Below, piece after piece: positions 1 to 64,000 of a stretch of 64,000 bases of DNA. The DNA is taken from the NCBI RefSeq assembly GCF_001720135.1, contig NZ_MCRJ01000001.1:1-64000 (forward strand), read 5' to 3'. A program made the translations under genes and the position numbers. Numbering within the stretch: position 1 is the stretch's first letter; every line of letters starts with the position of its first letter. The notes below the pieces were generated by a model. It was given only the letters and a program-made list of their open reading frames with translations, searched no databases and was not told the origin of the DNA. Source of the stretch: Methylobrevis pamukkalensis (GTDB lineage: Bacteria; Pseudomonadota; Alphaproteobacteria; Rhizobiales; Pleomorphomonadaceae).

Positions 1-75
1 AGGGGAGAGGGGACTTGCGCCGCGTCCCGACGATCGGCTGGAGATGACTTTCGGCCCACGCACTTTCAGACGCCC

Positions 76-396
76 CTAGCGCTGTAAAATCCGCGTGGCA
101 AACCACGTCCACACTGCCTGGCGCCAGGCTGCCAACCGTCCGGGTCTTTCTTGAACCATCGCGGCAAGTCGCACTACCAACTGGTCATCCCCTTCGATGG
201 AAAGACCCATGTAGGTTCGGTTTTCGATCGTCAGAACGCTGTCAGCGACACGCACCTGCCACGTCGAGATTTCCTGAGATCCGCCCATTCCCCACTGGTG
301 GTCCAGCACTTCACCTCCAAGGCTGCGCAGAGCCTTGCCAACGCGCTTGAGAAGCACCTCATCGAACTCCTCGCCCAGAACGATCCGTGTGGTCAT
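76..396 (-). CDS. Hypothetical protein, about 106 aa
   Basis: A short reading frame on the minus strand that I do not recognise. The protein is soluble-looking, with no signal peptide or membrane segment. It has an alternating beta-like centre (residues near WQVRVADSVLTIENRTYMGL) followed by a basic, Trp-rich tail. The ATG at 396 is preferred over an in-frame TTG at 414. It lies upstream of the window edge side of dapF in the same orientation, about 75 bp after dapF would end its reading in the opposite sense, so co-transcription with dapF is possible but not shown. The sequence from 1 to 75 holds no gene I can support. Confidence 0.5.
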   Translation of the reverse strand: MTTRIVLGEEFDEVLLKRVGKALRSLGGEVLDHQWGMGGSQEISTWQVRVADSVLTIENRTYMGLSIEGDDQLVVRLAAMVQERPGRLAAWRQAVWTWFATRILQR

Positions 397-472
397 CCGG
401 CAAATCCGCGTCAAAGGCGAGAAGGACGTGACTCATGCATGCTGGAGAGACGCAGGAAGATTTGAGGCAGCC

Positions 473-1336
473 TCACGCCGCCGCGACGCCCGCAAAGATC
501 GCCGCCGGCAGCTCGCCGACATGCTCCAGTTCCGCCGGACCGGTCATGACGATCCGGTCGTCGTCGCGCCAGTCGATCACGAGGTCGCCGCCCGGCAGCG
601 AGATGCGGACGTGGCGTCCGGTGCGCCTGGTGCGGGCCGCCGCGACGGCGACGGCGCAGGCCGCCGAGCCGCAGGCCTGCGTCAGCCCGGCGCCGCGCTC
701 CCAGACCTTGACCCGCACGTGGTCCGGCGAGAGAACCTCTGCCAGCGAGATGTTGGCGCGCTCGGGAAAGATCGGGTGGTTTTCCAGCATCGGCCCGAAG
801 CGGCCGAGATCGTGGGCGGTAACGTCGTCGACCCAGAAGATCGCGTGCGGATTGCCGACATTGACGACCGAGGGCGAGTGCAGCACCGGCCGGTCGATCG
901 GCCCGATCTGCAACTCGATGTAGCGGGTGTCCTGGAAGGGCTCGGCGAGCGGAATGTCGGCCCAGCCGAACTTCGGCTTGCCCATGTCGACGGAGATCAT
1001 CCCGTCGCCGGCATCCTTGACGGTGAGCAATCCGGCATCGGACTGCAGCAGCAGCGAGGACTTCGCCTCCGCCGCCATCAGCAGCAGGCCGACGCAGCGC
1101 GTGCCGTTGCCGCAGGCGGCCGAGAGCGAGCCGTCGATGTTGAAGATCTTCATCGTCGCGTCGAGGCCGGCGGCGCGCGGCGGATAGAGCACCATCAGCT
1201 GGTCGAAATGCGCGCCCGGCGTCGCGCCGATGGCACGCGCCGCCTCGGGCGTGACGGTGACGCCGCCGGCGCGCAGATCCAGCACGACGATCTCGTTGCC
1301 GATGCCGTTCATCTTGGCGTAGGGGACGGTGGTCAC
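473..1336 (-). CDS. dapF: Diaminopimelate epimerase DapF
   Basis: Converts LL- to meso-diaminopimelate in cytoplasmic lysine and peptidoglycan precursor synthesis. The 287-residue length is normal for the family. The two catalytic cysteines are visible: Cys75 in the motif AACGNGTR and a second near residue 222 in [10 protein letters not shown]. The N-terminus [10 protein letters not shown] is the typical family opening. The start is a GTG at 1336; no better ATG precedes that motif in frame. The gene stands alone here, with the L,D-transpeptidase gene 72 bp upstream in the same direction, so both genes in this short stretch serve the cell wall. Confidence 0.95.
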
Positions 1337-1407
1337 CTGCAGGCTCCCGATCTTCCAGCGTAAGTCATCCGATATAATCCCGGCGGCGCCCGAAAAGAAG
1401 CCTGTCG

Positions 1408-1905
1408 TCAGGGCAGGATCTCGATCGGGGTGCCATCGCGCACCAGATTCCAGATCTCGTCCATCTCGGCATTGGTCACCGCGATGCAGCCGTCGGTCCA
1501 GTCGAAGCTCTGGAGCAGGCCGCCGGCCCAGCCGAAGCCGTTGCGCTGGCCGTGGATCATGATCATGCCGCCGGGATCTTCACCGCGCGATCGCGCCGCG
1601 GCGACGTCCCGGGCGTCCGGATAGGAGACGTGGATCGAGCGATGGTAGGCGCTCTCCGCGTTGCGCCAGTCGAGGATGTAGCGGCCTTCCGGCGTCCGGC
1701 CGTCCCCCTCGCGGCGCTTGTGGCCGATCGGATCGCCGCCGAGCACGACGGGGTAGGATCTGACGACGTCGGTGCCGCGCAGAAGCTCCAGCCGCCGCTC
1801 CGCCTTCAGCACGCGGACGGCGTCGACCACCTCGCCGGCAAAGCCCAGCCCGGCCGCAAGCAGCAGGATCAGAAGCAGGCCGGACAGGCGCGCGAGGGGC
1901 ATCAT
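1408..1905 (-). CDS. L,D-transpeptidase (YkuD family), secreted
   Basis: A 165-residue exported protein with a hydrophobic signal segment at residues 5-23 ending in AGLGFAGE. It is followed by a YkuD-type catalytic domain. The catalytic pattern is present: His118 in MIHGQ and Cys140 in [10 protein letters not shown], which is the family HG-x(n)-S/T-x-GC signature with Ala in place of the common Arg after GCI. Such enzymes form 3-3 peptidoglycan cross-links or attach proteins to the wall in the periplasm; which of these it does cannot be told from sequence. A second Met follows the first directly. It precedes dapF in the same orientation. Confidence 0.88.
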
Positions 1906-1990
1906 GGAAGAGCGATCACCGGAAATCCGACTTTCTCCGTGGTGGTGCGCCGGCAGATCGTCACTGTGACGGGATCATTTCAAAACGCAA

Positions 1991-2020
1991 GAAGGGCCGC
2001 CCGTCGTCGGGCAGCCCTTC
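1991..2020 (-). terminator. Terminator-like hairpin after the small ORF
   Basis: Two 12-base arms, differing from perfect pairing at one G-T position, enclose a six-base loop. On the minus strand they are followed by TTGCGTTTT. It sits about 30 bp downstream of the 24-codon frame and about 85 bp upstream of the L,D-transpeptidase start, so it would end a separate short transcript. Confidence 0.6.
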
Positions 2021-2052
2021 CATTGCCGACCGCAGTGATGCGGGGAAATCGC

Positions 2053-2127
2053 TCAGACGGCACGCTCGCGAGAGGCGAACGTGTCAACCGCGATGACCAG
2101 CACCTGCGGATACGAACAATGAGACAC
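2053..2127 (-). CDS. Candidate 24-aa leader peptide or small protein
   Basis: A GTG-initiated 24-codon frame ending in TGA, reading roughly (M)SHCSYPQVLVIAVDTFASRERAV in two parts: a polar start SHCSYPQ, a hydrophobic core VLVIAVDTF and a charged tail ASRERAV. It is supported by an exceptional ribosome-binding site seven bases upstream and by flanking terminators that isolate it from both neighbours. No runs of a single amino-acid codon suggest classical attenuation. The function is unknown. It could instead be non-coding RNA whose Shine-Dalgarno-like segment acts in another way. Confidence 0.4.
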   Translation of the reverse strand: MSHCSYPQVLVIAVDTFASRERAV

Positions 2128-2130
2128 TGG

Positions 2131-2142
2131 ATCACCTCCTTT
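2131..2142 (-). promoter_or_regulatory. Extended Shine-Dalgarno sequence, full match to 16S 3' end
   Basis: On the minus strand AAAGGAGGTGAT lies seven bases (counted from AGGAGG) before the GTG of the small frame. Including flanks, 17 bases (2127-2143) are complementary to the usual 3' end of 16S rRNA. Most genes in this window have only four to five such bases, so this site is unusual. Confidence 0.6.
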
Positions 2143-2279
2143 CGATACGTTGACGACACCGAAAGCCTAGCGCTGATTCGGCGTGTCGCGAAGCCCTCTT
2201 TTTCGTCATTTGCTGCCTGTCACATGTGCAGCGCATGGATCGCGGAAACACTGGCCTGAGGCCCGGCCCAAACGACAAC

Positions 2280-2302
2280 GGCCGCAGGCAATGCCCGCGG
2301 CC
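2280..2302 (-). terminator. acnA: Probable acnA terminator
   Basis: Ten-base arms GGCCGCGGGC and GCCTGCGGCC (one G-T pair) around an ATT loop, about 30 bp after the acnA stop. On the minus strand it is followed by GTTGTCGTTT, a weak T tract. Confidence 0.6.
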
Positions 2303-2332
2303 GTCGTGATGTCGAAGGACGATCGGCGTCGA

Positions 2333-5032
<2,700 letters not shown>

Positions 5033-5431
5033 GGCTGGGTTTTCCCTGATGTGGCGGCGGCGGAGGACGGAACCGGCCGCGTGATCCGCTTGGCGGGGCC
5101 CGCCGGGCGGGCGCGGATCTCAAGGAGCGGTCCTGGCGTCGGCAGCCGGTGGATCGTTCCTTGGCTTATAGGAAATTTTGCAGTGCAGTGCCAGACGGCG
5201 CGGGCTTTGAAACGGGCTCGGGACGTCATTTTTCGCGCCCGAGGAAAAAATCTCTCGCCGGATCGTCATGTCAAAGGTGTCTCCTGCCTCGCGCCTGCGA
5301 CGGGTGCGCGGCCCGCGGCGACCCGCGTGCGCCTCGACCGGTGCCGGGCGATTTGCTAAGCAGGCGCCTCGAAACGGGAGCGGACCGATCGTGGCGGCAG
5401 GGCGGACGACGACAGCCGGGGGCAGGGCGGC
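5033..5431. promoter_or_regulatory. Divergent promoter region acnA / ccmA
   Basis: This 399 bp region holds no supported gene. An A/T-richer patch around 5160-5180 contains CCTATAAG on the minus strand (5165-5172), a plausible -10 element for acnA with a start of transcription around 5155. A second A/T-rich patch lies near 5229-5255. No iron-box or other operator could be assigned by eye. Confidence 0.35.
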
Positions 5432-6163
5432 ATGACGGCATCCGTGTCCGCGGCGGATCCCGCGCGCGCCAACGGCCTGGTGGTCGAGGATCTCACCGTC
5501 GTGCGCGGCGGGCGGCGGGTGCTGGAGGCGGTGGCCTTCGCGCTGGCGCCCCGGGGCGAAGCCGGCGCCGCGCTGGTCGTCACCGGGCCGAACGGGGTCG
5601 GCAAGTCGACGCTGCTGCGCGCGGTCGCGGGCCTTGCGGCCGTGGACAGCGGGCGGATCCGCCTCGGCTTTGCCGACGGCGTGGCCGAGGGTGCGGAGGC
5701 GGCCGCCGCCTGCCACTATCTCGGCCATCGCGACGCGATCAAGTCGGCGCTCACCGTCGCCGAGAATCTTGCCTTCTGGCGCGACTTCCTTGCCCCGCCC
5801 GCCGCCGGCCGCAACCGTGGCCTCGGCGACCTCTCCATCGACGCCGCGCTCGACGCCGCCGGCCTGCTCGACCTTGCCGACCTGCCGGCTGGCCTGCTGT
5901 CGGCCGGCCAGCGCCGGCGCCTGTCGATCGCCCGGCTGCTGGTTGTGCGCCGGCCGGTGTGGCTGATGGACGAGCCGACCTCGGCGCTCGACCGCGCCTC
6001 GGAGGCCCGCCTTACCGGCCTGATGCGCCGCCATGTGGACGGCGGCGGCCTGATCCTCGCCGCCACCCACCTGCCGATCGACGTGCCGGACGCCGCCGAA
6101 CTGCGGCTCGCGCCGGCGCCGCCGCCGGACGCGGACGACTTCTCCGACGGGATGCCGGCATGA
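5432..6163 (+). CDS. ccmA: Heme exporter ATPase CcmA
   Basis: ATP-binding subunit of the CcmABCD complex, which releases holo-CcmE during cytochrome c maturation. Within 243 residues the ABC motifs are in order: Walker A GPNGVGKST at residues 52-60, the signature LSAGQRRRLSIARLL near 158-172, and Walker B VWLMDEP near 176-182. It heads the ccm operon and its TGA overlaps the ccmB ATG by four bases, which indicates translational coupling. Confidence 0.95.
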   Translation: MTASVSAADPARANGLVVEDLTVVRGGRRVLEAVAFALAPRGEAGAALVVTGPNGVGKSTLLRAVAGLAAVDSGRIRLGFADGVAEGAEAAAACHYLGHRDAIKSALTVAENLAFWRDFLAPPAAGRNRGLGDLSIDAALDAAGLLDLADLPAGLLSAGQRRRLSIARLLVVRRPVWLMDEPTSALDRASEARLTGLMRRHVDGGGLILAATHLPIDVPDAAELRLAPAPPPDADDFSDGMPA

Positions 6164-6828
6164 GCGCGCTCACGGCCCTGTTCCTGCGCGACATGCGCCT
6201 TGCCGTGCGCATCGGCGGCGGGGCGATGATGGGGGTGCTGTTCTTCCTGATCGTCGTCACCGTGTTTCCCTTCGCGGTCGGGCCGGATCTGAACCTCCTG
6301 TCGCGGATCGGGCCGGCGGTGCTGTGGCTCGGCGCGCTGCTGGCCAGCCTGCTCGGCCTCGACCGTCTGTTCGAGGCCGACCGCGACGACGGGGCGCTCG
6401 ACCTGCTCGTCATGTCCGGCCGGCCGCTCGAACTGGTGGTCGTGGTGAAATGCCTCGCCCACTGGACGGCGACGGGCCTGCCGCTGGTGCTGGCGACGCC
6501 CTTCTTCGCCCTGTTCCTCGCGCTGGAGCCGAAGGCGATCCTCGCCACCATGGCGACGCTGGCGGTGGGCACCCCGGCGCTGACGCTGCTGGGCGCGATC
6601 GGCGCGGGACTGACGGTGAGTCTGCGGCGCGGCGGGCTGCTGCTCGCCATCCTCGTCCTGCCCTTCACCATCCCGGTGCTGATCTTCGGCGTCTCGGCCG
6701 CGGGTGCTGCCGCGGTGGAGGGCGCGTCGTTCCTGACGCCCTTCCTGCTGCTTTCGGCGATGTCGCTCGCCTGCCTCGCGCTTGCCCCCTTTGCCGCCGC
6801 CGCGGCGCTGCGCGCCGGACTGGACTGA
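6160..6828 (+). CDS. ccmB: Heme exporter membrane protein CcmB
   Basis: A 222-residue integral membrane protein with about six hydrophobic segments, for example FFLIVVTVFPFAVG, GLPLVLATPFFALFLAL and LLLAILVLPFTIPVLIFGV. It is the permease partner of CcmA. The soluble loop LDRLFEADRDDGALDLL is typical of CcmB. The start overlaps the ccmA stop (ATGA). The 87 bp gap to ccmC is the largest in this operon and shows no terminator. Confidence 0.93.
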   Translation: MSALTALFLRDMRLAVRIGGGAMMGVLFFLIVVTVFPFAVGPDLNLLSRIGPAVLWLGALLASLLGLDRLFEADRDDGALDLLVMSGRPLELVVVVKCLAHWTATGLPLVLATPFFALFLALEPKAILATMATLAVGTPALTLLGAIGAGLTVSLRRGGLLLAILVLPFTIPVLIFGVSAAGAAAVEGASFLTPFLLLSAMSLACLALAPFAAAAALRAGLD

Positions 6829-6915
6829 AGGCTCACGACTCTCTGATCGCCGCCCTTCGCCGCACGGCGCGACAGCCGATTGCAGCGGAACGCCCGTGCG
6901 CGTAAAAGCGGGGGC

Positions 6916-7653
6916 ATGCTCAAGTCCGTCACCGACCTTGCCAATCCGACCCGTTTCCTGGCCTTCACCGCGAAGGCCCTGCCGGTCCTTGTCGGCCTGA
7001 CGCTGGCCCTGTTCGCGGTCGGCCTCTACGGCGCCCTCGTGCTCGCCCCGCCGGACTACCAGCAGGGCGAGACGGTCAAGATCATGTTCATCCACGTGCC
7101 GGCGGCGTGGCTGTCGATGTTCACCTACGGGCTGATGACGGTCTCGGCGCTCGGGACCCTCGTCTGGCGCCATCCGCTCGCCGATGTGGCGGCGCGGGCG
7201 GCCGCGCCGATCGGCGCCGCCTTCACCTTCCTCGCCCTCGTCACCGGCTCGCTGTGGGGCAAGCCGATGTGGGGCACCTGGTGGATCTGGGACGCCCGGC
7301 TCACCTCGGTGCTGATCCTGTTCATCATGTATCTCGGCCTGCTGGCGCTGTGGCGCACCGTGGAGGAGCCGACCCGCGCGGCCAAGCTTGCGGCGATCCT
7401 GATCCTCGTCGGCTCGGTCAACCTGCCGATCATCAAGTTCTCGGTCGACTGGTGGAACACGCTGCACCAGCCGGCGAGCGTGTTCCGCATGGACGGGCCG
7501 ACCATCGACGGCTCGATGCTGTGGCCGCTGCTGGTGATGGCGCTCGCCTTCACCGCCCTGATGCTGACGCTGCATCTGATGGCGATGCGCAACGAGATCC
7601 TGCGCCGCCGCGTGCGCAGCCTCGGCCTTGCCGCCGCGGGAGGCGTCGCATGA
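6916..7653 (+). CDS. ccmC: Heme transporter / heme-handling protein CcmC
   Basis: CcmC passes heme to CcmE in the periplasm. This 245-residue protein has six hydrophobic segments and the family tryptophan-rich motif WGKPMWGTWWIWDARLT near residues 113-129, which binds heme. The ATG at 6916 is preferred over an upstream in-frame start near 6880 because it matches the usual N-terminus before the first membrane segment. Its stop overlaps ccmD by four bases. Confidence 0.95.
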   Translation: MLKSVTDLANPTRFLAFTAKALPVLVGLTLALFAVGLYGALVLAPPDYQQGETVKIMFIHVPAAWLSMFTYGLMTVSALGTLVWRHPLADVAARAAAPIGAAFTFLALVTGSLWGKPMWGTWWIWDARLTSVLILFIMYLGLLALWRTVEEPTRAAKLAAILILVGSVNLPIIKFSVDWWNTLHQPASVFRMDGPTIDGSMLWPLLVMALAFTALMLTLHLMAMRNEILRRRVRSLGLAAAGGVA

Positions 7654-7880
7654 CCGAGAGCCTCGGGCCGCATGCCGGCTTCATTCTCGCCTCCTACGGG
7701 ATCACCGTCGCGGTGATCGCCGGCCTGATCGTCTGGGTGATCGCCGACCACCGCGCCCAGAAGCGCCGGCTTGCCGACCTTGAGGCACGCGGCCTGCGCC
7801 GCCGCTCGGCCGCGCGCGCCGCCGTGGCGCCGGCCGCGTCCGCCGCGCAGACAGCCGCTGACCGAGAGGCCACCTCATGA
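7650..7880 (+). CDS. ccmD: Heme exporter protein CcmD
   Basis: A 76-residue protein with one membrane segment (about residues 11-32, ILASYGITVAVIAGLIVWVI) followed by a basic cytoplasmic stretch HRAQKRRL, as in CcmD, the small subunit that binds CcmC and holo-CcmE. The alanine-rich tail after residue 50 is longer than usual. It overlaps both ccmC and the next gene by four bases, so ccmC, ccmD and ccmG are translationally coupled. Confidence 0.9.
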   Translation: MTESLGPHAGFILASYGITVAVIAGLIVWVIADHRAQKRRLADLEARGLRRRSAARAAVAPAASAAQTAADREATS

Positions 7881-8572
7881 GCGGATCCGAGCCCCCGAAG
7901 ACCAGCGAGACCGCCGGGCCTGCGGAAACCGGGACCACCGGGCCCGCCCGCCGGCGCGGACCGGGCGTCGTCGTGTTCCTGCCGCTGGTGCTGTTCCTCG
8001 CCCTGTCGGCGGTGTTCCTGCACCAGCTGTTCTCGGGCGATCCGTCGGAAATCCCGTCGGCGCTGATCGGGCGCAAGGTGCCGGCCTTCGACCTGCCGCC
8101 CGTCGAGGGACTGACGCGCAACGGCGCGCCGGTGCCGGGGCTCTCCACCGGCGATCTCGTCGCCGCGCCGGAGGGCAAGGTCACGCTGGTCAACGTCTGG
8201 GGCTCGTGGTGCGTGCCTTGCCGCGACGAGCATCCGCTGCTGATGGAGCTTGCCAAGCGGGACGACATCCGCCTCGTCGGCATCGACTACAAGGACGAGC
8301 CGGGCAACGCGGTCGATTTCCTCGCCGGGCTCGGCAATCCGTTTGCCGCCGTCGGCTCCGACCGGACCGGGCGCACCGGCATCGACTTCGGCGTCTACGG
8401 CGTGCCGGAGACCTTCGTGGTCGATGCGGCCGGCAACATCCGCTTCAAGTTCATCGGGCCGCTGTCGCCGGAGGGCATCACCGGCCGGCTCGATCCGGAG
8501 ATCGAGAAGGCGAAGGTGCCGCTGGCGGTTCCGGCCGCTGGCCCCGGCACCGCGCCGGCCGCGGGCTCATGA
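7877..8572 (+). CDS. ccmG: Thiol:disulfide oxidoreductase CcmG/DsbE
   Basis: A membrane-anchored periplasmic thioredoxin that reduces apocytochrome c cysteines before heme attachment. It has 231 residues: a Pro/Thr-rich cytoplasmic start, one membrane anchor near residues 33-52 (VVVFLPLVLFLALSAVFL), then a thioredoxin fold with the active site WCVPC near residues 112-116 and the cis-proline loop YGVPETFV. The tail is Pro/Ala-rich. It overlaps ccmD and the downstream Nudix gene by four bases. Confidence 0.94.
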   Translation: MSGSEPPKTSETAGPAETGTTGPARRRGPGVVVFLPLVLFLALSAVFLHQLFSGDPSEIPSALIGRKVPAFDLPPVEGLTRNGAPVPGLSTGDLVAAPEGKVTLVNVWGSWCVPCRDEHPLLMELAKRDDIRLVGIDYKDEPGNAVDFLAGLGNPFAAVGSDRTGRTGIDFGVYGVPETFVVDAAGNIRFKFIGPLSPEGITGRLDPEIEKAKVPLAVPAAGPGTAPAAGS

Positions 8573-9111
8573 GCCGGTCGGACGGCGATCCTTCTCCGGC
8601 GGTGCCCGACTTCGAGCGCCGCGTGCCGCCGGGCGACAGCGTGGTGCGCGACGTCTGCGCCCGCTGCGGCTTCGTGGCCTATGAAAATCCCAAGATCGTG
8701 GTCGGCTCGGTGGTACGGGTCGGGGAGAAGGTGCTGCTCTGCCGCCGGGCGATCGAGCCTTCGCACGGGCTGTGGACCCTGCCGGCCGGCTTCATGGAAC
8801 TGGGCGAGACGCCGGAGGGCGGCGCCCGGCGCGAGGCGCGCGAGGAGGCGCTGGCCGAGATCGAGATCCGCGACCTGCTCGCGGTCTACACCATCCCGCG
8901 CATCAGCCAGGTCCAGCTGATCTACCGCGCCGGCCTTTCCGGCGGATTTGCGCCCGGCGAGGAAAGCCTCGAGGTGGCGCTGTTTGCACCGGACGAGATC
9001 CCGTGGGCGGAACTCGCCTTTGCCTCGGTGCACTGGGCGCTGACCCAGGAAGCCCGCTGGCACGCCGGCGAGGCAACCGGTCCCTTCGTCAATCCGCCCG
9101 AAGGTCTGTGA
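8569..9111 (+). CDS. Nudix hydrolase with N-terminal CxxC motif
   Basis: A 180-residue protein. Residues near 28-35 carry a single CARCGF pair, a reduced zinc-ribbon of the kind found in NADH-pyrophosphatase-like Nudix proteins. The Nudix box spans about residues 74-96, starting GFMELGE and containing the REAREEA core, so catalysis on a nucleoside diphosphate derivative is expected; the substrate is not known. The gene overlaps ccmG by four bases, making it the last cistron of the ccm operon. That is a positional link only. It is convergent with the carbonic anhydrase gene. Confidence 0.88.
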   Translation: MSRSDGDPSPAVPDFERRVPPGDSVVRDVCARCGFVAYENPKIVVGSVVRVGEKVLLCRRAIEPSHGLWTLPAGFMELGETPEGGARREAREEALAEIEIRDLLAVYTIPRISQVQLIYRAGLSGGFAPGEESLEVALFAPDEIPWAELAFASVHWALTQEARWHAGEATGPFVNPPEGL

Positions 9112-9145
9112 CCTTCGGGGTTCCGACGCCGGGACCGGCGGCCGG

Positions 9146-9799
9146 TCAGCCGGTGTAGGGGCCGAAGACGTCGGTTTCCGGGTCGAGCACGTGCAGTTCC
9201 CCGAGACCGACGTCGAACCACGCCCCGTGCAGCTTCATGTTGCCGCGCGAGGTGCGGGTCTGGACGCAGGGGAAGGTCATCAGGTTCTTCAGCGAGCGGC
9301 GCACCACGTCGTGCTCCAGCTGCGTCTGCTTGTCGGCCTCGGCGATCGCCTCGTCGGAGCGGACCCGGTCGGCCTCGTCCTTCACCAGCGACATCCAGCG
9401 GCCGATGAAGTCGGTCGTGGTCAGCGGATCGGGATTGGTGAGGGCGGCATGCACGCCGCCGCAGCGGCCATGGCCCATCACCACCACATGCTTGACCCGC
9501 AGTGCGACGATGGCGAATTCCAGCGCCGCCGAGGTGCCGTGGTGCACGCGGTCGGGCTGATAGGGCGGGATCAGGTTGGCGACGTTGCGCACGACGAAGA
9601 TCTCGCCGGGGCCGGCGTCGAAGATGACCTCCGGCGAGACGCGGCTGTCGCAGCAGCCGATGATCATCACCTCGGGTTGCTGGCCGCTCTCGGCAAGGCA
9701 GCGGAACCGGCTCTGTTCCGTGGGAAATCGCGTGTCGCGAAAGGCCTTGTAGCCGGAGAGCAGGCGGTCGGGAAAGGCGGAAGGCAGGGCTTCGCTCAT
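9146..9799 (-). CDS. Beta-carbonic anhydrase
   Basis: A 217-residue beta-class carbonic anhydrase that interconverts CO2 and bicarbonate. The zinc site is complete: Cys49 or Cys50 with Asp51 and Arg53 in GCCDSR, then His110 and Cys113 in GHGRCGG. There is no signal peptide, so it is cytoplasmic. Bicarbonate supply is relevant to the two carboxylases in this window (crotonyl-CoA carboxylase/reductase and pyruvate carboxylase), but these are far away and the link is inference. The gene is monocistronic, and a 160 bp gap separates it from the next gene on its 5' side. Confidence 0.93.
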   Translation of the reverse strand: MSEALPSAFPDRLLSGYKAFRDTRFPTEQSRFRCLAESGQQPEVMIIGCCDSRVSPEVIFDAGPGEIFVVRNVANLIPPYQPDRVHHGTSAALEFAIVALRVKHVVVMGHGRCGGVHAALTNPDPLTTTDFIGRWMSLVKDEADRVRSDEAIAEADKQTQLEHDVVRRSLKNLMTFPCVQTRTSRGNMKLHGAWFDVGLGELHVLDPETDVFGPYTG

Positions 9800-9959
9800 T
9801 TCGGGATCTCTCGGTGCGCGGCTGGTAATGCGGGCGGCCGCGGCCGCCGCGGGGAGGTGTAGGGATTTTCACGGACAGCGGCAAGATGGCGGTCCTGCGC
9901 CGTCGCGTCGCTGCGCCGGACCCCTCACGATGCGAGACCGTCGCCGGAACCGCTGCGGG

Positions 9960-10682
9960 TCAAGCCCAGATCGCGATGCGAATCCCGTGCCGGTCGGTGA
10001 CCACCTCCGGCGGAAAGGGCTGGGCCTCGCCGCGCAGGATGCGCAGACCGATCAGCGCGGAGACGCAGGCGTCGATGAGGTCGTCGCGAGCGGCGCCCTT
10101 CGGCGGGCGCGAGTCCAGCAGCGTGCGCGGCAGGCCGTGGGCCTCCAGCAGCACCCGGCGCTCGTCGAGGCCGGCGAGGTTCGACGCGCTCTTGACCTTC
10201 TTGGGCAGCGTCATTGCTTTGCCGCCGGCCAGCCGCCAGAAGCCGACCTCCGGATGGACCTCGAAGACGCGGCTGCGCAGGCCCACGTCCGCGACCAGCA
10301 GGGCGTCGATCTCGCGGATCTTCGGGAACAGTTGGAACCCCTGCCGCGACACCTTGCGCGGCGGATCGGAGGTGGCGAGCGCGGCGGCGCAGGCCTCGCC
10401 ATAGTCGGTGGCAGCCACGGCCTCGCGCGACGGCACGGAGAAGACCGAGGATTGCCGCGCGCCGAGCAGCGGCCGCACCGCCGCCTCCGCGCCGCGTCCG
10501 CCCGGGCCGGCGCGGTCGGGCAGGCCGATCGGCATGTCGACGGCAATCAGCGCCGGCTGGAGCGCGAGAATGTCGGTAAAGCGGGGCAGCACCATCGCTT
10601 CGGGGGCAAGAACGCCGTCCGGATCGACCAGAACGACGCACCATCCGCCCGGGCAGCCGTCGACGCCGGCCACGCGATTCAT
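9960..10682 (-). CDS. DUF429-family protein (predicted RNase H-like fold)
   Basis: A 240-residue protein of the DUF429 family. The N-terminal GVDGCPGGW and the acidic loop IAVDMPIGLPDR near residues 51-62 are typical, as is the C-terminal DDLIDACVSALI. The family is predicted to have an RNase H-like nuclease fold with these acidic residues in the active site, but no function has been assigned that I know of. It follows pdxY by 30 bp on the same strand, so the two may be co-transcribed. Confidence 0.82.
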   Translation of the reverse strand: MNRVAGVDGCPGGWCVVLVDPDGVLAPEAMVLPRFTDILALQPALIAVDMPIGLPDRAGPGGRGAEAAVRPLLGARQSSVFSVPSREAVAATDYGEACAAALATSDPPRKVSRQGFQLFPKIREIDALLVADVGLRSRVFEVHPEVGFWRLAGGKAMTLPKKVKSASNLAGLDERRVLLEAHGLPRTLLDSRPPKGAARDDLIDACVSALIGLRILRGEAQPFPPEVVTDRHGIRIAIWA

Positions 10683-10712
10683 GATGCCTCTCCGCTCATC
10701 GTGCTCTGCCTT

Positions 10713-11603
10713 TCATGATGACCGCGCGGCTCGGCCGACGGCGAGGCGCCGTACATCGACCAGCGCCATCGGCCGCACGAGGCTGGCCTGATGCGCGCCG
10801 AGCCGCAACTCGTCCGCGCCCTCCCGCGCCGAGCGGGCCAGCACCTCGAAGGTGGCGGCCACGGCGCCGGCCAGCGCCGTCTCGTCCGAGGCGCCGGCCA
10901 GCAGCCGATCGAGCAGCAGATTGGCGAAGAGATCGCCGGTGCCGTGGATGCGGGTGTCGACCAGCGGGTTCTCGGCGATGATCGCCGCCGTCTCCGTCAC
11001 CAGCAGCGTGCCGATCTTGCCGCGCATCATCCCGGGAACCGAGGTGACGGCGACCCGGGCCGGGCCGAGGGCGCGGGCGGCGAGTGCCGCAGATGTGGCA
11101 TCGTTCACCGCCGTGCCCGTCAGCCAGGCAAGTTCGGTGAGGTTGGGCGTCGCGATGTCGGCCAGCGGCAGCAGCGTGTCGCGCACGGCGCGCGCGGTCG
11201 CTTCGGGCACATAGAGCCCGCCGTGGTCGCCGATCACCGGATCGCAGAGGTAGAGTGCGGCCGGATTGGCGGCCTTGACCGCGCGCACGAGCCCGGCGAC
11301 CGCCTCCGCCTGTCCGGCCTCGCCGAGATAGCCGGAGACGACGGCGGCGATGCGCGGCAGCCATGGGGCGGCGGCAAGGTCGGCGGCCATGGCCGCGAAG
11401 GCGTCGGCGGGGGGCAGGATGCGGGTGGAGCGGCCGTGGCCGGGATGGTAGGCCAGCGTCACGGTCGGCAGGAACCAGACCGGCCGCCCGAGCCGCTCGA
11501 ACGCGAAGCCGGCGCGGCCGCCCACCGCCCCGCGCACCACATGGGAGGAGATCACCAGGATCTCTCCGGCTTCGGCGGCGGCTGGGGTGCCTTGCTCGGT
11601 CAT
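10713..11603 (-). CDS. pdxY: Pyridoxal kinase PdxY
   Basis: A 296-residue ribokinase-superfamily protein that phosphorylates pyridoxal in the vitamin B6 salvage pathway. The N-terminus ILVISSHVVRGAVGGRA matches the PdxY opening, the centre has YLCDPVIGDHGGLYV, and the catalytic anion-hole motif GTGDLFANLLL lies near residues 219-229. The ATG at 11603 (MTEQGTP) is chosen; longer in-frame extensions run into the palindromic repeat upstream and read as low-complexity sequence. The DUF429 gene follows by 30 bp. Confidence 0.92.
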   Translation of the reverse strand: MTEQGTPAAAEAGEILVISSHVVRGAVGGRAGFAFERLGRPVWFLPTVTLAYHPGHGRSTRILPPADAFAAMAADLAAAPWLPRIAAVVSGYLGEAGQAEAVAGLVRAVKAANPAALYLCDPVIGDHGGLYVPEATARAVRDTLLPLADIATPNLTELAWLTGTAVNDATSAALAARALGPARVAVTSVPGMMRGKIGTLLVTETAAIIAENPLVDTRIHGTGDLFANLLLDRLLAGASDETALAGAVAATFEVLARSAREGADELRLGAHQASLVRPMALVDVRRLAVGRAARSS

Positions 11604-11783
11604 GCTGCGGCCATCTCCGGTGGCGAGGGTTTGCCTTCTCCTAGCGCAATCGCTGAAATGGGTCATGCCGATTCGGCCGGACGGGTCCGGTGACGGGAAG
11701 GGAGGGTGAGATGTCCGCATGCGTTGTCCCCTCCGTTCGGCGGGGGGATTTCGGCAAGGGTCTGCCGGGTGGACGGGCTGCGG

Positions 11784-11947
11784 CCCCCTCATCCGGCCCT
11801 TCCGGCCACCTTCTCCCCGGGGGGGAGAAGGGTAACCCGGAGCCTGGTCCCTGCTCGGGAAACATGCACCGGCATTCGGAATCGGCCACGCAGTGCCCTT
11901 CTCCCCATCGGGGAGAAGGTGGCCCGAAGGGCCGGATGAGGGGGCGC
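11784..11947. repeat. Palindromic intergenic repeat, family A (copy 1)
   Basis: An inverted-repeat pair in the 412 bp gap between pdxY and priA. The left arm starts CCCCTCATCCGGCCCTTCC and includes CACCTTCTCCCC; the right arm ends GGGCCGGATGAGGGGG. About 50 bp separates the arms. The same arms recur at 54294-54454. It resembles rhizobial REP/BIME-type elements: no coding capacity is supported and both strands can fold into a long hairpin. Confidence 0.85.
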
Positions 11948-12015
11948 GGCCTTTCCAAATACGCCGACATCACCCGAAAGCACCCGGGCACCACCCCCCG
12001 CCCGGTCTCCCCCCC

Positions 12016-14218
12016 ATGGACCTGATCGACGCCATGGGCGGTGCGCCGGCGGTGGCGGAGGTGCTGACGCCGGTTGCCCTCGACCAGACCTACACCTATG
12101 CGATCCCGCCGGGGATGACCCTGCGGCCGGGCTCGATCGTCACCGTGCCGCTCGGGCCGCGCAAGGTGATCGGCGCGGTGTGGTCGATCGGCGGCGACAG
12201 TGCCGTCTCGCACAACCGGCTGCGGCCGATCGACCGGGTCCATGACGTCGCCCCGCTCGCCGACGCCCTGCGCGACCTTGTCGACCGGGTCGCCCGCTAT
12301 ACGCTGACCCCGCGCGGCATGGTGCTGCGGATGGTGCTACGCGTGCCCGAGGCGCTGGAGCCGGAGCCGCCGGTGCCGGGCGTGCGGCGGGCCGGCGAGG
12401 CGCCGCAGCGGCTGACCGACGCGCGGCGGCGGGTGCTTGCGCTGCTGGAGGACGGCCTTGCCTGGACCCGCAGCGGGCTGGCGGCGAGCGCCGGGGTCAG
12501 TGCCGGCGTCGTCGACGGGCTGATCGCCGCCGGCACGCTGGAACTCGTCGACCTGCCGTCCGGCCGTCTGCCGCATGCGCCCGACCCGGACTTCAACCCG
12601 CGTGAGCTGACCAGGGATCAGGCGCGGGCGGCGGCCGAACTGCGCCGGACCCTGGAGGGCGGCTTTTCGGTGACGCTGCTCGACGGCGTCACCGGCGCCG
12701 GCAAGACCGACGTCTACATGGAGCGATCGCCGAGACGGTACGGCGCGGGCGCCAGGCGCTGGTGCTGGTGCCGGAGATCGCGCTGACCCGGGACTTCTGG
12801 AAAAATTCTCGGTGCGCTTCGGCGCCAACCCCGGCGAGTGGCATTCGGACGTGCCGCCCCGCCAACGCAGCCGGCTCTGGCGCGGGGTGACCGAGGGTGA
12901 GCCGAAGGTGGTGGTTGGCGCGCGCTCCGCGCTGTTCCTGCCCTTCCGCGACCTCGGCCTCGTCATCGTCGACGAGGAACACGACACCGCCTACAAGCAG
13001 GAGGAGCGCGGCAGCTACAACGCCCGCGACATGGCGGTGATGCGCGCGCGGCTGGAAAATGTGCCGGCGATCCTCGCCTCGGCGACGCCCTCGCTGGAGA
13101 CGCGCGCCAATGTCGAGCGCGGCCGCTACCGCCACATCGTCCTGCCGCTGCGCGCCACCGGCGCCTCGCTGCCCGATCTGGCGCTGATCGACATGCGCAG
13201 GGCCGGGCCGGACAAGGGCAAGTTTCTTGCGCCCGGCCTCATCAACGCCGTGCGGGCGACCATCGACCAGGGCGACCAGGCGCTGCTGTTCCTCAACCGG
13301 CGCGGCTATGCGCCGCTCACCCTCTGCCGCTCCTGCGGCCATCGCTTCCAGTGCCGCAACTGTTCGACCTGGCTAGTGGACCACCGCTTCCGCGGCACGC
13401 TCGCCTGCCACCACTGCGGCTTCACCATGCCCCGCCCGGACAGCTGCCCGTCCTGCGGCACGGTGGATTCGCTGGTTGCCTGCGGGCCGGGGGTGGAGCG
13501 GATCGTCGAGGAGGTGGAGGCGCAGTTTCCCGGCAAGCGCACGGTGGTGCTCTCCTCCGACATTCTCGGCGGCGTGCAGCGGCTGCGCGCGGAACTGGCC
13601 GGAATCGCGCGCGGCGACTGCGACATCGTCATCGGCACCCAGCTGGTCGCCAAGGGCCACACCTTTCCGCGCCTGACGCTGGTCGGCGTCGTCGATGCCG
13701 ACCTCGGCCTTGCCCACGGCGACCCGCGCGCCGCCGAGCGCACCTTCCAGCTGCTGGTACAGGTGACGGGCCGGGCCGGGCGGATGGGCGGCGAGAATGC
13801 CCGGCCCGGCCGCGGCATCCTCCAGACCTACGCGCCGGAGCATCCGGTGATGGCGGCGCTGGTCTCGCGCGATCCGGAGCGGTTCTATGCGACCGAGATG
13901 GAGGAGCGCCGCGCCGCGCGGATGCCCCCCTTCGGCCGCCTTGCCGGCCTCGTCATCTCGGCGGAGGACCGCCACGCGGCCGAGGACCACGCCCGGGCGC
14001 TGGTCCGGGCCGCGCCGTCCGATCCGGATGTCGAGGTGCTGGGGCCGGCCGACGCGCCGCTGGCGCTGGTGCGCGGCCGGCACCGCCTGCGACTTCTTGC
14101 CCACTCCGGCCGCGACACCGACCTTTCGGCCTATTGCCGGGCGTGGATCGAGGCGGCGCCCAAGCCCCGGGGCAACGTGCAGGTGGCGGTCGACATCGAC
14201 CCGCAGAGTTTCCTGTGA
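12016..14218 (+). CDS. priA: Primosomal protein N' (PriA helicase), frameshifted in this sequence
   Basis: A 3'-to-5' helicase that restarts stalled replication forks. The N-terminal DNA-binding domain starts VAEVLTPVALDQTYTY. Walker A is GVTGAGKTDVY (near 12688-12720), the DEAH-type box is VDEEH (near 12970), and the zinc-binding cysteines run CRSCGHRFQCRNC ... CHHC ... CPSCG (near 13327-13460). Two single-base losses break the frame: one near 12724 after VYME, one near 12796 in RDFLEKF. Restoring both gives 734 residues, normal for PriA. The ATG at 12016 is the first after the repeat. It precedes atpH, the usual alphaproteobacterial order. Confidence 0.92.
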
Positions 14219-14683
14219 CGCCACCTGTCCGGGCCGCATGACCCGATCGCCGCCGTGGCGGAAACAATGCTGTGCCGGAATCGCAGGCCCGCGCATTCGT
14301 CCTGCTTCACGGGACGAGCCAATTGATGGCGGGGCTGCGGGGAACGTGCGAGAGAAACCGGACAAAGCCGAGGAAATTCCGCAAGCTCCGCGAATCGAGC
14401 GGAGCGCGCGCCGAGTCGAACCGGTGGCGACCCTGGCGGCGTGCCAGTCGGTTTCTGCCCTTTTTCTCGTCAGGCCCGCGACACTGCGCCGAAAGCTCAG
14501 GAAATCGGCGCCGGATGGCTCCTGCCGCGATGTTGCGTGGCCGTAATCCTTGTGCTAGACGAAGCCCAATTCATGGCCGAGGCGGCTTTCCTCCTTCGTC
14601 CGTGGCCTGGAAATTTCAATGATTTCAGATTTTTGCCGGTCCCGGCAATGGTCTGGTCACCGGATTGGAGAGGCATTTCGCCC
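14219..14683. promoter_or_regulatory. Upstream region of the F1 ATP synthase operon
   Basis: This 465 bp gap contains no supported gene; its open frames lack codon bias and recognisable motifs. The last 130 bp includes an A/T-richer patch (about 14605-14640, with TTTCAATGATTTCAGATTTT) and is the likely atpHAGDC promoter area. The exact -35 and -10 elements cannot be fixed by eye. Confidence 0.35.
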
Positions 14684-15244
14684 GTGAGCGAGCAAGCAGA
14701 CGCCGTATCAGGTGTAGCCATCCGCTACGCGACCGCCCTGTTCGAGCTCGCCGTGGAAACGGACGCGACCGACCAGGTCTCCGCCGACATCGCGCGCTTC
14801 GAGGCCATGCTGGCCGACAGCGACGATCTCGGCCGCCTCGTCCGGTCGCCCGTGTTCACCGCGGACGATCAGGTGCGCGCGATCAGCGCCATTCTCGATC
14901 GCGCCGGCATCGGCGGGATCACCGCCAGCTTCATTCAGGTCGCCGCGCGCAACCGGCGCCTGTTCGCCGTGCCGTCGATCTTCCGTTCGTACCGCTCGCT
15001 GCTCGCCGCCCATCGCGGCGAGACGACCGCCGAAGTCGCCTCGGCGACGCCGCTCACCGACGCCCAGCTCGCCGATCTTCGCGAGACGCTGTCGAAGATG
15101 GCCGGCAAGTCGGTGATCATCGACGCGAGCGTCGATCCCTCGCTCATCGGCGGCCTCGTCGTCCGGCTTGGCAGCCGGATGATCGACAGCTCGCTGAAAA
15201 CCAAGCTCAATGCGCTCAAGATAGCCCTGAAAGAGGTCGGCTGA
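14684..15244 (+). CDS. atpH: ATP synthase F1 subunit delta
   Basis: A 186-residue peripheral-stalk subunit that joins F1 to the b subunits of F0. It shows the family N-terminus YATALFELA and the C-terminal signature [24 protein letters not shown]. The start is GTG at 14684 ([10 protein letters not shown]); an upstream extension has no family similarity. The stop TGA overlaps the atpA ATG. It is the first gene of the F1 operon, and F0 genes are absent from the window, as is normal in alphaproteobacteria. Confidence 0.95.
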
Positions 15245-16772
15245 TGGATATTCGGGCCGCGGAAATTTCCGCCATCCTCAAGGAGCAGATCAAGAACTTC
15301 GGCCAGGAGGCCGAGGTTACCGAGGTCGGCCAGGTTCTCTCCGTCGGTGACGGCATTGCCCGCGTCTACGGTCTCGACAACGTCCAGGCGGGCGAGATGG
15401 TCGAGTTCCCCGGCGGCATCCGGGGCATGGCGCTGAATCTCGAGACCGACAACGTCGGCGTCGTGATCTTCGGCTCCGACCGCGACATCAAGGAAGGCGA
15501 CACCGTCAAGCGCACCGGCTCGATCGTGGACGTGCCGGTCGGCCGCGGCCTGCTCGGCCGCGTCGTCGACGCGCTCGGCAACCCGATCGACGGCAAGGGT
15601 CCGATCGTCTACGAGACCCGCGCCCGCGTCGACGTGAAGGCCCCCGGCATCATCCCGCGCAAGTCGGTGCACGAGCCGATGGCGACCGGCATCAAGGCGA
15701 TCGACGCCATGATCCCGATCGGCCGCGGCCAGCGCGAGCTGGTGATCGGTGACCGCCAGACCGGCAAGACCACGATCATCCTCGACACCTTCCTCAACCA
15801 GAAGCCGCTCAACCTCGGCGATGACGAAAGCCAGAAGCTCTACTGCATCTACGTCGCCGTGGGTCAGAAGCGCTCGACCGTCGCCCAGTTCGTCCGGGCA
15901 CTCGAGGAAGCCGGCGCCCTGCAGTACTCGATCGTCGTGGCCGCCACGGCCTCCGATCCGGCGCCGATGCAGTTCATCGCGCCCTTCGCCGGCTGCGCCA
16001 TGGGCGAATACTTCCGCGACAACGGCATGCATGCCGTGATCGCCTATGACGACCTGTCCAAGCAGGCCGTCGCCTACCGTCAGATGTCGCTGCTGCTGCG
16101 CCGCCCGCCGGGCCGCGAAGCCTACCCGGGCGACGTGTTCTACCTGCACTCCCGTCTGCTGGAGCGCGCGGCCAAGCTGAACGAGGACAACGGCCTCGGT
16201 TCGCTCACCGCCCTTCCGGTCATCGAGACCCAGGCGAACGACGTGTCGGCCTACATCCCGACCAACGTGATCTCGATCACCGACGGCCAGATCTTCCTCG
16301 AGACCAACCTGTTCTACCAGGCGTCCGCCCGGCGGTGAACGTCGGCCTCTCGGTCTCGCGCGTCGGTTCGGCCGCGCAGATCAAGGCGATGAAGCAGGTG
16401 GCCGGCACGATCAAGGGCGAGCTCGCCCAGTATCGCGAGATGGCCGCCTTCGCCCAGTTCGGCTCCGACCTCGACGCCGCGACGCAGAAGCTGCTCAACC
16501 GCGGCGCCCGCCTCGTGGAACTGCTGAAGCAGCCGCAGTTCTCGCCGCTGAAGACGCAGGAACAGGTCGCGGTGATCTATGCCGGCGTGAACGGCTACCT
16601 CGACGCGATCCCGGTCAACAAGGTCCGGGCCTTCGAAGAGGGCCTGCTCCGCTTCCTGCGCGACAAGCATGCCGACATCCTCGACGGCATCTGGGCCCAG
16701 AAGTCGCTGACCGACGATCTCAAGGCACGGCTCAAGTCGGCGGTCGACGCCTTCGCGAAGTCCTTCGCCTGA
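15244..16772 (+). CDS. atpA: ATP synthase F1 subunit alpha, frameshifted in this sequence
   Basis: The non-catalytic nucleotide-binding subunit of F1. Walker A GDRQTGKT lies near residues 170-177, and the alpha-subunit signature region reads [15 protein letters not shown]. The frame breaks near 16320: after LFYQ the reading frame should continue [20 protein letters not shown], but one G is missing from a GGG run. Restoring it gives 509 residues, a typical alphaproteobacterial AtpA length. Because the protein is indispensable for the complex and its flanks are intact, a sequence error is far more likely than a real mutation. Confidence 0.95.
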
Positions 16773-16894
16773 TCGTGAAATCCTGACGGGCGGTGGGCTT
16801 TTGCCGCACCGCCCGGTTCGTGTGATCGTTTTGGCATCGGCGCCCCGGGCCGGACGAAGATCCGGTTTGGTGCGGCGAGGGAAGAGGAGCCGGG

Positions 16895-17767
16895 ATGGCG
16901 AGCCTCAAGGATCTGAAGAACCGTATCGCCTCGGTGAAGGCGACGCAGAAGATCACCAAGGCGATGCAGATGGTCGCCGCGGCGAAGCTGCGCCGCGCCC
17001 AGGAGGCCGCCGAGGCCGCGCGCCCCTACGCGCTGCGGATGACGGCGGTTCTGGAAAATCTCGCCGTCGGCGTGGCCGGCCGCGACGGAGCTCCGCAGCT
17101 CCTCGTCGGCACGGGCCGCGACCACGTGCACCTGCTCGTGGTCTGCACGGCCGAGCGCGGTCTCTGCGGCGGCTTCAACGCCCAGATCGCGCGTCTGGCC
17201 CGCGAGCATATCCGCAAGCTGCTGGCGGCCGGCAAGACGGTGAAGATCGTCACCGTCGGCAAGAAGGGCGCCGATTCGCTGCGCCGCGACTACGGCCACC
17301 TGATCGTCGACCGCATCGAACTGCGCGGCGTGAAGTCGGTCGGCTTCGACCACGCCTCCTCGGTGCAGTCGAAGGTCATGCAGCTCTATGCTGCCGGCGA
17401 GTTCGACGTCTGCACCCTGTTCTACTCGCGCTTCCAGTCGGTGATCTCGCAGATCCCGACGGCCGCCCGGCTGATCCCGGCCGAGCTTCCGGTGCGCGAG
17501 GCGTCGTCGGCGGCGCTCTACGAATACGAGCCCGGCGAGCCGGAAATCCTCGAGGACCTGCTGCCGCGGGCGATCGCGATGCAGATCTTCACGGCTCTGC
17601 TCGAGAACGCCGCGTCCGAGCAGGGCGCCCGGATGAGCGCGATGGACAATGCCACGCGCAACGCCGGCGATATGATCAAGAAGCTGTCGCTGGAGTACAA
17701 CCGTACCCGCCAGGCGATGATCACCAAGGAACTGATCGAGATCATCTCGGGCGCCGAGGCGCTCTGA
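16895..17767 (+). CDS. atpG: ATP synthase F1 subunit gamma
   Basis: The 290-residue central rotor shaft of F1. The N-terminal helix [20 protein letters not shown] and [17 protein letters not shown], the middle ERGLCGGFN motif and the C-terminal helix [19 protein letters not shown] are all family hallmarks. The frame is intact. It lies 122 bp after atpA in the F1 operon. Confidence 0.97.
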
Positions 17768-19381
<1,614 letters not shown>

Positions 19382-19406
19382 TGACAGAGTAAAGCTGGAG
19401 CCGCTG

Positions 19407-19814
19407 ATGGCCGGACCTTTCAAATTCGAGCTGGTGAGCCCCGAGCGCCTGCTGCTCTCCGAGCAGGTGGTCCAGGTCGACCTGCCGGGCACCGACGGCG
19501 ACTTCGGCATCCTCGAGGGCCATTCGCCGTTCATCTCGACGCTGCGGCCGGGTGTTGCCACGATCACCATGCCGGGCGGCGCCGTGCAGAAGATCTTCGT
19601 GCGCGGCGGCCTTGCCGAGGTGTCGGCCACGGGCCTGACCGTGCTCGCCGAGAAGGCGATGCCGCTGTCGGACCTCAAGGCCGACGAGATCGCCGCCGAG
19701 ATCCGCAATGCCGAGGAAGACGTGACTGACGCGGCGAGCGAAAGCGCCCGCCAGGCCGCCGCCCTCCGCCTCGCGCAGATGAAGGACCTCGCCGGCGCGC
19801 TCAAGGCCGCCTGA
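19407..19814 (+). CDS. atpC: ATP synthase F1 subunit epsilon
   Basis: A 135-residue subunit that couples gamma to the F0 c-ring. The N-terminal beta-sandwich carries the typical EGDFGILEGHSP-like stretch (here GTDGDFGILEGHSPFI), followed by VRGGLAEV and two C-terminal helices. It is the last gene of the operon, 104 bp after atpD, and a strong terminator follows. Confidence 0.95.
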   Translation: MAGPFKFELVSPERLLLSEQVVQVDLPGTDGDFGILEGHSPFISTLRPGVATITMPGGAVQKIFVRGGLAEVSATGLTVLAEKAMPLSDLKADEIAAEIRNAEEDVTDAASESARQAAALRLAQMKDLAGALKAA

Positions 19815-19873
19815 GCGATCTTCTCTGACGCGGACTGGCTGTCCGTCCCTCAGCGACATCCCTGGATTTCTTC

Positions 19874-19906
19874 AAACCCGGCCCCTGCGGCCGGGTTTTT
19901 CGTTTG
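19874..19906 (+). terminator. Rho-independent terminator of atpHAGDC
   Basis: The arms AAACCCGGCC and GGCCGGGTTT pair perfectly around a short CCTGC loop and are followed by TTTTTCGTTT. It lies 60 bp after the atpC stop and is the clearest intrinsic terminator in the window. Confidence 0.9.
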
Positions 19907-19972
19907 CCGGGCAAGGTGGCAGCGCCGGTTGCCCGGCCGATCACCCGCGCAGGCACGCTGCCGAGCAGGACT

Positions 19973-21250
19973 TCAGGATGCGCGGACCGGAACTGTGTCC
20001 ACTCCGCAACCGCGCGCCACGTCGGTGATGAGAGTGGCATCCTCCGGGCGGTCCATAGCCGCCAGACTGCGTTCCAGCGCCGATTGCGCGTGACGGCGGG
20101 CGAGCTCGGCGTGGCGGCCATCGCCGGCGAGCGCGAGGATGCCGAGGATCTTCTGCAGCCGGATCGCCACCTCCAGAAGACCCGCGCCGTCCCGGGCCAC
20201 GGGGCGGATCAGATCGTCGAACATGTCGGCGGTCCCGAGCCGTCGCGCGAAGATCGCGGGATGCACGACCTCGCAGGTCTCGTGGCACTCTTCCGCGTCG
20301 ATCCAGCGCCCCAGAACGCGGGCGCCGGCGTTGAGCGCCGCGATCGCGGTGCCCGGATCGTTGATTCCGGGCGACAGCGCCCGCGAGGCGATCTCGGCGA
20401 TGGTGATCAGGCCGAAGCGCGGGTCGTTCTCGAAGGTGCGGCGATCGCCGAGCGACAGCGCATCGATCAGAGCCGCCTGGGCGCCCGCGTCCAGCGGCTT
20501 GCGGCTGGCCGCGACCGCAAGACGCTTGTGCAGATAGGCGCCCGGCACGATGTCGAGACGAATCTCTGTACCGGCCGCTGTCGCCACCGCCTGGAGCGCG
20601 CCCATGTCGGCATGCTGGAGATAGCCGTCCCGGCCCGAGAGGATCGGAAAGCCGGCGTCGGGACCCCAGTCCTGATGCGGCCGCGCCCCGAGGAAAGGAT
20701 GTTCGATCCAGCGGCCGAAGGCGTCATCGGCCGCATCCTCCACCCGCTTCGTCGTCTCGTCGACGCGCACGAGCGTGGAGAGATGGTCCATCCAGCGCAG
20801 GAAGGTGACGACGATCCAGATCATCATCGCCAGCGACACGCAGAACAGCGAGATGCTGCCCTCGTCGCCGAAGAAGCCGAGATGCATCGTCACGAGGCCC
20901 ATCACCGCATAGATGAACGAGCCGAGGAAGATCGAGATGGCGTTCTGGGCCGTCCGGTCCTCGGTGACGAGGGGCGTCGCCCGGGGCGTGACGTTGCTGG
21001 TCGCCGCGGAAAATCCGCTCACCATGGTCGAGAGCGAGAAGGTGGTCACGGGCAGCATGCTGGTCGCAAGCAGTTGCAGCAGCGCCTCGGTCGCGGCGCG
21101 GTCGACGTGCAGCGACAGGAGATCGGCGAGATACGGGTCGAGGATGTAGGCGACGACGACGGTCACCAGCGACAGGCCGGCAAACAGCGCGGCCCGAAGC
21201 CACAGCCGCCGCAGGATGGTGCCGACAAGGAACGAGAAGCGGCTGACCAT
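19973..21250 (-). CDS. DUF2254-family membrane protein
   Basis: A 425-residue protein with four hydrophobic segments in its first 150 residues (for example LFAGLSLVTVVVAYIL and IFLGSFIYAVMGLVTM), then a long soluble domain with the conserved LSPGINDPGTAI motif typical of DUF2254. The function is unknown; the family is an inner-membrane protein group. The ATG at 21250 (MVSRFSFLVGTILRRLW) places the first membrane segment normally. It is convergent with atpC and sits behind the rppH genes on the same strand. Confidence 0.85.
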   Translation of the reverse strand: MVSRFSFLVGTILRRLWLRAALFAGLSLVTVVVAYILDPYLADLLSLHVDRAATEALLQLLATSMLPVTTFSLSTMVSGFSAATSNVTPRATPLVTEDRTAQNAISIFLGSFIYAVMGLVTMHLGFFGDEGSISLFCVSLAMMIWIVVTFLRWMDHLSTLVRVDETTKRVEDAADDAFGRWIEHPFLGARPHQDWGPDAGFPILSGRDGYLQHADMGALQAVATAAGTEIRLDIVPGAYLHKRLAVAASRKPLDAGAQAALIDALSLGDRRTFENDPRFGLITIAEIASRALSPGINDPGTAIAALNAGARVLGRWIDAEECHETCEVVHPAIFARRLGTADMFDDLIRPVARDGAGLLEVAIRLQKILGILALAGDGRHAELARRHAQSALERSLAAMDRPEDATLITDVARGCGVDTVPVRAS

Positions 21251-21308
21251 CGGCGGACTGTCTCCTGATCTGGCGGACGTGAAAAGCCGCCGCCCGGCAT
21301 CCGGTCGA

Positions 21309-21884
21309 TCACGCCGGCCTGGCGAAGTCCGAAAACGCCCCGGCGACGCGGGCATAGGTCGCGCGCCGGTGCAGCGGTCCGATCCGCGGCAGATCGGCGA
21401 GCGGACGCCAGCGCCATTCGAGGAATTCCGCCGGCTCGTGGGTGTGCTCGGCGGTGATGGTGATCTCGTCGTCCGCGCCGGTGAAGCGGAAGGCGGCCCA
21501 GCGCTGGGTCTGGCCGCGGAAGGGATGAAGCTTGTGCACGCGTGAACCGCGCACCGGAAATTCGTAGCTCCACCAGTCGGCCGTCAGGCCGAGAAGGTCG
21601 GCGGAGACGACGCCGGTTTCCTCGTGCAGTTCGCGCCGCGCGGCGGTCTCGATGTCCTCGCCGGGGTCGATGCCGCCCTGCGGCAGCCCCCAGTCGGCGC
21701 CGTCCGAAAAGATCTCCGGGTCCGGCCAGCCGAACGGATTGGGGAAGGCCCGTCCGGCGAAGACGAGGCCGTCGCGGTTGAACAGGCAGATGCCCACATT
21801 CGGACGGTAGGGGAGAGCCGGGTCCAGCGGCTCGCGCTCCCCGGGGGCGGGCGGCACGGTGGCCGCCGGCAGGCGCGCGCTCAT
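21309..21884 (-). CDS. RNA pyrophosphohydrolase-like Nudix protein (second tandem copy)
   Basis: A 191-residue RppH-type protein, related to enzymes that remove pyrophosphate from the 5' end of mRNA. It carries YRPNVGICLFNRDG, the box GGIDPGEDIETAARRELHEE and the RppH-type FRGQTQRWAAFRFTG. Compared with its neighbour it has an N-terminal Pro-rich extension and less of the usual KWFAFRF wording, so its substrate may differ. Its ATG overlaps the stop of the upstream rppH gene by four bases. The pair is therefore coupled and probably arose by duplication. Confidence 0.88.
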   Translation of the reverse strand: MSARLPAATVPPAPGEREPLDPALPYRPNVGICLFNRDGLVFAGRAFPNPFGWPDPEIFSDGADWGLPQGGIDPGEDIETAARRELHEETGVVSADLLGLTADWWSYEFPVRGSRVHKLHPFRGQTQRWAAFRFTGADDEITITAEHTHEPAEFLEWRWRPLADLPRIGPLHRRATYARVAGAFSDFARPA

Positions 21885-22426
21885 GCAGGCACGGCGAGAT
21901 GGCGGAAGGCGGTGACGACCTGATCGTAGACCGGCCGCTTGAACGGCACGATCAGGTGCGGCAGCTGTTCCATGTCCTCCCAGCGCCAGGCGCGGAATTC
22001 CGGCTTGTGGGCGCCGCCGCCGGGCTTGTGGATGTCGATCTCCCGCTCCTTGCCGGTGAAGCGGAAGGCGAACCACTTCTGGGTCTGGCCGCGATAGCGA
22101 CCGCGCCAGGGTTTTCCGGTCTCGATCGGCAGGTCGTAGGAATACCAGCCCGGCGCTTCGGCAAGGAGTTCGACATTGCGGATGCTGGTCTCTTCCCAGA
22201 GTTCGCGCAGCGCCGCCGCCAGCGGGGTTTCGCCGTCGTCGATGCCGCCCTGCGGCATCTGCCAGGTGAAGGTTCCGGGCCGCGGCCGGCCGTCGGACGA
22301 CTTCGCCAGCAGCTTCTGCGCGCCCTCGGTGCGGCGCTGGCCGATCCAGGCCTTTCCGGCCGGATTGAGCAGCATGATCCCGACGCAGGGACGGTAGGGC
22401 AGGTCTGAGATCGAGGTCATCGGCAT
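21881..22426 (-). CDS. rppH: RNA pyrophosphohydrolase RppH
   Basis: A 181-residue Nudix enzyme that converts the 5' triphosphate (or diphosphate) of mRNA to a monophosphate and so starts decay. It shows YRPCVGIMLLNPAG, the box GGIDDGETPLAAALRELWEE and GQTQKWFAFRFTG, all typical of alphaproteobacterial RppH. It follows the divergent polysaccharide deacetylase and ctpA, a common Rhizobiales order. A second RppH-like gene overlaps its stop by four bases. Confidence 0.93.
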   Translation of the reverse strand: MPMTSISDLPYRPCVGIMLLNPAGKAWIGQRRTEGAQKLLAKSSDGRPRPGTFTWQMPQGGIDDGETPLAAALRELWEETSIRNVELLAEAPGWYSYDLPIETGKPWRGRYRGQTQKWFAFRFTGKEREIDIHKPGGGAHKPEFRAWRWEDMEQLPHLIVPFKRPVYDQVVTAFRHLAVPA

Positions 22427-22441
22427 GGTCCGGTCACACAG

Positions 22442-23605
22442 TCATCTTTGCAGGGAAGCGGACACGGGCACCAGCGTGATGCCACGGTCTTCGAGGCCGC
22501 GTGCCCAGTCGACCACCCGGTTGACGGTCACGGGCAGGGCGGAGGCATAGCCCACAGCAATACCCCGCGTACGGGCAATCTGTTCCAACTGCACGAGGCG
22601 CGCATCGATACTTCCCTCATCCGGCGTCGTGTCGACGATCAGGTCGGCCTGGGTGACGGGCACCGAGCGGCGCTTGCCGATCGCGCCGGACTTGCTGCGC
22701 GAGGACGAGGCGTCGTCGAAATACATCAGGCCGCGGCGTGACAGCTCGGCGAGCATCGGCTCGAAGGCAGCCGTGTCGGAGGTGAAGCGGGCGCCCATGT
22801 AGTTCATCACGCCCACATAGGTGGACAGACGCGCGAGCAGCCATTCCAGCCGCTCGATGTTCTTCTCCGGCGTGTTGGAGGTCAGCAGCGTGTGCGGGCC
22901 GGGGTCGTTGTCGGGAAAGTCGAAGGGCTCGAGCGGGAGCTGCAGCAGCAGTTCGTGGCCGTCCTGGCGGGCGCGGCGCTGCCAGAGGTCCAGGCTGTTG
23001 CCATAGGGGGCAAAGGCCAGCGTCACCTCGGGCGGCAGCAGGCGCAGCGCCTCCTGCGTGCCGGTCTGGCTGAGCCCGAGCCCGCCGATCACGAGCGCGA
23101 TCTTCGGCGAGGCCCCGATGATCGACGGTACCGGGCGGGCGTAGGCCTCCATCGGGCGCAGGCCGTCGGCGGCGATCTTCGGCAGCGGGCCGAACGGACC
23201 TTCCTCGGTCAGTTCGGCAAGGGCCTGCACCGGCATCGCCACCGCGGTTTCCGGGCCGGCGGGGGCAGCGGTGTCCTCGGCCGGTCCCTCACCGGGGCGG
23301 CCGACACTGTCGATGCCGACCTCGTCCGCCGGGTCTGCGGCCGGGCCCACCGGGGCCAGCAGTTCGCCCGCGCCCGACTTGACGCCCACGACCGCCACGC
23401 GCTCGCTGCTTGCGTCGGTCTGGCCGTAATCGATCGACGCCACCGCCACCGGCTCGCCGCCGAGCGGATCCTCGACGACGATCACCCAGATCAGCGCCGC
23501 GGTGACGAGCAGCGCGAGGGCCGCGACGACGGCCATCACCACGGGCACGTGTCGGCGGGACTTCCTGGGCAGCTGCAGTCCGAGGGGCGACGAGAGATCG
23601 TTCAT
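22442..23605 (-). CDS. Divergent polysaccharide deacetylase family protein
   Basis: A 387-residue protein with one N-terminal membrane anchor (residues about 22-45, VVMAVVAALALLVTAALIWVIVV), a long Pro/Glu/Ala-rich linker to about residue 150, and a C-terminal domain of the divergent polysaccharide deacetylase family (KIALVIGGLGLSQTGTQEAL, LPPEVTLAFAPYGNSL, GARFTSD, YFDDASSSRS). The periplasmic location follows from the anchor. The family lies next to ctpA and envC in many alphaproteobacteria, which suggests a role in envelope or cell-wall remodelling; its enzymatic activity is uncertain. Confidence 0.87.
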   Translation of the reverse strand: MNDLSSPLGLQLPRKSRRHVPVVMAVVAALALLVTAALIWVIVVEDPLGGEPVAVASIDYGQTDASSERVAVVGVKSGAGELLAPVGPAADPADEVGIDSVGRPGEGPAEDTAAPAGPETAVAMPVQALAELTEEGPFGPLPKIAADGLRPMEAYARPVPSIIGASPKIALVIGGLGLSQTGTQEALRLLPPEVTLAFAPYGNSLDLWQRRARQDGHELLLQLPLEPFDFPDNDPGPHTLLTSNTPEKNIERLEWLLARLSTYVGVMNYMGARFTSDTAAFEPMLAELSRRGLMYFDDASSSRSKSGAIGKRRSVPVTQADLIVDTTPDEGSIDARLVQLEQIARTRGIAVGYASALPVTVNRVVDWARGLEDRGITLVPVSASLQR

Positions 23606-23950
23606 CTGGGCCGGATCATTCCTCTGCGTTTCAGGTCCGCAGGCGGTGTGACGCCCGCCTGGCGGTCAGGCCCGGAGACGCGGCTGCGGCGGGCGGCGGC
23701 GATGGCGCCGCACGGCCTCCGCGCCACGATACGCCAGATTCGCCGTCTGCGGGCGGGCTTGCGCCATTCATCTGTGGACAGATCGCAGGACCCGGCCGCG
23801 ATGCGGCACGGCCGACCTGCAGCCTCTCGAATCGAATGGCCGGGCTTTCGCCCGGCCATCGGTCTGTCGTCGGTTCGCGAACCGCGCTTCAGGGGCGACG
23901 GCAACCGCGTCGGACACGCGCCTGTCAACGGGAGCGCGCCGTGGGCGCGA
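23606..23950. other. Intergenic region after ctpA
   Basis: A 345 bp gap between ctpA and the divergent polysaccharide deacetylase gene, both on the minus strand. Apart from one hairpin (listed separately) I see no gene, RNA or repeat here. Because the hairpin could end transcription from ctpA, the deacetylase gene probably has its own promoter in the lower half of this stretch. Confidence 0.4.
23836..23859 (-). terminator. ctpA: Palindromic hairpin downstream of ctpA
   Basis: A perfect 10-base stem (ATGGCCGGGC with GCCCGGCCAT) closes a four-base loop, about 90 bp past the ctpA stop. The T tract on the minus strand is short (TTCGATT), so it may be an imperfect intrinsic terminator. Confidence 0.5.
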
Positions 23951-25279
23951 TCAGTTCGGCACCGGCTCGCCGGTCTTGGGCGGGAAGGCGCTGTTGGCCT
24001 GCAGGCCGCGCAGAAGGTCCAGCGCGGTGTTGAGCTGCTGGTCGTCCTTGGCGTCCGGCGGCACGTAGGCGCCCGATCCGGTCTCTTCCGCGCCGTCCTG
24101 CGAGGAGAGGTGGCCGGGGAGGCTGGCCTCGCCGCGGGTCTCGAGCTGGTCCTTCAGCTCCTCGGGCAGTTCCTGCTTCACCTCGATGTCGGGCACGATG
24201 CCCTTGGCCTGGATCGAGGTGCCGGACGGCGTGTAGTAGCGGGCCGTGGTCAGGCGGATCGCGCCGTTCTCGCCGAGCGGGATGATGGTCTGCACCGAGC
24301 CCTTGCCGAAGGAGCGGGTGCCGAGGATCGTCGCGCGGCGATGATCCTGCAGGGCGCCGGCCACGATCTCGGAGGCCGAGGCCGAACCGCCGTTGACGAG
24401 CACGATCACCGGCTTGCCGGTGGCCAGATCGCCGGCCCGGGCGCTGTAGCGGCGGGTTTCCTCCTCGTGACGGCCGCGCGTGGAGACGATCTCCCCCTTG
24501 TCGAGGAAGGTGTCCGACACGGCGATCGCCTGGTCGAGCAGGCCGCCGGGGTTGTTGCGCAGGTCGATGACGAAGCCCTTCAGCTTGTCGCTCGGCACGT
24601 CCTTCTCGATCTTCTCGATCGCGGCCTTGAGGCCGTCGAAGGTCTGCTCGGTGAACTGCGTGATGCGCACATAGCCGACATCGGTCTCGACGCGCGAGCG
24701 CACCGACTGGATCTTGATGATGTCGCGCTTGACCGAGATCTCGATCGGCTTGGTGCCGTTAGCGCGCATCACGGTCAGCGTGATCGGCGAATTCACCGGG
24801 CCGCGCATCTTCTCCACGGCCTGCTGCAGGGTCAGGCCCTGCACCTGCTCGCCGTCGAGGGCGATGATCAGGTCGCCGGCGAGGATGCCGGCCTTGGCGG
24901 CGGGGGTGTCGTCGATCGGGGTCACGACCTTGACGACGCCTTCCTCCATGGTGACCTCGATGCCGAGGCCGCCGAATTCGCCCTTGGTCTGGACCTGCAT
25001 GTCCTCGAAGCTCTTCGCATTCATGTAGCTGGAATGCGGGTCGAGCGAGGTCAGCATGCCGTTGACGGCGGATTCGACGAGCTTGGCGTCGTCGGGCACC
25101 TCCACATAGTCGGCGCGGATGCGCTCGAACACGTCACCGAACAGCGTCAGCTGGCGATAGGTGTCGGGGCTGGCCGCGTTGGCGACGCCGGTCGACGAGA
25201 GGTCCACGTGCTGGATGCCGACGGACGCAGCCACGCCCAGCAGTGCGCCGGAGGCGAGTAGAGAGAATTTCCTGATCAT
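23951..25279 (-). CDS. ctpA: Carboxyl-terminal processing protease CtpA (S41 family)
   Basis: A 442-residue periplasmic protease with a signal segment at residues 5-20 (FSLLASGALLGVAASVG), a PDZ domain near residues 95-165 (GLGIEVTMEEG, AKAGILAGDLIIALDG) and an S41 catalytic core. The nucleophile serine lies near residue 299 in NGGSASASEI and the general-base lysine near 324 in FGKGSVQT. Such proteases process or degrade envelope proteins. The ATG at 25279 overlaps the envC stop by four bases, and the two are functionally linked in many proteobacteria through cell-wall turnover. Confidence 0.95.
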   Translation of the reverse strand: MIRKFSLLASGALLGVAASVGIQHVDLSSTGVANAASPDTYRQLTLFGDVFERIRADYVEVPDDAKLVESAVNGMLTSLDPHSSYMNAKSFEDMQVQTKGEFGGLGIEVTMEEGVVKVVTPIDDTPAAKAGILAGDLIIALDGEQVQGLTLQQAVEKMRGPVNSPITLTVMRANGTKPIEISVKRDIIKIQSVRSRVETDVGYVRITQFTEQTFDGLKAAIEKIEKDVPSDKLKGFVIDLRNNPGGLLDQAIAVSDTFLDKGEIVSTRGRHEEETRRYSARAGDLATGKPVIVLVNGGSASASEIVAGALQDHRRATILGTRSFGKGSVQTIIPLGENGAIRLTTARYYTPSGTSIQAKGIVPDIEVKQELPEELKDQLETRGEASLPGHLSSQDGAEETGSGAYVPPDAKDDQQLNTALDLLRGLQANSAFPPKTGEPVPN

Positions 25280-26580
25280 CCGCGAACCTTCCGATCTTCC
25301 GAGGCGACCCACCACGGAGACGGGTCGATCGACGTGTCATCCTTGCGAAACTCGATATAGAGAACAGGCTGCGCCACGTTCGAATCCGGTGCCATCGCGC
25401 TTACCAGCCTCTGGTCACCCATGACGCCGACGGGTTCTCCCGTCAGTACGAACTGGCCGAGCTCCACGTCGGTGCTTTCCATTCCTGCCAGAACCACATG
25501 ATACCCGTCTCCGGCGTCGAGGATCAAGAGTCGGCCGTAGGATCTGAAGTCGCCGGCATAGGCGACCCAGCCGTCGCAGGGGGCGATCACCCGCGCGCCG
25601 GCCCGGGTGGCGATCGACAGACCCTGCGAAAGCGTGCCGAAGCCGTTGTCCTTGCCGAAGGGCTGCAGCTCCACGCCGCGCACCGGAAGACGCAGGGTTC
25701 CGCGGGTTTCGGCGAAGGCGACCGCCGGGCTAAGCCGGCCGCTGTCGCTGGCGGCGGGGCGGTCGGCGGGGGCCGTCGCCTCGGTCCGGCGCGCCGCGTC
25801 GAGATCCTTGCCGAGGCTGGCCACCAGGTCTTCAAGACTTCGTGCGCGGGTGGCAAGTTCGCCGGCGCGGGCGCGCTCGTCGGCCAGCGAGGCGGAGGAC
25901 GTCTCGCCGAGCTTGCGCTTTTCCTCCACGAGCAGGGCGACGCGGGCCTGTTCCTCGGCCATGGCGCGGCGGTCCTCGCCGAGGCGCGCGCTTTCGGCGG
26001 CCACCTCGTCGCGCACGCCGACGAGGGCGGCGAGGTCGGACGCCAGCGCATCGGCCTCGGCGCGCAGTTCGGGCAGCACCGCGCCGAAGGCGATCGCCGA
26101 GCGCACCGCGCCCAGCGCATCCTCCGGTCGCACGATGATCGCCGGCGGCGGACGGCGGCCGATCCGCTGCAAGGCCGCCAGCACGTCGGCCAGCACGTCG
26201 CGGCGGGCATTCAGACTCTTGCGGATGTCGCCGGCGTTGCGATCGAGCCGGGCCAGCCGGTCCTCGCTGTCGGAGAGCTGGCCCTCGAGCGTCTGGATCC
26301 GGGCGGCGGTGGTGACCAGCTGGTCGTTGAGGGCGGCGCGGTCCTTGTCGAGGGCCTCGATCTCGGCCTCGAGCTCCTTCTGACGCTCCGCCGAAAGGCG
26401 CAGGTCCGACGAGACGGCCTCGAGTTCGGCGGCGCGGGAGGAGCGTTCCGTGGCGATGCGTCCGGTGTCGGGTGCGCCCTCGGCAGGCACGGAGGTGCCC
26501 TGTCCGGCGGCGGGCAGCGCCAGGCACAGCCCGGCCAGCAGGCCGAGCACGACAGGAAGATGCCTCGGGGCACGGGTCAT
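25276..26580 (-). CDS. envC: EnvC-like murein hydrolase activator (degenerate LytM)
   Basis: A 434-residue exported protein. It has a signal segment at residues 6-24 (PVVLGLLAGLCLALPAAG), an extended coiled coil (about residues 40-270, rich in Glu, Ala, Arg and Leu) and a C-terminal LytM/M23 domain (near 320-420, starting RVIAPCDGWVAYAGDF). The domain lacks the metal ligands of active M23 enzymes: where HxH is expected it reads YHVVLAG. This fits EnvC-type activators of division amidases rather than a hydrolase. The ATG at 26580 sits directly before the signal segment; longer frames only add low-complexity sequence. Confidence 0.88.
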   Translation of the reverse strand: MTRAPRHLPVVLGLLAGLCLALPAAGQGTSVPAEGAPDTGRIATERSSRAAELEAVSSDLRLSAERQKELEAEIEALDKDRAALNDQLVTTAARIQTLEGQLSDSEDRLARLDRNAGDIRKSLNARRDVLADVLAALQRIGRRPPPAIIVRPEDALGAVRSAIAFGAVLPELRAEADALASDLAALVGVRDEVAAESARLGEDRRAMAEEQARVALLVEEKRKLGETSSASLADERARAGELATRARSLEDLVASLGKDLDAARRTEATAPADRPAASDSGRLSPAVAFAETRGTLRLPVRGVELQPFGKDNGFGTLSQGLSIATRAGARVIAPCDGWVAYAGDFRSYGRLLILDAGDGYHVVLAGMESTDVELGQFVLTGEPVGVMGDQRLVSAMAPDSNVAQPVLYIEFRKDDTSIDPSPWWVASEDRKVRG

Positions 26581-26668
26581 GGGCGTCGTCGTCTGGGGGC
26601 GCCCGTTCGACGCGGCGTCGGGGGGCGCCGAAGCGGCAGCTTGATTCACCATGGGCTCGTGTCGGAAT

Positions 26669-27151
26669 TCAGGCACGATGATAGGGGTGGCCGGAAAGAA
26701 TCGTCACCGTCCGGTAGATCTGCTCGGCGACGAGGATCCGGACGATCTGGTGCGGCCAGGTCATGCGCCCGAGGGCGATGCGGCGCGCGGCGCGCTGCAG
26801 CACGGCAGGACCGTGGCCGTCGGCGCCGCCGATCAGCAGGGCGAGCTCGCCCTGGCCGGCGTCGCGCGCGGTGCCGATCTCGGCGGCAAAGGCCTCGCTG
26901 GAGGGGGTTTCGCCGCGCTCGTCGAGGGCGATCACGAGGCTGCGGTCGGCAAGGCCGGCGAGAAGGGCGGCGGCTTCCTCGTCCTTGCGGGCGGCGGCCT
27001 GGGCGGCGCGGCTTTCCGGGATCTCGCGCACGGAGACGCCGGTGAAGCCCACGGCGCGGCCGGCCTTTTCCGCCCGGTCGAGATAGCGGGCGACAAGGTC
27101 GCGCTCGGGGCCGGCTTTCAGCCGGCCGACGGCGTGGATGACGATGCGCAT
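26669..27151 (-). CDS. rlmH: 23S rRNA pseudouridine-1915 N3-methyltransferase RlmH
   Basis: A 160-residue SPOUT methyltransferase that modifies pseudouridine 1915 in helix 69 of 23S rRNA. The SAM-binding knot region reads ELALLIGGADGHGPAV near residues 103-118 and the C-terminus has WPHQIVRILVAEQIYR followed by SGHPYHR, both strongly conserved in the family. The ATG at 27151 is chosen. It follows rsfS on the same strand as in most Rhizobiales. Confidence 0.95.
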   Translation of the reverse strand: MRIVIHAVGRLKAGPERDLVARYLDRAEKAGRAVGFTGVSVREIPESRAAQAAARKDEEAAALLAGLADRSLVIALDERGETPSSEAFAAEIGTARDAGQGELALLIGGADGHGPAVLQRAARRIALGRMTWPHQIVRILVAEQIYRTVTILSGHPYHRA

Positions 27152-27240
27152 GGTCGGAACGCCGCAGGCCTGGCCGGCTCTCACATCGCGAACCGACCGC
27201 GGCCGGTCAGGCGGCCGCGCCGGTATTCACGGAAACTGCC

Positions 27241-27651
27241 TCAGCCGAGCCGGCGTCCGCCGTCCGGATCCGCCCACATCTTCTCGATGTTGTAGAAGGT
27301 GCGAACCTCGGGGCGGAACACGTGAACGATGACGTCGCCGGCATCGATCAGCACCCAGTCGCTGGCGGTGAGCCCCTCGACGGCGGCGTTGCCGAAGCCG
27401 GCATCCTTGACGTTCGACAGCAGGTGTTCGGCAATGGCGGCGACATGGCGGTGCGACCGGCCCGAGGCGACGACCATGTGGTCGGCGATCGGCGTCTTGG
27501 CGGCGATGTCGATGGCGACGATCTCCTCGGCCTTGCTGTCTTCAAGGCTCGAGATGATGGCGGCCAGAAGTGCGGCCGACCGGTCCGTGTCGGTCACGGA
27601 AACCGACGCGAGCGGCGCTGGCAGGCGAGCGCCTTCGGACATATGCGGCAT
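27241..27651 (-). CDS. rsfS: Ribosomal silencing factor RsfS
   Basis: A 136-residue protein that binds L14 on the large ribosomal subunit and blocks subunit joining in starved cells. The family core is present: EDSKAEEIVAIDIAAKTPIADHMVVASGRSHRHVAAIAE, split here as EDSKAEEIVAIDI and ASGRSHRHVAAIAEHL, then DWVLIDAGDVIVHVF and FYNIEKMW. The start is uncertain: an ATG at 27651 has a GGAGG 14 bases upstream, a second at 27642 is possible, and the frame stays open to 27735. It lies between nadD and rlmH. Confidence 0.92.
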   Translation of the reverse strand: MPHMSEGARLPAPLASVSVTDTDRSAALLAAIISSLEDSKAEEIVAIDIAAKTPIADHMVVASGRSHRHVAAIAEHLLSNVKDAGFGNAAVEGLTASDWVLIDAGDVIVHVFRPEVRTFYNIEKMWADPDGGRRLG

Positions 27652-27771
27652 GCTCAGGGGTTTGACCTCCGATGGAATCAACACCGGGGCGGAAGTCTCC
27701 AGGCGCCCGGCCCGCTCCGCCACATGACGGAACATGCCCTGATTGTGCGCCTTGCGGGTGACTTTTTCAAG

Positions 27772-28413
27772 TCAGCCCTCCGCGGGGCTGGCCTGCCGCG
27801 CGCCGCCGCGCAGCGCCGTCGACGACAGCGACGAGCGCGGACCGGTCAGGAACACCCACGCCGGGGCCTTCGCATCGGCCAGCCCGGCGGCGGCGTCGGA
27901 GGCGATCCGGCGGGCGGCATAGCGGCGCGCGGCCGGCGCGGCGAGGGCCCTGAGGCTGGCGCCGGGGCGGTCGACCACGGCGATCGGCAGCGTCTGGCAG
28001 ATCTCCTGCCAGTGGCCCCAGCGGTGGATCGTCGCCCAGTTGTCGGCACCGATCACCAGCACGAAGCGCACGCCCGGCCGCAGCCGGGTGAGCCGGCGCA
28101 CGAGATCGATGGTGTAGCGGGTGCCGAGCCGCGTCTCGACGTCGGTGACGATCATGCGCGGATCGCGGGCAAGGCGCCGGGCGGCGGCCATGCGCGTCTC
28201 CGGTGCCGGAAGGCCGCCGGTCGCCTTCAGCGGATTGCCGGGGGTGACCAGCCACCAGACCCGGTCGAGCCCGAGCCGGCGCAGGGCGGTCGCCGCCACA
28301 TGCAGGTGTCCGGCATGCGGCGGGTCGAAGGAGCCGCCGAACAGGCCGACGCGCAGGCCCGGCCGGGTGACGGGCAGGCGCGCCAGCGCCGGGCGGGAAG
28401 CGGGGCGTGGCAA
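27772..28413 (-). CDS. nadD: Nicotinate-nucleotide adenylyltransferase NadD
   Basis: Transfers AMP to nicotinate mononucleotide in NAD synthesis. The 213-residue protein carries the nucleotidyltransferase motif GGSFDPPHAGHLHV near residues 25-38, and later FVLVIGADNWATIHRW. The start is uncertain: the annotated codon is a TTG at 28413, with no ATG or GTG between it and the GLFGGSFDP motif. Upstream the frame stays open across the proA stop, so a small overlap with proA cannot be excluded. It is the second gene of the proA-nadD-rsfS-rlmH run. Confidence 0.92.
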   Translation of the reverse strand: MPRPASRPALARLPVTRPGLRVGLFGGSFDPPHAGHLHVAATALRRLGLDRVWWLVTPGNPLKATGGLPAPETRMAAARRLARDPRMIVTDVETRLGTRYTIDLVRRLTRLRPGVRFVLVIGADNWATIHRWGHWQEICQTLPIAVVDRPGASLRALAAPAARRYAARRIASDAAAGLADAKAPAWVFLTGPRSSLSSTALRGGARQASPAEG

Positions 28414-28436
28414 CGCCGGTCGGGCAGGCGGGCGGT

Positions 28437-29744
28437 TCAGGGCCGGACCTGCCCGCTGCCGGTGACGCGATACTTGAAGCTCGTCAGCTGTTCGGCGCCG
28501 ACGGGGCCGCGCGCATGCATCTTGCCGGTGGCGATGCCGATCTCGCCGCCCATGCCGAACTCGCCGCCGTCGGCGAACTGGGTGGACGCGTTCCAGATCA
28601 CGATCGCCGAATCGATGTGGTTCATGAAGCGGGCTGCGGTGTCGGGATCGGCCGTGACGATCGCCTCGGTGTGGTGCGAGCCGTAGGTCTCGATGTGGGC
28701 GATCGCCGCGTCGACGCCGTCGACGATCCGCACCGACAGGATGTTGTCGAGATATTCGGTCGACCAGTCGTCTTCGGTCGCGGGCAGGGCGGCGGGCCAG
28801 CGCGCGCGGACGGCGTCGTCGCCGCGGATCTCGCAGCCCTTCGCGGCCAGCGCGTCGAGGATCGGCACGAGATGGGTGCCCGCCACGGCGGCATCGACCA
28901 GCAGGGTCTCGGCGGCGCCGCAGACGCCGGTGCGGCGGGTCTTGGCGTTGACGACGATGGCCCGGGCCATGTCGAGGTCGGCCTCGCCGTCGATGTAGAC
29001 GTGGCAGATGCCCTCCAGATGGGCGAACACCGGCACGCGCGCCTCGGACTGGACGCGGGCGACGAGGCTCTTGCCGCCGCGCGGCACGATCACGTCGATG
29101 TTGCCGCCAAGGCCCGTGAGCATCTCGCCCACGGCGGCGCGGTCGCGGGTCGGCACGAGCTGGATGGCGTCGGCGGGCAGGCCGGCGGCCACCAGCCCCT
29201 CGGCCAGCGCCGCGTGGATCGCCGCGCAGGTGGCGAAGGTGTCGGAGCCGCAGCGCAGGATCGCGGCGTTGCCGGCCTTGAGCGCAAGGCCGCCGGCGTC
29301 GGCCGTCACGTTGGGCCGGCTCTCGAAGATGATGCCGATCACGCCGAGCGGGGTCGCGACGCGCTCGATGGCGAGGCCGTTCGGCCGGGTCCAGGCGGCG
29401 AGCACGCGGCCGACCGGGTCGGGCTGGGCGGCGATCTCCTCGAGGGCGACGGCGATCGCCTCGACGCGGGGTCCGGTCAGCGTGCCGCGGTCGAGGAAGG
29501 AGGCAAGGCGTCCGGCGGCGGTCATGGCCGCGACCTCGCCGGCGTTGGCGGCAAGGATCGCCGGGGCGGCGCGGCGCACCGCCTCCGCCATGGCGCGGAG
29601 CGCGGCGGTCTTGTCGTTGGCGGAGGCAAGGGCAAGGCGGCGCGCGGCGGCGCGGGCGCGCCGGCCGATCTCCGCCATGACGGCGGCCACGTCGCCGCCC
29701 TGTTCGATACGCTGAAGCATGGGACCCGTCGTCTGATCGTGCAT
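28437..29744 (-). CDS. proA: Gamma-glutamyl phosphate reductase ProA
   Basis: NADPH-dependent reduction of gamma-glutamyl phosphate to the semialdehyde in proline synthesis. It is 435 residues long. The catalytic cysteine is near residue 274 in [15 protein letters not shown], with [17 protein letters not shown] and the C-terminal [19 protein letters not shown] as further family marks. The ATG at 29744 is used; MLQRIEQ at 29720 is an alternative. It is usually preceded by proB and obgE in Rhizobiales, but here the neighbour upstream is a chemoreceptor, so that part of the block is elsewhere. Confidence 0.95.
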
Positions 29745-29841
29745 CGGCCGCCTGCGCTTGGCGCGCAGGGCCGGGTCGCTCTACATAGACCCGCGCCGGC
29801 CCGCGGCCAAGTCCGGCGTCATGGCGACGCCCGGGTCCGGG

Positions 29842-31847
29842 TCAGGCTGCGGTCACCTCGCCGAGGAAGCGGTCGATCCGCCCGGTGAGGTCGCGGGTCC
29901 GTTCGGCGACGTCGCGCGCCGAGGCGGAGACCCGGGCGGCGGAGCGGGAGGTCTCGCCGCTGGCGCGGCCGACGCTCTCGATGCTGGTGTCGACCTCGAC
30001 CGCGCCGGAGGAGACCCAGGTCACCGTGGCGCTGATCTCGCTGGTGGCCGCGCCCTGCTGGCGCACGGCCGAGGCGATGGCGCCGGTGTAGGCGGAGACC
30101 GTCTCCATGATGCCGGTGATCTCGCGGATCGTCTCGACCGTCTCGGTGGTGGACGACTGGATGTCGCCGACGTGGCCGGCGATCTCCTCGGTGGCCTTGG
30201 CGGTCTGGCTGGCCAGCGACTTCACCTCGGAGGCGACCACGGCAAAGCCGCGCCCGGCCTCGCCGCGCGCGCCGCTCGATGGTCGCGTTGAGGGCGAGCA
30301 GGTTGGTCTGGGCGGCGATCGCCTGGATCAGCGCCACCACGTCGCCGATCTGGCGGGCGGCGTCGGTGAGGCGGCGGACCTTGTCGTCGGAGGCCCGGGC
30401 GCTCGGCGGCGCGGGTGACGACGTCGTTGGTCTGGGCGACCTGGGTCTCGATCTCGGTGATCGAGGCGCTGAGTTCCTCGGCGGCGCTGGCGACGGTCTG
30501 CACGCCGCTGCGGGTCGAGGCCGAGGCGGTGGCGGCGGTGCCGGTCCGCTCGGCGGTTTCCTCGGCGATGGCGATCATGGCACCGGCGGTGCCTTCCATC
30601 TCCTCCATCGACACGGCCACCATGTGCAGCGTGTCGCGCACCTCGGCCCGGAAGCCGGCGATCAGGTCGTCGACGCGGGTCTGGCGGGCAAGGCGGGTTT
30701 CGGTCTCCTGCCGCGCGTCGTCGGCAAGGCGGCGGCGCTCCAGCGCGTTGTCGCGGAACACGGCGACGGCGCGGGCCATGTCGCCGGCCTCGTCGGCGCG
30801 GTGGGTGTCGGGCACCTCCGGCGCGCCGCCCTCGGCGAGCGCGGTCATCACGGCCTTCAGCCGTCCGAGCGGACCGGTGATGCCGCGGGCGATGGCGGTG
30901 TTGAGCGAGACGCCGACGAGGAGGGTGACGAGGGCGACGGCGGGCAGCACCATCATGGTGCGCTGGGCCACCGCGTCGGCATGGGCGGCCGCGGCAGCGC
31001 GGCGCTCGTCGGCGGCCGCGACGATGGTGTCGACCATGGCGGGGACGAGGTCGAAGTTCAGGCGCAGCTTGTCGACCACCGGCGTGCGGGCGACCAGCGC
31101 ATCCGACCAGGCGGAGAAGGTCGCGGCGTAGCTGTCGCTCAGCCGCTGGATCTCCGCCTTGTCGGCGTCGCCGATCGCGGCCTTGCCGACATAGCGGCCA
31201 AGGCGGCCGATCGCCGCCTCGACCGAGCCGTGGGTCGTTGCATCGACCACGCGCTGGAACTCGCTGCGGGCAAAGCTGAGCTGGGCGAAGCCCTGGACGA
31301 TGCGGACGGTGGCCTCGTTCATCCCGCTTTTCGAGATCTTGTTGATATGGCGTCCAAGCGCGCCTTCGGCGGCCAGGAAGTCGCCGTGCAGGCCGCTGTC
31401 GGCGTCGTAGCCGATCGCCGCCTGACGGCTGTCGAGCTCGCCGAAGAAGGTGACGATCGTGCGCAGCGCGTCGGCGAGCGCCGCGACGTCGTCGGTCGGC
31501 AGGCCGAGGTCGCCGACCGCGCCGGCCAGCGCATCGGCACGCAGCACGGCGGCGTCGGCGGCGGTGCGCATCTCGGCCGCCCGGGCCGCGGTCGGTGCGG
31601 CCACGAAAGTCTGCTCGATCACGATCAGGTCGGCGGTGTCGGCCTCGACGCCAAGGGCCGCGACGGCGACGGCCGAGGCCCTCGCCAGGGCGTCGTCGGC
31701 CTTGCGGATGTCGAGAAGGCCGTAGATCGCGGCCGCAGCGATCAGGATCAGGCCCGTGACCCAGACGAGGCTGGACAGGGTGAGGCGAAAACGCAGGGAA
31801 CGCCCTGAGAACAGGGAAGCGATACGGGGAGACGCGGCGACGGCCAT
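29842..31847 (-). CDS. Methyl-accepting chemotaxis protein, frameshifted in this sequence
   Basis: A transmembrane chemoreceptor. Membrane segment 1 lies near residues 24-44 (LSSLVWVTGLILIAAAAIYGL), followed by a mostly helical periplasmic sensor, segment 2 near 310-330, a HAMP domain (ITGPLGRLKAVMTALAEG) and the signalling domain with the hairpin-tip stretch LIQAIAAQTNLLALNATIE. Two sites break the frame: about 30398-30403 (two bases lost, CGCGCC read as CGCC) and about 30262-30276 (two bases lost). Restoring all four gives 669 residues. The sensed ligand is unknown and no other chemotaxis gene is nearby. The C-terminus lacks an obvious CheR-binding pentapeptide. Confidence 0.88.
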
Positions 31848-31993
31848 TGGATGTGATTCCGCATGGTTGCTACTCTTGCGTCAAAATATGTCATACCTGT
31901 TTATAAGATATTGATGGATATCGCGGAAATGCTGGGCAGCCTGCCTTTTGGACAGGCATACGCAGTCGCACATATGCCCGCAAAACCCACTGT

Positions 31994-33643
31994 TCACCCA
32001 GGCGCGCCGTTGTCGGCGGCTTCCGTACGGACCCGGTCCCGGAACAGACGTCGGATCACCTTGCCGGAGGTCGTCAGCGGGATCTCGTCCACGAAATCGA
32101 TCTCGCGCGGGTATTCGTGCGGCGACAGCCGCGCGCGGACGAAGGCCTTGATGTCCTCCACGAGCGCGGCGTCGGTGACGACGCCCGGCTGCGGCACGAT
32201 GAAGGCCTTGACGATCTCGGTGCGCAGCGGGTCGGGCTTGCCGACCGCGACGGCAAAGCGCACGGCCGGATGGGCGGCGAGGCAGTCCTCGATCTCGCCG
32301 GGGCCGATTCGGTAGCCGGCGGAGGTGATCAGGTCGTCGTCGCGGCCGATGAAGGTGATGTAGCCGTCCGTGTCCATCACGCCCTGGTCGCCGGTGGTCA
32401 TGAACTCGCCGACGAATTTTGCCGCCGTTGCCTCCGGCTGGTTCCAGTAGCCGAGGAACATGACCGGGTCGGGGCGGGCGATGGCGATCTGGCCGGTCTC
32501 GCCGGGCGCCGCGCGGCTGCCGTCGTCGCGCAGGATCGCCACGTCATGGCCGGGCACCGGTTTGCCGATCGCGCCCGGGCGGCTGACGCCGAGCCCGGCG
32601 CAGGAGCCGATCACGGCATTGCACTCGGTCTGGCCGTAGAATTCGTTCACCGGCACGCCGAAGGCCTCGCGCGCCCACAGCAGCGTGTCGGCGCCGAGCT
32701 TCTCGCCGGCCGAGCCGATGGCGCGCAGCTTCAGGCGGTCGCGGTCGATGGCGATGCCCTCGGCACGGATCATCTTCAGCGCGGTCGGCGGCAGGAAGGC
32801 ATTGGTGACCCTGTGGCGCGCCATCAGGTCGAGGGCGCGGGCGGGGTCGAACTTGGTGAAGCGGAAGGCGACGACCGGCACGCCGTAATGCAGCGCCGGC
32901 ATCAGCGCGTTGAGCAGGCCGCCGGCCCAGGCCCAGTCGGACGGGGTCCACATCACGTCGCCGGGCTGGGGCATCATCTCCTGCGAGAGCTGGATCCCGG
33001 GCAGATGGCCGAGCAGCACCCGGTGGCCGTGCAGTGCCCCCTTGGGTGCGCCGGTGGTGCCGGAGGTGTAGATCATCAGCGCCGGATCGTCGGGCCGGGT
33101 CTCGACCGGCTCGAAGCGGTCGGAGGCGCGGCCAAGGGCGGTCTTGAAGTCCTCGGCGCCGGGGCCGGGGCCGCCGACGCTGAGCATGAGGGCGAGCGCG
33201 GGCAGGTCGGCGCGCAGCGGCGCCACCTTCTCGGCGCCCTCGACGGTGGTGACGAGCGCCTTCACGCCGGCGTCGGCGAGGCGGTATTTCAGGGCGTCTG
33301 CGCCGAACAGGATTGCCAGCGGCACGGCGATGGCGCCGAGCTTGTAGACGGCCACATGGGCGATCACCGCCTCGGCCGACTGCGGCAGCAGGATGCCGAC
33401 GCGGTCGCCGGGGCCGACGCCCTCGGCGGCGAGCAGGTTGGCAAGGCGGCTGGCGCGGCGGGCGAGAAAGCCGTAGGTGGCAAAGCGCGGCGGACCCGCC
33501 TCGCGATGGATGATCAGCGCCGGCCGGTCCGGCTCGACCGCGGCCCAGCGGTCGATCACATCGACGCCGATGTTGTAGAACCCCGGAATCTCGAAGGCGA
33601 AACGCCGGGCAAGATCGAAGTCACTGGCGGGTCTGGTCAACAT
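31994..33643 (-). CDS. AMP-dependent acyl-CoA synthetase
   Basis: A 549-residue ANL-superfamily ligase that activates a carboxylic acid as acyl-AMP and then forms acyl-CoA. The phosphate-binding loop is IYTSGTTGAPKGALHGH near residues 190-206, the A5 motif is NEFYGQTECN, A7 is FMTTGDQGVMDTDGY, and the C-terminal catalytic lysine motif LTTSGKVIRR is present. The overall resemblance is to the acetyl/medium-chain acyl-CoA synthetase group; the exact acid cannot be told. The ATG at 33643 is preferred over a longer frame to 33694. It is monocistronic, with a 130 bp A/T-richer gap before the chemoreceptor start. Confidence 0.88.
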   Translation of the reverse strand: MLTRPASDFDLARRFAFEIPGFYNIGVDVIDRWAAVEPDRPALIIHREAGPPRFATYGFLARRASRLANLLAAEGVGPGDRVGILLPQSAEAVIAHVAVYKLGAIAVPLAILFGADALKYRLADAGVKALVTTVEGAEKVAPLRADLPALALMLSVGGPGPGAEDFKTALGRASDRFEPVETRPDDPALMIYTSGTTGAPKGALHGHRVLLGHLPGIQLSQEMMPQPGDVMWTPSDWAWAGGLLNALMPALHYGVPVVAFRFTKFDPARALDLMARHRVTNAFLPPTALKMIRAEGIAIDRDRLKLRAIGSAGEKLGADTLLWAREAFGVPVNEFYGQTECNAVIGSCAGLGVSRPGAIGKPVPGHDVAILRDDGSRAAPGETGQIAIARPDPVMFLGYWNQPEATAAKFVGEFMTTGDQGVMDTDGYITFIGRDDDLITSAGYRIGPGEIEDCLAAHPAVRFAVAVGKPDPLRTEIVKAFIVPQPGVVTDAALVEDIKAFVRARLSPHEYPREIDFVDEIPLTTSGKVIRRLFRDRVRTEAADNGAPG

Positions 33644-33781
33644 CTTTGCGGCCTGTGGTGTTGGACGGGCAGTCTGCTCCTTTGCAGTGCACAAAGCAAT
33701 TCTTGTGTGCGGCGCAACATCGCCAGGACATCTGGCCGTGCGTCGCGCCGCGGGTTCAGGTCGTCGCCGTAACCGTTCCCC

Positions 33782-34354
33782 TCACTGGGCGGCGAAGGGC
33801 CCCGACACGGCCGCCTGCATCTCCGGCGGCTTCGGCCGGGCAACGATCAGGCACCAGAACACCTTGTATTTGGAGTCCGGATTGTAGGCAGCGCCGATGC
33901 CCATCACCGTCATCTCCGGATCCTTCATGCCGGCGTCATGGCGCGGCGAGGCGCGCCATTCGGAGAAGACGTTGGCGATCGTGCGCGGGCCGGCGGCGAT
34001 GTTCTCGCCGGCGGTGAGATAGGCGTAGCCGCCGTCGCGCAGGCGCTTCAGCAGCGTGCCGTAGGGATTGAGGGCGTGGGACATCTTGTCGGAGCGCGCC
34101 ATGTTCTCGGCATACTGCTGGGCGATGCGCGACAGTTCCGGATCGAGCGCCAGCGGCTGGCCGCCGTTGGAGACGCGGTACTGGCTGATGATCTCGGTCA
34201 TCTTCTGCTGGTCGACGCGGGCGCCGGGGCGGGCGAGATCGTCGTAGAAGCTCGGCCGTGCGGCCGTCGTCGTCGGCGCGGTGCTGCTGCAGCCGGACAC
34301 GACGAGAAGAAGCGCGGCGGCGAGCGGCGCGAGGAAGGCGCGGAACATCGTCAT
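33782..34354 (-). CDS. CAP/SCP-domain lipoprotein
   Basis: A 190-residue predicted lipoprotein: the signal segment ends in the lipobox LVVSGC near residues 17-22. The remainder is a CAP (SCP/PR-1-like) domain with ISQYRVSNGGQPLALDPEL, SDKMSHALNPYG, AGENIAAGPRTIANVFSEW, SPRHDAGM and KVFWCLIVA, including the two histidines and glutamate that form the CAP cavity. The cellular role of bacterial CAP proteins is not established. It faces a divergent M20 peptidase gene across 250 bp. Confidence 0.88.
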   Translation of the reverse strand: MTMFRAFLAPLAAALLLVVSGCSSTAPTTTAARPSFYDDLARPGARVDQQKMTEIISQYRVSNGGQPLALDPELSRIAQQYAENMARSDKMSHALNPYGTLLKRLRDGGYAYLTAGENIAAGPRTIANVFSEWRASPRHDAGMKDPEMTVMGIGAAYNPDSKYKVFWCLIVARPKPPEMQAAVSGPFAAQ

Positions 34355-34605
34355 GACAAGTCCAGGAACAGGTCCGGCCGATGCCGGACGAAGACGGGAA
34401 GATGGCGGCGACGCGTCGAGATTCGGTTAATGCCCGCGAGTCGCCACCGGCTGGCCCGATCGCGCCACCGGAATGCAGCGTAAGTGCGGCGTCTTGCGGC
34501 CCTGCGGCCGAACGGCCATGCCGCGATGCAAGAAAGCCGTTTCGGCCAGCTCCGACGTGGCCTAGTGTCGTGCAGTCATCCTGCCGCCCGGAGCCCTCCG
34601 TCCGC

Positions 34606-35772
34606 ATGCCGCTCATCAACCGCATCGCCGAAACCGCGCCGGAGATCGCCGCCTGGCGCCGGCATCTCCATCGTCATCCCGAGCTTCTCTACGACGTGCA
34701 CGAGACCGCCGCCTTCGTGGCGGACAAGCTGCGCAGCTTCGGGCTCGACGAGGTGGCGACCGGCATCGGTCGCACCGGCGTCGTCGGCGTGCTGCACGGC
34801 CGCAACGGCGCGGGCGGCCCGATGATCGGCCTGCGCTCCGACATGGATGCGCTGCCGATCGAGGAGGCGGTGGAACGGCCGCACGGCTCGGTGCATCCGG
34901 GCAAGATGCACGCCTGCGGCCATGACGGCCACATGGCGATGCTGCTGGGCGCGGCGGAGCATCTCGCCTCGACCCGCAATTTCGACGGCAGCATCGCCTT
35001 CATCTTCCAGCCGGCCGAAGAGGGCGGGGCGGGGGCGAAGGCGATGCTCGACGACGGGCTGTTCGAGCGCTTCCCGGTCGGGCGCGTCTACGGCATGCAC
35101 AACATGCCGGGGCTTGGCGTCGGCCGCTTCGCGCTGCGGCCGGGCGCCTTCATGGCCTCGGCGGATGTCTTCGCGGTGGAGATCGAGGGCCGCGGCGGCC
35201 ATGCGGCCAAGCCCGACGAATGTCTCGATCCGGTGCTGGCCGGGGCGGCGATGGTGCTGGCCCTGCAGCAGGTGGTGGCCCGCAACGTCGATCCGCTCAA
35301 GGCCGCGGTGATCTCGGTCACCTGCTTCAACGCCGGCACCACCAACAACGTCATCCCGCAGACGGCGCGGATCTCCGGCACGATCCGCAGCCTCGATCCG
35401 GCCGTGCGGGCGCAGCTGGAGGCGCGGACCCGTGCGGTCATCGCCGGGATTGCCAGCGCCCACGGCGTCGAGGCGCGCTTCACCTTCCGCAGCGGCTATC
35501 CGGTCACCGTCAACGACCCGGACGAGGCGGCGGTTGCCGCCGGCATCGCCCGGCGGGTGGCCGGCGACGGCATGGTCGACGACGACCGCGCGCCGCTGAT
35601 GGGCGCGGAAGACTTCGCCTACATGCTCGAGCGGCGGCCCGGGGCGATGATCTTCGTGGGCAACGGCGCCAGCGCCGGGCTGCATCATCCAGCCTACGAC
35701 TTCGACGACGCGGCGATCCCCCACGGCGTCTCCTACTGGGTGACCCTCGCGGAGACCCTGCTGCCCGGCTGA
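34606..35772 (+). CDS. M20-family amidohydrolase (hippurate hydrolase-like)
   Basis: A 388-residue metallo-amidohydrolase. The N-terminus reads WRRHLHRHPELLYDVHETAAFV, typical of the M20D group (hippurate, N-acyl-amino-acid and IAA-amide hydrolases). Metal ligands include the Cys and His of MHACGHDGH near residues 101-109, EEGG near 138 and the C-terminal HHPAYDFDD. No signal peptide, so cytoplasmic. The substrate is unknown. The ATG at 34606 gives a family-length protein; the frame is open further upstream but without similarity. It is close to two other amide or purine hydrolases. Confidence 0.88.
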   Translation: MPLINRIAETAPEIAAWRRHLHRHPELLYDVHETAAFVADKLRSFGLDEVATGIGRTGVVGVLHGRNGAGGPMIGLRSDMDALPIEEAVERPHGSVHPGKMHACGHDGHMAMLLGAAEHLASTRNFDGSIAFIFQPAEEGGAGAKAMLDDGLFERFPVGRVYGMHNMPGLGVGRFALRPGAFMASADVFAVEIEGRGGHAAKPDECLDPVLAGAAMVLALQQVVARNVDPLKAAVISVTCFNAGTTNNVIPQTARISGTIRSLDPAVRAQLEARTRAVIAGIASAHGVEARFTFRSGYPVTVNDPDEAAVAAGIARRVAGDGMVDDDRAPLMGAEDFAYMLERRPGAMIFVGNGASAGLHHPAYDFDDAAIPHGVSYWVTLAETLLPG

Positions 35773-36215
35773 CGATCCTGCGTTCGAGCGACCGGGACTG
35801 GAGTCGTCCGCGTCTGTGGAAAACCCGCCTCCGGCGGTGGATAGCCTGTGGATAAGGCTGCTCGGCTGTCTTCACTGCGACAGCGCCCGTCATGATGCGT
35901 ATTGCTTCCGTTCAGGGCAACGAGCCTGTCGTTCCGGATATGTCCCGGAGCCTCTCGCGGCGGCGAAAAGATATGCCAGACGGCTCGGCTCCGAAAGCCG
36001 TGTCCCGTCCGCACGATAGCTGGCACCTCGCAAGGCCGGCCGCCTGGGCGCCGTCGCGCTGCAAAACCCGAACATGAACATGTGCTTATGGGAGGATCGA
36101 CGGGCCGCGCCTTGCGCCGGCCTGTCAAGGCCGCGTCCGCTGCCGCAAGATGCGGCGGCCCGCTTGAGCAGCCGTGATCCCCTTGATGCGGTGGCTTTGC
36201 CGGATCCTATGCCGG
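35773..36215. other. Intergenic region with DnaA-box-like words
   Basis: A 443 bp gap between convergent genes (M20 hydrolase and creatininase-family protein). No supported gene. Near its start are TGTGGAAAA (35815-35823) and a perfect DnaA-box word TGTGGATAA (35847-35855), 32 bp apart. There is no A/T-rich unwinding region beside them, so an origin is unlikely. Confidence 0.4.
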
Positions 36216-37021
36216 CTAAACTTGATCGGTGGCGTCGAGCTGCTCCACGGGGAAGCTGTGGATATCGTGGAGAAGTTCGACAAAACCGCGTGCGGCGTGG
36301 TCGACCGAGAGCCGGCCCTTCTCGGCGGTGGCCGAGGCGGCGTCGCCGACGGTGCGGCCGGGTTGAGGTCCTGGGCCTTCCAGCCGAACTGGGCCGGGCC
36401 GTGCGCGCGCAGGTGCCGGGCCTGCCTCACCAGATCCTCCTGCGCGGAGCGGAAATCCTCCGCCACGGCCATGTCGACAAGATCCGGGCGCAGGTGCAGC
36501 AGGATCGAGGTCTCGATGTCGCCGCCGTGGATGCCGAAGGCGCGCTCGCGGTCGGTGTAGAGGCCGTCCGGCTGGCCGAAGCGCAGCCAGCTCGTCGCCA
36601 CCGCCAGCATGCGGTGGCGGATGCGCATCTCGCGGGCGACGATGTCCATGATCGGCACGTTGCCGCCGTGGGAGGTGACGATCACCAGCTTGCGGATGCC
36701 GGCGCGGGCGAGGCTGTCGCCGATCTCGATCCACGCCTTGGTCACGATCTCCCACGACAGGGTCAGCGTGCCGGGGCTGTCGATATGCTCGTCGGACTTT
36801 CCCACCGCCTGAACCGGCAGGAAGGTGACGGGCAGATGATCGGGCAGCAGCTCGATCGTCCGCGCGATCTGGCCCTCGGCGATCGTCGTGTCGGTGGACA
36901 CCGGCAGATGCGGCCCGTGCTGCTCGATCGCCGCCACGGGCAGCACGGCGATCCACGCCGAAGTGTCGGTGCGGAACTCCGGGGCGCGCATCTCGGCGAA
37001 GTGGCGGCGGGGGAGGGTCAT
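36216..37021 (-). CDS. Creatininase-family amidohydrolase, frameshifted near the 3' end
   Basis: A metal-dependent amidohydrolase of the creatininase/FAPy-hydrolase superfamily. The conserved metal and catalytic residues are in VAAIEQHGPHLP (residues 30-40), VSTDTTIAEG and SHGGNVPIMD (near 117), plus the late GIHGGDIETS. One G is missing near 36357: after DLNPAG the true frame continues TVGDAASATAEKGRLSVDHA and ends at 36216 with LDATDQV. Restoring it gives 268 residues, close to the family norm; without it the tail is nonsense. The substrate could be creatinine, a formamidopyrimidine or a heterocyclic amide. It lies beside an 8-oxoguanine-deaminase-like gene on the same strand. Confidence 0.85.
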
Positions 37022-37064
37022 GGTGTGGTCATCCTGAAACGCCCGTGATCCGGGCCGGCGCCGC

Positions 37065-37219
37065 TACCCCTCGCCCTGACCCTCCCCCGCAAGGGGGGAG
37101 GGGACGAAAGAGGCGGCTTCATTGATCATTCCGGCGCCGCGTTGCGACGAAAGGTCGAAGAGAGCAAAAACGCCGAGTCCGGCGCCCCCCCTTGTGGGGG
37201 AGGGTCAGGGAGAGGGGCA
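37065..37219. repeat. Palindromic intergenic repeat, family B
   Basis: Inverted arms CCCTCGCCCTGACCCTCCCC (37069-37088 area) and GGGGGAGGGTCAGGGAGAGG flank about 75 bp between the creatininase and amidohydrolase genes. Each arm has its own small hairpin (CCTCCCCCGCAAGGGGGGAGG). It is another REP-like element and has no coding content. Confidence 0.75.
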
Positions 37220-37244
37220 GGCCACACGGCAGGACCCATCCCCC

Positions 37245-38591
37245 TTACAGCGCCTCGAGGAACTTCTTCGCGGCCTCGCCGTGCTCGTAACGGAGCCGCG
37301 CGACGTCGACGCCGAGGGGGGCGCCGTCGGTGACGCGCCACTTTCCGGCGACCATCACCCGGTCGGCGGCGTGGGCGCCGCAGAGGATGAGGGCGGCGAG
37401 CGGATCGCCGGCGCCGGAAAAGCGCAGTTCGTCGAGGGTGAACATCGCCATGTCCGCCTGCTTGCCGGCGGCGAGCTTGCCGATGTCATCGCGGCCGAGG
37501 CAGCGGGCCGAGCCTTCGGTTGCCCATTTGTAGACGTCGAAATGGGTCACCGAGGCCGCATCATAGGTGAGGCGGCCGATCATCAGAGCGTGGCGCAGGG
37601 ATTCCATCAGGTTCGAATTGTCGTTGGAGGCCGAGCCGTCCACGCCGAGGCCGACCGGCGAGCCGGCGGCGTCGAGCTCCTTGGTGCGGCACTGGCCGGA
37701 GGCGAGCACCATGTTCGAGGTCGGGCAGTGGCAGACGCCGACGCAGGCATGGCCGAGGCGCTTCACCTCGTCGTCGTTGAAGTGGATGCCGTGGGCGAGC
37801 CAGACCCGATGGTTCATCCAGCCGACCTCTTCGAGATAATCGACCGGGCGGCACTGGAAATGCTCCAGGCAATAGGCGGTCTCGTCGCGGGTTTCGGCGA
37901 GGTGGGTGTGGAGGCGCAGGTCGTATTTCTCGGCCATCTGCGCCGAGAGCACCATGACCTCCTTCTTGACGTTGAAGGGCGCGCAGGGGGCGAGCGCCAC
38001 CTTCAGCATCGCCCCCTCCGAGGCGTCATGATACTTGCCCACCACCCGCTCGCAGTCGGCCATGATCGTGTCGGTGTCCTGCACCGTGCCGGGGATCGCC
38101 GAGCCGCCCTCCTCGACGGTGAGGTTCATCGAGCCGCGGGTCAGCGTCATGCGCATGCCCAGCTTGCCGGCCTCCTCGGCCTGCACGTCCATGGCGTTGT
38201 CCATGGTCGGCGTGTAGAGATAGTGGTGGTCGGAGGCGGTGGTGCAACCGGACATCAGCAGTTCGGTCAGCGACAGGCGCGTGGCGAGGCGGAAGGCGTC
38301 GATCCGCACGTTCTTCGCCCAGATCGGATAGAGCGCGTCCAGCCAGGGAAAAAGCTCCTTGTTGATCGCGGCCGGATGGGCGCGGGTCAGCGTCTGGAAC
38401 ATGTGGTGGTGGGTGTTGACGAGGCCCGGGATCACCACATGACGGGAGGCGTCATAGGTCTCGTCGACCGGCGCCGACGGCGAACGGCCGCTCGCCACCA
38501 GTTCGACGATCTTCGCGCCGTCCACCACCACGCCGCCGCCCGCGTCGCCCTCGGCCAGAATCGCCAGCGGGTTCTTGATCCAGAGCCTCAT
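37245..38591 (-). CDS. 8-oxoguanine deaminase-like amidohydrolase
   Basis: A 448-residue amidohydrolase of the purine-deaminase branch. Metal ligands are visible in PGLVNTHHHMFQ near residues 55-66, HTHLAETRDE near 226-235, LAHGIHF and GLGVDGSASND near 310-320. The wording LTRAHPAAINKELFPWLDALYPIW matches proteins characterised as 8-oxoguanine deaminases, so deamination of 8-oxoguanine to urate or of a related purine is the best guess. The enzyme is cytoplasmic. It may be transcribed together with the creatininase-family gene 220 bp downstream, although repeat B lies between. Confidence 0.87.
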   Translation of the reverse strand: MRLWIKNPLAILAEGDAGGGVVVDGAKIVELVASGRSPSAPVDETYDASRHVVIPGLVNTHHHMFQTLTRAHPAAINKELFPWLDALYPIWAKNVRIDAFRLATRLSLTELLMSGCTTASDHHYLYTPTMDNAMDVQAEEAGKLGMRMTLTRGSMNLTVEEGGSAIPGTVQDTDTIMADCERVVGKYHDASEGAMLKVALAPCAPFNVKKEVMVLSAQMAEKYDLRLHTHLAETRDETAYCLEHFQCRPVDYLEEVGWMNHRVWLAHGIHFNDDEVKRLGHACVGVCHCPTSNMVLASGQCRTKELDAAGSPVGLGVDGSASNDNSNLMESLRHALMIGRLTYDAASVTHFDVYKWATEGSARCLGRDDIGKLAAGKQADMAMFTLDELRFSGAGDPLAALILCGAHAADRVMVAGKWRVTDGAPLGVDVARLRYEHGEAAKKFLEAL

Positions 38592-38763
38592 GAGGGACAG
38601 CCTTTTCAGCAGGTTGCGGCAGGAATGCGGTTGCCTCCCGGTGAGTCACGGGCGGGCAACGGTCGGGCCGGAGCATAGCAACGGGCATCGCACGGACGCG
38701 AGTGCAAAAGATGCGCAGGCTCCGCCCGGGGGCAAGGCAGCGTCGGCCGGCGCAGATCGGCCC

Positions 38764-38795
38764 TTGACCTTCCAGTGACTGGAAGCCCCACATCA
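38764..38795 (+). promoter_or_regulatory. CueR-type (MerR-family) operator and promoter of copA
   Basis: TTGACC is followed at once by the dyad CTTCCAGTGACTGGAAG (38769-38785) in the -35 to -10 spacer, about 45-70 bp before the copA ATG. A CCTTCC/GGAAG dyad inside an over-long spacer is the hallmark of promoters activated by CueR-like MerR regulators on copper. The -10 element is not clear (CACATC near 38789). No cueR gene is in the window. Confidence 0.75.
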
Positions 38796-38837
38796 GGCCT
38801 CGACACCCCCTCGAGCCCGAAAAACGGAGCCGCCGCC

Positions 38838-41080
38838 ATGACCGCCCCCCTTTCCTCCGCGCCATCGGCCGCCGCGCCTGCTGCCGCGCCCCTGCGCCGG
38901 ACCCTCGACATCCGCGGCATGACCTGCGCGGCCTGTTCGGCGCGGGTCGAGAAGGTGCTGTCGCGGGTCGACGGCGTGATCGAGGCGCATGTGAACCTGC
39001 CGCTGGAGCGGGCCGACGTGGTGCTGCGGCCGGGCACGGCGGATGCGGCGCTCGTCGAGGCCGTCGATCTCGCCGGCTACGAGGCGATCCTGCGGGCCGA
39101 CGATCCGGCGGCGCGGCGGCGGGCACGCGAGGAAGCCGAGGCGGTGCAGCTGGCCGAGTGGCGCAGCACGCTGGTCGTCTTCGTCGTCTCGGCGCTGCTG
39201 ACGGCGCCGTTCCTCTATGCCATGGCCGGCATGGCGGTGGGCAACCATCACCTGCTGTCGCCGGTCACCCAACTCGTGCTCGCCGGCCTCGTGCAGGTGA
39301 TCGCCGGCGCGCGCTTCTATCGCGGCGCCTATCACGCGCTGCGCGGCGGCAGCGCCAACATGGACGTGCTGGTGGCGCTCGGCACCACCACCGCCTTCGT
39401 CTTTAGCGCCGTGATGGTGCTGACCCGCGGCCATGCCGCCGCCGGCCATCTCTATTTCGAGGGCTCGGCGACGATCCTGACCCTGATCCTTGCCGGCAAG
39501 CTGATGGAGGCGCGGGCGAAGGCCGGGACGACGGCGGCGATCCGCGCGCTGATGAAGCTGCGGCCCGAGACCGCCTCGCGCGTCACGCCGACCGGCGAGG
39601 AGACCGTGCCGGTGGAGGCGCTCGGCCTTGGCGATCTCGTGCGGGTGCGGCCCGGCGAGCGGGTGCCGGTCGACGGCGTCGTCGTTGCCGGTCAGTCGAG
39701 CCTCGACGAAAGCCTTGTCACCGGCGAGAGCCTGCCGGTGGAGAAGGGCGAGGGCGAGAAGGTCATCGCCGGCACGCTCAACGGCGAGGGCGTGCTGACC
39801 CTGCGCACGAGTGCACTCGGGGAAGACACCACGCTCGCCCGCATCACCCGCATGGTGGAAAACGCCCAGACCGGCAAGGCGCCGGTGCAGAAGCTGGTGG
39901 ACCGGATCTCGGCGGTGTTCGTGCCGGTGGTGGTGGTGATCGCCCTTCTGGCGTTTTCCGGCTGGATGATCGCCGGGGCGGGGCTGGAGGCGGCGCTGGT
40001 TGCCGCCGTCTCCGTGCTCGTGGTCGCCTGCCCCTGCGCGCTGGGGCTGGCCACGCCGACCGCGCTGGTGGCCGGCACGGGGGCGGCGGCGCGGGCCGGC
40101 ATCCTCGTCAAGGATGTGGACACGCTGGAGCGTGCCCACCGGATCGACACGGTGATCTTCGACAAGACCGGCACGCTGACGGTCGGCCGGCCGGCGGTCA
40201 CCGACGTGGTGGCGGCGAATGGCGACACGGACGGACTGCTGGCACTCGCCGCCGCCGTGCAGGGCGAAAGCCGCCATCCGCTGGCCGGCGCCGTGGTGGA
40301 GGCGGCGGGGGGCAGGGGCCTCGTCCTCCTCCCGGTGAGCGAATTCCGCAGCCACACGGGGCGGGGCGTTTCGGCAACCGTCGAGGGCGAGACCATCGCG
40401 ATCGGCAATGCGGCGCTGATGGCCGAACTCGGGGTGGACGTCGGGCGGTTCGACAAGGACTTCGCGCGGCTGGAAGCCGAGGCGAAGACGGTGACCCATG
40501 TGGCGCGGGGCGGCGTGGCCATCGGCCTGCTGGCCCTCGCCGACACCCTGCGGCCCGAGGCGGCCGAGGCGGTCCTGATGCTGAAGGCGAAGGGCATCGA
40601 GGCGCGGATGCTGACCGGCGACAGCGCGGCGGTGGCAAAGGCGATTGCCGACAAGGTGGGTCTCTCCGGCTGGCGCGGCCCGGTGCGGCCGGAGGAAAAG
40701 AGCGCGAGGTGGCCGCCCTGCGCAAGGCCGGCCGCCATGTGGCCATGGTCGGCGACGGGGTGAACGACGCCCCGGCGCTGGCCGGCGCCGACGTCGGCAT
40801 CGCCATCGGCACCGGCTCGGACGTGGCGCTGGAGACGGCGGGCATCACCCTGATGCGCCCCGATCCGCGGCTGGTGCCCGCCGCCCTCGACATCGCCGCG
40901 GCCACCTGGTGGCGGATCCGCACCAACCTGTTCTGGGCCTTCGCCTTCAACCTCGTCGGCATTCCCGTCGCCGCCTTCGGCCTCCTCACCCCGGCGCTGG
41001 CCGGCGCAGCCATGGCGGCGAGCTCCGTGACGGTGGTGACCAACGCGGCGCTGCTGACGCGGTGGCGGGCGAAGTTTTGA
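38838..41080 (+). CDS. copA: Copper-exporting P1B-type ATPase CopA, frameshifted in this sequence
   Basis: A copper-translocating ATPase: one N-terminal metal-binding domain (GMTCAAC, residues 27-33), membrane segments from about residue 110, the actuator motif TGES, the transmembrane CPC motif near residues 398-400 ([16 protein letters not shown]), the phosphorylation site DKTGT near 442-446, and [10 protein letters not shown]. One G is missing near 40706: after RPEEKSA the frame should continue [20 protein letters not shown]. Restoring it gives 747 residues, a normal length. The ATG at 38838 has GGAG upstream; the earlier in-frame start falls inside the operator and is rejected. Confidence 0.93.
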
Positions 41081-41191
41081 GGGGGCGAGCGTTATGGCTG
41101 GAGCTTGAGTCGGGGATGCGAAGCGTTGGTTCCGGCAGCGCCGGATGCTGCTTCGGAAGGGGCAAACTTGCCGCCTCTCCGCCTCTCCATC

Positions 41192-41341
41192 GCCGTCATT
41201 CCCGCGAAAGCGGGAACCCAGCAGTCGGCAAGGGTGGCGCCGGCGGGTGAGGAATTCGGCACGTTTGTGGTGAGGTCTCGATCTCTTCCGAGGGGCTACT
41301 CCCGCGGAGCGATGGGTTCCCGCTTTCGCGGGAATGACGAT
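41192..41341. repeat. Palindromic intergenic repeat, family C
   Basis: The left arm CCGTCATTCCCGCGAAAGCG continuing GGAACCCA (41193-41220) and the right arm TGGGTTCCCGCTTTCGCGGG continuing AATGACG (41313-41339) form an inverted pair about 92 bp apart in the 364 bp gap after copA. Each arm also carries the small palindrome CCCGCGAAAGCGGG. This wording is widespread as an intergenic repeat in bacteria. The rest of the gap shows no gene. Confidence 0.85.
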
Positions 41342-41444
41342 GAAGGGGCCGAGGGAGTGGCGGCGGAAAGGCCATCGGAATAAGTGCCGACCGGCCGCGT
41401 GTAAGACGCGGGATAGGCTTAGAAAACGCGGCGCGAAAGCCCCC

Positions 41445-42233
41445 TCACTCCCGCTCGATCTGCTCGCCGGTCAGCCGCGCCACCTCTCGCGGGAGCTCCA
41501 GATGCGGCATGTGGCCGATGGCGGGGAAGCGGTGGAGGGCGACGGTGCCGGGGAGGCCGTCGGCCTGGTGGGGCGGGAGGACGCGGTCTTCGAGGCCCCA
41601 GATCACCTTCACCGGAAACGGCATCGTCGCCAGCGCCTCGCGCGGCAGGGTCTTCTGGGTGTCCTCGCCGAGGATCGCCTCGGCGATCGTGGCCAGCGCC
41701 TCCACCCGCCCCGGTTCGGCATGCTCGCGGGCGATTTCCTCGGCCATGCGGCGCGGCAGGCGGGCTTCGGGGCCGAAGAAACGGGCGGCGAGCGGGGCGA
41801 CCTCTTCGGCGCTCGTGGCGCGGGCATAGGCGCGCAGCAGGCCGGTGTCGATCTCGGTGCCGAAGCCGCCGGGGGCGAGCAGCGTCAGGCTCGCCAGCCG
41901 GTCTGGCGCCTTCAGGGCGATGATCATCGCCGTCGCCCCGCCCATGGAATGGCCGACGAGGTGGACACGCGGCAGGCCGAGGCCGTCGAGGCTCGCCAGC
42001 ACCGCCGCCGCCGAGACCCCCGCATGGCCGATCGGCCGCACGGCGAGCGCGCGGCCATGGCCGGGCAGATCGAAGGCGATCGAGGCGCGGCGGCGCTCCA
42101 GCGCGATCTGCAGGTTGGTCCACCCCTGCGCGCTGCCGGCAAAGCCGTGCAGCAGCACGACCGGCGGGCGATGGTCCATGGTGCCGCGCGTCACATGCGG
42201 GAGGAGGAAGGGCGAGGGGGCTTCGGAGGTCAT
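41445..42233 (-). CDS. Alpha/beta-fold hydrolase
   Basis: A 262-residue alpha/beta hydrolase. The oxyanion-hole segment is VVLLHGFAGSAQGW, the nucleophile elbow is VGHSMGG near residues 96-102, the acid is in VIWGLEDRVLP and the catalytic histidine is in IGHMPHLE. It resembles 2-hydroxymuconic-semialdehyde hydrolases and acetyltransferase-like hydrolases, but no specific substrate can be named. The ATG at 42233 (MTSEAPSPFLL) is chosen; longer frames would enter the divergent VOC gene's upstream region. Confidence 0.85.
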   Translation of the reverse strand: MTSEAPSPFLLPHVTRGTMDHRPPVVLLHGFAGSAQGWTNLQIALERRRASIAFDLPGHGRALAVRPIGHAGVSAAAVLASLDGLGLPRVHLVGHSMGGATAMIIALKAPDRLASLTLLAPGGFGTEIDTGLLRAYARATSAEEVAPLAARFFGPEARLPRRMAEEIAREHAEPGRVEALATIAEAILGEDTQKTLPREALATMPFPVKVIWGLEDRVLPPHQADGLPGTVALHRFPAIGHMPHLELPREVARLTGEQIERE

Positions 42234-42376
42234 GCGGGGCTCGATGGCGGGGGCGAGGACGGTTCTCGATAGCGCCTCCTGCAGCCAGCGCAAGCCTCGA
42301 GCATCTGGCCGCCCGCGCCCAACCGGCATAATCTCCATTCCGCCCGGACCCCCCAATGTCCGGCAGGGAGGCAGAG

Positions 42377-42796
42377 ATGACGCAGACGATGCCGCGGCCC
42401 GCGATCATGCCGGCCTTGCTCTACCGCGATCCGCGCGCGGCCGTGGAGTTTCTGGCCCGTGCCTTCGGCTTCGAGCCCCGGCTGGTGGCGGCGGACGGGG
42501 ACGGCGGCATTGCCCATGCGGAACTGGTGCTCGGCGGGGCGATGGTGATGGTCGGACCGGCGCGGGACGAGGGCTTCGGCGCCTTCGTCGGCGTGCCCGC
42601 CGAGGTCGGCAAGGCCACGGCCGGCATCTATGTGGTGGTGGCCGATCCGGACGCGGTCCATGCCACTGCGGTTGCGGCCGGGGCGGAGATCCTGCTGCCA
42701 CTCACCGATCAGGATTATGGCGGCCGCGATTTCACCTGCCGCGACCCGGAAGGGCAGATCTGGAGCTTCGGCAGCTACGATCCCTGGGGTGCCTGA
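42377..42796 (+). CDS. VOC-superfamily (glyoxalase/bleomycin-resistance-like) protein
   Basis: A 139-residue protein with the paired beta-alpha-beta-beta-beta units of the vicinal-oxygen-chelate fold: PALLYRDPRAAVEFLARAFGF, GGIAHAELVLGGAMVMVG, and the closing DYGGRDFTCRDPEGQIWSFGSY. Related proteins include PhnB-like and glyoxalase-like members with varied activities, so no function is claimed. It is divergent from the alpha/beta hydrolase, 143 bp between starts, and 121 bp before cobD. Confidence 0.82.
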   Translation: MTQTMPRPAIMPALLYRDPRAAVEFLARAFGFEPRLVAADGDGGIAHAELVLGGAMVMVGPARDEGFGAFVGVPAEVGKATAGIYVVVADPDAVHATAVAAGAEILLPLTDQDYGGRDFTCRDPEGQIWSFGSYDPWGA

Positions 42797-42917
42797 GCGG
42801 CGGAGCATGGACGGCGGGCTGCGCATCGGCCGTCCGGCGCCCGTCGTGCCGCATTTACAGGCGAGCAGAATCCGGGCACTCCCCGCAGGTCGCCGCCGTC
42901 CGTCTCCGGAACCCGTG

Positions 42918-43895
42918 ATGCCCGATCCCGCGCTTCTTGCCCTGCTCGCCCTTCTCGCACTGGTCGTCGAGGCCTTCGCCGGCTATCCGGACGCAGTCTA
43001 TCGACGAATCGGCCATCCGGTGACGTGGATCGGCGCGCTGATCGCGGTCCTCGACACGCGGCTCAACCGCGCGGACCTGTCCGACGGCGCGCGCCGGGCC
43101 GGGGGTGTCGTGACGCTGCTGATCCTGCTGGTCCTGTCGGCGGCGGTCGGCGTCGGGCTGCACGCGCTGCTCGGGTCCGGGCCGTTCGGCCTTGCGCTGC
43201 TGGCGATCCTTGCCGCGACCCTGCCGGCGCAACGCAGTCTCGACATGCATGTGAAGGCGGTGGCGGACGGGCTTCGCGTCGATCTCGAAGCGGGGCGGGC
43301 GGCCGTGGGCATGATCGTCGGGCGCAATCCGGCGTTTCTGGACGAGGCCGGGGTGGCCCGGGCCGCGATCGAGAGTCTTGGCGAGAACTATTCCGACGGG
43401 GTGGTGGCGCCGCTGTTCTGGACGGCCGTGCTCGGCCTGCCGGGCGGGATCGCCTACAAGGCGGTCAACACCGCCGACAGCATGATCGGCCACAGGACGG
43501 AGCGGCACCGCGCCTTCGGCTGGGCCGCCGCGCGCTTCGACGATCTCGTCAACCTGCCGGCCTCGCGGCTGTCGGCGCTGTTCGTGGTGCTGGCGGCGCT
43601 GACCCTGCCGGGCATGTCCGCGCAGGGGGCTGTGCGCGCGGTGCGGCGCGATGCGCGTCATCACCGCTCGCCCAACGCCGGCTGGCCGGAGGCCGCCTTT
43701 GCCGGGGCGCTGGGGCTGCAGCTCAACGGGCCGAAGGTCTACGGCACCGTCCACACCGAGGACGCCTACATGGGCGACGGCCGGCGCGAGGCGACGGCGG
43801 ACGACATCGACCGGTCGCTGACGCTCTATCGCCGGGCGCTGCTGGTGGAGGGCATCGTGCTGGCCACGGTCGTGATCGCCCTGCTGGTGTTCTGA
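42918..43895 (+). CDS. cobD: Adenosylcobinamide-phosphate synthase CobD/CbiB
   Basis: A 325-residue inner-membrane enzyme that attaches aminopropanol (phosphate) to adenosylcobyric acid in cobalamin synthesis. Family marks are HPVTWIGALIAVLDTRLN near the start, IESLGENYSDGVVAPLFW near residues 152-169, GLPGGIAYKAVNTADSMIG and the C-terminal LNGPKVYGTVHTEDAYMG. Several hydrophobic segments fit its membrane location. cobK is convergent, 29 bp away. The pathway product serves ethylmalonyl-CoA mutase encoded about 4 kb downstream. Confidence 0.94.
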   Translation: MPDPALLALLALLALVVEAFAGYPDAVYRRIGHPVTWIGALIAVLDTRLNRADLSDGARRAGGVVTLLILLVLSAAVGVGLHALLGSGPFGLALLAILAATLPAQRSLDMHVKAVADGLRVDLEAGRAAVGMIVGRNPAFLDEAGVARAAIESLGENYSDGVVAPLFWTAVLGLPGGIAYKAVNTADSMIGHRTERHRAFGWAAARFDDLVNLPASRLSALFVVLAALTLPGMSAQGAVRAVRRDARHHRSPNAGWPEAAFAGALGLQLNGPKVYGTVHTEDAYMGDGRREATADDIDRSLTLYRRALLVEGIVLATVVIALLVF

Positions 43896-43924
43896 GCCGG
43901 CAAAGACTCGTTTGTCGCGCGGCG

Positions 43925-44652
43925 CTATGTCCCGCGGATCCAGTCCAGAATCGCAGCCGGATCGTGCAGCGTGGTCGCTTCCGGCCGTGGCGGGGGCGTG
44001 ACCATGATCACGTCGAGGCCGAGGTCGCGGGCGGCGTCGATCTTGGCGTAGGTCGCCGGGCCGCCGCTGTTCTTGGACACCACCACCTCGATCGCCGCCT
44101 CGCGCAGCAGGCGCGTCTCGCCGGCCACCGTGAACGGGCCGCGCGCCAGCAGCAGCCTTGCCCGGGGCAGGGCGGCCAGCGCCTCCGGCGGATCGATGCT
44201 GCGCACCAGATAGTCGTGATGGGGCGCGGCGGCAAAAGCGCCGACCTCCTGCCGGCCGATGGTGAGCAGCACGCGGCGCGGCAATTCGCCCAGAACCATC
44301 GCGGCGGCAGCGGCGTCCGGCACTTCGGTCCAGCGGTCGCCGGGCCGCTGCTGCCACGGCGGGCGGGTGAGCACGGCGAAGGGCAGGCCGGTGAGGCGCG
44401 CCGCCGTCGCCGCGTTGTCCGAGATCTGCGCCGCGAAGGGATGGGTGGCATCGACGAGGTGGGTGAAGCCCTCGGCCCCGAGGAATTCGGCAAGTCCCGC
44501 CACGCCGCCGAAGCCGCCGATCCGGGTCGGCAAGGGCAGGGGCGCGGGCGCGTGGTGCGGCCGGCAAGCGAGATGGTGGCGGCGATCTCAGGCGTTGCGG
44601 CGAGGAGGCCGGCAAGCGCGGTGGCCTCCTGGGTGCCGCCGAGCAGCAGCAC
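43925..44652 (-). CDS. cobK: Precorrin-6A reductase CobK, frameshifted in this sequence
   Basis: NADPH-dependent reduction of precorrin-6A in aerobic cobalamin synthesis. The N-terminal nucleotide-binding segment VLLLGGTQEATALAGLL and the later FTHLVDATHPFAAQISDNAA, KNSGGPATYAKIDAAR and DVIMV are typical. One G is missing near 44545: SLAGRTTRPA should continue PLPLPTRIGGFGGVAGL. Restoring it gives 242 residues if the GTG at 44652 is the start, which is normal. An upstream ATG at 44739 would add 29 residues and almost touch the divergent DUF2177 start, so it is less likely. Confidence 0.87.
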
Positions 44653-44745
44653 GCGGGCGATTTTCCCGTCCGGCCGGGGATCCGCGGCGTCGCCCGCGGC
44701 GTATTGAGACAAAACCCTCTGGCCGGACCGGACCGTCATCGCCCC

Positions 44746-45150
44746 ATGCGCCTCGTCTACCTGCATCTCTCGACGCTCGCCGTCTTCCTCGCGCTCGACT
44801 TCGTCTGGCTGTCGACGATGACCTCGCGGCTCTATCGCCCCGAACTCGGCGCCCTCGTTTCGCCGGAGCCCAAGCTCGGCGCGGCGGCGCTGTTCTACGT
44901 GCTGTTCGTCGTCGGCCTTCTGTATTTCGCCGTGGTGCCGGCCGCCCGCTCCGGCGTGGCCCTGCACGCGCTGCGCGACGGAGCGCTCTACGGCTTCTTC
45001 ACCTATCTCACCTACGAGATGACCAGCTACGCGGTGATCGCCGGCTGGAGCCGGCTGGTGGTGGTGGCCGATCTTGCCTGGGGCACCGTGCTCGGCGGCC
45101 TCTCGGCGCTGGCCGGCTTCTGGATCGCCCGCCGCTTCGGCCTCGTCTGA
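44746..45150 (+). CDS. DUF2177-family membrane protein
   Basis: A 134-residue protein with four hydrophobic segments (LSTLAVFLALDFVWL, ALFYVLFVVGLLYFAVV, YGFFTYLTYEMTSYAVI, TVLGGLSALAGFWIA). The arrangement and the wording DFVWLSTM and DGALYGFFTYLTYEMT match DUF2177. Function unknown. The ATG at 44746 puts the first membrane segment at the N-terminus. Confidence 0.85.
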   Translation: MRLVYLHLSTLAVFLALDFVWLSTMTSRLYRPELGALVSPEPKLGAAALFYVLFVVGLLYFAVVPAARSGVALHALRDGALYGFFTYLTYEMTSYAVIAGWSRLVVVADLAWGTVLGGLSALAGFWIARRFGLV

Positions 45151-45175
45151 GGCCCCGCGCCTCGTGAACTGCGGC

Positions 45176-45538
45176 TCACGGCATGCGGATGACGTAGAGC
45201 TTGCGGGTGGTCTCCACCACCTCCCACAGGCCGGTGAAGCCGGGGCGGATCACGAAGCTGTCGCCGGCGTTCAGCCGGTGCGGCGCGTCGACGCCGTCCT
45301 CGTGCAGCAGCGAGATGCCGGCAAGGATCGAGCAGAACTCCCATTCGTCATAGGAGACGCGCCAGATGCCGGGCGTGGCCTCCCAGATGCCGGAAAAGGT
45401 CTTGCCGTCGGCCGATTCCTCGACGTTCCAGGTTCGGAAGCGCGGCGCGCCCTTGACCACGCGGTCCGCCTCCGGCTCGCCGTCCTCGGGCACGATGTTG
45501 GTGAGGTCGAAGGGGACGAAGCGGGACGGGTCGGACAT
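45176..45538 (-). CDS. Cupin-domain protein
   Basis: A 120-residue single-domain cupin of the EutQ/DUF861-like (cupin_3) group. The fold is seen in FSGIWEATPGIWRVSYDEWEFCSILAG and GDSFVIRPGFTGLWEVVETTRKLYVI, with the family-typical Trp-rich strand. Classical metal-binding HxH cupin ligands are absent, so it may not be an enzyme. It is convergent with the DUF2177 gene. Confidence 0.83.
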   Translation of the reverse strand: MSDPSRFVPFDLTNIVPEDGEPEADRVVKGAPRFRTWNVEESADGKTFSGIWEATPGIWRVSYDEWEFCSILAGISLLHEDGVDAPHRLNAGDSFVIRPGFTGLWEVVETTRKLYVIRMP

Positions 45539-45613
45539 CTGGGGTGGGCTCCCTTGCGGATCATGCCCGGAGGATAGGCGCCGCGCCGCGGAAGGTCCAG
45601 CCGGGGCCGGATC

Positions 45614-45970
45614 TCAGCCCTTCGACTTTCGCGACAGGCGCACGGCGTTCGCCTGCACGCGGCGCGAGACGGGATGCAGGACGCGGGCGATCGCCTTCTC
45701 GTGGCCGGCGGCAAAGCGCATCGGATTGAAGGTGCCGGCGCCCATGGCCCGGGCAGAGCCGAAGGCCATGCCCCACATCGCGTCCTGGATGGCGCGCGAG
45801 CTTTCCATCACCGCGTCGGATTTTTCCTGCATGGCCTGCATCACTTCGCGGGTGGCGGCCGGCGAGGTGCCGGCACCCATGAAGCTCGGCATGCGCATCG
45901 CCGCCACATAGGGCGCGAGGGCGAGGCTCATCATCTGGCTGGCGATATGCGGCGTGCGCGTGCGGGACAT
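45614..45970 (-). CDS. Hypothetical protein with helical, phasin-like appearance
   Basis: A 118-residue protein that I cannot assign to a family. The middle is helical and amphipathic (AATREVMQAMQEKSDAVMESSRAIQ, read here as EVMQAMQEKSDAVMESSRAI), flanked by Met-rich segments and a basic tail RRVQANAVRLSRKSKG. The pattern of small, Ala/Met-rich helical protein resembles granule-associated phasins, but this is inference. The ATG at 45970 is chosen over starts within low-complexity Pro/Arg sequence upstream. Confidence 0.6.
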   Translation of the reverse strand: MSRTRTPHIASQMMSLALAPYVAAMRMPSFMGAGTSPAATREVMQAMQEKSDAVMESSRAIQDAMWGMAFGSARAMGAGTFNPMRFAAGHEKAIARVLHPVSRRVQANAVRLSRKSKG

Positions 45971-46079
45971 CGGCGATCCTCGGGGCATGGGCGTTGCCGG
46001 CGGCAGCGTCGCTGGGGGCCTCCCTCGACGCGCGGGAGGGTCGATCGTTCCCCCCTCGCGAAAATTCTCTTCGGCGACC

Positions 46080-46301
46080 TTACCAGTGCGGCGGCGGCGG
46101 TTCCGGCGCTCCATCGCCGGGCGCGCCCTGTTCGGCTGCGGCCAGGCGCTCCGACAGGGTGGAGACCAGCCGTTTCAGCGTGTCGATCTCGGCCCATTGC
46201 GCCGTGATCGTGCGGTTGAGATCCTCGATCGCAAGATCCTGATAGGCGACCTTCGCCTCCAGGTCGTCCAGCCGTGCGGTGTCGCCTGTCCCTGTCGTCA
46301 T
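46080..46301 (-). CDS. slyX: SlyX-family protein
   Basis: A 73-residue protein: a single predicted coiled coil (about residues 9-56, LDDLEAKVAYQDLAIEDLN then LKRLVSTLSERLAAAEQ) followed by an acidic linker and the terminal PPPPHW, equivalent to the PPPHY ending common in SlyX proteins. The biochemical function of SlyX is not known. Confidence 0.88.
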   Translation of the reverse strand: MTTGTGDTARLDDLEAKVAYQDLAIEDLNRTITAQWAEIDTLKRLVSTLSERLAAAEQGAPGDGAPEPPPPHW

Positions 46302-46648
46302 GTCCCGTCCGTGCCCTCGCCGGCGTCGGCCCTGCCGCGGTCTCGCCGGGCAGCGGTCCGCTTATAGCGCCGGACGAGGGCAGAGGCGATCCTGATGATG
46401 GGGGCCGACGGGTCTGTGTCCAGGACGCGGGTTTCCTGAAGCTGATCCCATTGCGCGTATGGTTCTGTGAGACGTCACGCCATGGGGGAATAGGAACGCA
46501 CTGCCCTCCCATCGTCCTGGCAGGGCAAACCCGGCAGTGACGGCGGAAAGGCCCCGCCCTTGCGCGATCCTGTGCGCTCGGGGCTCGCCCGCCTCGCTCT
46601 CGGACACTCGGGTGACCGCCGTCGCCGCCCTGCGGCGACGGCGCCTTG
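46302..46648. other. Intergenic region between slyX and ccr
   Basis: A 347 bp gap. It contains the ccr hairpin and a G/C-rich stretch at about 46450-46580 with short stems (for example TGCCCT...AGGGCA at 46502-46528) that could belong to a structured RNA. I could not match it to 6S, SRP, tmRNA or a known riboswitch. No reading frame in it is convincing. Confidence 0.35.
46618..46643 (-). terminator. ccr: Hairpin directly after ccr
   Basis: Arms CGCCGTCGCCG and CGGCGACGGCG (11 bases, perfect) around a four- to five-base loop, starting 6 bases past the ccr stop on the minus strand. There is no T tract, so it may stabilise the 3' end or act with Rho. Confidence 0.6.
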
Positions 46649-47925
46649 TCAGCGGCCGGCCTCGATGACGTCTTCCAGCGTGCGCAGGCCGGCGCGGGGC
46701 GAATTGACCAGCACCGCCATGTTGCCGGGGGCGTGCTGGTTCTTCCACATCTTCATGTGCGCGAGCGGGATCTGCTCCCAGCCGAACACCTCGGACATGC
46801 AGGGATCGACCCGGCGGTCGAGCACGAAGCGGTTGGCCTCGGACGCCTGCTTGAGGTGGGCGAAATGCGAGCCCTGGATACGTTTCTGGTGCATCCAGAC
46901 GTAGCGCGCGTCGAAGGTGATGTTGAAGCCGGAGGTGCCGGCGCAGAACACCACCATGCCGCCGCGCTTCACCACGAAGGAGGAGACCGGGAAGGTCGCC
47001 TCGCCGGGATGCTCGAACACCATGTCGACGTTGACGCCCTTGCCGGTGATGTCCCAGATCGCCTTGCCGAATTTGCGGGCCTCGGCGAACCAGGTGTCGT
47101 AGTCGGGCGAGCCGACCTTGGGCAGCTGGCCCCAGCAGGAAAAGTCCTTGCGGTTGATCACGCCCTTGGCGCCGAGACTCATCACGTAGTCGCGCTTGGT
47201 CTCGTCGGAGATCACGCCAATGGCGTTGGCGCCGGCGGCGGCCGCGATCTGCACCGCGAACACGCCGAGGCGCCGGAGGCGCCCCAGACGAGCACGTTCT
47301 GGCCCGGCTTCAGCGCATGGGGCTGGTGGCCGAACAGCATGCGGTAGGCGGTGGCGAGCGTCAGCATGTAGGAGGCCGATTCCTCCCAGGTGAGGTGCCT
47401 GGGCCGCGGCAGCAGCTGCCGGCTCTGCACCCGGCAGAACTGGGCAAACGAGCCGTCGTTGGTCTCGTAGCCCCAGATGCGCTGGGTGGGCGAGAGCATC
47501 GGGTCGCCGCCGTTGCACTCCTCGTCGTCGCCGGCGTCCTGGTTGCAGTGGACGACCACCTCGTCGCCGACCTTCCAGCGGGTGACGCGCGAGCCGACCG
47601 CCCAGACGATGCCGGAGGCATCGGAGCCGGCGATGTGGAACGGCTGGCGGTGGCCGTCGAAGGGCGAGATCGGCTGGCCGAGCGAGGCCCACACGCCGTT
47701 GTAGTTGACGCCGGCCGCCATCACGAGCACCAGCACCTCGTCGCTCTCGAGGCTCCAGGTCGGCACGGCCTCCAGCTGCATGGCGGTGTCCGGCGGGCCG
47801 TGGCGGTCCTTGCGGATGCACCAGGCCCACATCTTCTCCGGCACGTGGCCGAGCGGCGGAATCTCGCCGATGTCGTAGAGGTCCTTGGTCTCGGGCCCCG
47901 ACTGTCGCTTCGCAACGGCGTTCAT
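46649..47925 (-). CDS. ccr: Crotonyl-CoA carboxylase/reductase, frameshifted in this sequence
   Basis: Catalyses NADPH-dependent reductive carboxylation of crotonyl-CoA to ethylmalonyl-CoA, the defining step of the ethylmalonyl-CoA pathway. It belongs to the MDR (zinc-free alcohol-dehydrogenase-like) superfamily. Family marks are MWAWCIRKDRHGPP, CNGGDPMLSPTQRIWGYETN, the nucleotide-binding LVWGASGGLGVFAVQ and VFEHPGEATFPVSSF. One G is missing near 47272, inside that GASGGLG loop. Restoring it gives 425 residues, a normal length. The ATG at 47925 starts MNAVAKRQSGP. It is divergent from the ecm gene. Confidence 0.95.
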
Positions 47926-48245
47926 GGCTTGGTCTCTCGTTGGGGTCGGATCGGCGCGCCGCGGCTGTCGTTGCTGCGGCGCGGTCGGTTTTCCCAGCAT
48001 GCGCACGGGCCTTCGGGCTTGCGTAGTGGGCAACACGTCGCATGCGGCGAAAGACCAAATGCTTCCGTGCGGATGCTTTTCAATTGTGCAGGCACCAAGT
48101 CGCGGCAGTCGCGGGCGGGGTGCGTCCAATTGTTGCTGGCCGATGGAAGGGCTTTTACCCGGCCCCCGCGCCGGCCTATAGCAGAAGAACTTGGGTCCCG
48201 CGGTGCAGCACGCCCGCGTGACGGCGCATGCGCGAGGATCTGCCG
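47926..48245. promoter_or_regulatory. Divergent promoter region ccr / ecm
   Basis: A 320 bp region between the two signature ethylmalonyl-CoA-pathway genes. It contains the word CAATTG twice in similar settings (TCAATTGTGC at 48080-48089 and CCAATTGTTGC at 48126-48136), 46 bp apart. These could be binding sites for a shared regulator. No coding sequence is supported. Confidence 0.4.
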
Positions 48246-50225
48246 ATGAGCCCGACGAAGGACAAGCCCTGGATCATCCGCACCTATGCCGGTCATTCGA
48301 CCGCGGCGGCGTCCAACGAGCTCTATCGCTCCAACCTTGCCAAGGGCCAGACCGGCCTGTCGGTCGCCTTCGACCTGCCGACCCAGACCGGCTACGACCC
48401 GGACGACGCGCTGGCGCGCGGCGAGGTGGGCAAGGTCGGCGTGCCGGTCGCCCATCTCGGCGACATGCGCGCGCTGTTCCGCGACATTCCGCTGGAGCGG
48501 ATGAACACCTCGATGACGATCAACGCCACCGCCGCCTGGCTGCTGGCGCTCTATGTCGCGGTGGCCGACGAGCAGGGCGCCGACCGGGCCGCCCTCAACG
48601 GCACCACCCAGAACGACATCATCAAGGAATATCTCTCGCGCGGCACCTACGTGTTCCCGCCGGCGCCGTCGATCCGGCTGACGATCGACATGATCTCCTG
48701 GACCTACCAGGCGATGCCGAAGTGGAACCCGATGAACGTCTGCTCCTACCACCTGCAGGAGGCGGGCGCGACGCCGGTGCAGGAGCTCGCCTTCGCGCTC
48801 GCGACCTCGATGACCATCCTCGACGGCATGAAGGCGTCGGGCGCGGTGCCGGCGGCCGAGTTTCCCGCCGCGGTCGGCCGCATCTCCTTCTTCGTCAACG
48901 CCGGCCTGCGCTTCGTGACCGAGATCGCCAAGATGCGCGCCTTCACGGAGCTCTGGGACGAGCTGCTGGAGACGCGCTACGGCGTCGACGATCCGAAGAT
49001 GCGCCGCTTCCGCTACGGCGTGCAGGTCAATTCGCTCGGCCTCACCGAGCCGCAGCCGGAAAACAACGTCACCCGCATCCTGATCGAGATGCTGGCGGTG
49101 GTGCTGTCGAAGAATGCCCGCGCCCGCGCGGTGCAGCTTCCCGCCTGGAACGAGGCGCTCGGCCTGCCGCGCCCGTGGGACCAGCAGTGGTCGCTGCGCA
49201 TGCAGCAGATCATGGCCTTCGAGACCGACCTGCTAGAACACGAGGACATCTTCGACGGCAGCCACGTGATGACCGCCAAGGTCGAGGCGCTGAAGGACGA
49301 GGCGCGCGCCGAGCTCGCCCGGATCGAGGCGATGGGCGGGGCGATCGCCGCGGTGGAGAGCGGCTACATGAAGCGGGCGCTGGTGGAGAGCAACACCCGC
49401 CGCCTTGCCGCCATCGAGGGCGGCGCGCAGATCGTGGTCGGCGTCAACCGCTTCACCGAGACCGAGCCCTCGCCGCTCGCGGCCGGTGCCGACGGCGGCA
49501 TCCTCACGGTGCCGGAACACGTGGAGCCCGAGGCGATCGCGAAGATCCGCGCCTGGCGCGAGAGCCGCGACGCCGGCGCGGTCGAGGCGGCGCTGGCCGC
49601 CCTGAGGAGCGCCGCGGCGGAAGGCCGCAACATCATGGAACCCTCGATCGCGGCGGCAAAAGCCGGGATCACCACCGGCGAATGGGGCCGCTGCCTGCGC
49701 GAGGTGTTCGGCGAATACCGGGCGCCCACCGGCGTCGGCGCGGCGGCCTCCGCCTCGGCCGGCGAGATCGACAAGGTCCGCGCCGCGGTGGACGCGGTCT
49801 CGGAAAAACTCGGGCGGCGGATCAAGTTTCTCGTCGGCAAGCCGGGCCTCGACGGCCATTCCAACGGCGCCGAGCAGATCGCCGTGCGTGCCCGCGACTG
49901 CGGCATGGAGGTGGTCTACGAGGGCATCCGCCTGACGCCGGCCGAGATCGTCAACGCGGCGCTGGAAGAGGGCGTCCACGTGGTCGGCCTGTCGATCCTG
50001 TCGGGCAGCCACCTGCCGCTGGTGCGCGAGGTGATGAAGGGCATGGCCGAGAACGGCCTTGCCGACGTGCCGGTGGTGGTCGGCGGCATCATCCCGCCGG
50101 AGGATGCGCGGGCGCTGAAGGCGATCGGCGTCGCCGCCGTCTACACGCCGAAGGATTTCCAGCTCACCGACATCATGGCCGATGTGGTGCGGATCGTCGG
50201 CGGGGGGAGCGCCGCCGCCGCCTGA
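48246..50225 (+). CDS. ecm: (2R)-ethylmalonyl-CoA mutase, B12-dependent
   Basis: Adenosylcobalamin-dependent isomerisation of (2R)-ethylmalonyl-CoA to (2S)-methylsuccinyl-CoA. It is a single-chain, 659-residue mutase: an N-terminal TIM-barrel with TGLSVAFDLPTQTGYDPDD, RMNTSMTINATAAW and NGTTQNDIIKEYLSRGTYVF, and a C-terminal cobalamin domain with the DxHxxG-type motif GLDGHSNGAEQIAVRARDCG near residues 540-559. Assignment as Ecm rather than methylmalonyl-CoA mutase rests on the shorter single-chain length and on its neighbour ccr. The ATG at 48246 (MSPTKDKPW) is used; a start at 48228 is possible. Confidence 0.93.
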   Translation: MSPTKDKPWIIRTYAGHSTAAASNELYRSNLAKGQTGLSVAFDLPTQTGYDPDDALARGEVGKVGVPVAHLGDMRALFRDIPLERMNTSMTINATAAWLLALYVAVADEQGADRAALNGTTQNDIIKEYLSRGTYVFPPAPSIRLTIDMISWTYQAMPKWNPMNVCSYHLQEAGATPVQELAFALATSMTILDGMKASGAVPAAEFPAAVGRISFFVNAGLRFVTEIAKMRAFTELWDELLETRYGVDDPKMRRFRYGVQVNSLGLTEPQPENNVTRILIEMLAVVLSKNARARAVQLPAWNEALGLPRPWDQQWSLRMQQIMAFETDLLEHEDIFDGSHVMTAKVEALKDEARAELARIEAMGGAIAAVESGYMKRALVESNTRRLAAIEGGAQIVVGVNRFTETEPSPLAAGADGGILTVPEHVEPEAIAKIRAWRESRDAGAVEAALAALRSAAAEGRNIMEPSIAAAKAGITTGEWGRCLREVFGEYRAPTGVGAAASASAGEIDKVRAAVDAVSEKLGRRIKFLVGKPGLDGHSNGAEQIAVRARDCGMEVVYEGIRLTPAEIVNAALEEGVHVVGLSILSGSHLPLVREVMKGMAENGLADVPVVVGGIIPPEDARALKAIGVAAVYTPKDFQLTDIMADVVRIVGGGSAAAA

Positions 50226-50310
50226 GGGCGTGTCCTGTGCTCCATATCCCCTGACAGGTCAGGAGGTATGGAGGTTACGGCCTGACCGGCCGGCGCCCGT
50301 TCGGGCGCTT

Positions 50311-50356
50311 GCCTTCCCGCAAAGCCGACCTGCCGGTCAGGCTTTTGCGGGAAGGC
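50311..50356. terminator. Long hairpin between ecm and the EamA gene
   Basis: A 46-base near-perfect palindrome whose arms start GCCTTCCCGCAAA and end TTTGCGGGAAGGC, 86 bp after the ecm stop. A smaller hairpin (GCGCCCGTTCGGGCGC at 50293-50308) lies just before it. Either may end the ecm transcript; no clear T tract follows. Confidence 0.55.
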
Positions 50357-50445
50357 CTGAAATGCGCATGGCAGCCCGCAACCTGTCCGGGATTCCAAAG
50401 GCCGTCTGACGCGGCTATGACTGCGCCCTTCATACGGGAAGGGTC

Positions 50446-51363
50446 ATGGTCATGGGGCAGGCGGTCGAGACCGGGGGCAGGGCGGGACAGCCGGTCAATC
50501 CGCTGTTGCTGCGCGTGGCGCCCTTCGCCTTCGTCTTCCTGTGGTCGACCGGCTTTCTCGCCGCCAAATATGCCGCGCCCGTCGCGGGGCCGTTCTCGCT
50601 GCTCGCGGTGCGGATGATCTTCGTCGTGCCGCTTTTGGCTGGGATCGCGCTGCTCCTGCGCCGGCCCTGGCCGTCGCGGCAGCTGGCGCTGCATGCCATG
50701 GTCGCGGGCATCCTGATCCACGCGGTCTATCTCGGCGGCATCTTCTTCGCTGTCAGCCGCGGCCTGCCGTCCGGCTTTGCCGGGCTGATCGTCGGCCTGC
50801 AGCCGATGCTGACGGCGATCTTCGCGCGCGGACTGCTCGGCGAGCGGCTGACGCGGGCGCATCTCGCTGGTCTCGGCCTGGGGCTGGTCGGCGTCGCCAT
50901 GGTGCTGGCGCCGAAGCTCGATCCCACGGTGGTCGGCGCGCTCGACCTGTGGCTGGTTCCGCTCGCCGTCGGCGCGGTGGCGGCGATCTCGGTCGGCACG
51001 GTCTACCAGAAGCGCTTTGCCAGCGGCGGCGACCTCCTCACCTCCACGGTGCTGCAATATGTCGGCGCGGCGCTGCTGCTGACGCCGCTGGCCGCGCTGG
51101 AAGGCTTCCGGCTCGTGCCCGGCGTCCAGCTGGCGATCGCGCTCGGCTGGCTGGTGGTGGTGCTGTCCATCGTCACCGTGCTGCTGCTCCTGCTGATGAT
51201 CCGGGAGGGCGCGGTGTCGAAGGTGGCGGCGCTGTTCTATCTCGTGCCGCCGGTGACGGCGGCGCTCGCCTTCGTCGTCTTCGGCGAGACGCTGAGCCTG
51301 ATCCAGATCGCCGGCACGGTGGTGGTCGCCGTGGCCGTCGCGCTGGCAACACGGCGGCGCTGA
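50446..51363 (+). CDS. EamA/DMT-family transporter
   Basis: A 305-residue membrane protein with about ten hydrophobic segments in two EamA repeats, typical of the drug/metabolite transporter superfamily. Family wording includes FVFLWSTGFLAAKYA, ALHAMVAGILIHAVYLGGIF, LIVGLQPMLTAIFARGLLGE and the second repeat LVPPVTAALAFVVFGE. The transported compound is unknown. The stop is five bases from the end of the convergent YihY-family gene. Confidence 0.9.
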   Translation: MVMGQAVETGGRAGQPVNPLLLRVAPFAFVFLWSTGFLAAKYAAPVAGPFSLLAVRMIFVVPLLAGIALLLRRPWPSRQLALHAMVAGILIHAVYLGGIFFAVSRGLPSGFAGLIVGLQPMLTAIFARGLLGERLTRAHLAGLGLGLVGVAMVLAPKLDPTVVGALDLWLVPLAVGAVAAISVGTVYQKRFASGGDLLTSTVLQYVGAALLLTPLAALEGFRLVPGVQLAIALGWLVVVLSIVTVLLLLLMIREGAVSKVAALFYLVPPVTAALAFVVFGETLSLIQIAGTVVVAVAVALATRRR

Positions 51364-51367
51364 GCGC

Positions 51368-52315
51368 TCAGGAGGGTTCGGGCTCGGTCATCGCCTTGGT
51401 CAGCCGGTGCTCGATGCGGGCCGCATTCAGCGAGGCGCCGAACAGGAAGATCGCCGCCAGCAGGTAGAGGAACACCAGCGCCGTCATCACGCCGGCGAGG
51501 CCGGCGTAGGTGGAGGCGTAATTGGCGAAGCGGCCGAGATAGGTCGCAAAGCCGATGGCGCCGACGATCCAGGCAAGCAGGGTGACGACGATGCCGGGCA
51601 GCACGTCGCGCAGGCTGCGGTGCCCCGCCGGCAGCCACTTGTGGGCGACGATCAGCGCCCCGCCCAGCACCGCGATCGTGACCACATAGCGCACGAACAC
51701 GCCGAGCTTCGACGTCACGAACCCGTAGAAGGACCACGACGACAGGCCGGAGCTTTCAGCCAGGCCCGACAGGTCGTGGACGACGGTGCGCTCCTGCACG
51801 AAGGTCCAGGCGACCGGGCCGACGGCGACCAGCAGCGCCAGCGTCAGGATCGCCAGCGTGCCGATCAGCACGAAGACGATGCTCTGCAGTCGCAGGATGA
51901 CGAAGTTGCGGTGTTCGGCCGAGCCATAGGCGCGGGTGAGGCCGAGGCGCATCGCCTCGACGCCGTTGGAGGCAAAATAGATCGCCAGCAGGATGCCGAT
52001 GGTGAGCAGGTCACCGCGCGGCACGGTCAGCACCGTGTTGATCTCGCGGGTGATGGGCCCGGCCACCGAGGTGGGCCAGGCCTCGAACAGCAGCGACACG
52101 CTGCTGCGGCCGAGGTCGCCGAGGTCGAGAAAGCCGGCGAAGGCGGTCAGGAAGATCAGGAACGGAAACAGCGCCATCAGCGCGGTCATCGCCATGTGAC
52201 TGGCGATCGCCCAGCCGTCGGTGTCGTTGAAACGGTTGACCGCGCGCCAGGTGGAGCGGATGAAGCCCTTCACGAACAGGTAGACGGCGTGTGTCGAAAG
52301 GGCCGGGGTGTCCAT
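51368..52315 (-). CDS. YihY/virulence factor BrkB family membrane protein
   Basis: A 315-residue inner-membrane protein. It begins with the amphipathic stretch FNDTDGWAIASHMAMTALMALFPFLIFL, typical of the YihY/BrkB family, and has about six hydrophobic segments ending with TYAGLAGVMTALVFLYLLAAIFLFGASLNA (read as two pieces). The function is not established; it was once called ribonuclease BN by mistake. The ATG at 52315 has AAGGAG about ten bases upstream and is preferred over longer frames to 52480. It is convergent with the EamA gene and divergent from mcd. Confidence 0.88.
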   Translation of the reverse strand: MDTPALSTHAVYLFVKGFIRSTWRAVNRFNDTDGWAIASHMAMTALMALFPFLIFLTAFAGFLDLGDLGRSSVSLLFEAWPTSVAGPITREINTVLTVPRGDLLTIGILLAIYFASNGVEAMRLGLTRAYGSAEHRNFVILRLQSIVFVLIGTLAILTLALLVAVGPVAWTFVQERTVVHDLSGLAESSGLSSWSFYGFVTSKLGVFVRYVVTIAVLGGALIVAHKWLPAGHRSLRDVLPGIVVTLLAWIVGAIGFATYLGRFANYASTYAGLAGVMTALVFLYLLAAIFLFGASLNAARIEHRLTKAMTEPEPS

Positions 52316-52556
52316 GTGTGCGGCACTCCTTCTTTCGTCCGGGACGGTCATGCGTGCATCGACCCATAACACGAGGATTTTCATCGAGTCTGTACGACAG
52401 GAAGGGCTTTTCGGGCTTGCCCCGTGACGAAACGCGCATTGCACCATTCCGGCGAATTGGAAAACGTGCCGGAACGACACGTGGAGAGACGCGGGGCCGA
52501 TCGGTGCCTGCTCCTGCCACCGACGCAGCCCTCATGCGCAATCCGGGACCGCCGAC

Positions 52557-54232
52557 ATGACCACACTGGCTGAACGCATCGAAGCCCCTTCCGATCCCCT
52601 TGCCGCCCTTGCCGGCGCAATTGTTGCGATCGACGCCCTGATCCGTGCGGCCACCGTCGCCGTCAAGGACCGGGTCTCGGTCGGCGGCCGGATCGACGGC
52701 AAGGCGATGGACCGCGAGCAGCGCGCCGCCCACGGCCTTGCCTGGCTTGCCACCTACGGCGAATCCCTGCGCGAGCTTGGCGCCTACCGGACGCGGATGG
52801 AGGCCGAGGGCCGCTTCGGCGAGACCGAGCGGCTGCTGGTGCTGATCGGCGCCGGCGAGTATCTGGCGCAGGTGTTCGGCGGCATCCCGATGAACCAGGG
52901 CGAGATCGTCCGGCTCGCCGATCTCGGCATCCCCGCCCGCGACATCGCGGCCGCCCGCACCGCGGACGTGGAGATGCTGATGGCGGAGGGCTGCGCGCCG
53001 GAACCGCGCGCCGCGCTGGTCGCCGCCATGCGCCAAAAGACCGACGCGAGATCGTCGGCGACAGCGGCCTCGACGAGACCATGGAGGCCTTTCGCGCCGA
53101 GATGCGCCGCTTTGCCGAGGAAGAGGTGCTGCCGCATGCCCACGAGTGGCACCTGAAGAATGCCTACATCCCGCTCGAGGTGATCGCCAAGCTCGCCGAT
53201 CTCGGCGTGTTCGGCCTGACGATCCCGGAAGAGTTCGGCGGTCTCGGCCTCGGCAAGGAATCCATGTGCGTCGTCTCCGAGGAGCTGTCGCGCGCCTATA
53301 TCGGCGTCGGCTCGCTCGGCACCCGCTCGGAGATTGCCGCCGAACTCATTCTCGGCGGCGGCACCGACGCGCAGAAGGCCGAGTGGCTGCCGAGGATCGC
53401 CTCCGGCGAGGTGCTGCCGACCGCCGTCTTCACCGAGCCCAACACCGGCTCGGACCTCGGGTCCCTGCGCACCCGCGCGGTGCAGGAGGAGGGCGTCTGG
53501 AAGGTGACCGGCAACAAGACCTGGATCACCCATCCGGTGCGCGCCGACCTGATGACGCTGCTGGTGCGCACCAATCCGGACGAGCCGGGATACCGGGGCC
53601 TCTCCATGTTACTTGCGCCGAAGCCCCGCGGCACGGACGCCGATCCGTTCCCGGCGCAGGGCATGTCCGGCGGCGAGATCGAGGTGCTCGGCTACCGCGG
53701 CATGAAGGAATACGAGATCGCCTTCGACGGCTTCGCGGTGCCGGCGGAAAACCTGCTCGGCGGCGTGCCGGGCCAGGGCTTCAAGCAGCTGATGCAGACC
53801 TTCGAGAGCGCCCGCATCCAGACGGCGGCGCGCGCGGTCGGCGTCGCCCAGTCGGCGCTCGACGTCGGCCTGAAATATGCGCAGGAGCGCATCCAGTTCG
53901 GCAAGGCGCTGGTGGAATTTCCGCGTGTCGCCGACAAGCTGGCGATGATGGCGGTGGAGGTGCACATCGCCCGCCAGCTCACCTACTATTCGGCGCGGCA
54001 GAAGGACGAGGGCAAGCGCTGCGATCTGGAAGCCGGCATGGCCAAGCTGCTCGGCGCCCGCGTCGCCTGGGCGGCGGCGGACAACGCCCTGCAGATCCAC
54101 GGCGGCAACGGCTTTGCCCTCGAATACCAGATCAGCCGGATTCTTTGCGACGCCCGCATCCTGAACATCTTCGAGGGTGCGGCCGAGATCCAGGCCCAGG
54201 TGATCGCCCGGCGGCTGCTGGACGAGGCGTGA
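52557..54232 (+). CDS. mcd: (2S)-methylsuccinyl-CoA dehydrogenase, frameshifted in this sequence
   Basis: An FAD-dependent acyl-CoA dehydrogenase that oxidises methylsuccinyl-CoA to mesaconyl-CoA in the ethylmalonyl-CoA pathway. Two parts are seen: an N-terminal helical domain (about residues 1-165, with [20 protein letters not shown] and [17 protein letters not shown]) and a full dehydrogenase domain with [38 protein letters not shown] and [17 protein letters not shown]. One G is missing near 53047 between the parts; restoring it gives 558 residues. The extra N-terminal domain is a mark of Mcd among acyl-CoA dehydrogenases, and ccr and ecm lie within 6 kb. Confidence 0.9.
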
Positions 54233-54293
54233 GGGTAGGGGAGCTGGTGGGGTCGAGGGATGGGTGGGGCACAAGGACCCTTGGGGCTCCGCG

Positions 54294-54454
54294 GCCCCCT
54301 CATCCGGCCCTGCGGGCCACCTTCTCCCCGTGGGGGAGAAGGGTAATGCGGAGCTGTCTCCGTGCTATGGGAACTGTTGGGTGGCCCAAACCCATCCGCG
54401 AGTTACCCTCTCCCCTCGGGGGAGAAGGTGGCCCGAAGGGCCGGATGAGGGGGA
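54294..54454. repeat. Palindromic intergenic repeat, family A (copy 2)
   Basis: Inverted arms CCCCCTCATCCGGCCCTGCG / GGGCCGGATGAGGGGG enclosing TTCTCCCC...GGGGGAGAAGG hairpins, in the 325 bp gap between mcd and tspO. The arms are nearly the same as those at 11784-11947, while the spacer between them differs. No gene is supported in the rest of the gap. Confidence 0.88.
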
Positions 54455-54557
54455 GCTCCGCCGGCTGCGTGTCGCGGACATTCGACCATCGCCCCCTAAC
54501 CAGTCGCCCCGCCCCGCCCTATCTGAACGTCACGCCATCCACTCAGGAAATCCCATC

Positions 54558-55058
54558 GTGACGCCATTCCAGCCCGTCTTCTCGCACCGTGACATCCTCA
54601 TGCTCGCGGGCTGTCTCGTGCTGGTGGCGCTGGCCGGGGCGATCGGATCGGCGGCGACGCTGCCGGCGATCCCGGGCTGGTATGCAGGTCTCGAGAAGCC
54701 GTTCTTCACGCCGCCGAACTGGGTGTTCGGGCCGGCGTGGACGGCGCTCTACGTGCTGATGGCGATCGCGCTGTGGCGGGTGGTGCGCACGCCGGCGGAG
54801 ACGCCCGGGCGCAGCCGCGCCATCGGCCTGTTCCTCGTCCAGCTCGTGCTCAATGCCGGCTGGTCGGTGGCCTTCTTCGGGCTTCAGGCGCCGTGGGCGG
54901 GGGTGGCGGTGATCGCGCTGCTGATCGCGGCGCTCCTCGCGACGATCCGCGTCTTCCGGCGGCTCGACCGTGTCGCGGCCCTGCTGCTGCTGCCCTATCT
55001 CGCCTGGGTCGCCTTCGCGGCGCTCTTGAACATCTCGGTGGCCGTGCTCAACTCCTGA
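54558..55058 (+). CDS. tspO: TspO/MBR-family protein
   Basis: A 166-residue membrane protein with five hydrophobic segments. Family marks are WYAGLEKPFFTPPNWVFGPAWTALYVLMAIALW (seen here as WYAGLEKPFFTPPNW and GPAWTALYVLMAIALW) and LNAGWSVAFFGLQAPWAGV. TspO proteins bind tetrapyrroles and cholesterol-like ligands and, in alphaproteobacteria, influence tetrapyrrole-dependent gene control. The start is GTG at 54558; the longer frame enters repeat A. Confidence 0.92.
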   Translation: MTPFQPVFSHRDILMLAGCLVLVALAGAIGSAATLPAIPGWYAGLEKPFFTPPNWVFGPAWTALYVLMAIALWRVVRTPAETPGRSRAIGLFLVQLVLNAGWSVAFFGLQAPWAGVAVIALLIAALLATIRVFRRLDRVAALLLLPYLAWVAFAALLNISVAVLNS

Positions 55059-55146
55059 CAGCCCGGCCCCCGTTGTCGCCGGGCAGACCCGACGACAACG
55101 GAGGCCGATCTCATCCCAGCGCGCGAATGAACCGACCTCTCTCCGC

Positions 55147-55241
55147 CCTCACCCTGAGGAGGCCCGGAACGGGCCGTCTCGAAGGGCGGGGGCGGCCTCG
55201 TCCTTCGAGACAGCCGCTGGCGCGGCTTCCTCAGGATGAGG
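55147..55241. repeat. Palindromic intergenic repeat, family D
   Basis: Inverted arms with CCTCACCCTGAGGAGG...CGTCTCGAAGG on the left and CCTTCGAGAC...TTCCTCAGGATGAGG on the right, 15 bp apart, between tspO and the convergent pyc gene. It resembles a repeat family seen widely in Rhizobiales and may serve as a bidirectional terminator here. Confidence 0.8.
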
Positions 55242-55273
55242 CCGATCGAGCCTGTTCATCGGCGCGGCGGCTC

Positions 55274-58200
55274 TCACCCCTCGTAGACGACCAGAAGGTC
55301 CTTGGCATCGATCGCCGCGCCGCGGGCGACCGCGACCTCGGCGATGGTGCCGTCGCGCTCGGCGTGGATCGAGGTTTCCATCTTCATCGCCTCGATCGAC
55401 AGCAGCACGTCGCCGGCCTTCACCGCCTGGCCCGCCTTGACCGCAAGCGTGGAGATGACGCCGGGCATCGGAGCCGCCACGTGGTTGGCGTTGGTCGGGT
55501 CGGCCTTGCGCTTGGCGCCGATGCCGGCGGCGGCGGCCGCCCGGTCGGGCACCTTGACCATGCGCGGCTGGCCGTTGAGCTCGAAGAAGACGCGGACCAT
55601 GCCGTCCTCGTCGGTGCGGCCGATCGCCTGGCAGCGGATCACCAGCGACTTGCCCTGCTCGATCGCCACCTGGATCTCCTGCTCGACCGGCAGGCCGTAG
55701 AAGTAGACCGGGGTCGGCAGCGCCGAGGTCGGGCCGTAGACGTCGGCGAGCGCCGCGTAGTCGGTGAAGACCTTCGGATACATCAGGTAGGAGGCGATCT
55801 CGGTGCCGGTCGGGCCCTCGACGCCGGGCTTGGTGGCAAGCTCGGCCTTCACGGCCTCGAAGTCGACCGGCGGCAGGTTCTTGCCCGGCCGCTCCGTGAC
55901 CGGCGGCTCGCCCTTCAGCACCTTCTTCTGCAGCGCCGGCGGCCAGCCGCCCGGCGGCTGGCCGAGCTCGCCGCGCAGCAGCATGACCACGCTGTCGGGG
56001 AAGGCGACGTCCTTGTCCGGGTTCTCGACGTCGGCCACCGTCAGGCCCGAGGAGACCATCATCAGCGCCATGTCGCCGACGACCTTCGACGACGGCGTGA
56101 CCTTGATGATGTCGCCGAACATGCGGTTGACGTCCGCATAGGTCTCGGCCACCTCGTGCCAGCGGGCGTCGAGGCCGAGCGAGCGGGCCTGTTCCTTGAG
56201 ATTGGTGAACTGGCCGCCGGGCATCTCGTGGAGATAGACCTCGGAGGCCGGGCCCTTGAGGTCGCTCTCGAAGGCCGCATACTGCTGGCGCACGGTTTCC
56301 CAGTAGACCGAGATGTCGCGGATCACCTTCTGGTCGAGGCCGGTGTCGAACTCGGTCCGCTCGAGGGCGGCCACCAGCGAGCCGAGCGCCGGCTGCGAGG
56401 TCATGCCGGAGATCGCGTCCATCGCCGCGTCGATCGCGTCGACGCCGGCTTCCACCGCCGCCAGAACGCTTGCCGCCGAGATGCCGGAGGTGTCGTGGGT
56501 GTGGAAATGCAGCGGCAGGTCGGTCTGCTCGCGCAGCGCCTTGAACAGCACCCTGGCCGCGTTCGGCTTCATCAGGCCGCCCATGTCCTTGATGCAGAGG
56601 ATGTGGCATCCGGCCGCTTCGAGTTCCCTGGCCAGATTCAGGTAATACTTCAGGTCGTATTTCGACCGGGCCGGGTCCAGCATGTCGCCGGTGTAGCAGA
56701 TCGCGCCTTCGCACAGCTTGCCGGTCTCGAGGATCGCGTCGATCGAGACGCGCATGCTCTCCACCCAGTTGAGGCAGTCGAACACGCGGAAGAGATCGAC
56801 GCCATTCTCGGCCGCCTGCCTGATGAAGAAGGCGACGGCATCGTCGGGATAGCTCATGTAGCCGACGCCGTTGGCGCCGCGCACCAGCGCCTGCAGCAGG
56901 ATGTTCGGCGCCCGGTCGCGGATCAGATGCAGCCGCTCCCACGGATCCTCGGTGAGGAAGCGCATCGACACGTCGAAGGTGGCGCCGCCCCAGCATTCGA
57001 GGCTGAACAGGCCCGGCAGGCCGCGGGCATAGGCGTCGGCGGCGCCGGCGATGTCGAAGGTGCGGATGCGGGTGGCGAGCGCCGACTGGTGGCCGTCGCG
57101 CATGGTGGTGTCGGTGATCAGGGTGCGCTTCTCGGCGCGCATCCACTCGGCGAACTTCTTCGGCCCGAGCTCCTTGAGGAGGTCGCGCGTGCCCTTCTGG
57201 ATCGGCACCTTGTAGGACGGCGCGACCGGCACGCGGGCATGGGCCGCTGGCTGCGGCCGGTTGCGGGTTTCCGGATGGCCGTTGACGGTGACGTCGGCGA
57301 TGTAGGTGAGCAGCTTGGTCGCGCGGTCGCGGCGCTTCACCTGATCGAACAGCTCGGGCGTCTCGTCGATGAAGCGGGTGGTGTAGCTGTTGTCCTGGAA
57401 TTTCGGGTTGGTGATGATGTTTTCGAGGAAGGCAAGGTTGGTGGCGACGCCGCGGATGCGGAACTCGCGCAGGGCGCGGTGCATGCGCATGATCGCCTCT
57501 TCCGGGGTCGGCGCCCAGGCGGTCACCTTCTCCAGCAGCGGATCGTAGAAACGGGTGATCACCGCGCCGGAATAGGCGGTGCCGCCGTCGAGGCGGATGC
57601 CGAAGCCGGTGGCGCCGCGATAGGCGGTGATGCGGCCGTAGTCCGGAATGAAGTTCTGTTCCGGGTCCTCGGTGGTGATGCGGCATTGCAGGGCGTTGCC
57701 GTTGAGGACGATGTCCTCCTGCTTCGGCACGCCGGATTCCGGGGTGCCGATCACCGCGCCGTCGAGGATGTGGATCTGCGCCTTGACGATGTCGATGCCG
57801 GTCACCTCCTCGGTGACGGTGTGCTCGACCTGGATGCGCGGGTTGACCTCGATGAAGTAGAAGGCGCCGGTGTCGGCGTCCATCAGGAACTCGACCGTGC
57901 CGGCGCCGTAATAGTCGGTGGCGTGGGCGATCTTGAGGCCGTAGCCGGTGAGCTCGTCGCGCTGGGCCTGGTCGAGGTAGGGCGCGGGGGCGCGCTCGAC
58001 GACCTTCTGGTGGCGGCGCTGCACCGAACAGTCGCGCTCGAACAGGTGGACCGCGTTGCCGTGCTTGTCGCCGAGGATCTGCACCTCGACGTGACGGGCG
58101 CGCTCCACCAGCTTTTCCAGATAGACCTCGTCCTTGCCGAAGGCGGCCTTCGCCTCGCGCTTGGCGGTGATCACGTCCTTCAGCAGCTGTTCCTCGTCGC

Positions 58201-58719
58201 GGATGACGCGCATGCCGCGTCCGCCGCCGCCCCAGGAGGCCTTGAGCATCACCGGGTAGCGACGCGCCTGGCCTCGGCCTTCACCACCTCCATGTCGTCG
58301 GGCAGCGGGTCGGTCGCCGGCATCACCGGCACGCCGGCGGCGATCGCCAGGTTGCGCGCGGCGACCTTGTTGCCGAGCTTGCGCATGGTGTCCGGCGAGG
58401 GGCCGATGAAGGTGATGCCGGCCTCGGCGCAGGCCTCGGCGAATTCCGGGCTTTCCGACAGGAGGCCGTAGCCGGGGTGGATCGCGTCGGCGCCGCTTTC
58501 GAGCGCGACGCGGATCACCTCGGGGATCGACAGATAGGCCTCGATGGGCCCGAGGCCCTTGCCGATCTGGTAGGCCTCGTCGGCCTTGAAGCGGTGCAGC
58601 GCGAGCTTGTCTTCCTCGGCGAAGACCGCGACGGTCCTCAGGCCCAGTTCGTTGGCCGCGCGGAAGACGCGAATCGCGATCTCCGACCTGTTCGCCACCA
58701 GAATCTTTCGGATCGCCAC
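55274..58719 (-). CDS. pyc: Pyruvate carboxylase, frameshifted in this sequence
   Basis: Biotin-dependent carboxylation of pyruvate to oxaloacetate. Domains in order are: biotin carboxylase (residues about 1-450; [54 protein letters not shown]), carboxyltransferase (about 540-810; [41 protein letters not shown]), allosteric/tetramerisation segment and a C-terminal biotinyl domain with the lysine in [10 protein letters not shown]. One G is missing near 58260 ([11 protein letters not shown]). Restoring it gives 1148 residues, the normal length. The GTG at 58719 starts [10 protein letters not shown]. It is separated from luxI on the same strand. Confidence 0.96.
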
Positions 58720-58844
58720 GCCCGCCTCCCTCGCTCGCCTCGATGGATCATTGGTAGCGCGTTTTCGCGGGTGCGAAAAGCGCCAGCCGCGATGCGGCAG
58801 GCCGCCGGCCGGCACCGGCCGGCCGGCAAACAGGGCAGTTTTCG

Positions 58845-59531
58845 TCAGACGCGCAGGTCGCCGGAACGCCCGTCCGGGAGGACGACCGGGAGGTCGGCCG
58901 GACTTTCCGCCGGGCGCCGCCCTTCGTGAGCCGGCATCGCCCTCACCCCCCGGGCGCAGACCGCGCGGGTGCGGCGGATTGCCCGCTCGCCGATCTCGAA
59001 CAGCAGCGCGATCACGGTCTCGCCGCCGATCTCAAGCGGCAGGCCGAGCGGTTCGACGCCGAAGCCGAGCTGCAGCGTGCGGGTGATCCACAGCGGATCG
59101 CCCTGGCAGGTGGCGTGGGTGATGCCGCGGGCGTGGCACCATTCGAGGATGCCGAGGATCAGCGCGTTGCTGGCCTGCACGGCGGCCGCGCCGCGCACCG
59201 CGTCGGGGTTGACGAGATGGCGGGTCCATTCGGCGATCTGCGGCCCGCGCGGGATCTCCGCCCGCGCGCAGAGCTGCGGATAGACGTCGGCCAGAAGATG
59301 CGGGCCGGTGGTGGGCAAGAGGCGCGCATAGGCGAGGATGCAGCCGTGCCGGTCGGTCGACACGAAGTGGACGGCGCTGGCGGTGTCGAACTGGTCGATC
59401 TCGCGGCCATCCGGCCGGGCAAGGTCGGACCAGCCGCGGGTCTCGACGAAGACGCGGTGACGCAGGCGGAAACAGGCGTCGAGCGTGTCTTGATGGAGAT
59501 GGGCGTTGTCGGCGGAAAGGACGTGGATCAT
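58845..59531 (-). CDS. LuxI-family acyl-homoserine lactone synthase
   Basis: Makes an N-acyl-homoserine lactone signal from S-adenosylmethionine and an acyl donor. The 228-residue protein shows the conserved N-terminal [14 protein letters not shown], the acidic [34 protein letters not shown] and IAEWTRHLV. The last 30 residues are low-complexity. The acyl chain cannot be predicted; the lineage also includes synthases that use aryl- or branched-chain acids. A LuxR-type gene lies 148 bp upstream in the same direction. Confidence 0.93.
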
Positions 59532-59625
59532 CGGAGGCCTCCTGGAGTGAAGGGGCCGATGATAGGAAGAGGTCGGAGCGCCGTGAGGATGTTAAATCAG
59601 GGCGTGCCGCGGATATTTTATACAC

Positions 59626-59638
59626 GCAAAGGCTTTGC
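59626..59638. promoter_or_regulatory. Palindrome upstream of luxI (possible lux-box-like operator)
   Basis: GCAAAG-G-CTTTGC, a perfect 6-1-6 inverted repeat in the gap between the LuxR and LuxI genes. On the minus strand it lies just upstream of TATAAAAT (59614-59622), placing it near a -35 position for luxI. It is shorter than the usual 18-20 bp lux box, so the assignment is tentative. Confidence 0.4.
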
Positions 59639-59679
59639 CCGCAATTCACAGGCCGATGTGCCCCGCGTCCGTGACCGTC

Positions 59680-60402
59680 TCAGTGGATCAGCCCGTGGCG
59701 GAACGCCTCGGCGACGGCCTGTACCCGGTTGACCGCGCGCAGCTTGCGGGTCGCCGAGGTGAGATAGCCGTCGGCGGTGTGATTGGAGATCGACAGGATC
59801 TGCGCGATCTCCCAGGAGGTCTTGCCGTCGGCGGCCCAGCGCAGGCATTCGATCTCGCGCGGCGAGAGCTTGGGCGGCCGTCGCATCGGCACGCCGCGGG
59901 CGAGGCATTCGCGGGCCTGGTTGTGGGCGTAGATGCCGACGAGATGGAGCAGGCCCTTGTGCTGCTCGCGCAGGTCGACCGGACCGCCGGCAAAGGAGAT
60001 CACCGCCTGGAAACCGCTGGTGGAATAGATCGGCACCGAGAAGCCGGCGCGCAGGCCGAAGTCGGCCGCCTCGTGCATCACCGTCGACGCCTCGCCGGAC
60101 AGCGGCTGGCCGGTCACCGCCTCGTCCCACATGAAGGGCTTGCTGGTGGCCCGGATCCGCGCCACCACCGGGTCATGCTGCACGAAGTCGCGGGCGAGAT
60201 AGTGCTCGGTCCAGCGCGGATCCCAGCCCCGCAGCATCAGGTAGCCGTCGATGCGATCGCCGGGGTCGGGCAGGCCGGTCATCATGAAGCCGTCGAAGCC
60301 GACCGAGCGTGCGACCTCCTGCAACTCCGCCATGATCTCGTCGGCGGTGCCGAGGGACTTGATCCGTTCGATGGCATCGAGGGCGCGCTGGTAGTCGGTC
60401 AT
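59680..60402 (-). CDS. LuxR-family transcriptional regulator
   Basis: A 240-residue acyl-homoserine-lactone-responsive regulator. The N-terminal autoinducer-binding domain (residues about 20-160) has GFDGFMMTGLPDPGD, RGWDPRWTEHYLARDFVQHDPVV and the ligand-pocket FGLRAGFSVPIYSTSGFQA; the C-terminal GerE helix-turn-helix starts KLSPREIECLRWAADGKTSWEIA and ends NRVQAVAEAF. It probably controls the adjacent luxI. The ATG at 60402 is chosen. Confidence 0.93.
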   Translation of the reverse strand: MTDYQRALDAIERIKSLGTADEIMAELQEVARSVGFDGFMMTGLPDPGDRIDGYLMLRGWDPRWTEHYLARDFVQHDPVVARIRATSKPFMWDEAVTGQPLSGEASTVMHEAADFGLRAGFSVPIYSTSGFQAVISFAGGPVDLREQHKGLLHLVGIYAHNQARECLARGVPMRRPPKLSPREIECLRWAADGKTSWEIAQILSISNHTADGYLTSATRKLRAVNRVQAVAEAFRHGLIH

Positions 60403-60611
60403 GGGCGGGTTCCACCGGCTCGCGCCGCCGCCGGACACCTGACGCCGCGGGGCGAGGGGTCTGGCCGTGCCGAGTCGTCCGATCGAAAGTCGATCGGATC
60501 AGGATACAATCCGAAACACGAGGATTTCCAGCACTTGAATGAAACGAGGGTCAAAAAAATCGACAAAAGCCGGAAATCGGCCGTTGTGGCGTCCTGTCAG
60601 GTCGGGACGGA

Positions 60612-62821
60612 TCAGCCGCGGTGGGCGCCGGAGCGTGGCAGCGCGGCGAGCGCGCGCATCAGCGCAGGGGTCGCCAGTACAATCGCCCGTTCGCGGCGAT
60701 CGAGGAAGCCGACGCTTCGCCCTGGGTCTGGGCCTCGGCGATCTTGGCCGTGGCCACCGCCTCGACCGGATCGACGGCGCCGCGGCGGCGGTCGAGCACA
60801 CGGTCCGTGACCGCCACATGGGCGCTGACCCGGTCCGGATCGGCGACGACCTCGGCAAGGCCGGGCGCTGCCGCGACAGCGGCCGCATAGGCGGGGCGTG
60901 CCTCCAGCATCAGGTCGCGCTCGGTGATGGTCAGCCGCTCCTCGGGAATCCGCAGCAGGCCGATCCGCTTGAACACCCGGCCGACGGCATAGGAGCCGGT
61001 GACGGCGGACAGGGGAATGGCAAGGACGAGGCCGGTGACGGCGGGGGCGAGCCAGGCGAGCAGGATCGGCGAATCGGCGAGTGCCGCGGCGCCGAGGGCG
61101 ATGCCGGACACCATGTGCCACTTGTGGCGGCGGACGAGATCGCGGAAGGGCACGCCGCCGTCGTCGCGGCGCTGCGGGTTCCAGCCGGCGTCGCGGCGCA
61201 GCAGGATCTGCACGATCGCGCCGGTGTGGATCAGCATCATGATCGGCGCCACCAGCGCCGACAGGATCACCTCGAACAGGAAGCTGGCGATCACGCCGAT
61301 GAAGCCGCCGGCGGGGCGACGCTCGCGGCCGCTGGCGAGGAAGGCGATCAACCCGAGGATCTTCGGCGTGAACAGCACGCCCATGGTCAGCACGAACAGG
61401 CCCAGCGCGCGCTCCGGGTCGATGCGCGGCCAGGAGGGGAACAGCTGGAATTCGTCCACGAAATATTCCGGACGGATGAAGTGGGCCTGAAGGGCCAGCG
61501 TCAGGCCGGCGAGCAGCAGCAGCAGCCACAGCGGCGAGGTGCAGTAGGACAGGATGCCGGTGAGAAGGTGGCTGCGGCTGACCCAGTGCAGGCCGCGCGC
61601 GAACAGCACCTTGGAATGCTGCAGGTTGCCCTGGCACCAGCGCCGGTCGCGGATGGCAAGGTCGATCAGCGACGGCGGGCTCTCCTCGTAGGAACCCGGC
61701 AGGTCGTCGGCGATGATCACGTTCCACCCGCCGCGGCGGATCAGGGCGGCTTCCACGAAGTCGTGGCTCATGATGTGGCCGCCGAAGGGCGGGCGGCCGG
61801 GCAGTTCGGGCAGGCCGGCGCAGGCCATGAAGGCTTCGCTGCGGATGATCGCGTTGTGGCCCCAGAAGTTGCCTTCCTTCTGCACCCACCACGACAGGCC
61901 GGTGCCGACCACGGGCCCGTAGACCCGGCCGGCGAACTGCTGGAGCCGGGCGATCAGCGTGGTGCCGCCGATCAGCATCGGGATGGTCTGGATCAGGCCC
62001 GCGTCCGGATCGGCCTCCATGCGGCGGGCCAGCTCGACGATCGTGCCGCCTTCCATCAGGCTGTCGGCGTCGAGGACGAGCAGATGGTCGTAGGCGGCGC
62101 CCCAGCGGCGGCAGAAGTCGGCGACGTTGCCGGCCTTGCGCCCGGTGTTGTGGCGGCGGCGGCGGTAGAACAGCCGGAGCCGGCCGCCGAGCCGCGCGCG
62201 GGCGAGCGCCAGCGCGGTCTCCTCTTCCAGCGCGATCTCCGGATCGGTGGTATCGGCGATCACGAACCAGTCGAAGGCGTCGCCGTGGCCGAGCGCCTCG
62301 ACCGACCGGATCATCGCCTCCAGCCCGCCGAACACCCGGTCAGGCTGTTCGTTGTAGGTCGGCATCAGCACGGCGGTGCGCCGGGTGAGTGGGCCGGTCG
62401 CCGCGGGCTTGCGGGTGAAGCGCCGGCGCAGGATCGCGCAGAAGCCGGCAATCGAACTGGTCATCGCCACGGCGATCCAGACGAAGGTCAGTGCGAACAG
62501 GCCGAGCACGACCTGTTCCACCGGCGTCAGGTCGCCGATGGCGAGAACGAGATACATCTCGTAGATCGCAAAGGCCGTGAGCGCGAGCGCCGAGCCGAGC
62601 ACGGCGATGCGCCGGAAGGCGGAGGATCGGGCCGCGGGTGACACCAGCTTGCGGCGGGTGGACGGGTCGAAGCGGTCGAGCCGCTGCGGCGGCATCGCGC
62701 CGGCAACCTCCGGCGGCATGCCCGGCGGGAACGCCTTCGCGTCGTCGATACGGGCGGCGGCATCCGGCTGCGGGCCCGCCTCCGTCTGGAGGTGCGCGCC
62801 GCGGGCCGTCACGACGTCCAT
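60612..62821 (-). CDS. opgH: Glucans biosynthesis glucosyltransferase OpgH/MdoH, frameshifted near the 3' end
   Basis: An inner-membrane family-2 glycosyltransferase that builds osmoregulated periplasmic glucans. Membrane segments are near residues 72-95 and 105-125, followed by the catalytic loop with [14 protein letters not shown], the DxD-type [12 protein letters not shown] and the [10 protein letters not shown] acceptor motif; more membrane segments follow after residue 430. One base is missing near 60712: after AQTQGEA the frame should read [20 protein letters not shown] and end at 60612 with SGAHRG. Restoring it gives 736 residues. Its start overlaps the end of opgG by 13 bases. Confidence 0.92.
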
Positions 62822-64000
62822 CGGAACACCCAGGTTTCAGCCGGCGGCCCCTGCTCGAAGGTGAGCAGCGCGCGCAGTTCGATCAGGGCCTCGCCGGCGG
62901 GGTCGAGCTGGAACGACAGGCGGATGCCGCCGGTGATCGCGTTCTCCCGCACCACCACGTTGCGCACCGCGCCCTTGTAGGAGTTCACCGTCGCCTTCGC
63001 CTCGCCGAGCGCGGCCCGGTCGACGCCGGGGGCGAAGGCATAGTCGATGACAAACAGGCGGATGTCGGTGTCGCCGAAGCCGAGCGCCCGGCCGGACATG
63101 GTCGAGGCCACCGTCGCCGATCCGAGCGCCGCGGCCGGGTCGCCGCCCCAGGCCATCCGGTAGGAGAAGCTGTATTCGGAGCCGGCCGGAATCTTCTCGC
63201 GCGGGGCCCAGTAGGCGACGATGTTGTCGTGGACTTCCGAATCGGTCGGGATCTCGATCAGCGTGACAGCGCCGGTGCCCCAGTCGCCGAGCGGCTCGAC
63301 CCACAGGCTCGGCCGCCGCTCGTAGGCGGCTTCGAGATCCTCGTAGGACTTGAAGTCGCGATCGCGCTGGATCAGGCCGAATCCGCGGGGGGCGGTGTCG
63401 ACGAAGGCGCTGATCTGCAGTTCCTGCGGATTGGCCAGCGGCCGCCACAGCCGTTCGCCGCGACCCGTCACCATCAGCAGCCCGTCGGAATCGTGCACCT
63501 TGGGCCTGAAATCGTCGATGTCGCGCCGGTCGTTGCTGGAGAAGAAGAACATGCTGGTCCCGGGCGCCAGGCCGACCTTGACGAGGTCGACGCGCGGGAA
63601 CAGCTGGGCTTCGACATCGATCTGCGTCGGCATGCCCGGCCGCAGGGTGAAGCGGTAGGCGCCGGTGGTCGACGGGCTGTCGAGCAGGGCATGGACGACG
63701 ATGGTGTCGGCGGCCTCGGACGGGGTCTCCACCCAGAAGGCGCGGAAGGCCGGGAATTCCTCGCCCTCGGGATCGGCGGTCTTGATCGCGAGGCCGCGCG
63801 CCGAGAGGCCGTAGACCTCGCCCTTGCCGAGCGAGCGGAAGTAGCTGGCGCCCTGGAAGACCGCGATCTCGTCGTAATAGTCGGGACTGTTGATCGGCCC
63901 GTGGATGCGGATGCCGGAAAAGCCGATGTCTTCCTTGGGGATCGGACCCGGAATCAGCGGCCCGGCCGTGAACAGCTCCGGATCGTAGGCCAGGTGGGTC
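62809..64000 (-). CDS. Glucan biosynthesis protein OpgG/MdoG family, 5' end outside window
   Basis: The C-terminal ~396 residues of a periplasmic glucan-biosynthesis protein; the frame is open to the window edge (first residues visible: [18 protein letters not shown]). Family marks are [33 protein letters not shown] and [21 protein letters not shown] (each quoted in part here), [20 protein letters not shown] and YRMAWGG. OpgG and OpgD are close paralogues and cannot be told apart from this part. An internal start at 63732 is rejected because similarity continues upstream. It is transcribed with opgH. Confidence 0.92.

Follow-up and report, generated by a model that had tools for sequence, protein, structure and literature searches.

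The unit described here lies on the minus strand of the window, the whole stretch of 64,000 nucleotides of Methylobrevis pamukkalensis DNA that was analysed. It is flanked by acnA and, ∼85 nt downstream of its terminator, by a gene at 1408-1905 (-) for a YkuD-domain L,D-transpeptidase-like protein (Pfam PF03734). Its parts are collected in Table 1.

Table 1. Features of the CC2171 unit, in coordinates of the window.
Feature	Position	Strand	Basis or remark
-35-like hexamer CTTCGC	2188..2193	-	most relatives have a -35/-10 pair with the same spacing to the start codon
-10-like hexamer TAGGCT	2164..2169	-	candidate promoter
RF01867 (CC2171) match	1993..2151	-	full-length covariance match
Extended RBS GAAAGGAGGUGAUCCAG	2127..2143	-	complement of 17 nt of the 16S 3' end; duplex -31.0 kcal/mol
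24-codon frame MSHCSYPQVLVIAVDTFASRERAV	2053..2127	-	GTG start, TGA stop; open frame kept in relatives
P1a 5' strand CAUUGUU	2115..2121	-	codons 3-5; comparison and fold; outer helix of Rfam structure
P1b 5' strand CCGCAG	2104..2109	-	the ACCTGCGG word of the preliminary description; pair probabilities 0.80-0.99
16S-tail mimic (anti-SD) CUGGUCAUC	2092..2100	-	predicted to pair with GGUGA(U)CCAG of the RBS, 9 pairs and one bulge
P1b 3' strand CUGCGG	2030..2035	-	comparison and fold
P1a 3' strand GGCAAUG	2021..2027	-	adjoins the 5' side of the terminator; comparison and fold
Intrinsic terminator hairpin	1990..2021	-	14 pairs; terminator scan

The most conspicuous feature is the ribosome-binding site (RBS). 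On the plus strand its 17 bases read CTGGATCACCTCCTTTC and match exactly the 3' terminus of genuine alphaproteobacterial 16S genes, as a preliminary description of this DNA had recognised; the 16S genes of relatives L321 and L322 both end in ...AACCTGCGGCTGGATCACCTCCTTTCTAAGG (...CTGCGGCTGGATCACCTCCTTTCTAAGG). These ends were taken from relatives, and a search of this genome's assembly (4.38 Mb) found no 16S gene. The minus strand carries GAAAGGAGGTGATCCAG, followed by GTG and 24 codons. The 14-mer GGATCACCTCCTTT occurs only once in the 4.38 Mb, in the window, where ∼0.03 occurrences are expected; this expectation, class-wide conservation and the empty reversed-pattern control given below rule out a chance match to the 16S end. 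An rRNA gene fragment was likewise rejected, since only 17 bases match, they lie on the opposite strand and the window holds no rRNA match. The second 16S-end word proposed earlier, at 2102-2109, is not meaningful as such: its CTGCGG (2104-2109) is a strand of the conserved long-range helix described below.

The preliminary description knew of no matching named family, and in this it was mistaken. An Rfam covariance search aligned the unit to all 159 positions (1-159) of RF01867 (CC2171) at 76.3 bits, a score that barely exceeds the gathering cut-off of 75 bits. The CC2171 sRNA is reportedly to be credited to Landt et al. 2008. Rfam records it as a Caulobacter sRNA, under the type sRNA. The family member in C. 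crescentus NA1000 is probably CCNA_R0051, judging from map position and gene numbering only. CCNA_R0051 is a 209 nt sRNA with its own promoter, lies between CCNA_02253 and CCNA_02254 and rises 4.4-fold after long mitomycin treatment, a non-specific response (PMC6237742); it also appears in a list of G1-expressed genes (PMC5988900). What is already known is therefore the sequence family itself, catalogued in Rfam, and what is new is the proposed mechanism.

Infernal-type searches found the family widely in Alphaproteobacteria. RF01867 is present in 26 of 60 relatives and, at E<=0.001, in 97 of 389 Alphaproteobacteria genomes, only 16 of which exceed the gathering cut-off. That cut-off thus misses most members, and the model is a candidate for rebuilding or for splitting by class. 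The pattern AAAGGAGGTGRTCNNDTGTC was matched in 72 of 290 alphaproteobacterial genomes, as a single copy except in G068 (two copies), and its reversed control gave 0 matches in the same 290 genomes. Of 199 genomes drawn from across the phylum, 40 carry the pattern, and all 40 are Alphaproteobacteria. An exact pattern of 27 bases matched at least 120 DNA stretches, from genera that include Bosea, Methylobacterium, Microvirga, Brevundimonas, relatives of Roseomonas, and Acidisoma. A phage collection gave no matches to the unit, and a plasmid collection gave four short alphaproteobacterial plasmid matches. Some genomes (e.g. G068, G365, G371, G607 and G608) contain a second RF01867 match. The comparisons below draw on ∼230 distinct relatives across Alphaproteobacteria, in which the unit is usually single copy; the pairing and frame claims are comparative, and related sequences inflate their statistics even after thinning.

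Comparison indicates that the unit is an independent small transcript with its own promoter, terminator, near-maximal RBS and maintained frame, as first suggested. In 116 of 169 relatives, a -10-like hexamer ends 35-38 nt upstream of the start codon, and because this spacing is kept, the candidate promoter of the window is not a chance match. Transcription would start near 2157, ∼30 nt upstream of the start codon. At the other end, the hairpin that had been placed at 1991-2020 was recovered by the terminator scan, and a similar terminator-like hairpin lies 3' of the unit in 165 of 168 relatives. The scan did not call a terminator at 2280-2302, where a hairpin ending acnA had been proposed. The same layout recurs in nearly every unit: a promoter ∼36 nt 5' of the start codon, the RBS, a short frame and a terminator. 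The minus-strand RNA is also unusually structured, with a better fold than all 200 shuffles (z = -4.4).

The genomic neighborhood, by contrast, is not conserved. Flanking genes differ in nearly all relatives, and the most recurrent neighbour gene family reaches at most 23 of 174 loci. The transpeptidase gene was found beside the unit in no locus of another genome tested, and acnA flanks it in only two other loci. The position of the transpeptidase-like gene, on the same strand and a short distance behind the terminator, might suggest a leader or attenuator of that gene, or the unit might be read-through from acnA. Both are hardly credible: the shuffled neighborhood offers no conserved co-oriented downstream gene, and the unit has its own promoter at a fixed position. 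The earlier idea of a leader peptide for a neighbouring gene accordingly found no support, and read-through from acnA, the outcome that would have undone the idea of a separate gene, is rejected on the same two grounds.

A frame directly behind the site, as had been described for the window, is present in 55 of 55 units of the first set and in nearly all later ones. It mostly spans 20-27 codons: most units, of the MSHC type, have 21-26 codons, two other clades have 18, and a clade whose genomes measure 7-9 Mb has 14. Among non-redundant units, the first 18 codons of frame 0 contain no stop in 168 of 171 (102/103 of the MSHC type and 66/68 others), while the other two frames are open over this length in 59 and 86 of the 103 and in 26 and 24 of the 68. 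The stop position is fixed although three codons serve it (TGA 128, TAA 53, TAG 42), and the start codons GTG, ATG and TTG interchange. Given the large excess of open frame 0 and the constant stop position, a frame of such length is maintained; the short frame is under selection to stay open, as befits a dual-function sRNA or mini-mRNA. Both the frame and the 16S-like word are thus conserved in relatives.

These data bear on the existing view of the family as a purely structural non-coding sRNA, in which the frame is unused and the strong site only pairs with 16S rRNA or other RNAs. Rfam and the Caulobacter annotations describe it as non-coding (PMC6237742, PMC5988900), and its strong fold and weak peptide selection fit such a role. 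In passages of a Caulobacter ribosome-profiling study, ncRNA regions are summarised as untranslated, and its text also states, without giving names, that two earlier ncRNAs are translated (PMC4117421). Against an unused frame stand the excess of open frame 0, a stop position kept with three different stop codons and a start codon that always has the usual spacing from the site, and we regard this view as unlikely.

Selection on the encoded amino acids is a different matter. In 45 independent close pairs, the synonymous to non-synonymous ratio is 1.21 times the neutral expectation in frame 0, compared with 0.76 and 1.09 in the other two frames, and substitutions fall evenly over the codon positions (146/168/151). 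Codon-level conservation is therefore weak though not absent, and amino acids beyond the first few appear nearly unconstrained. No Pfam or NCBIfam family matches the peptide. The peptides are not hydrophobic either: the median best 15-residue Kyte-Doolittle mean is 0.61, and 4.7% exceed 1.6.

The conserved content inside the frame is, on this comparison of sequences, RNA: a putative mimic of the 16S tail that would pair with the unit's own RBS and is kept when the frame shifts. The apparent peptide motif TWILAS corresponds to RNA ACCUGGAUCCUCGCCUC, which is complementary to the unit's own site GAGGUGAUCCAG. The element GGAGCARCC of class 2 occurs in all three reading frames (17/10/2), and CTGG[AG] of class 1 is distributed 107/9/5 over them. 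By inspection, opposite frameshifts in the Bosea units L058 and L064 leave CCTGGACT and the stop unchanged, and in L015 and L020 the RNA element persists despite a frame shift relative to other class-2 units. In the clade with 7-9 Mb genomes (L014, L283), the 14-codon frame MSYLKRCHLAGIAR still contains the mimic.

It is in this light that a functional micropeptide must be judged, that is, an mRNA translated with very high efficiency into a conserved peptide of 21-26 residues (MSHC...TW[IL][VL]AS...). An always open frame, with interchanging ATG, GTG and TTG starts and a fixed stop, and the recognisable motifs MSHC, TWILAS and EQP would suit such a product. These motifs, however, coincide with the RNA pairing element, which survives frame shifts, and there is no clear synonymous excess. 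The low excess and the RNA element kept across frames weaken the case for a conserved peptide as the main product, and the very highly translated micropeptide envisaged earlier is not borne out, given so little purifying selection on amino acids; its probability is low.

Pairing between site and mimic was supported by several measures. Duplex energies between the site and the frame body have a mean z of -1.55 against codon shuffles and -1.93 against base shuffles, compared with -0.11 for upstream DNA and -0.33 for post-frame DNA. With dinucleotide shuffles of thinned sets, z was -1.58 (n=103) and -1.28 (n=68), with upstream DNA at about -0.2. Standard pairs fill 84% of site:mimic cells in 105 non-redundant units versus 28-47% when the alignment is slid, and where the mimic varies, it does so mainly by C/T and A/G changes that leave its pairing with the invariant site intact. 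One clade has its mimic 3' of the frame, where it covaries with the site: L215 has the mimic GATCCCACCTCCTTA, L216 has GGACCATCTCC for a GGTGGTCC site, and L228 has GCACCTCC for a GGAGGTGC site; changes in one strand are matched in the other in both L216 (GGUGGUCC:GGACCAUCUCC) and L228 (GGAGGUGC:GCACCUCC). The window's own unit is a weaker case (z -0.8): its mimic:site duplex reaches -10.6 kcal/mol, far weaker than the duplex of site and 16S, and the predicted fold of its own RNA leaves the RBS largely accessible, which counts against a lock.

A mimic of this kind, an internal element that bears CCUC and often sits in a hairpin loop, could also act elsewhere, as part of a trans-acting sRNA that pairs with the RBSs of other mRNAs. 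RBS pairing with other mRNAs has been proposed for the alphaproteobacterial anti-SD sRNAs SisA-D/alpha-r8 (PMC12559287), and the element resembles anti-SD seeds; in the alignment, many members show a local hairpin around it. As the main structure this hairpin is weak (54% of cells paired versus 38-50% when slid). The element matches the extended complement of its own site well beyond CCUCC and covaries with that site in one clade, which makes action in trans quite improbable. The anti-SD-like stretch is common to the CC2171 unit, alpha-r8/SisA-D (PMC12559287) and SmelA075/A099 (PMC3927594), but for those sRNAs no strong RBS with a frame of its own is described, whereas the CC2171 anti-SD matches its own extended site. 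A separate hairpin was seen just 5' of the stop codon in the L275-L281 clade (6-Mb genomes), as GGAGAG-CAGU-CUCUCC or GGGAAG-CAGU-CUUCCC with matching changes.

Codons 3-8 pair with the bases just 5' of the terminator to form a long-range helix. Its outer part, P1a, has the family consensus CAUUGUC (codons 3-5):GACAAUG and is paired in 94% of cells versus 22-56% when slid; distant clades keep it with other sequences, such as CAUGGUUCAGC:GCUGACCAUG in L179 and CACCAAA:UUUGGUG in L037, and it is also kept in L191. The inner part, P1b (CCGCGG:CCGCGG), is paired in 71% of cells versus 33-43% when slid. Double changes number 48, compared with 30-56 in slid versions, and because one slid version reaches 56, it is the paired fraction that supports P1b. 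In the fold predicted for the window's own unit, 5 of 7 P1a pairs and 6 of 6 P1b pairs have probabilities of 0.8-0.99.

Comparison with Rfam separates the known from the proposed. The full-length covariance match extends to structure: the consensus outer helix of RF01867 (CAUUGUC:GACAAUG) and its terminal hairpin were both found, and P1a is that outer helix. In the Rfam structure as printed by cmscan, the RBS takes part only in a two-pair local hairpin, with neither the mimic, its pairing with the site, nor P1b. Also absent from the Rfam description are the promoter-site-frame-terminator layout and the crossing of the putative helices. With the site 5' of P1 and the mimic within P1, the site:mimic and P1 pairings cross; the two may form a predicted pseudoknot, or act as two alternative or successive locks.

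Together, these features suggest a stand-alone mini-mRNA/sRNA that would switch between a closed form and a form opened by the ribosome, a reading that we favour and, with modest confidence, consider probable. When free, the site could bind 17 bases of the 16S tail; in the closed form, the in-frame mimic would cover the RNA's own RBS, and the long-range helix, which starts six bases into the frame, would join the frame start to the 3' end and close the molecule. A 30S subunit would compete with the mimic for the RBS and, on winning, open the long-range helix, and translation of the ∼24 codons would clear mimic and helix up to the stop codon. The RNA would then exist either closed or opened and ribosome-bound. 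Selection would act on the switch and on translation as such rather than on the peptide, and the output would be the open or closed state of the RNA, through its stability or its access for other RNAs. Family membership, the unit's own promoter and terminator, the open frame, weak amino-acid constraint and the two pairings come from comparison; translation, interconversion of the forms and an output in RNA availability rather than peptide are what we infer. Among the readings offered in the preliminary description, an RNA acting through its RBS sequence is the best supported.

The closest mechanistic analogue would be the control of type I toxin mRNAs. In Helicobacter pylori, the AapA3 toxin mRNA is masked co-transcriptionally by an in-frame anti-SD before a 5'-3' interaction forms (PMC6733600). 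Like AapA3, the CC2171 unit is a stand-alone short-frame mRNA with an in-frame anti-SD and a long-distance 5'-3' interaction, so that SD sequestration by an anti-SD and a 5'-3' interaction, both marks of type I toxin mRNAs, are predicted here too. The same control logic, with a small peptide and sequestration of its own site, could make CC2171 itself a type I toxin mRNA (PMC6733600). This is very improbable: unlike a toxin of this type, its peptide is neither hydrophobic nor conserved, and the unit is class-wide and usually single-copy. We know of no antisense antitoxin for the CC2171 unit. Another point of comparison is rnTrpL/peTrpL of Sinorhizobium meliloti, a dual-function attenuator sRNA (PMC10117765), which shares with CC2171 its small size, a short frame (translated in rnTrpL), a terminator and an alphaproteobacterial host. 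It differs in preceding trpE and in being leaderless, whereas CC2171 combines an extreme RBS with the lack of any conserved gene downstream.

A more speculative extension of the switch, to which we assign a low probability, is that CC2171, which bears a mimic of the 16S 3' tail as well as its full complement, serves as a class-wide sensor of free 30S subunits, opening when initiation-competent subunits are in excess and closing when they are scarce, with the translated or the closed form acting on other RNAs. If true, the family would act as a natural gauge or sink for free small ribosomal subunits, in bacteria among which Caulobacter has no Shine-Dalgarno site at most of its genes (75.4%, PMC4117421). 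More broadly, the comparison makes a long-catalogued and widely kept alphaproteobacterial family a testable object, with three predictions: competition between the 16S tail and its internal copy, a frame whose peptide is nearly irrelevant, and a lock helix over the frame start.

The 5' module of the unit also occurs in front of a different frame. In L284 and L286 (Azospirillum plasmids), L230, L242 and L187, the site, mostly followed by ATGTCTCATGG, precedes a frame of 55-59 residues with a signal-peptide-like N-terminus (MSHGASPVVAALFGLATLLTAGIANADC...). In A. oryzae, the strand opposite this frame is annotated instead, with a hypothetical protein (WP_174757059.1). The longer frame may encode a secreted protein or a lipoprotein derived from the CC2171 unit.
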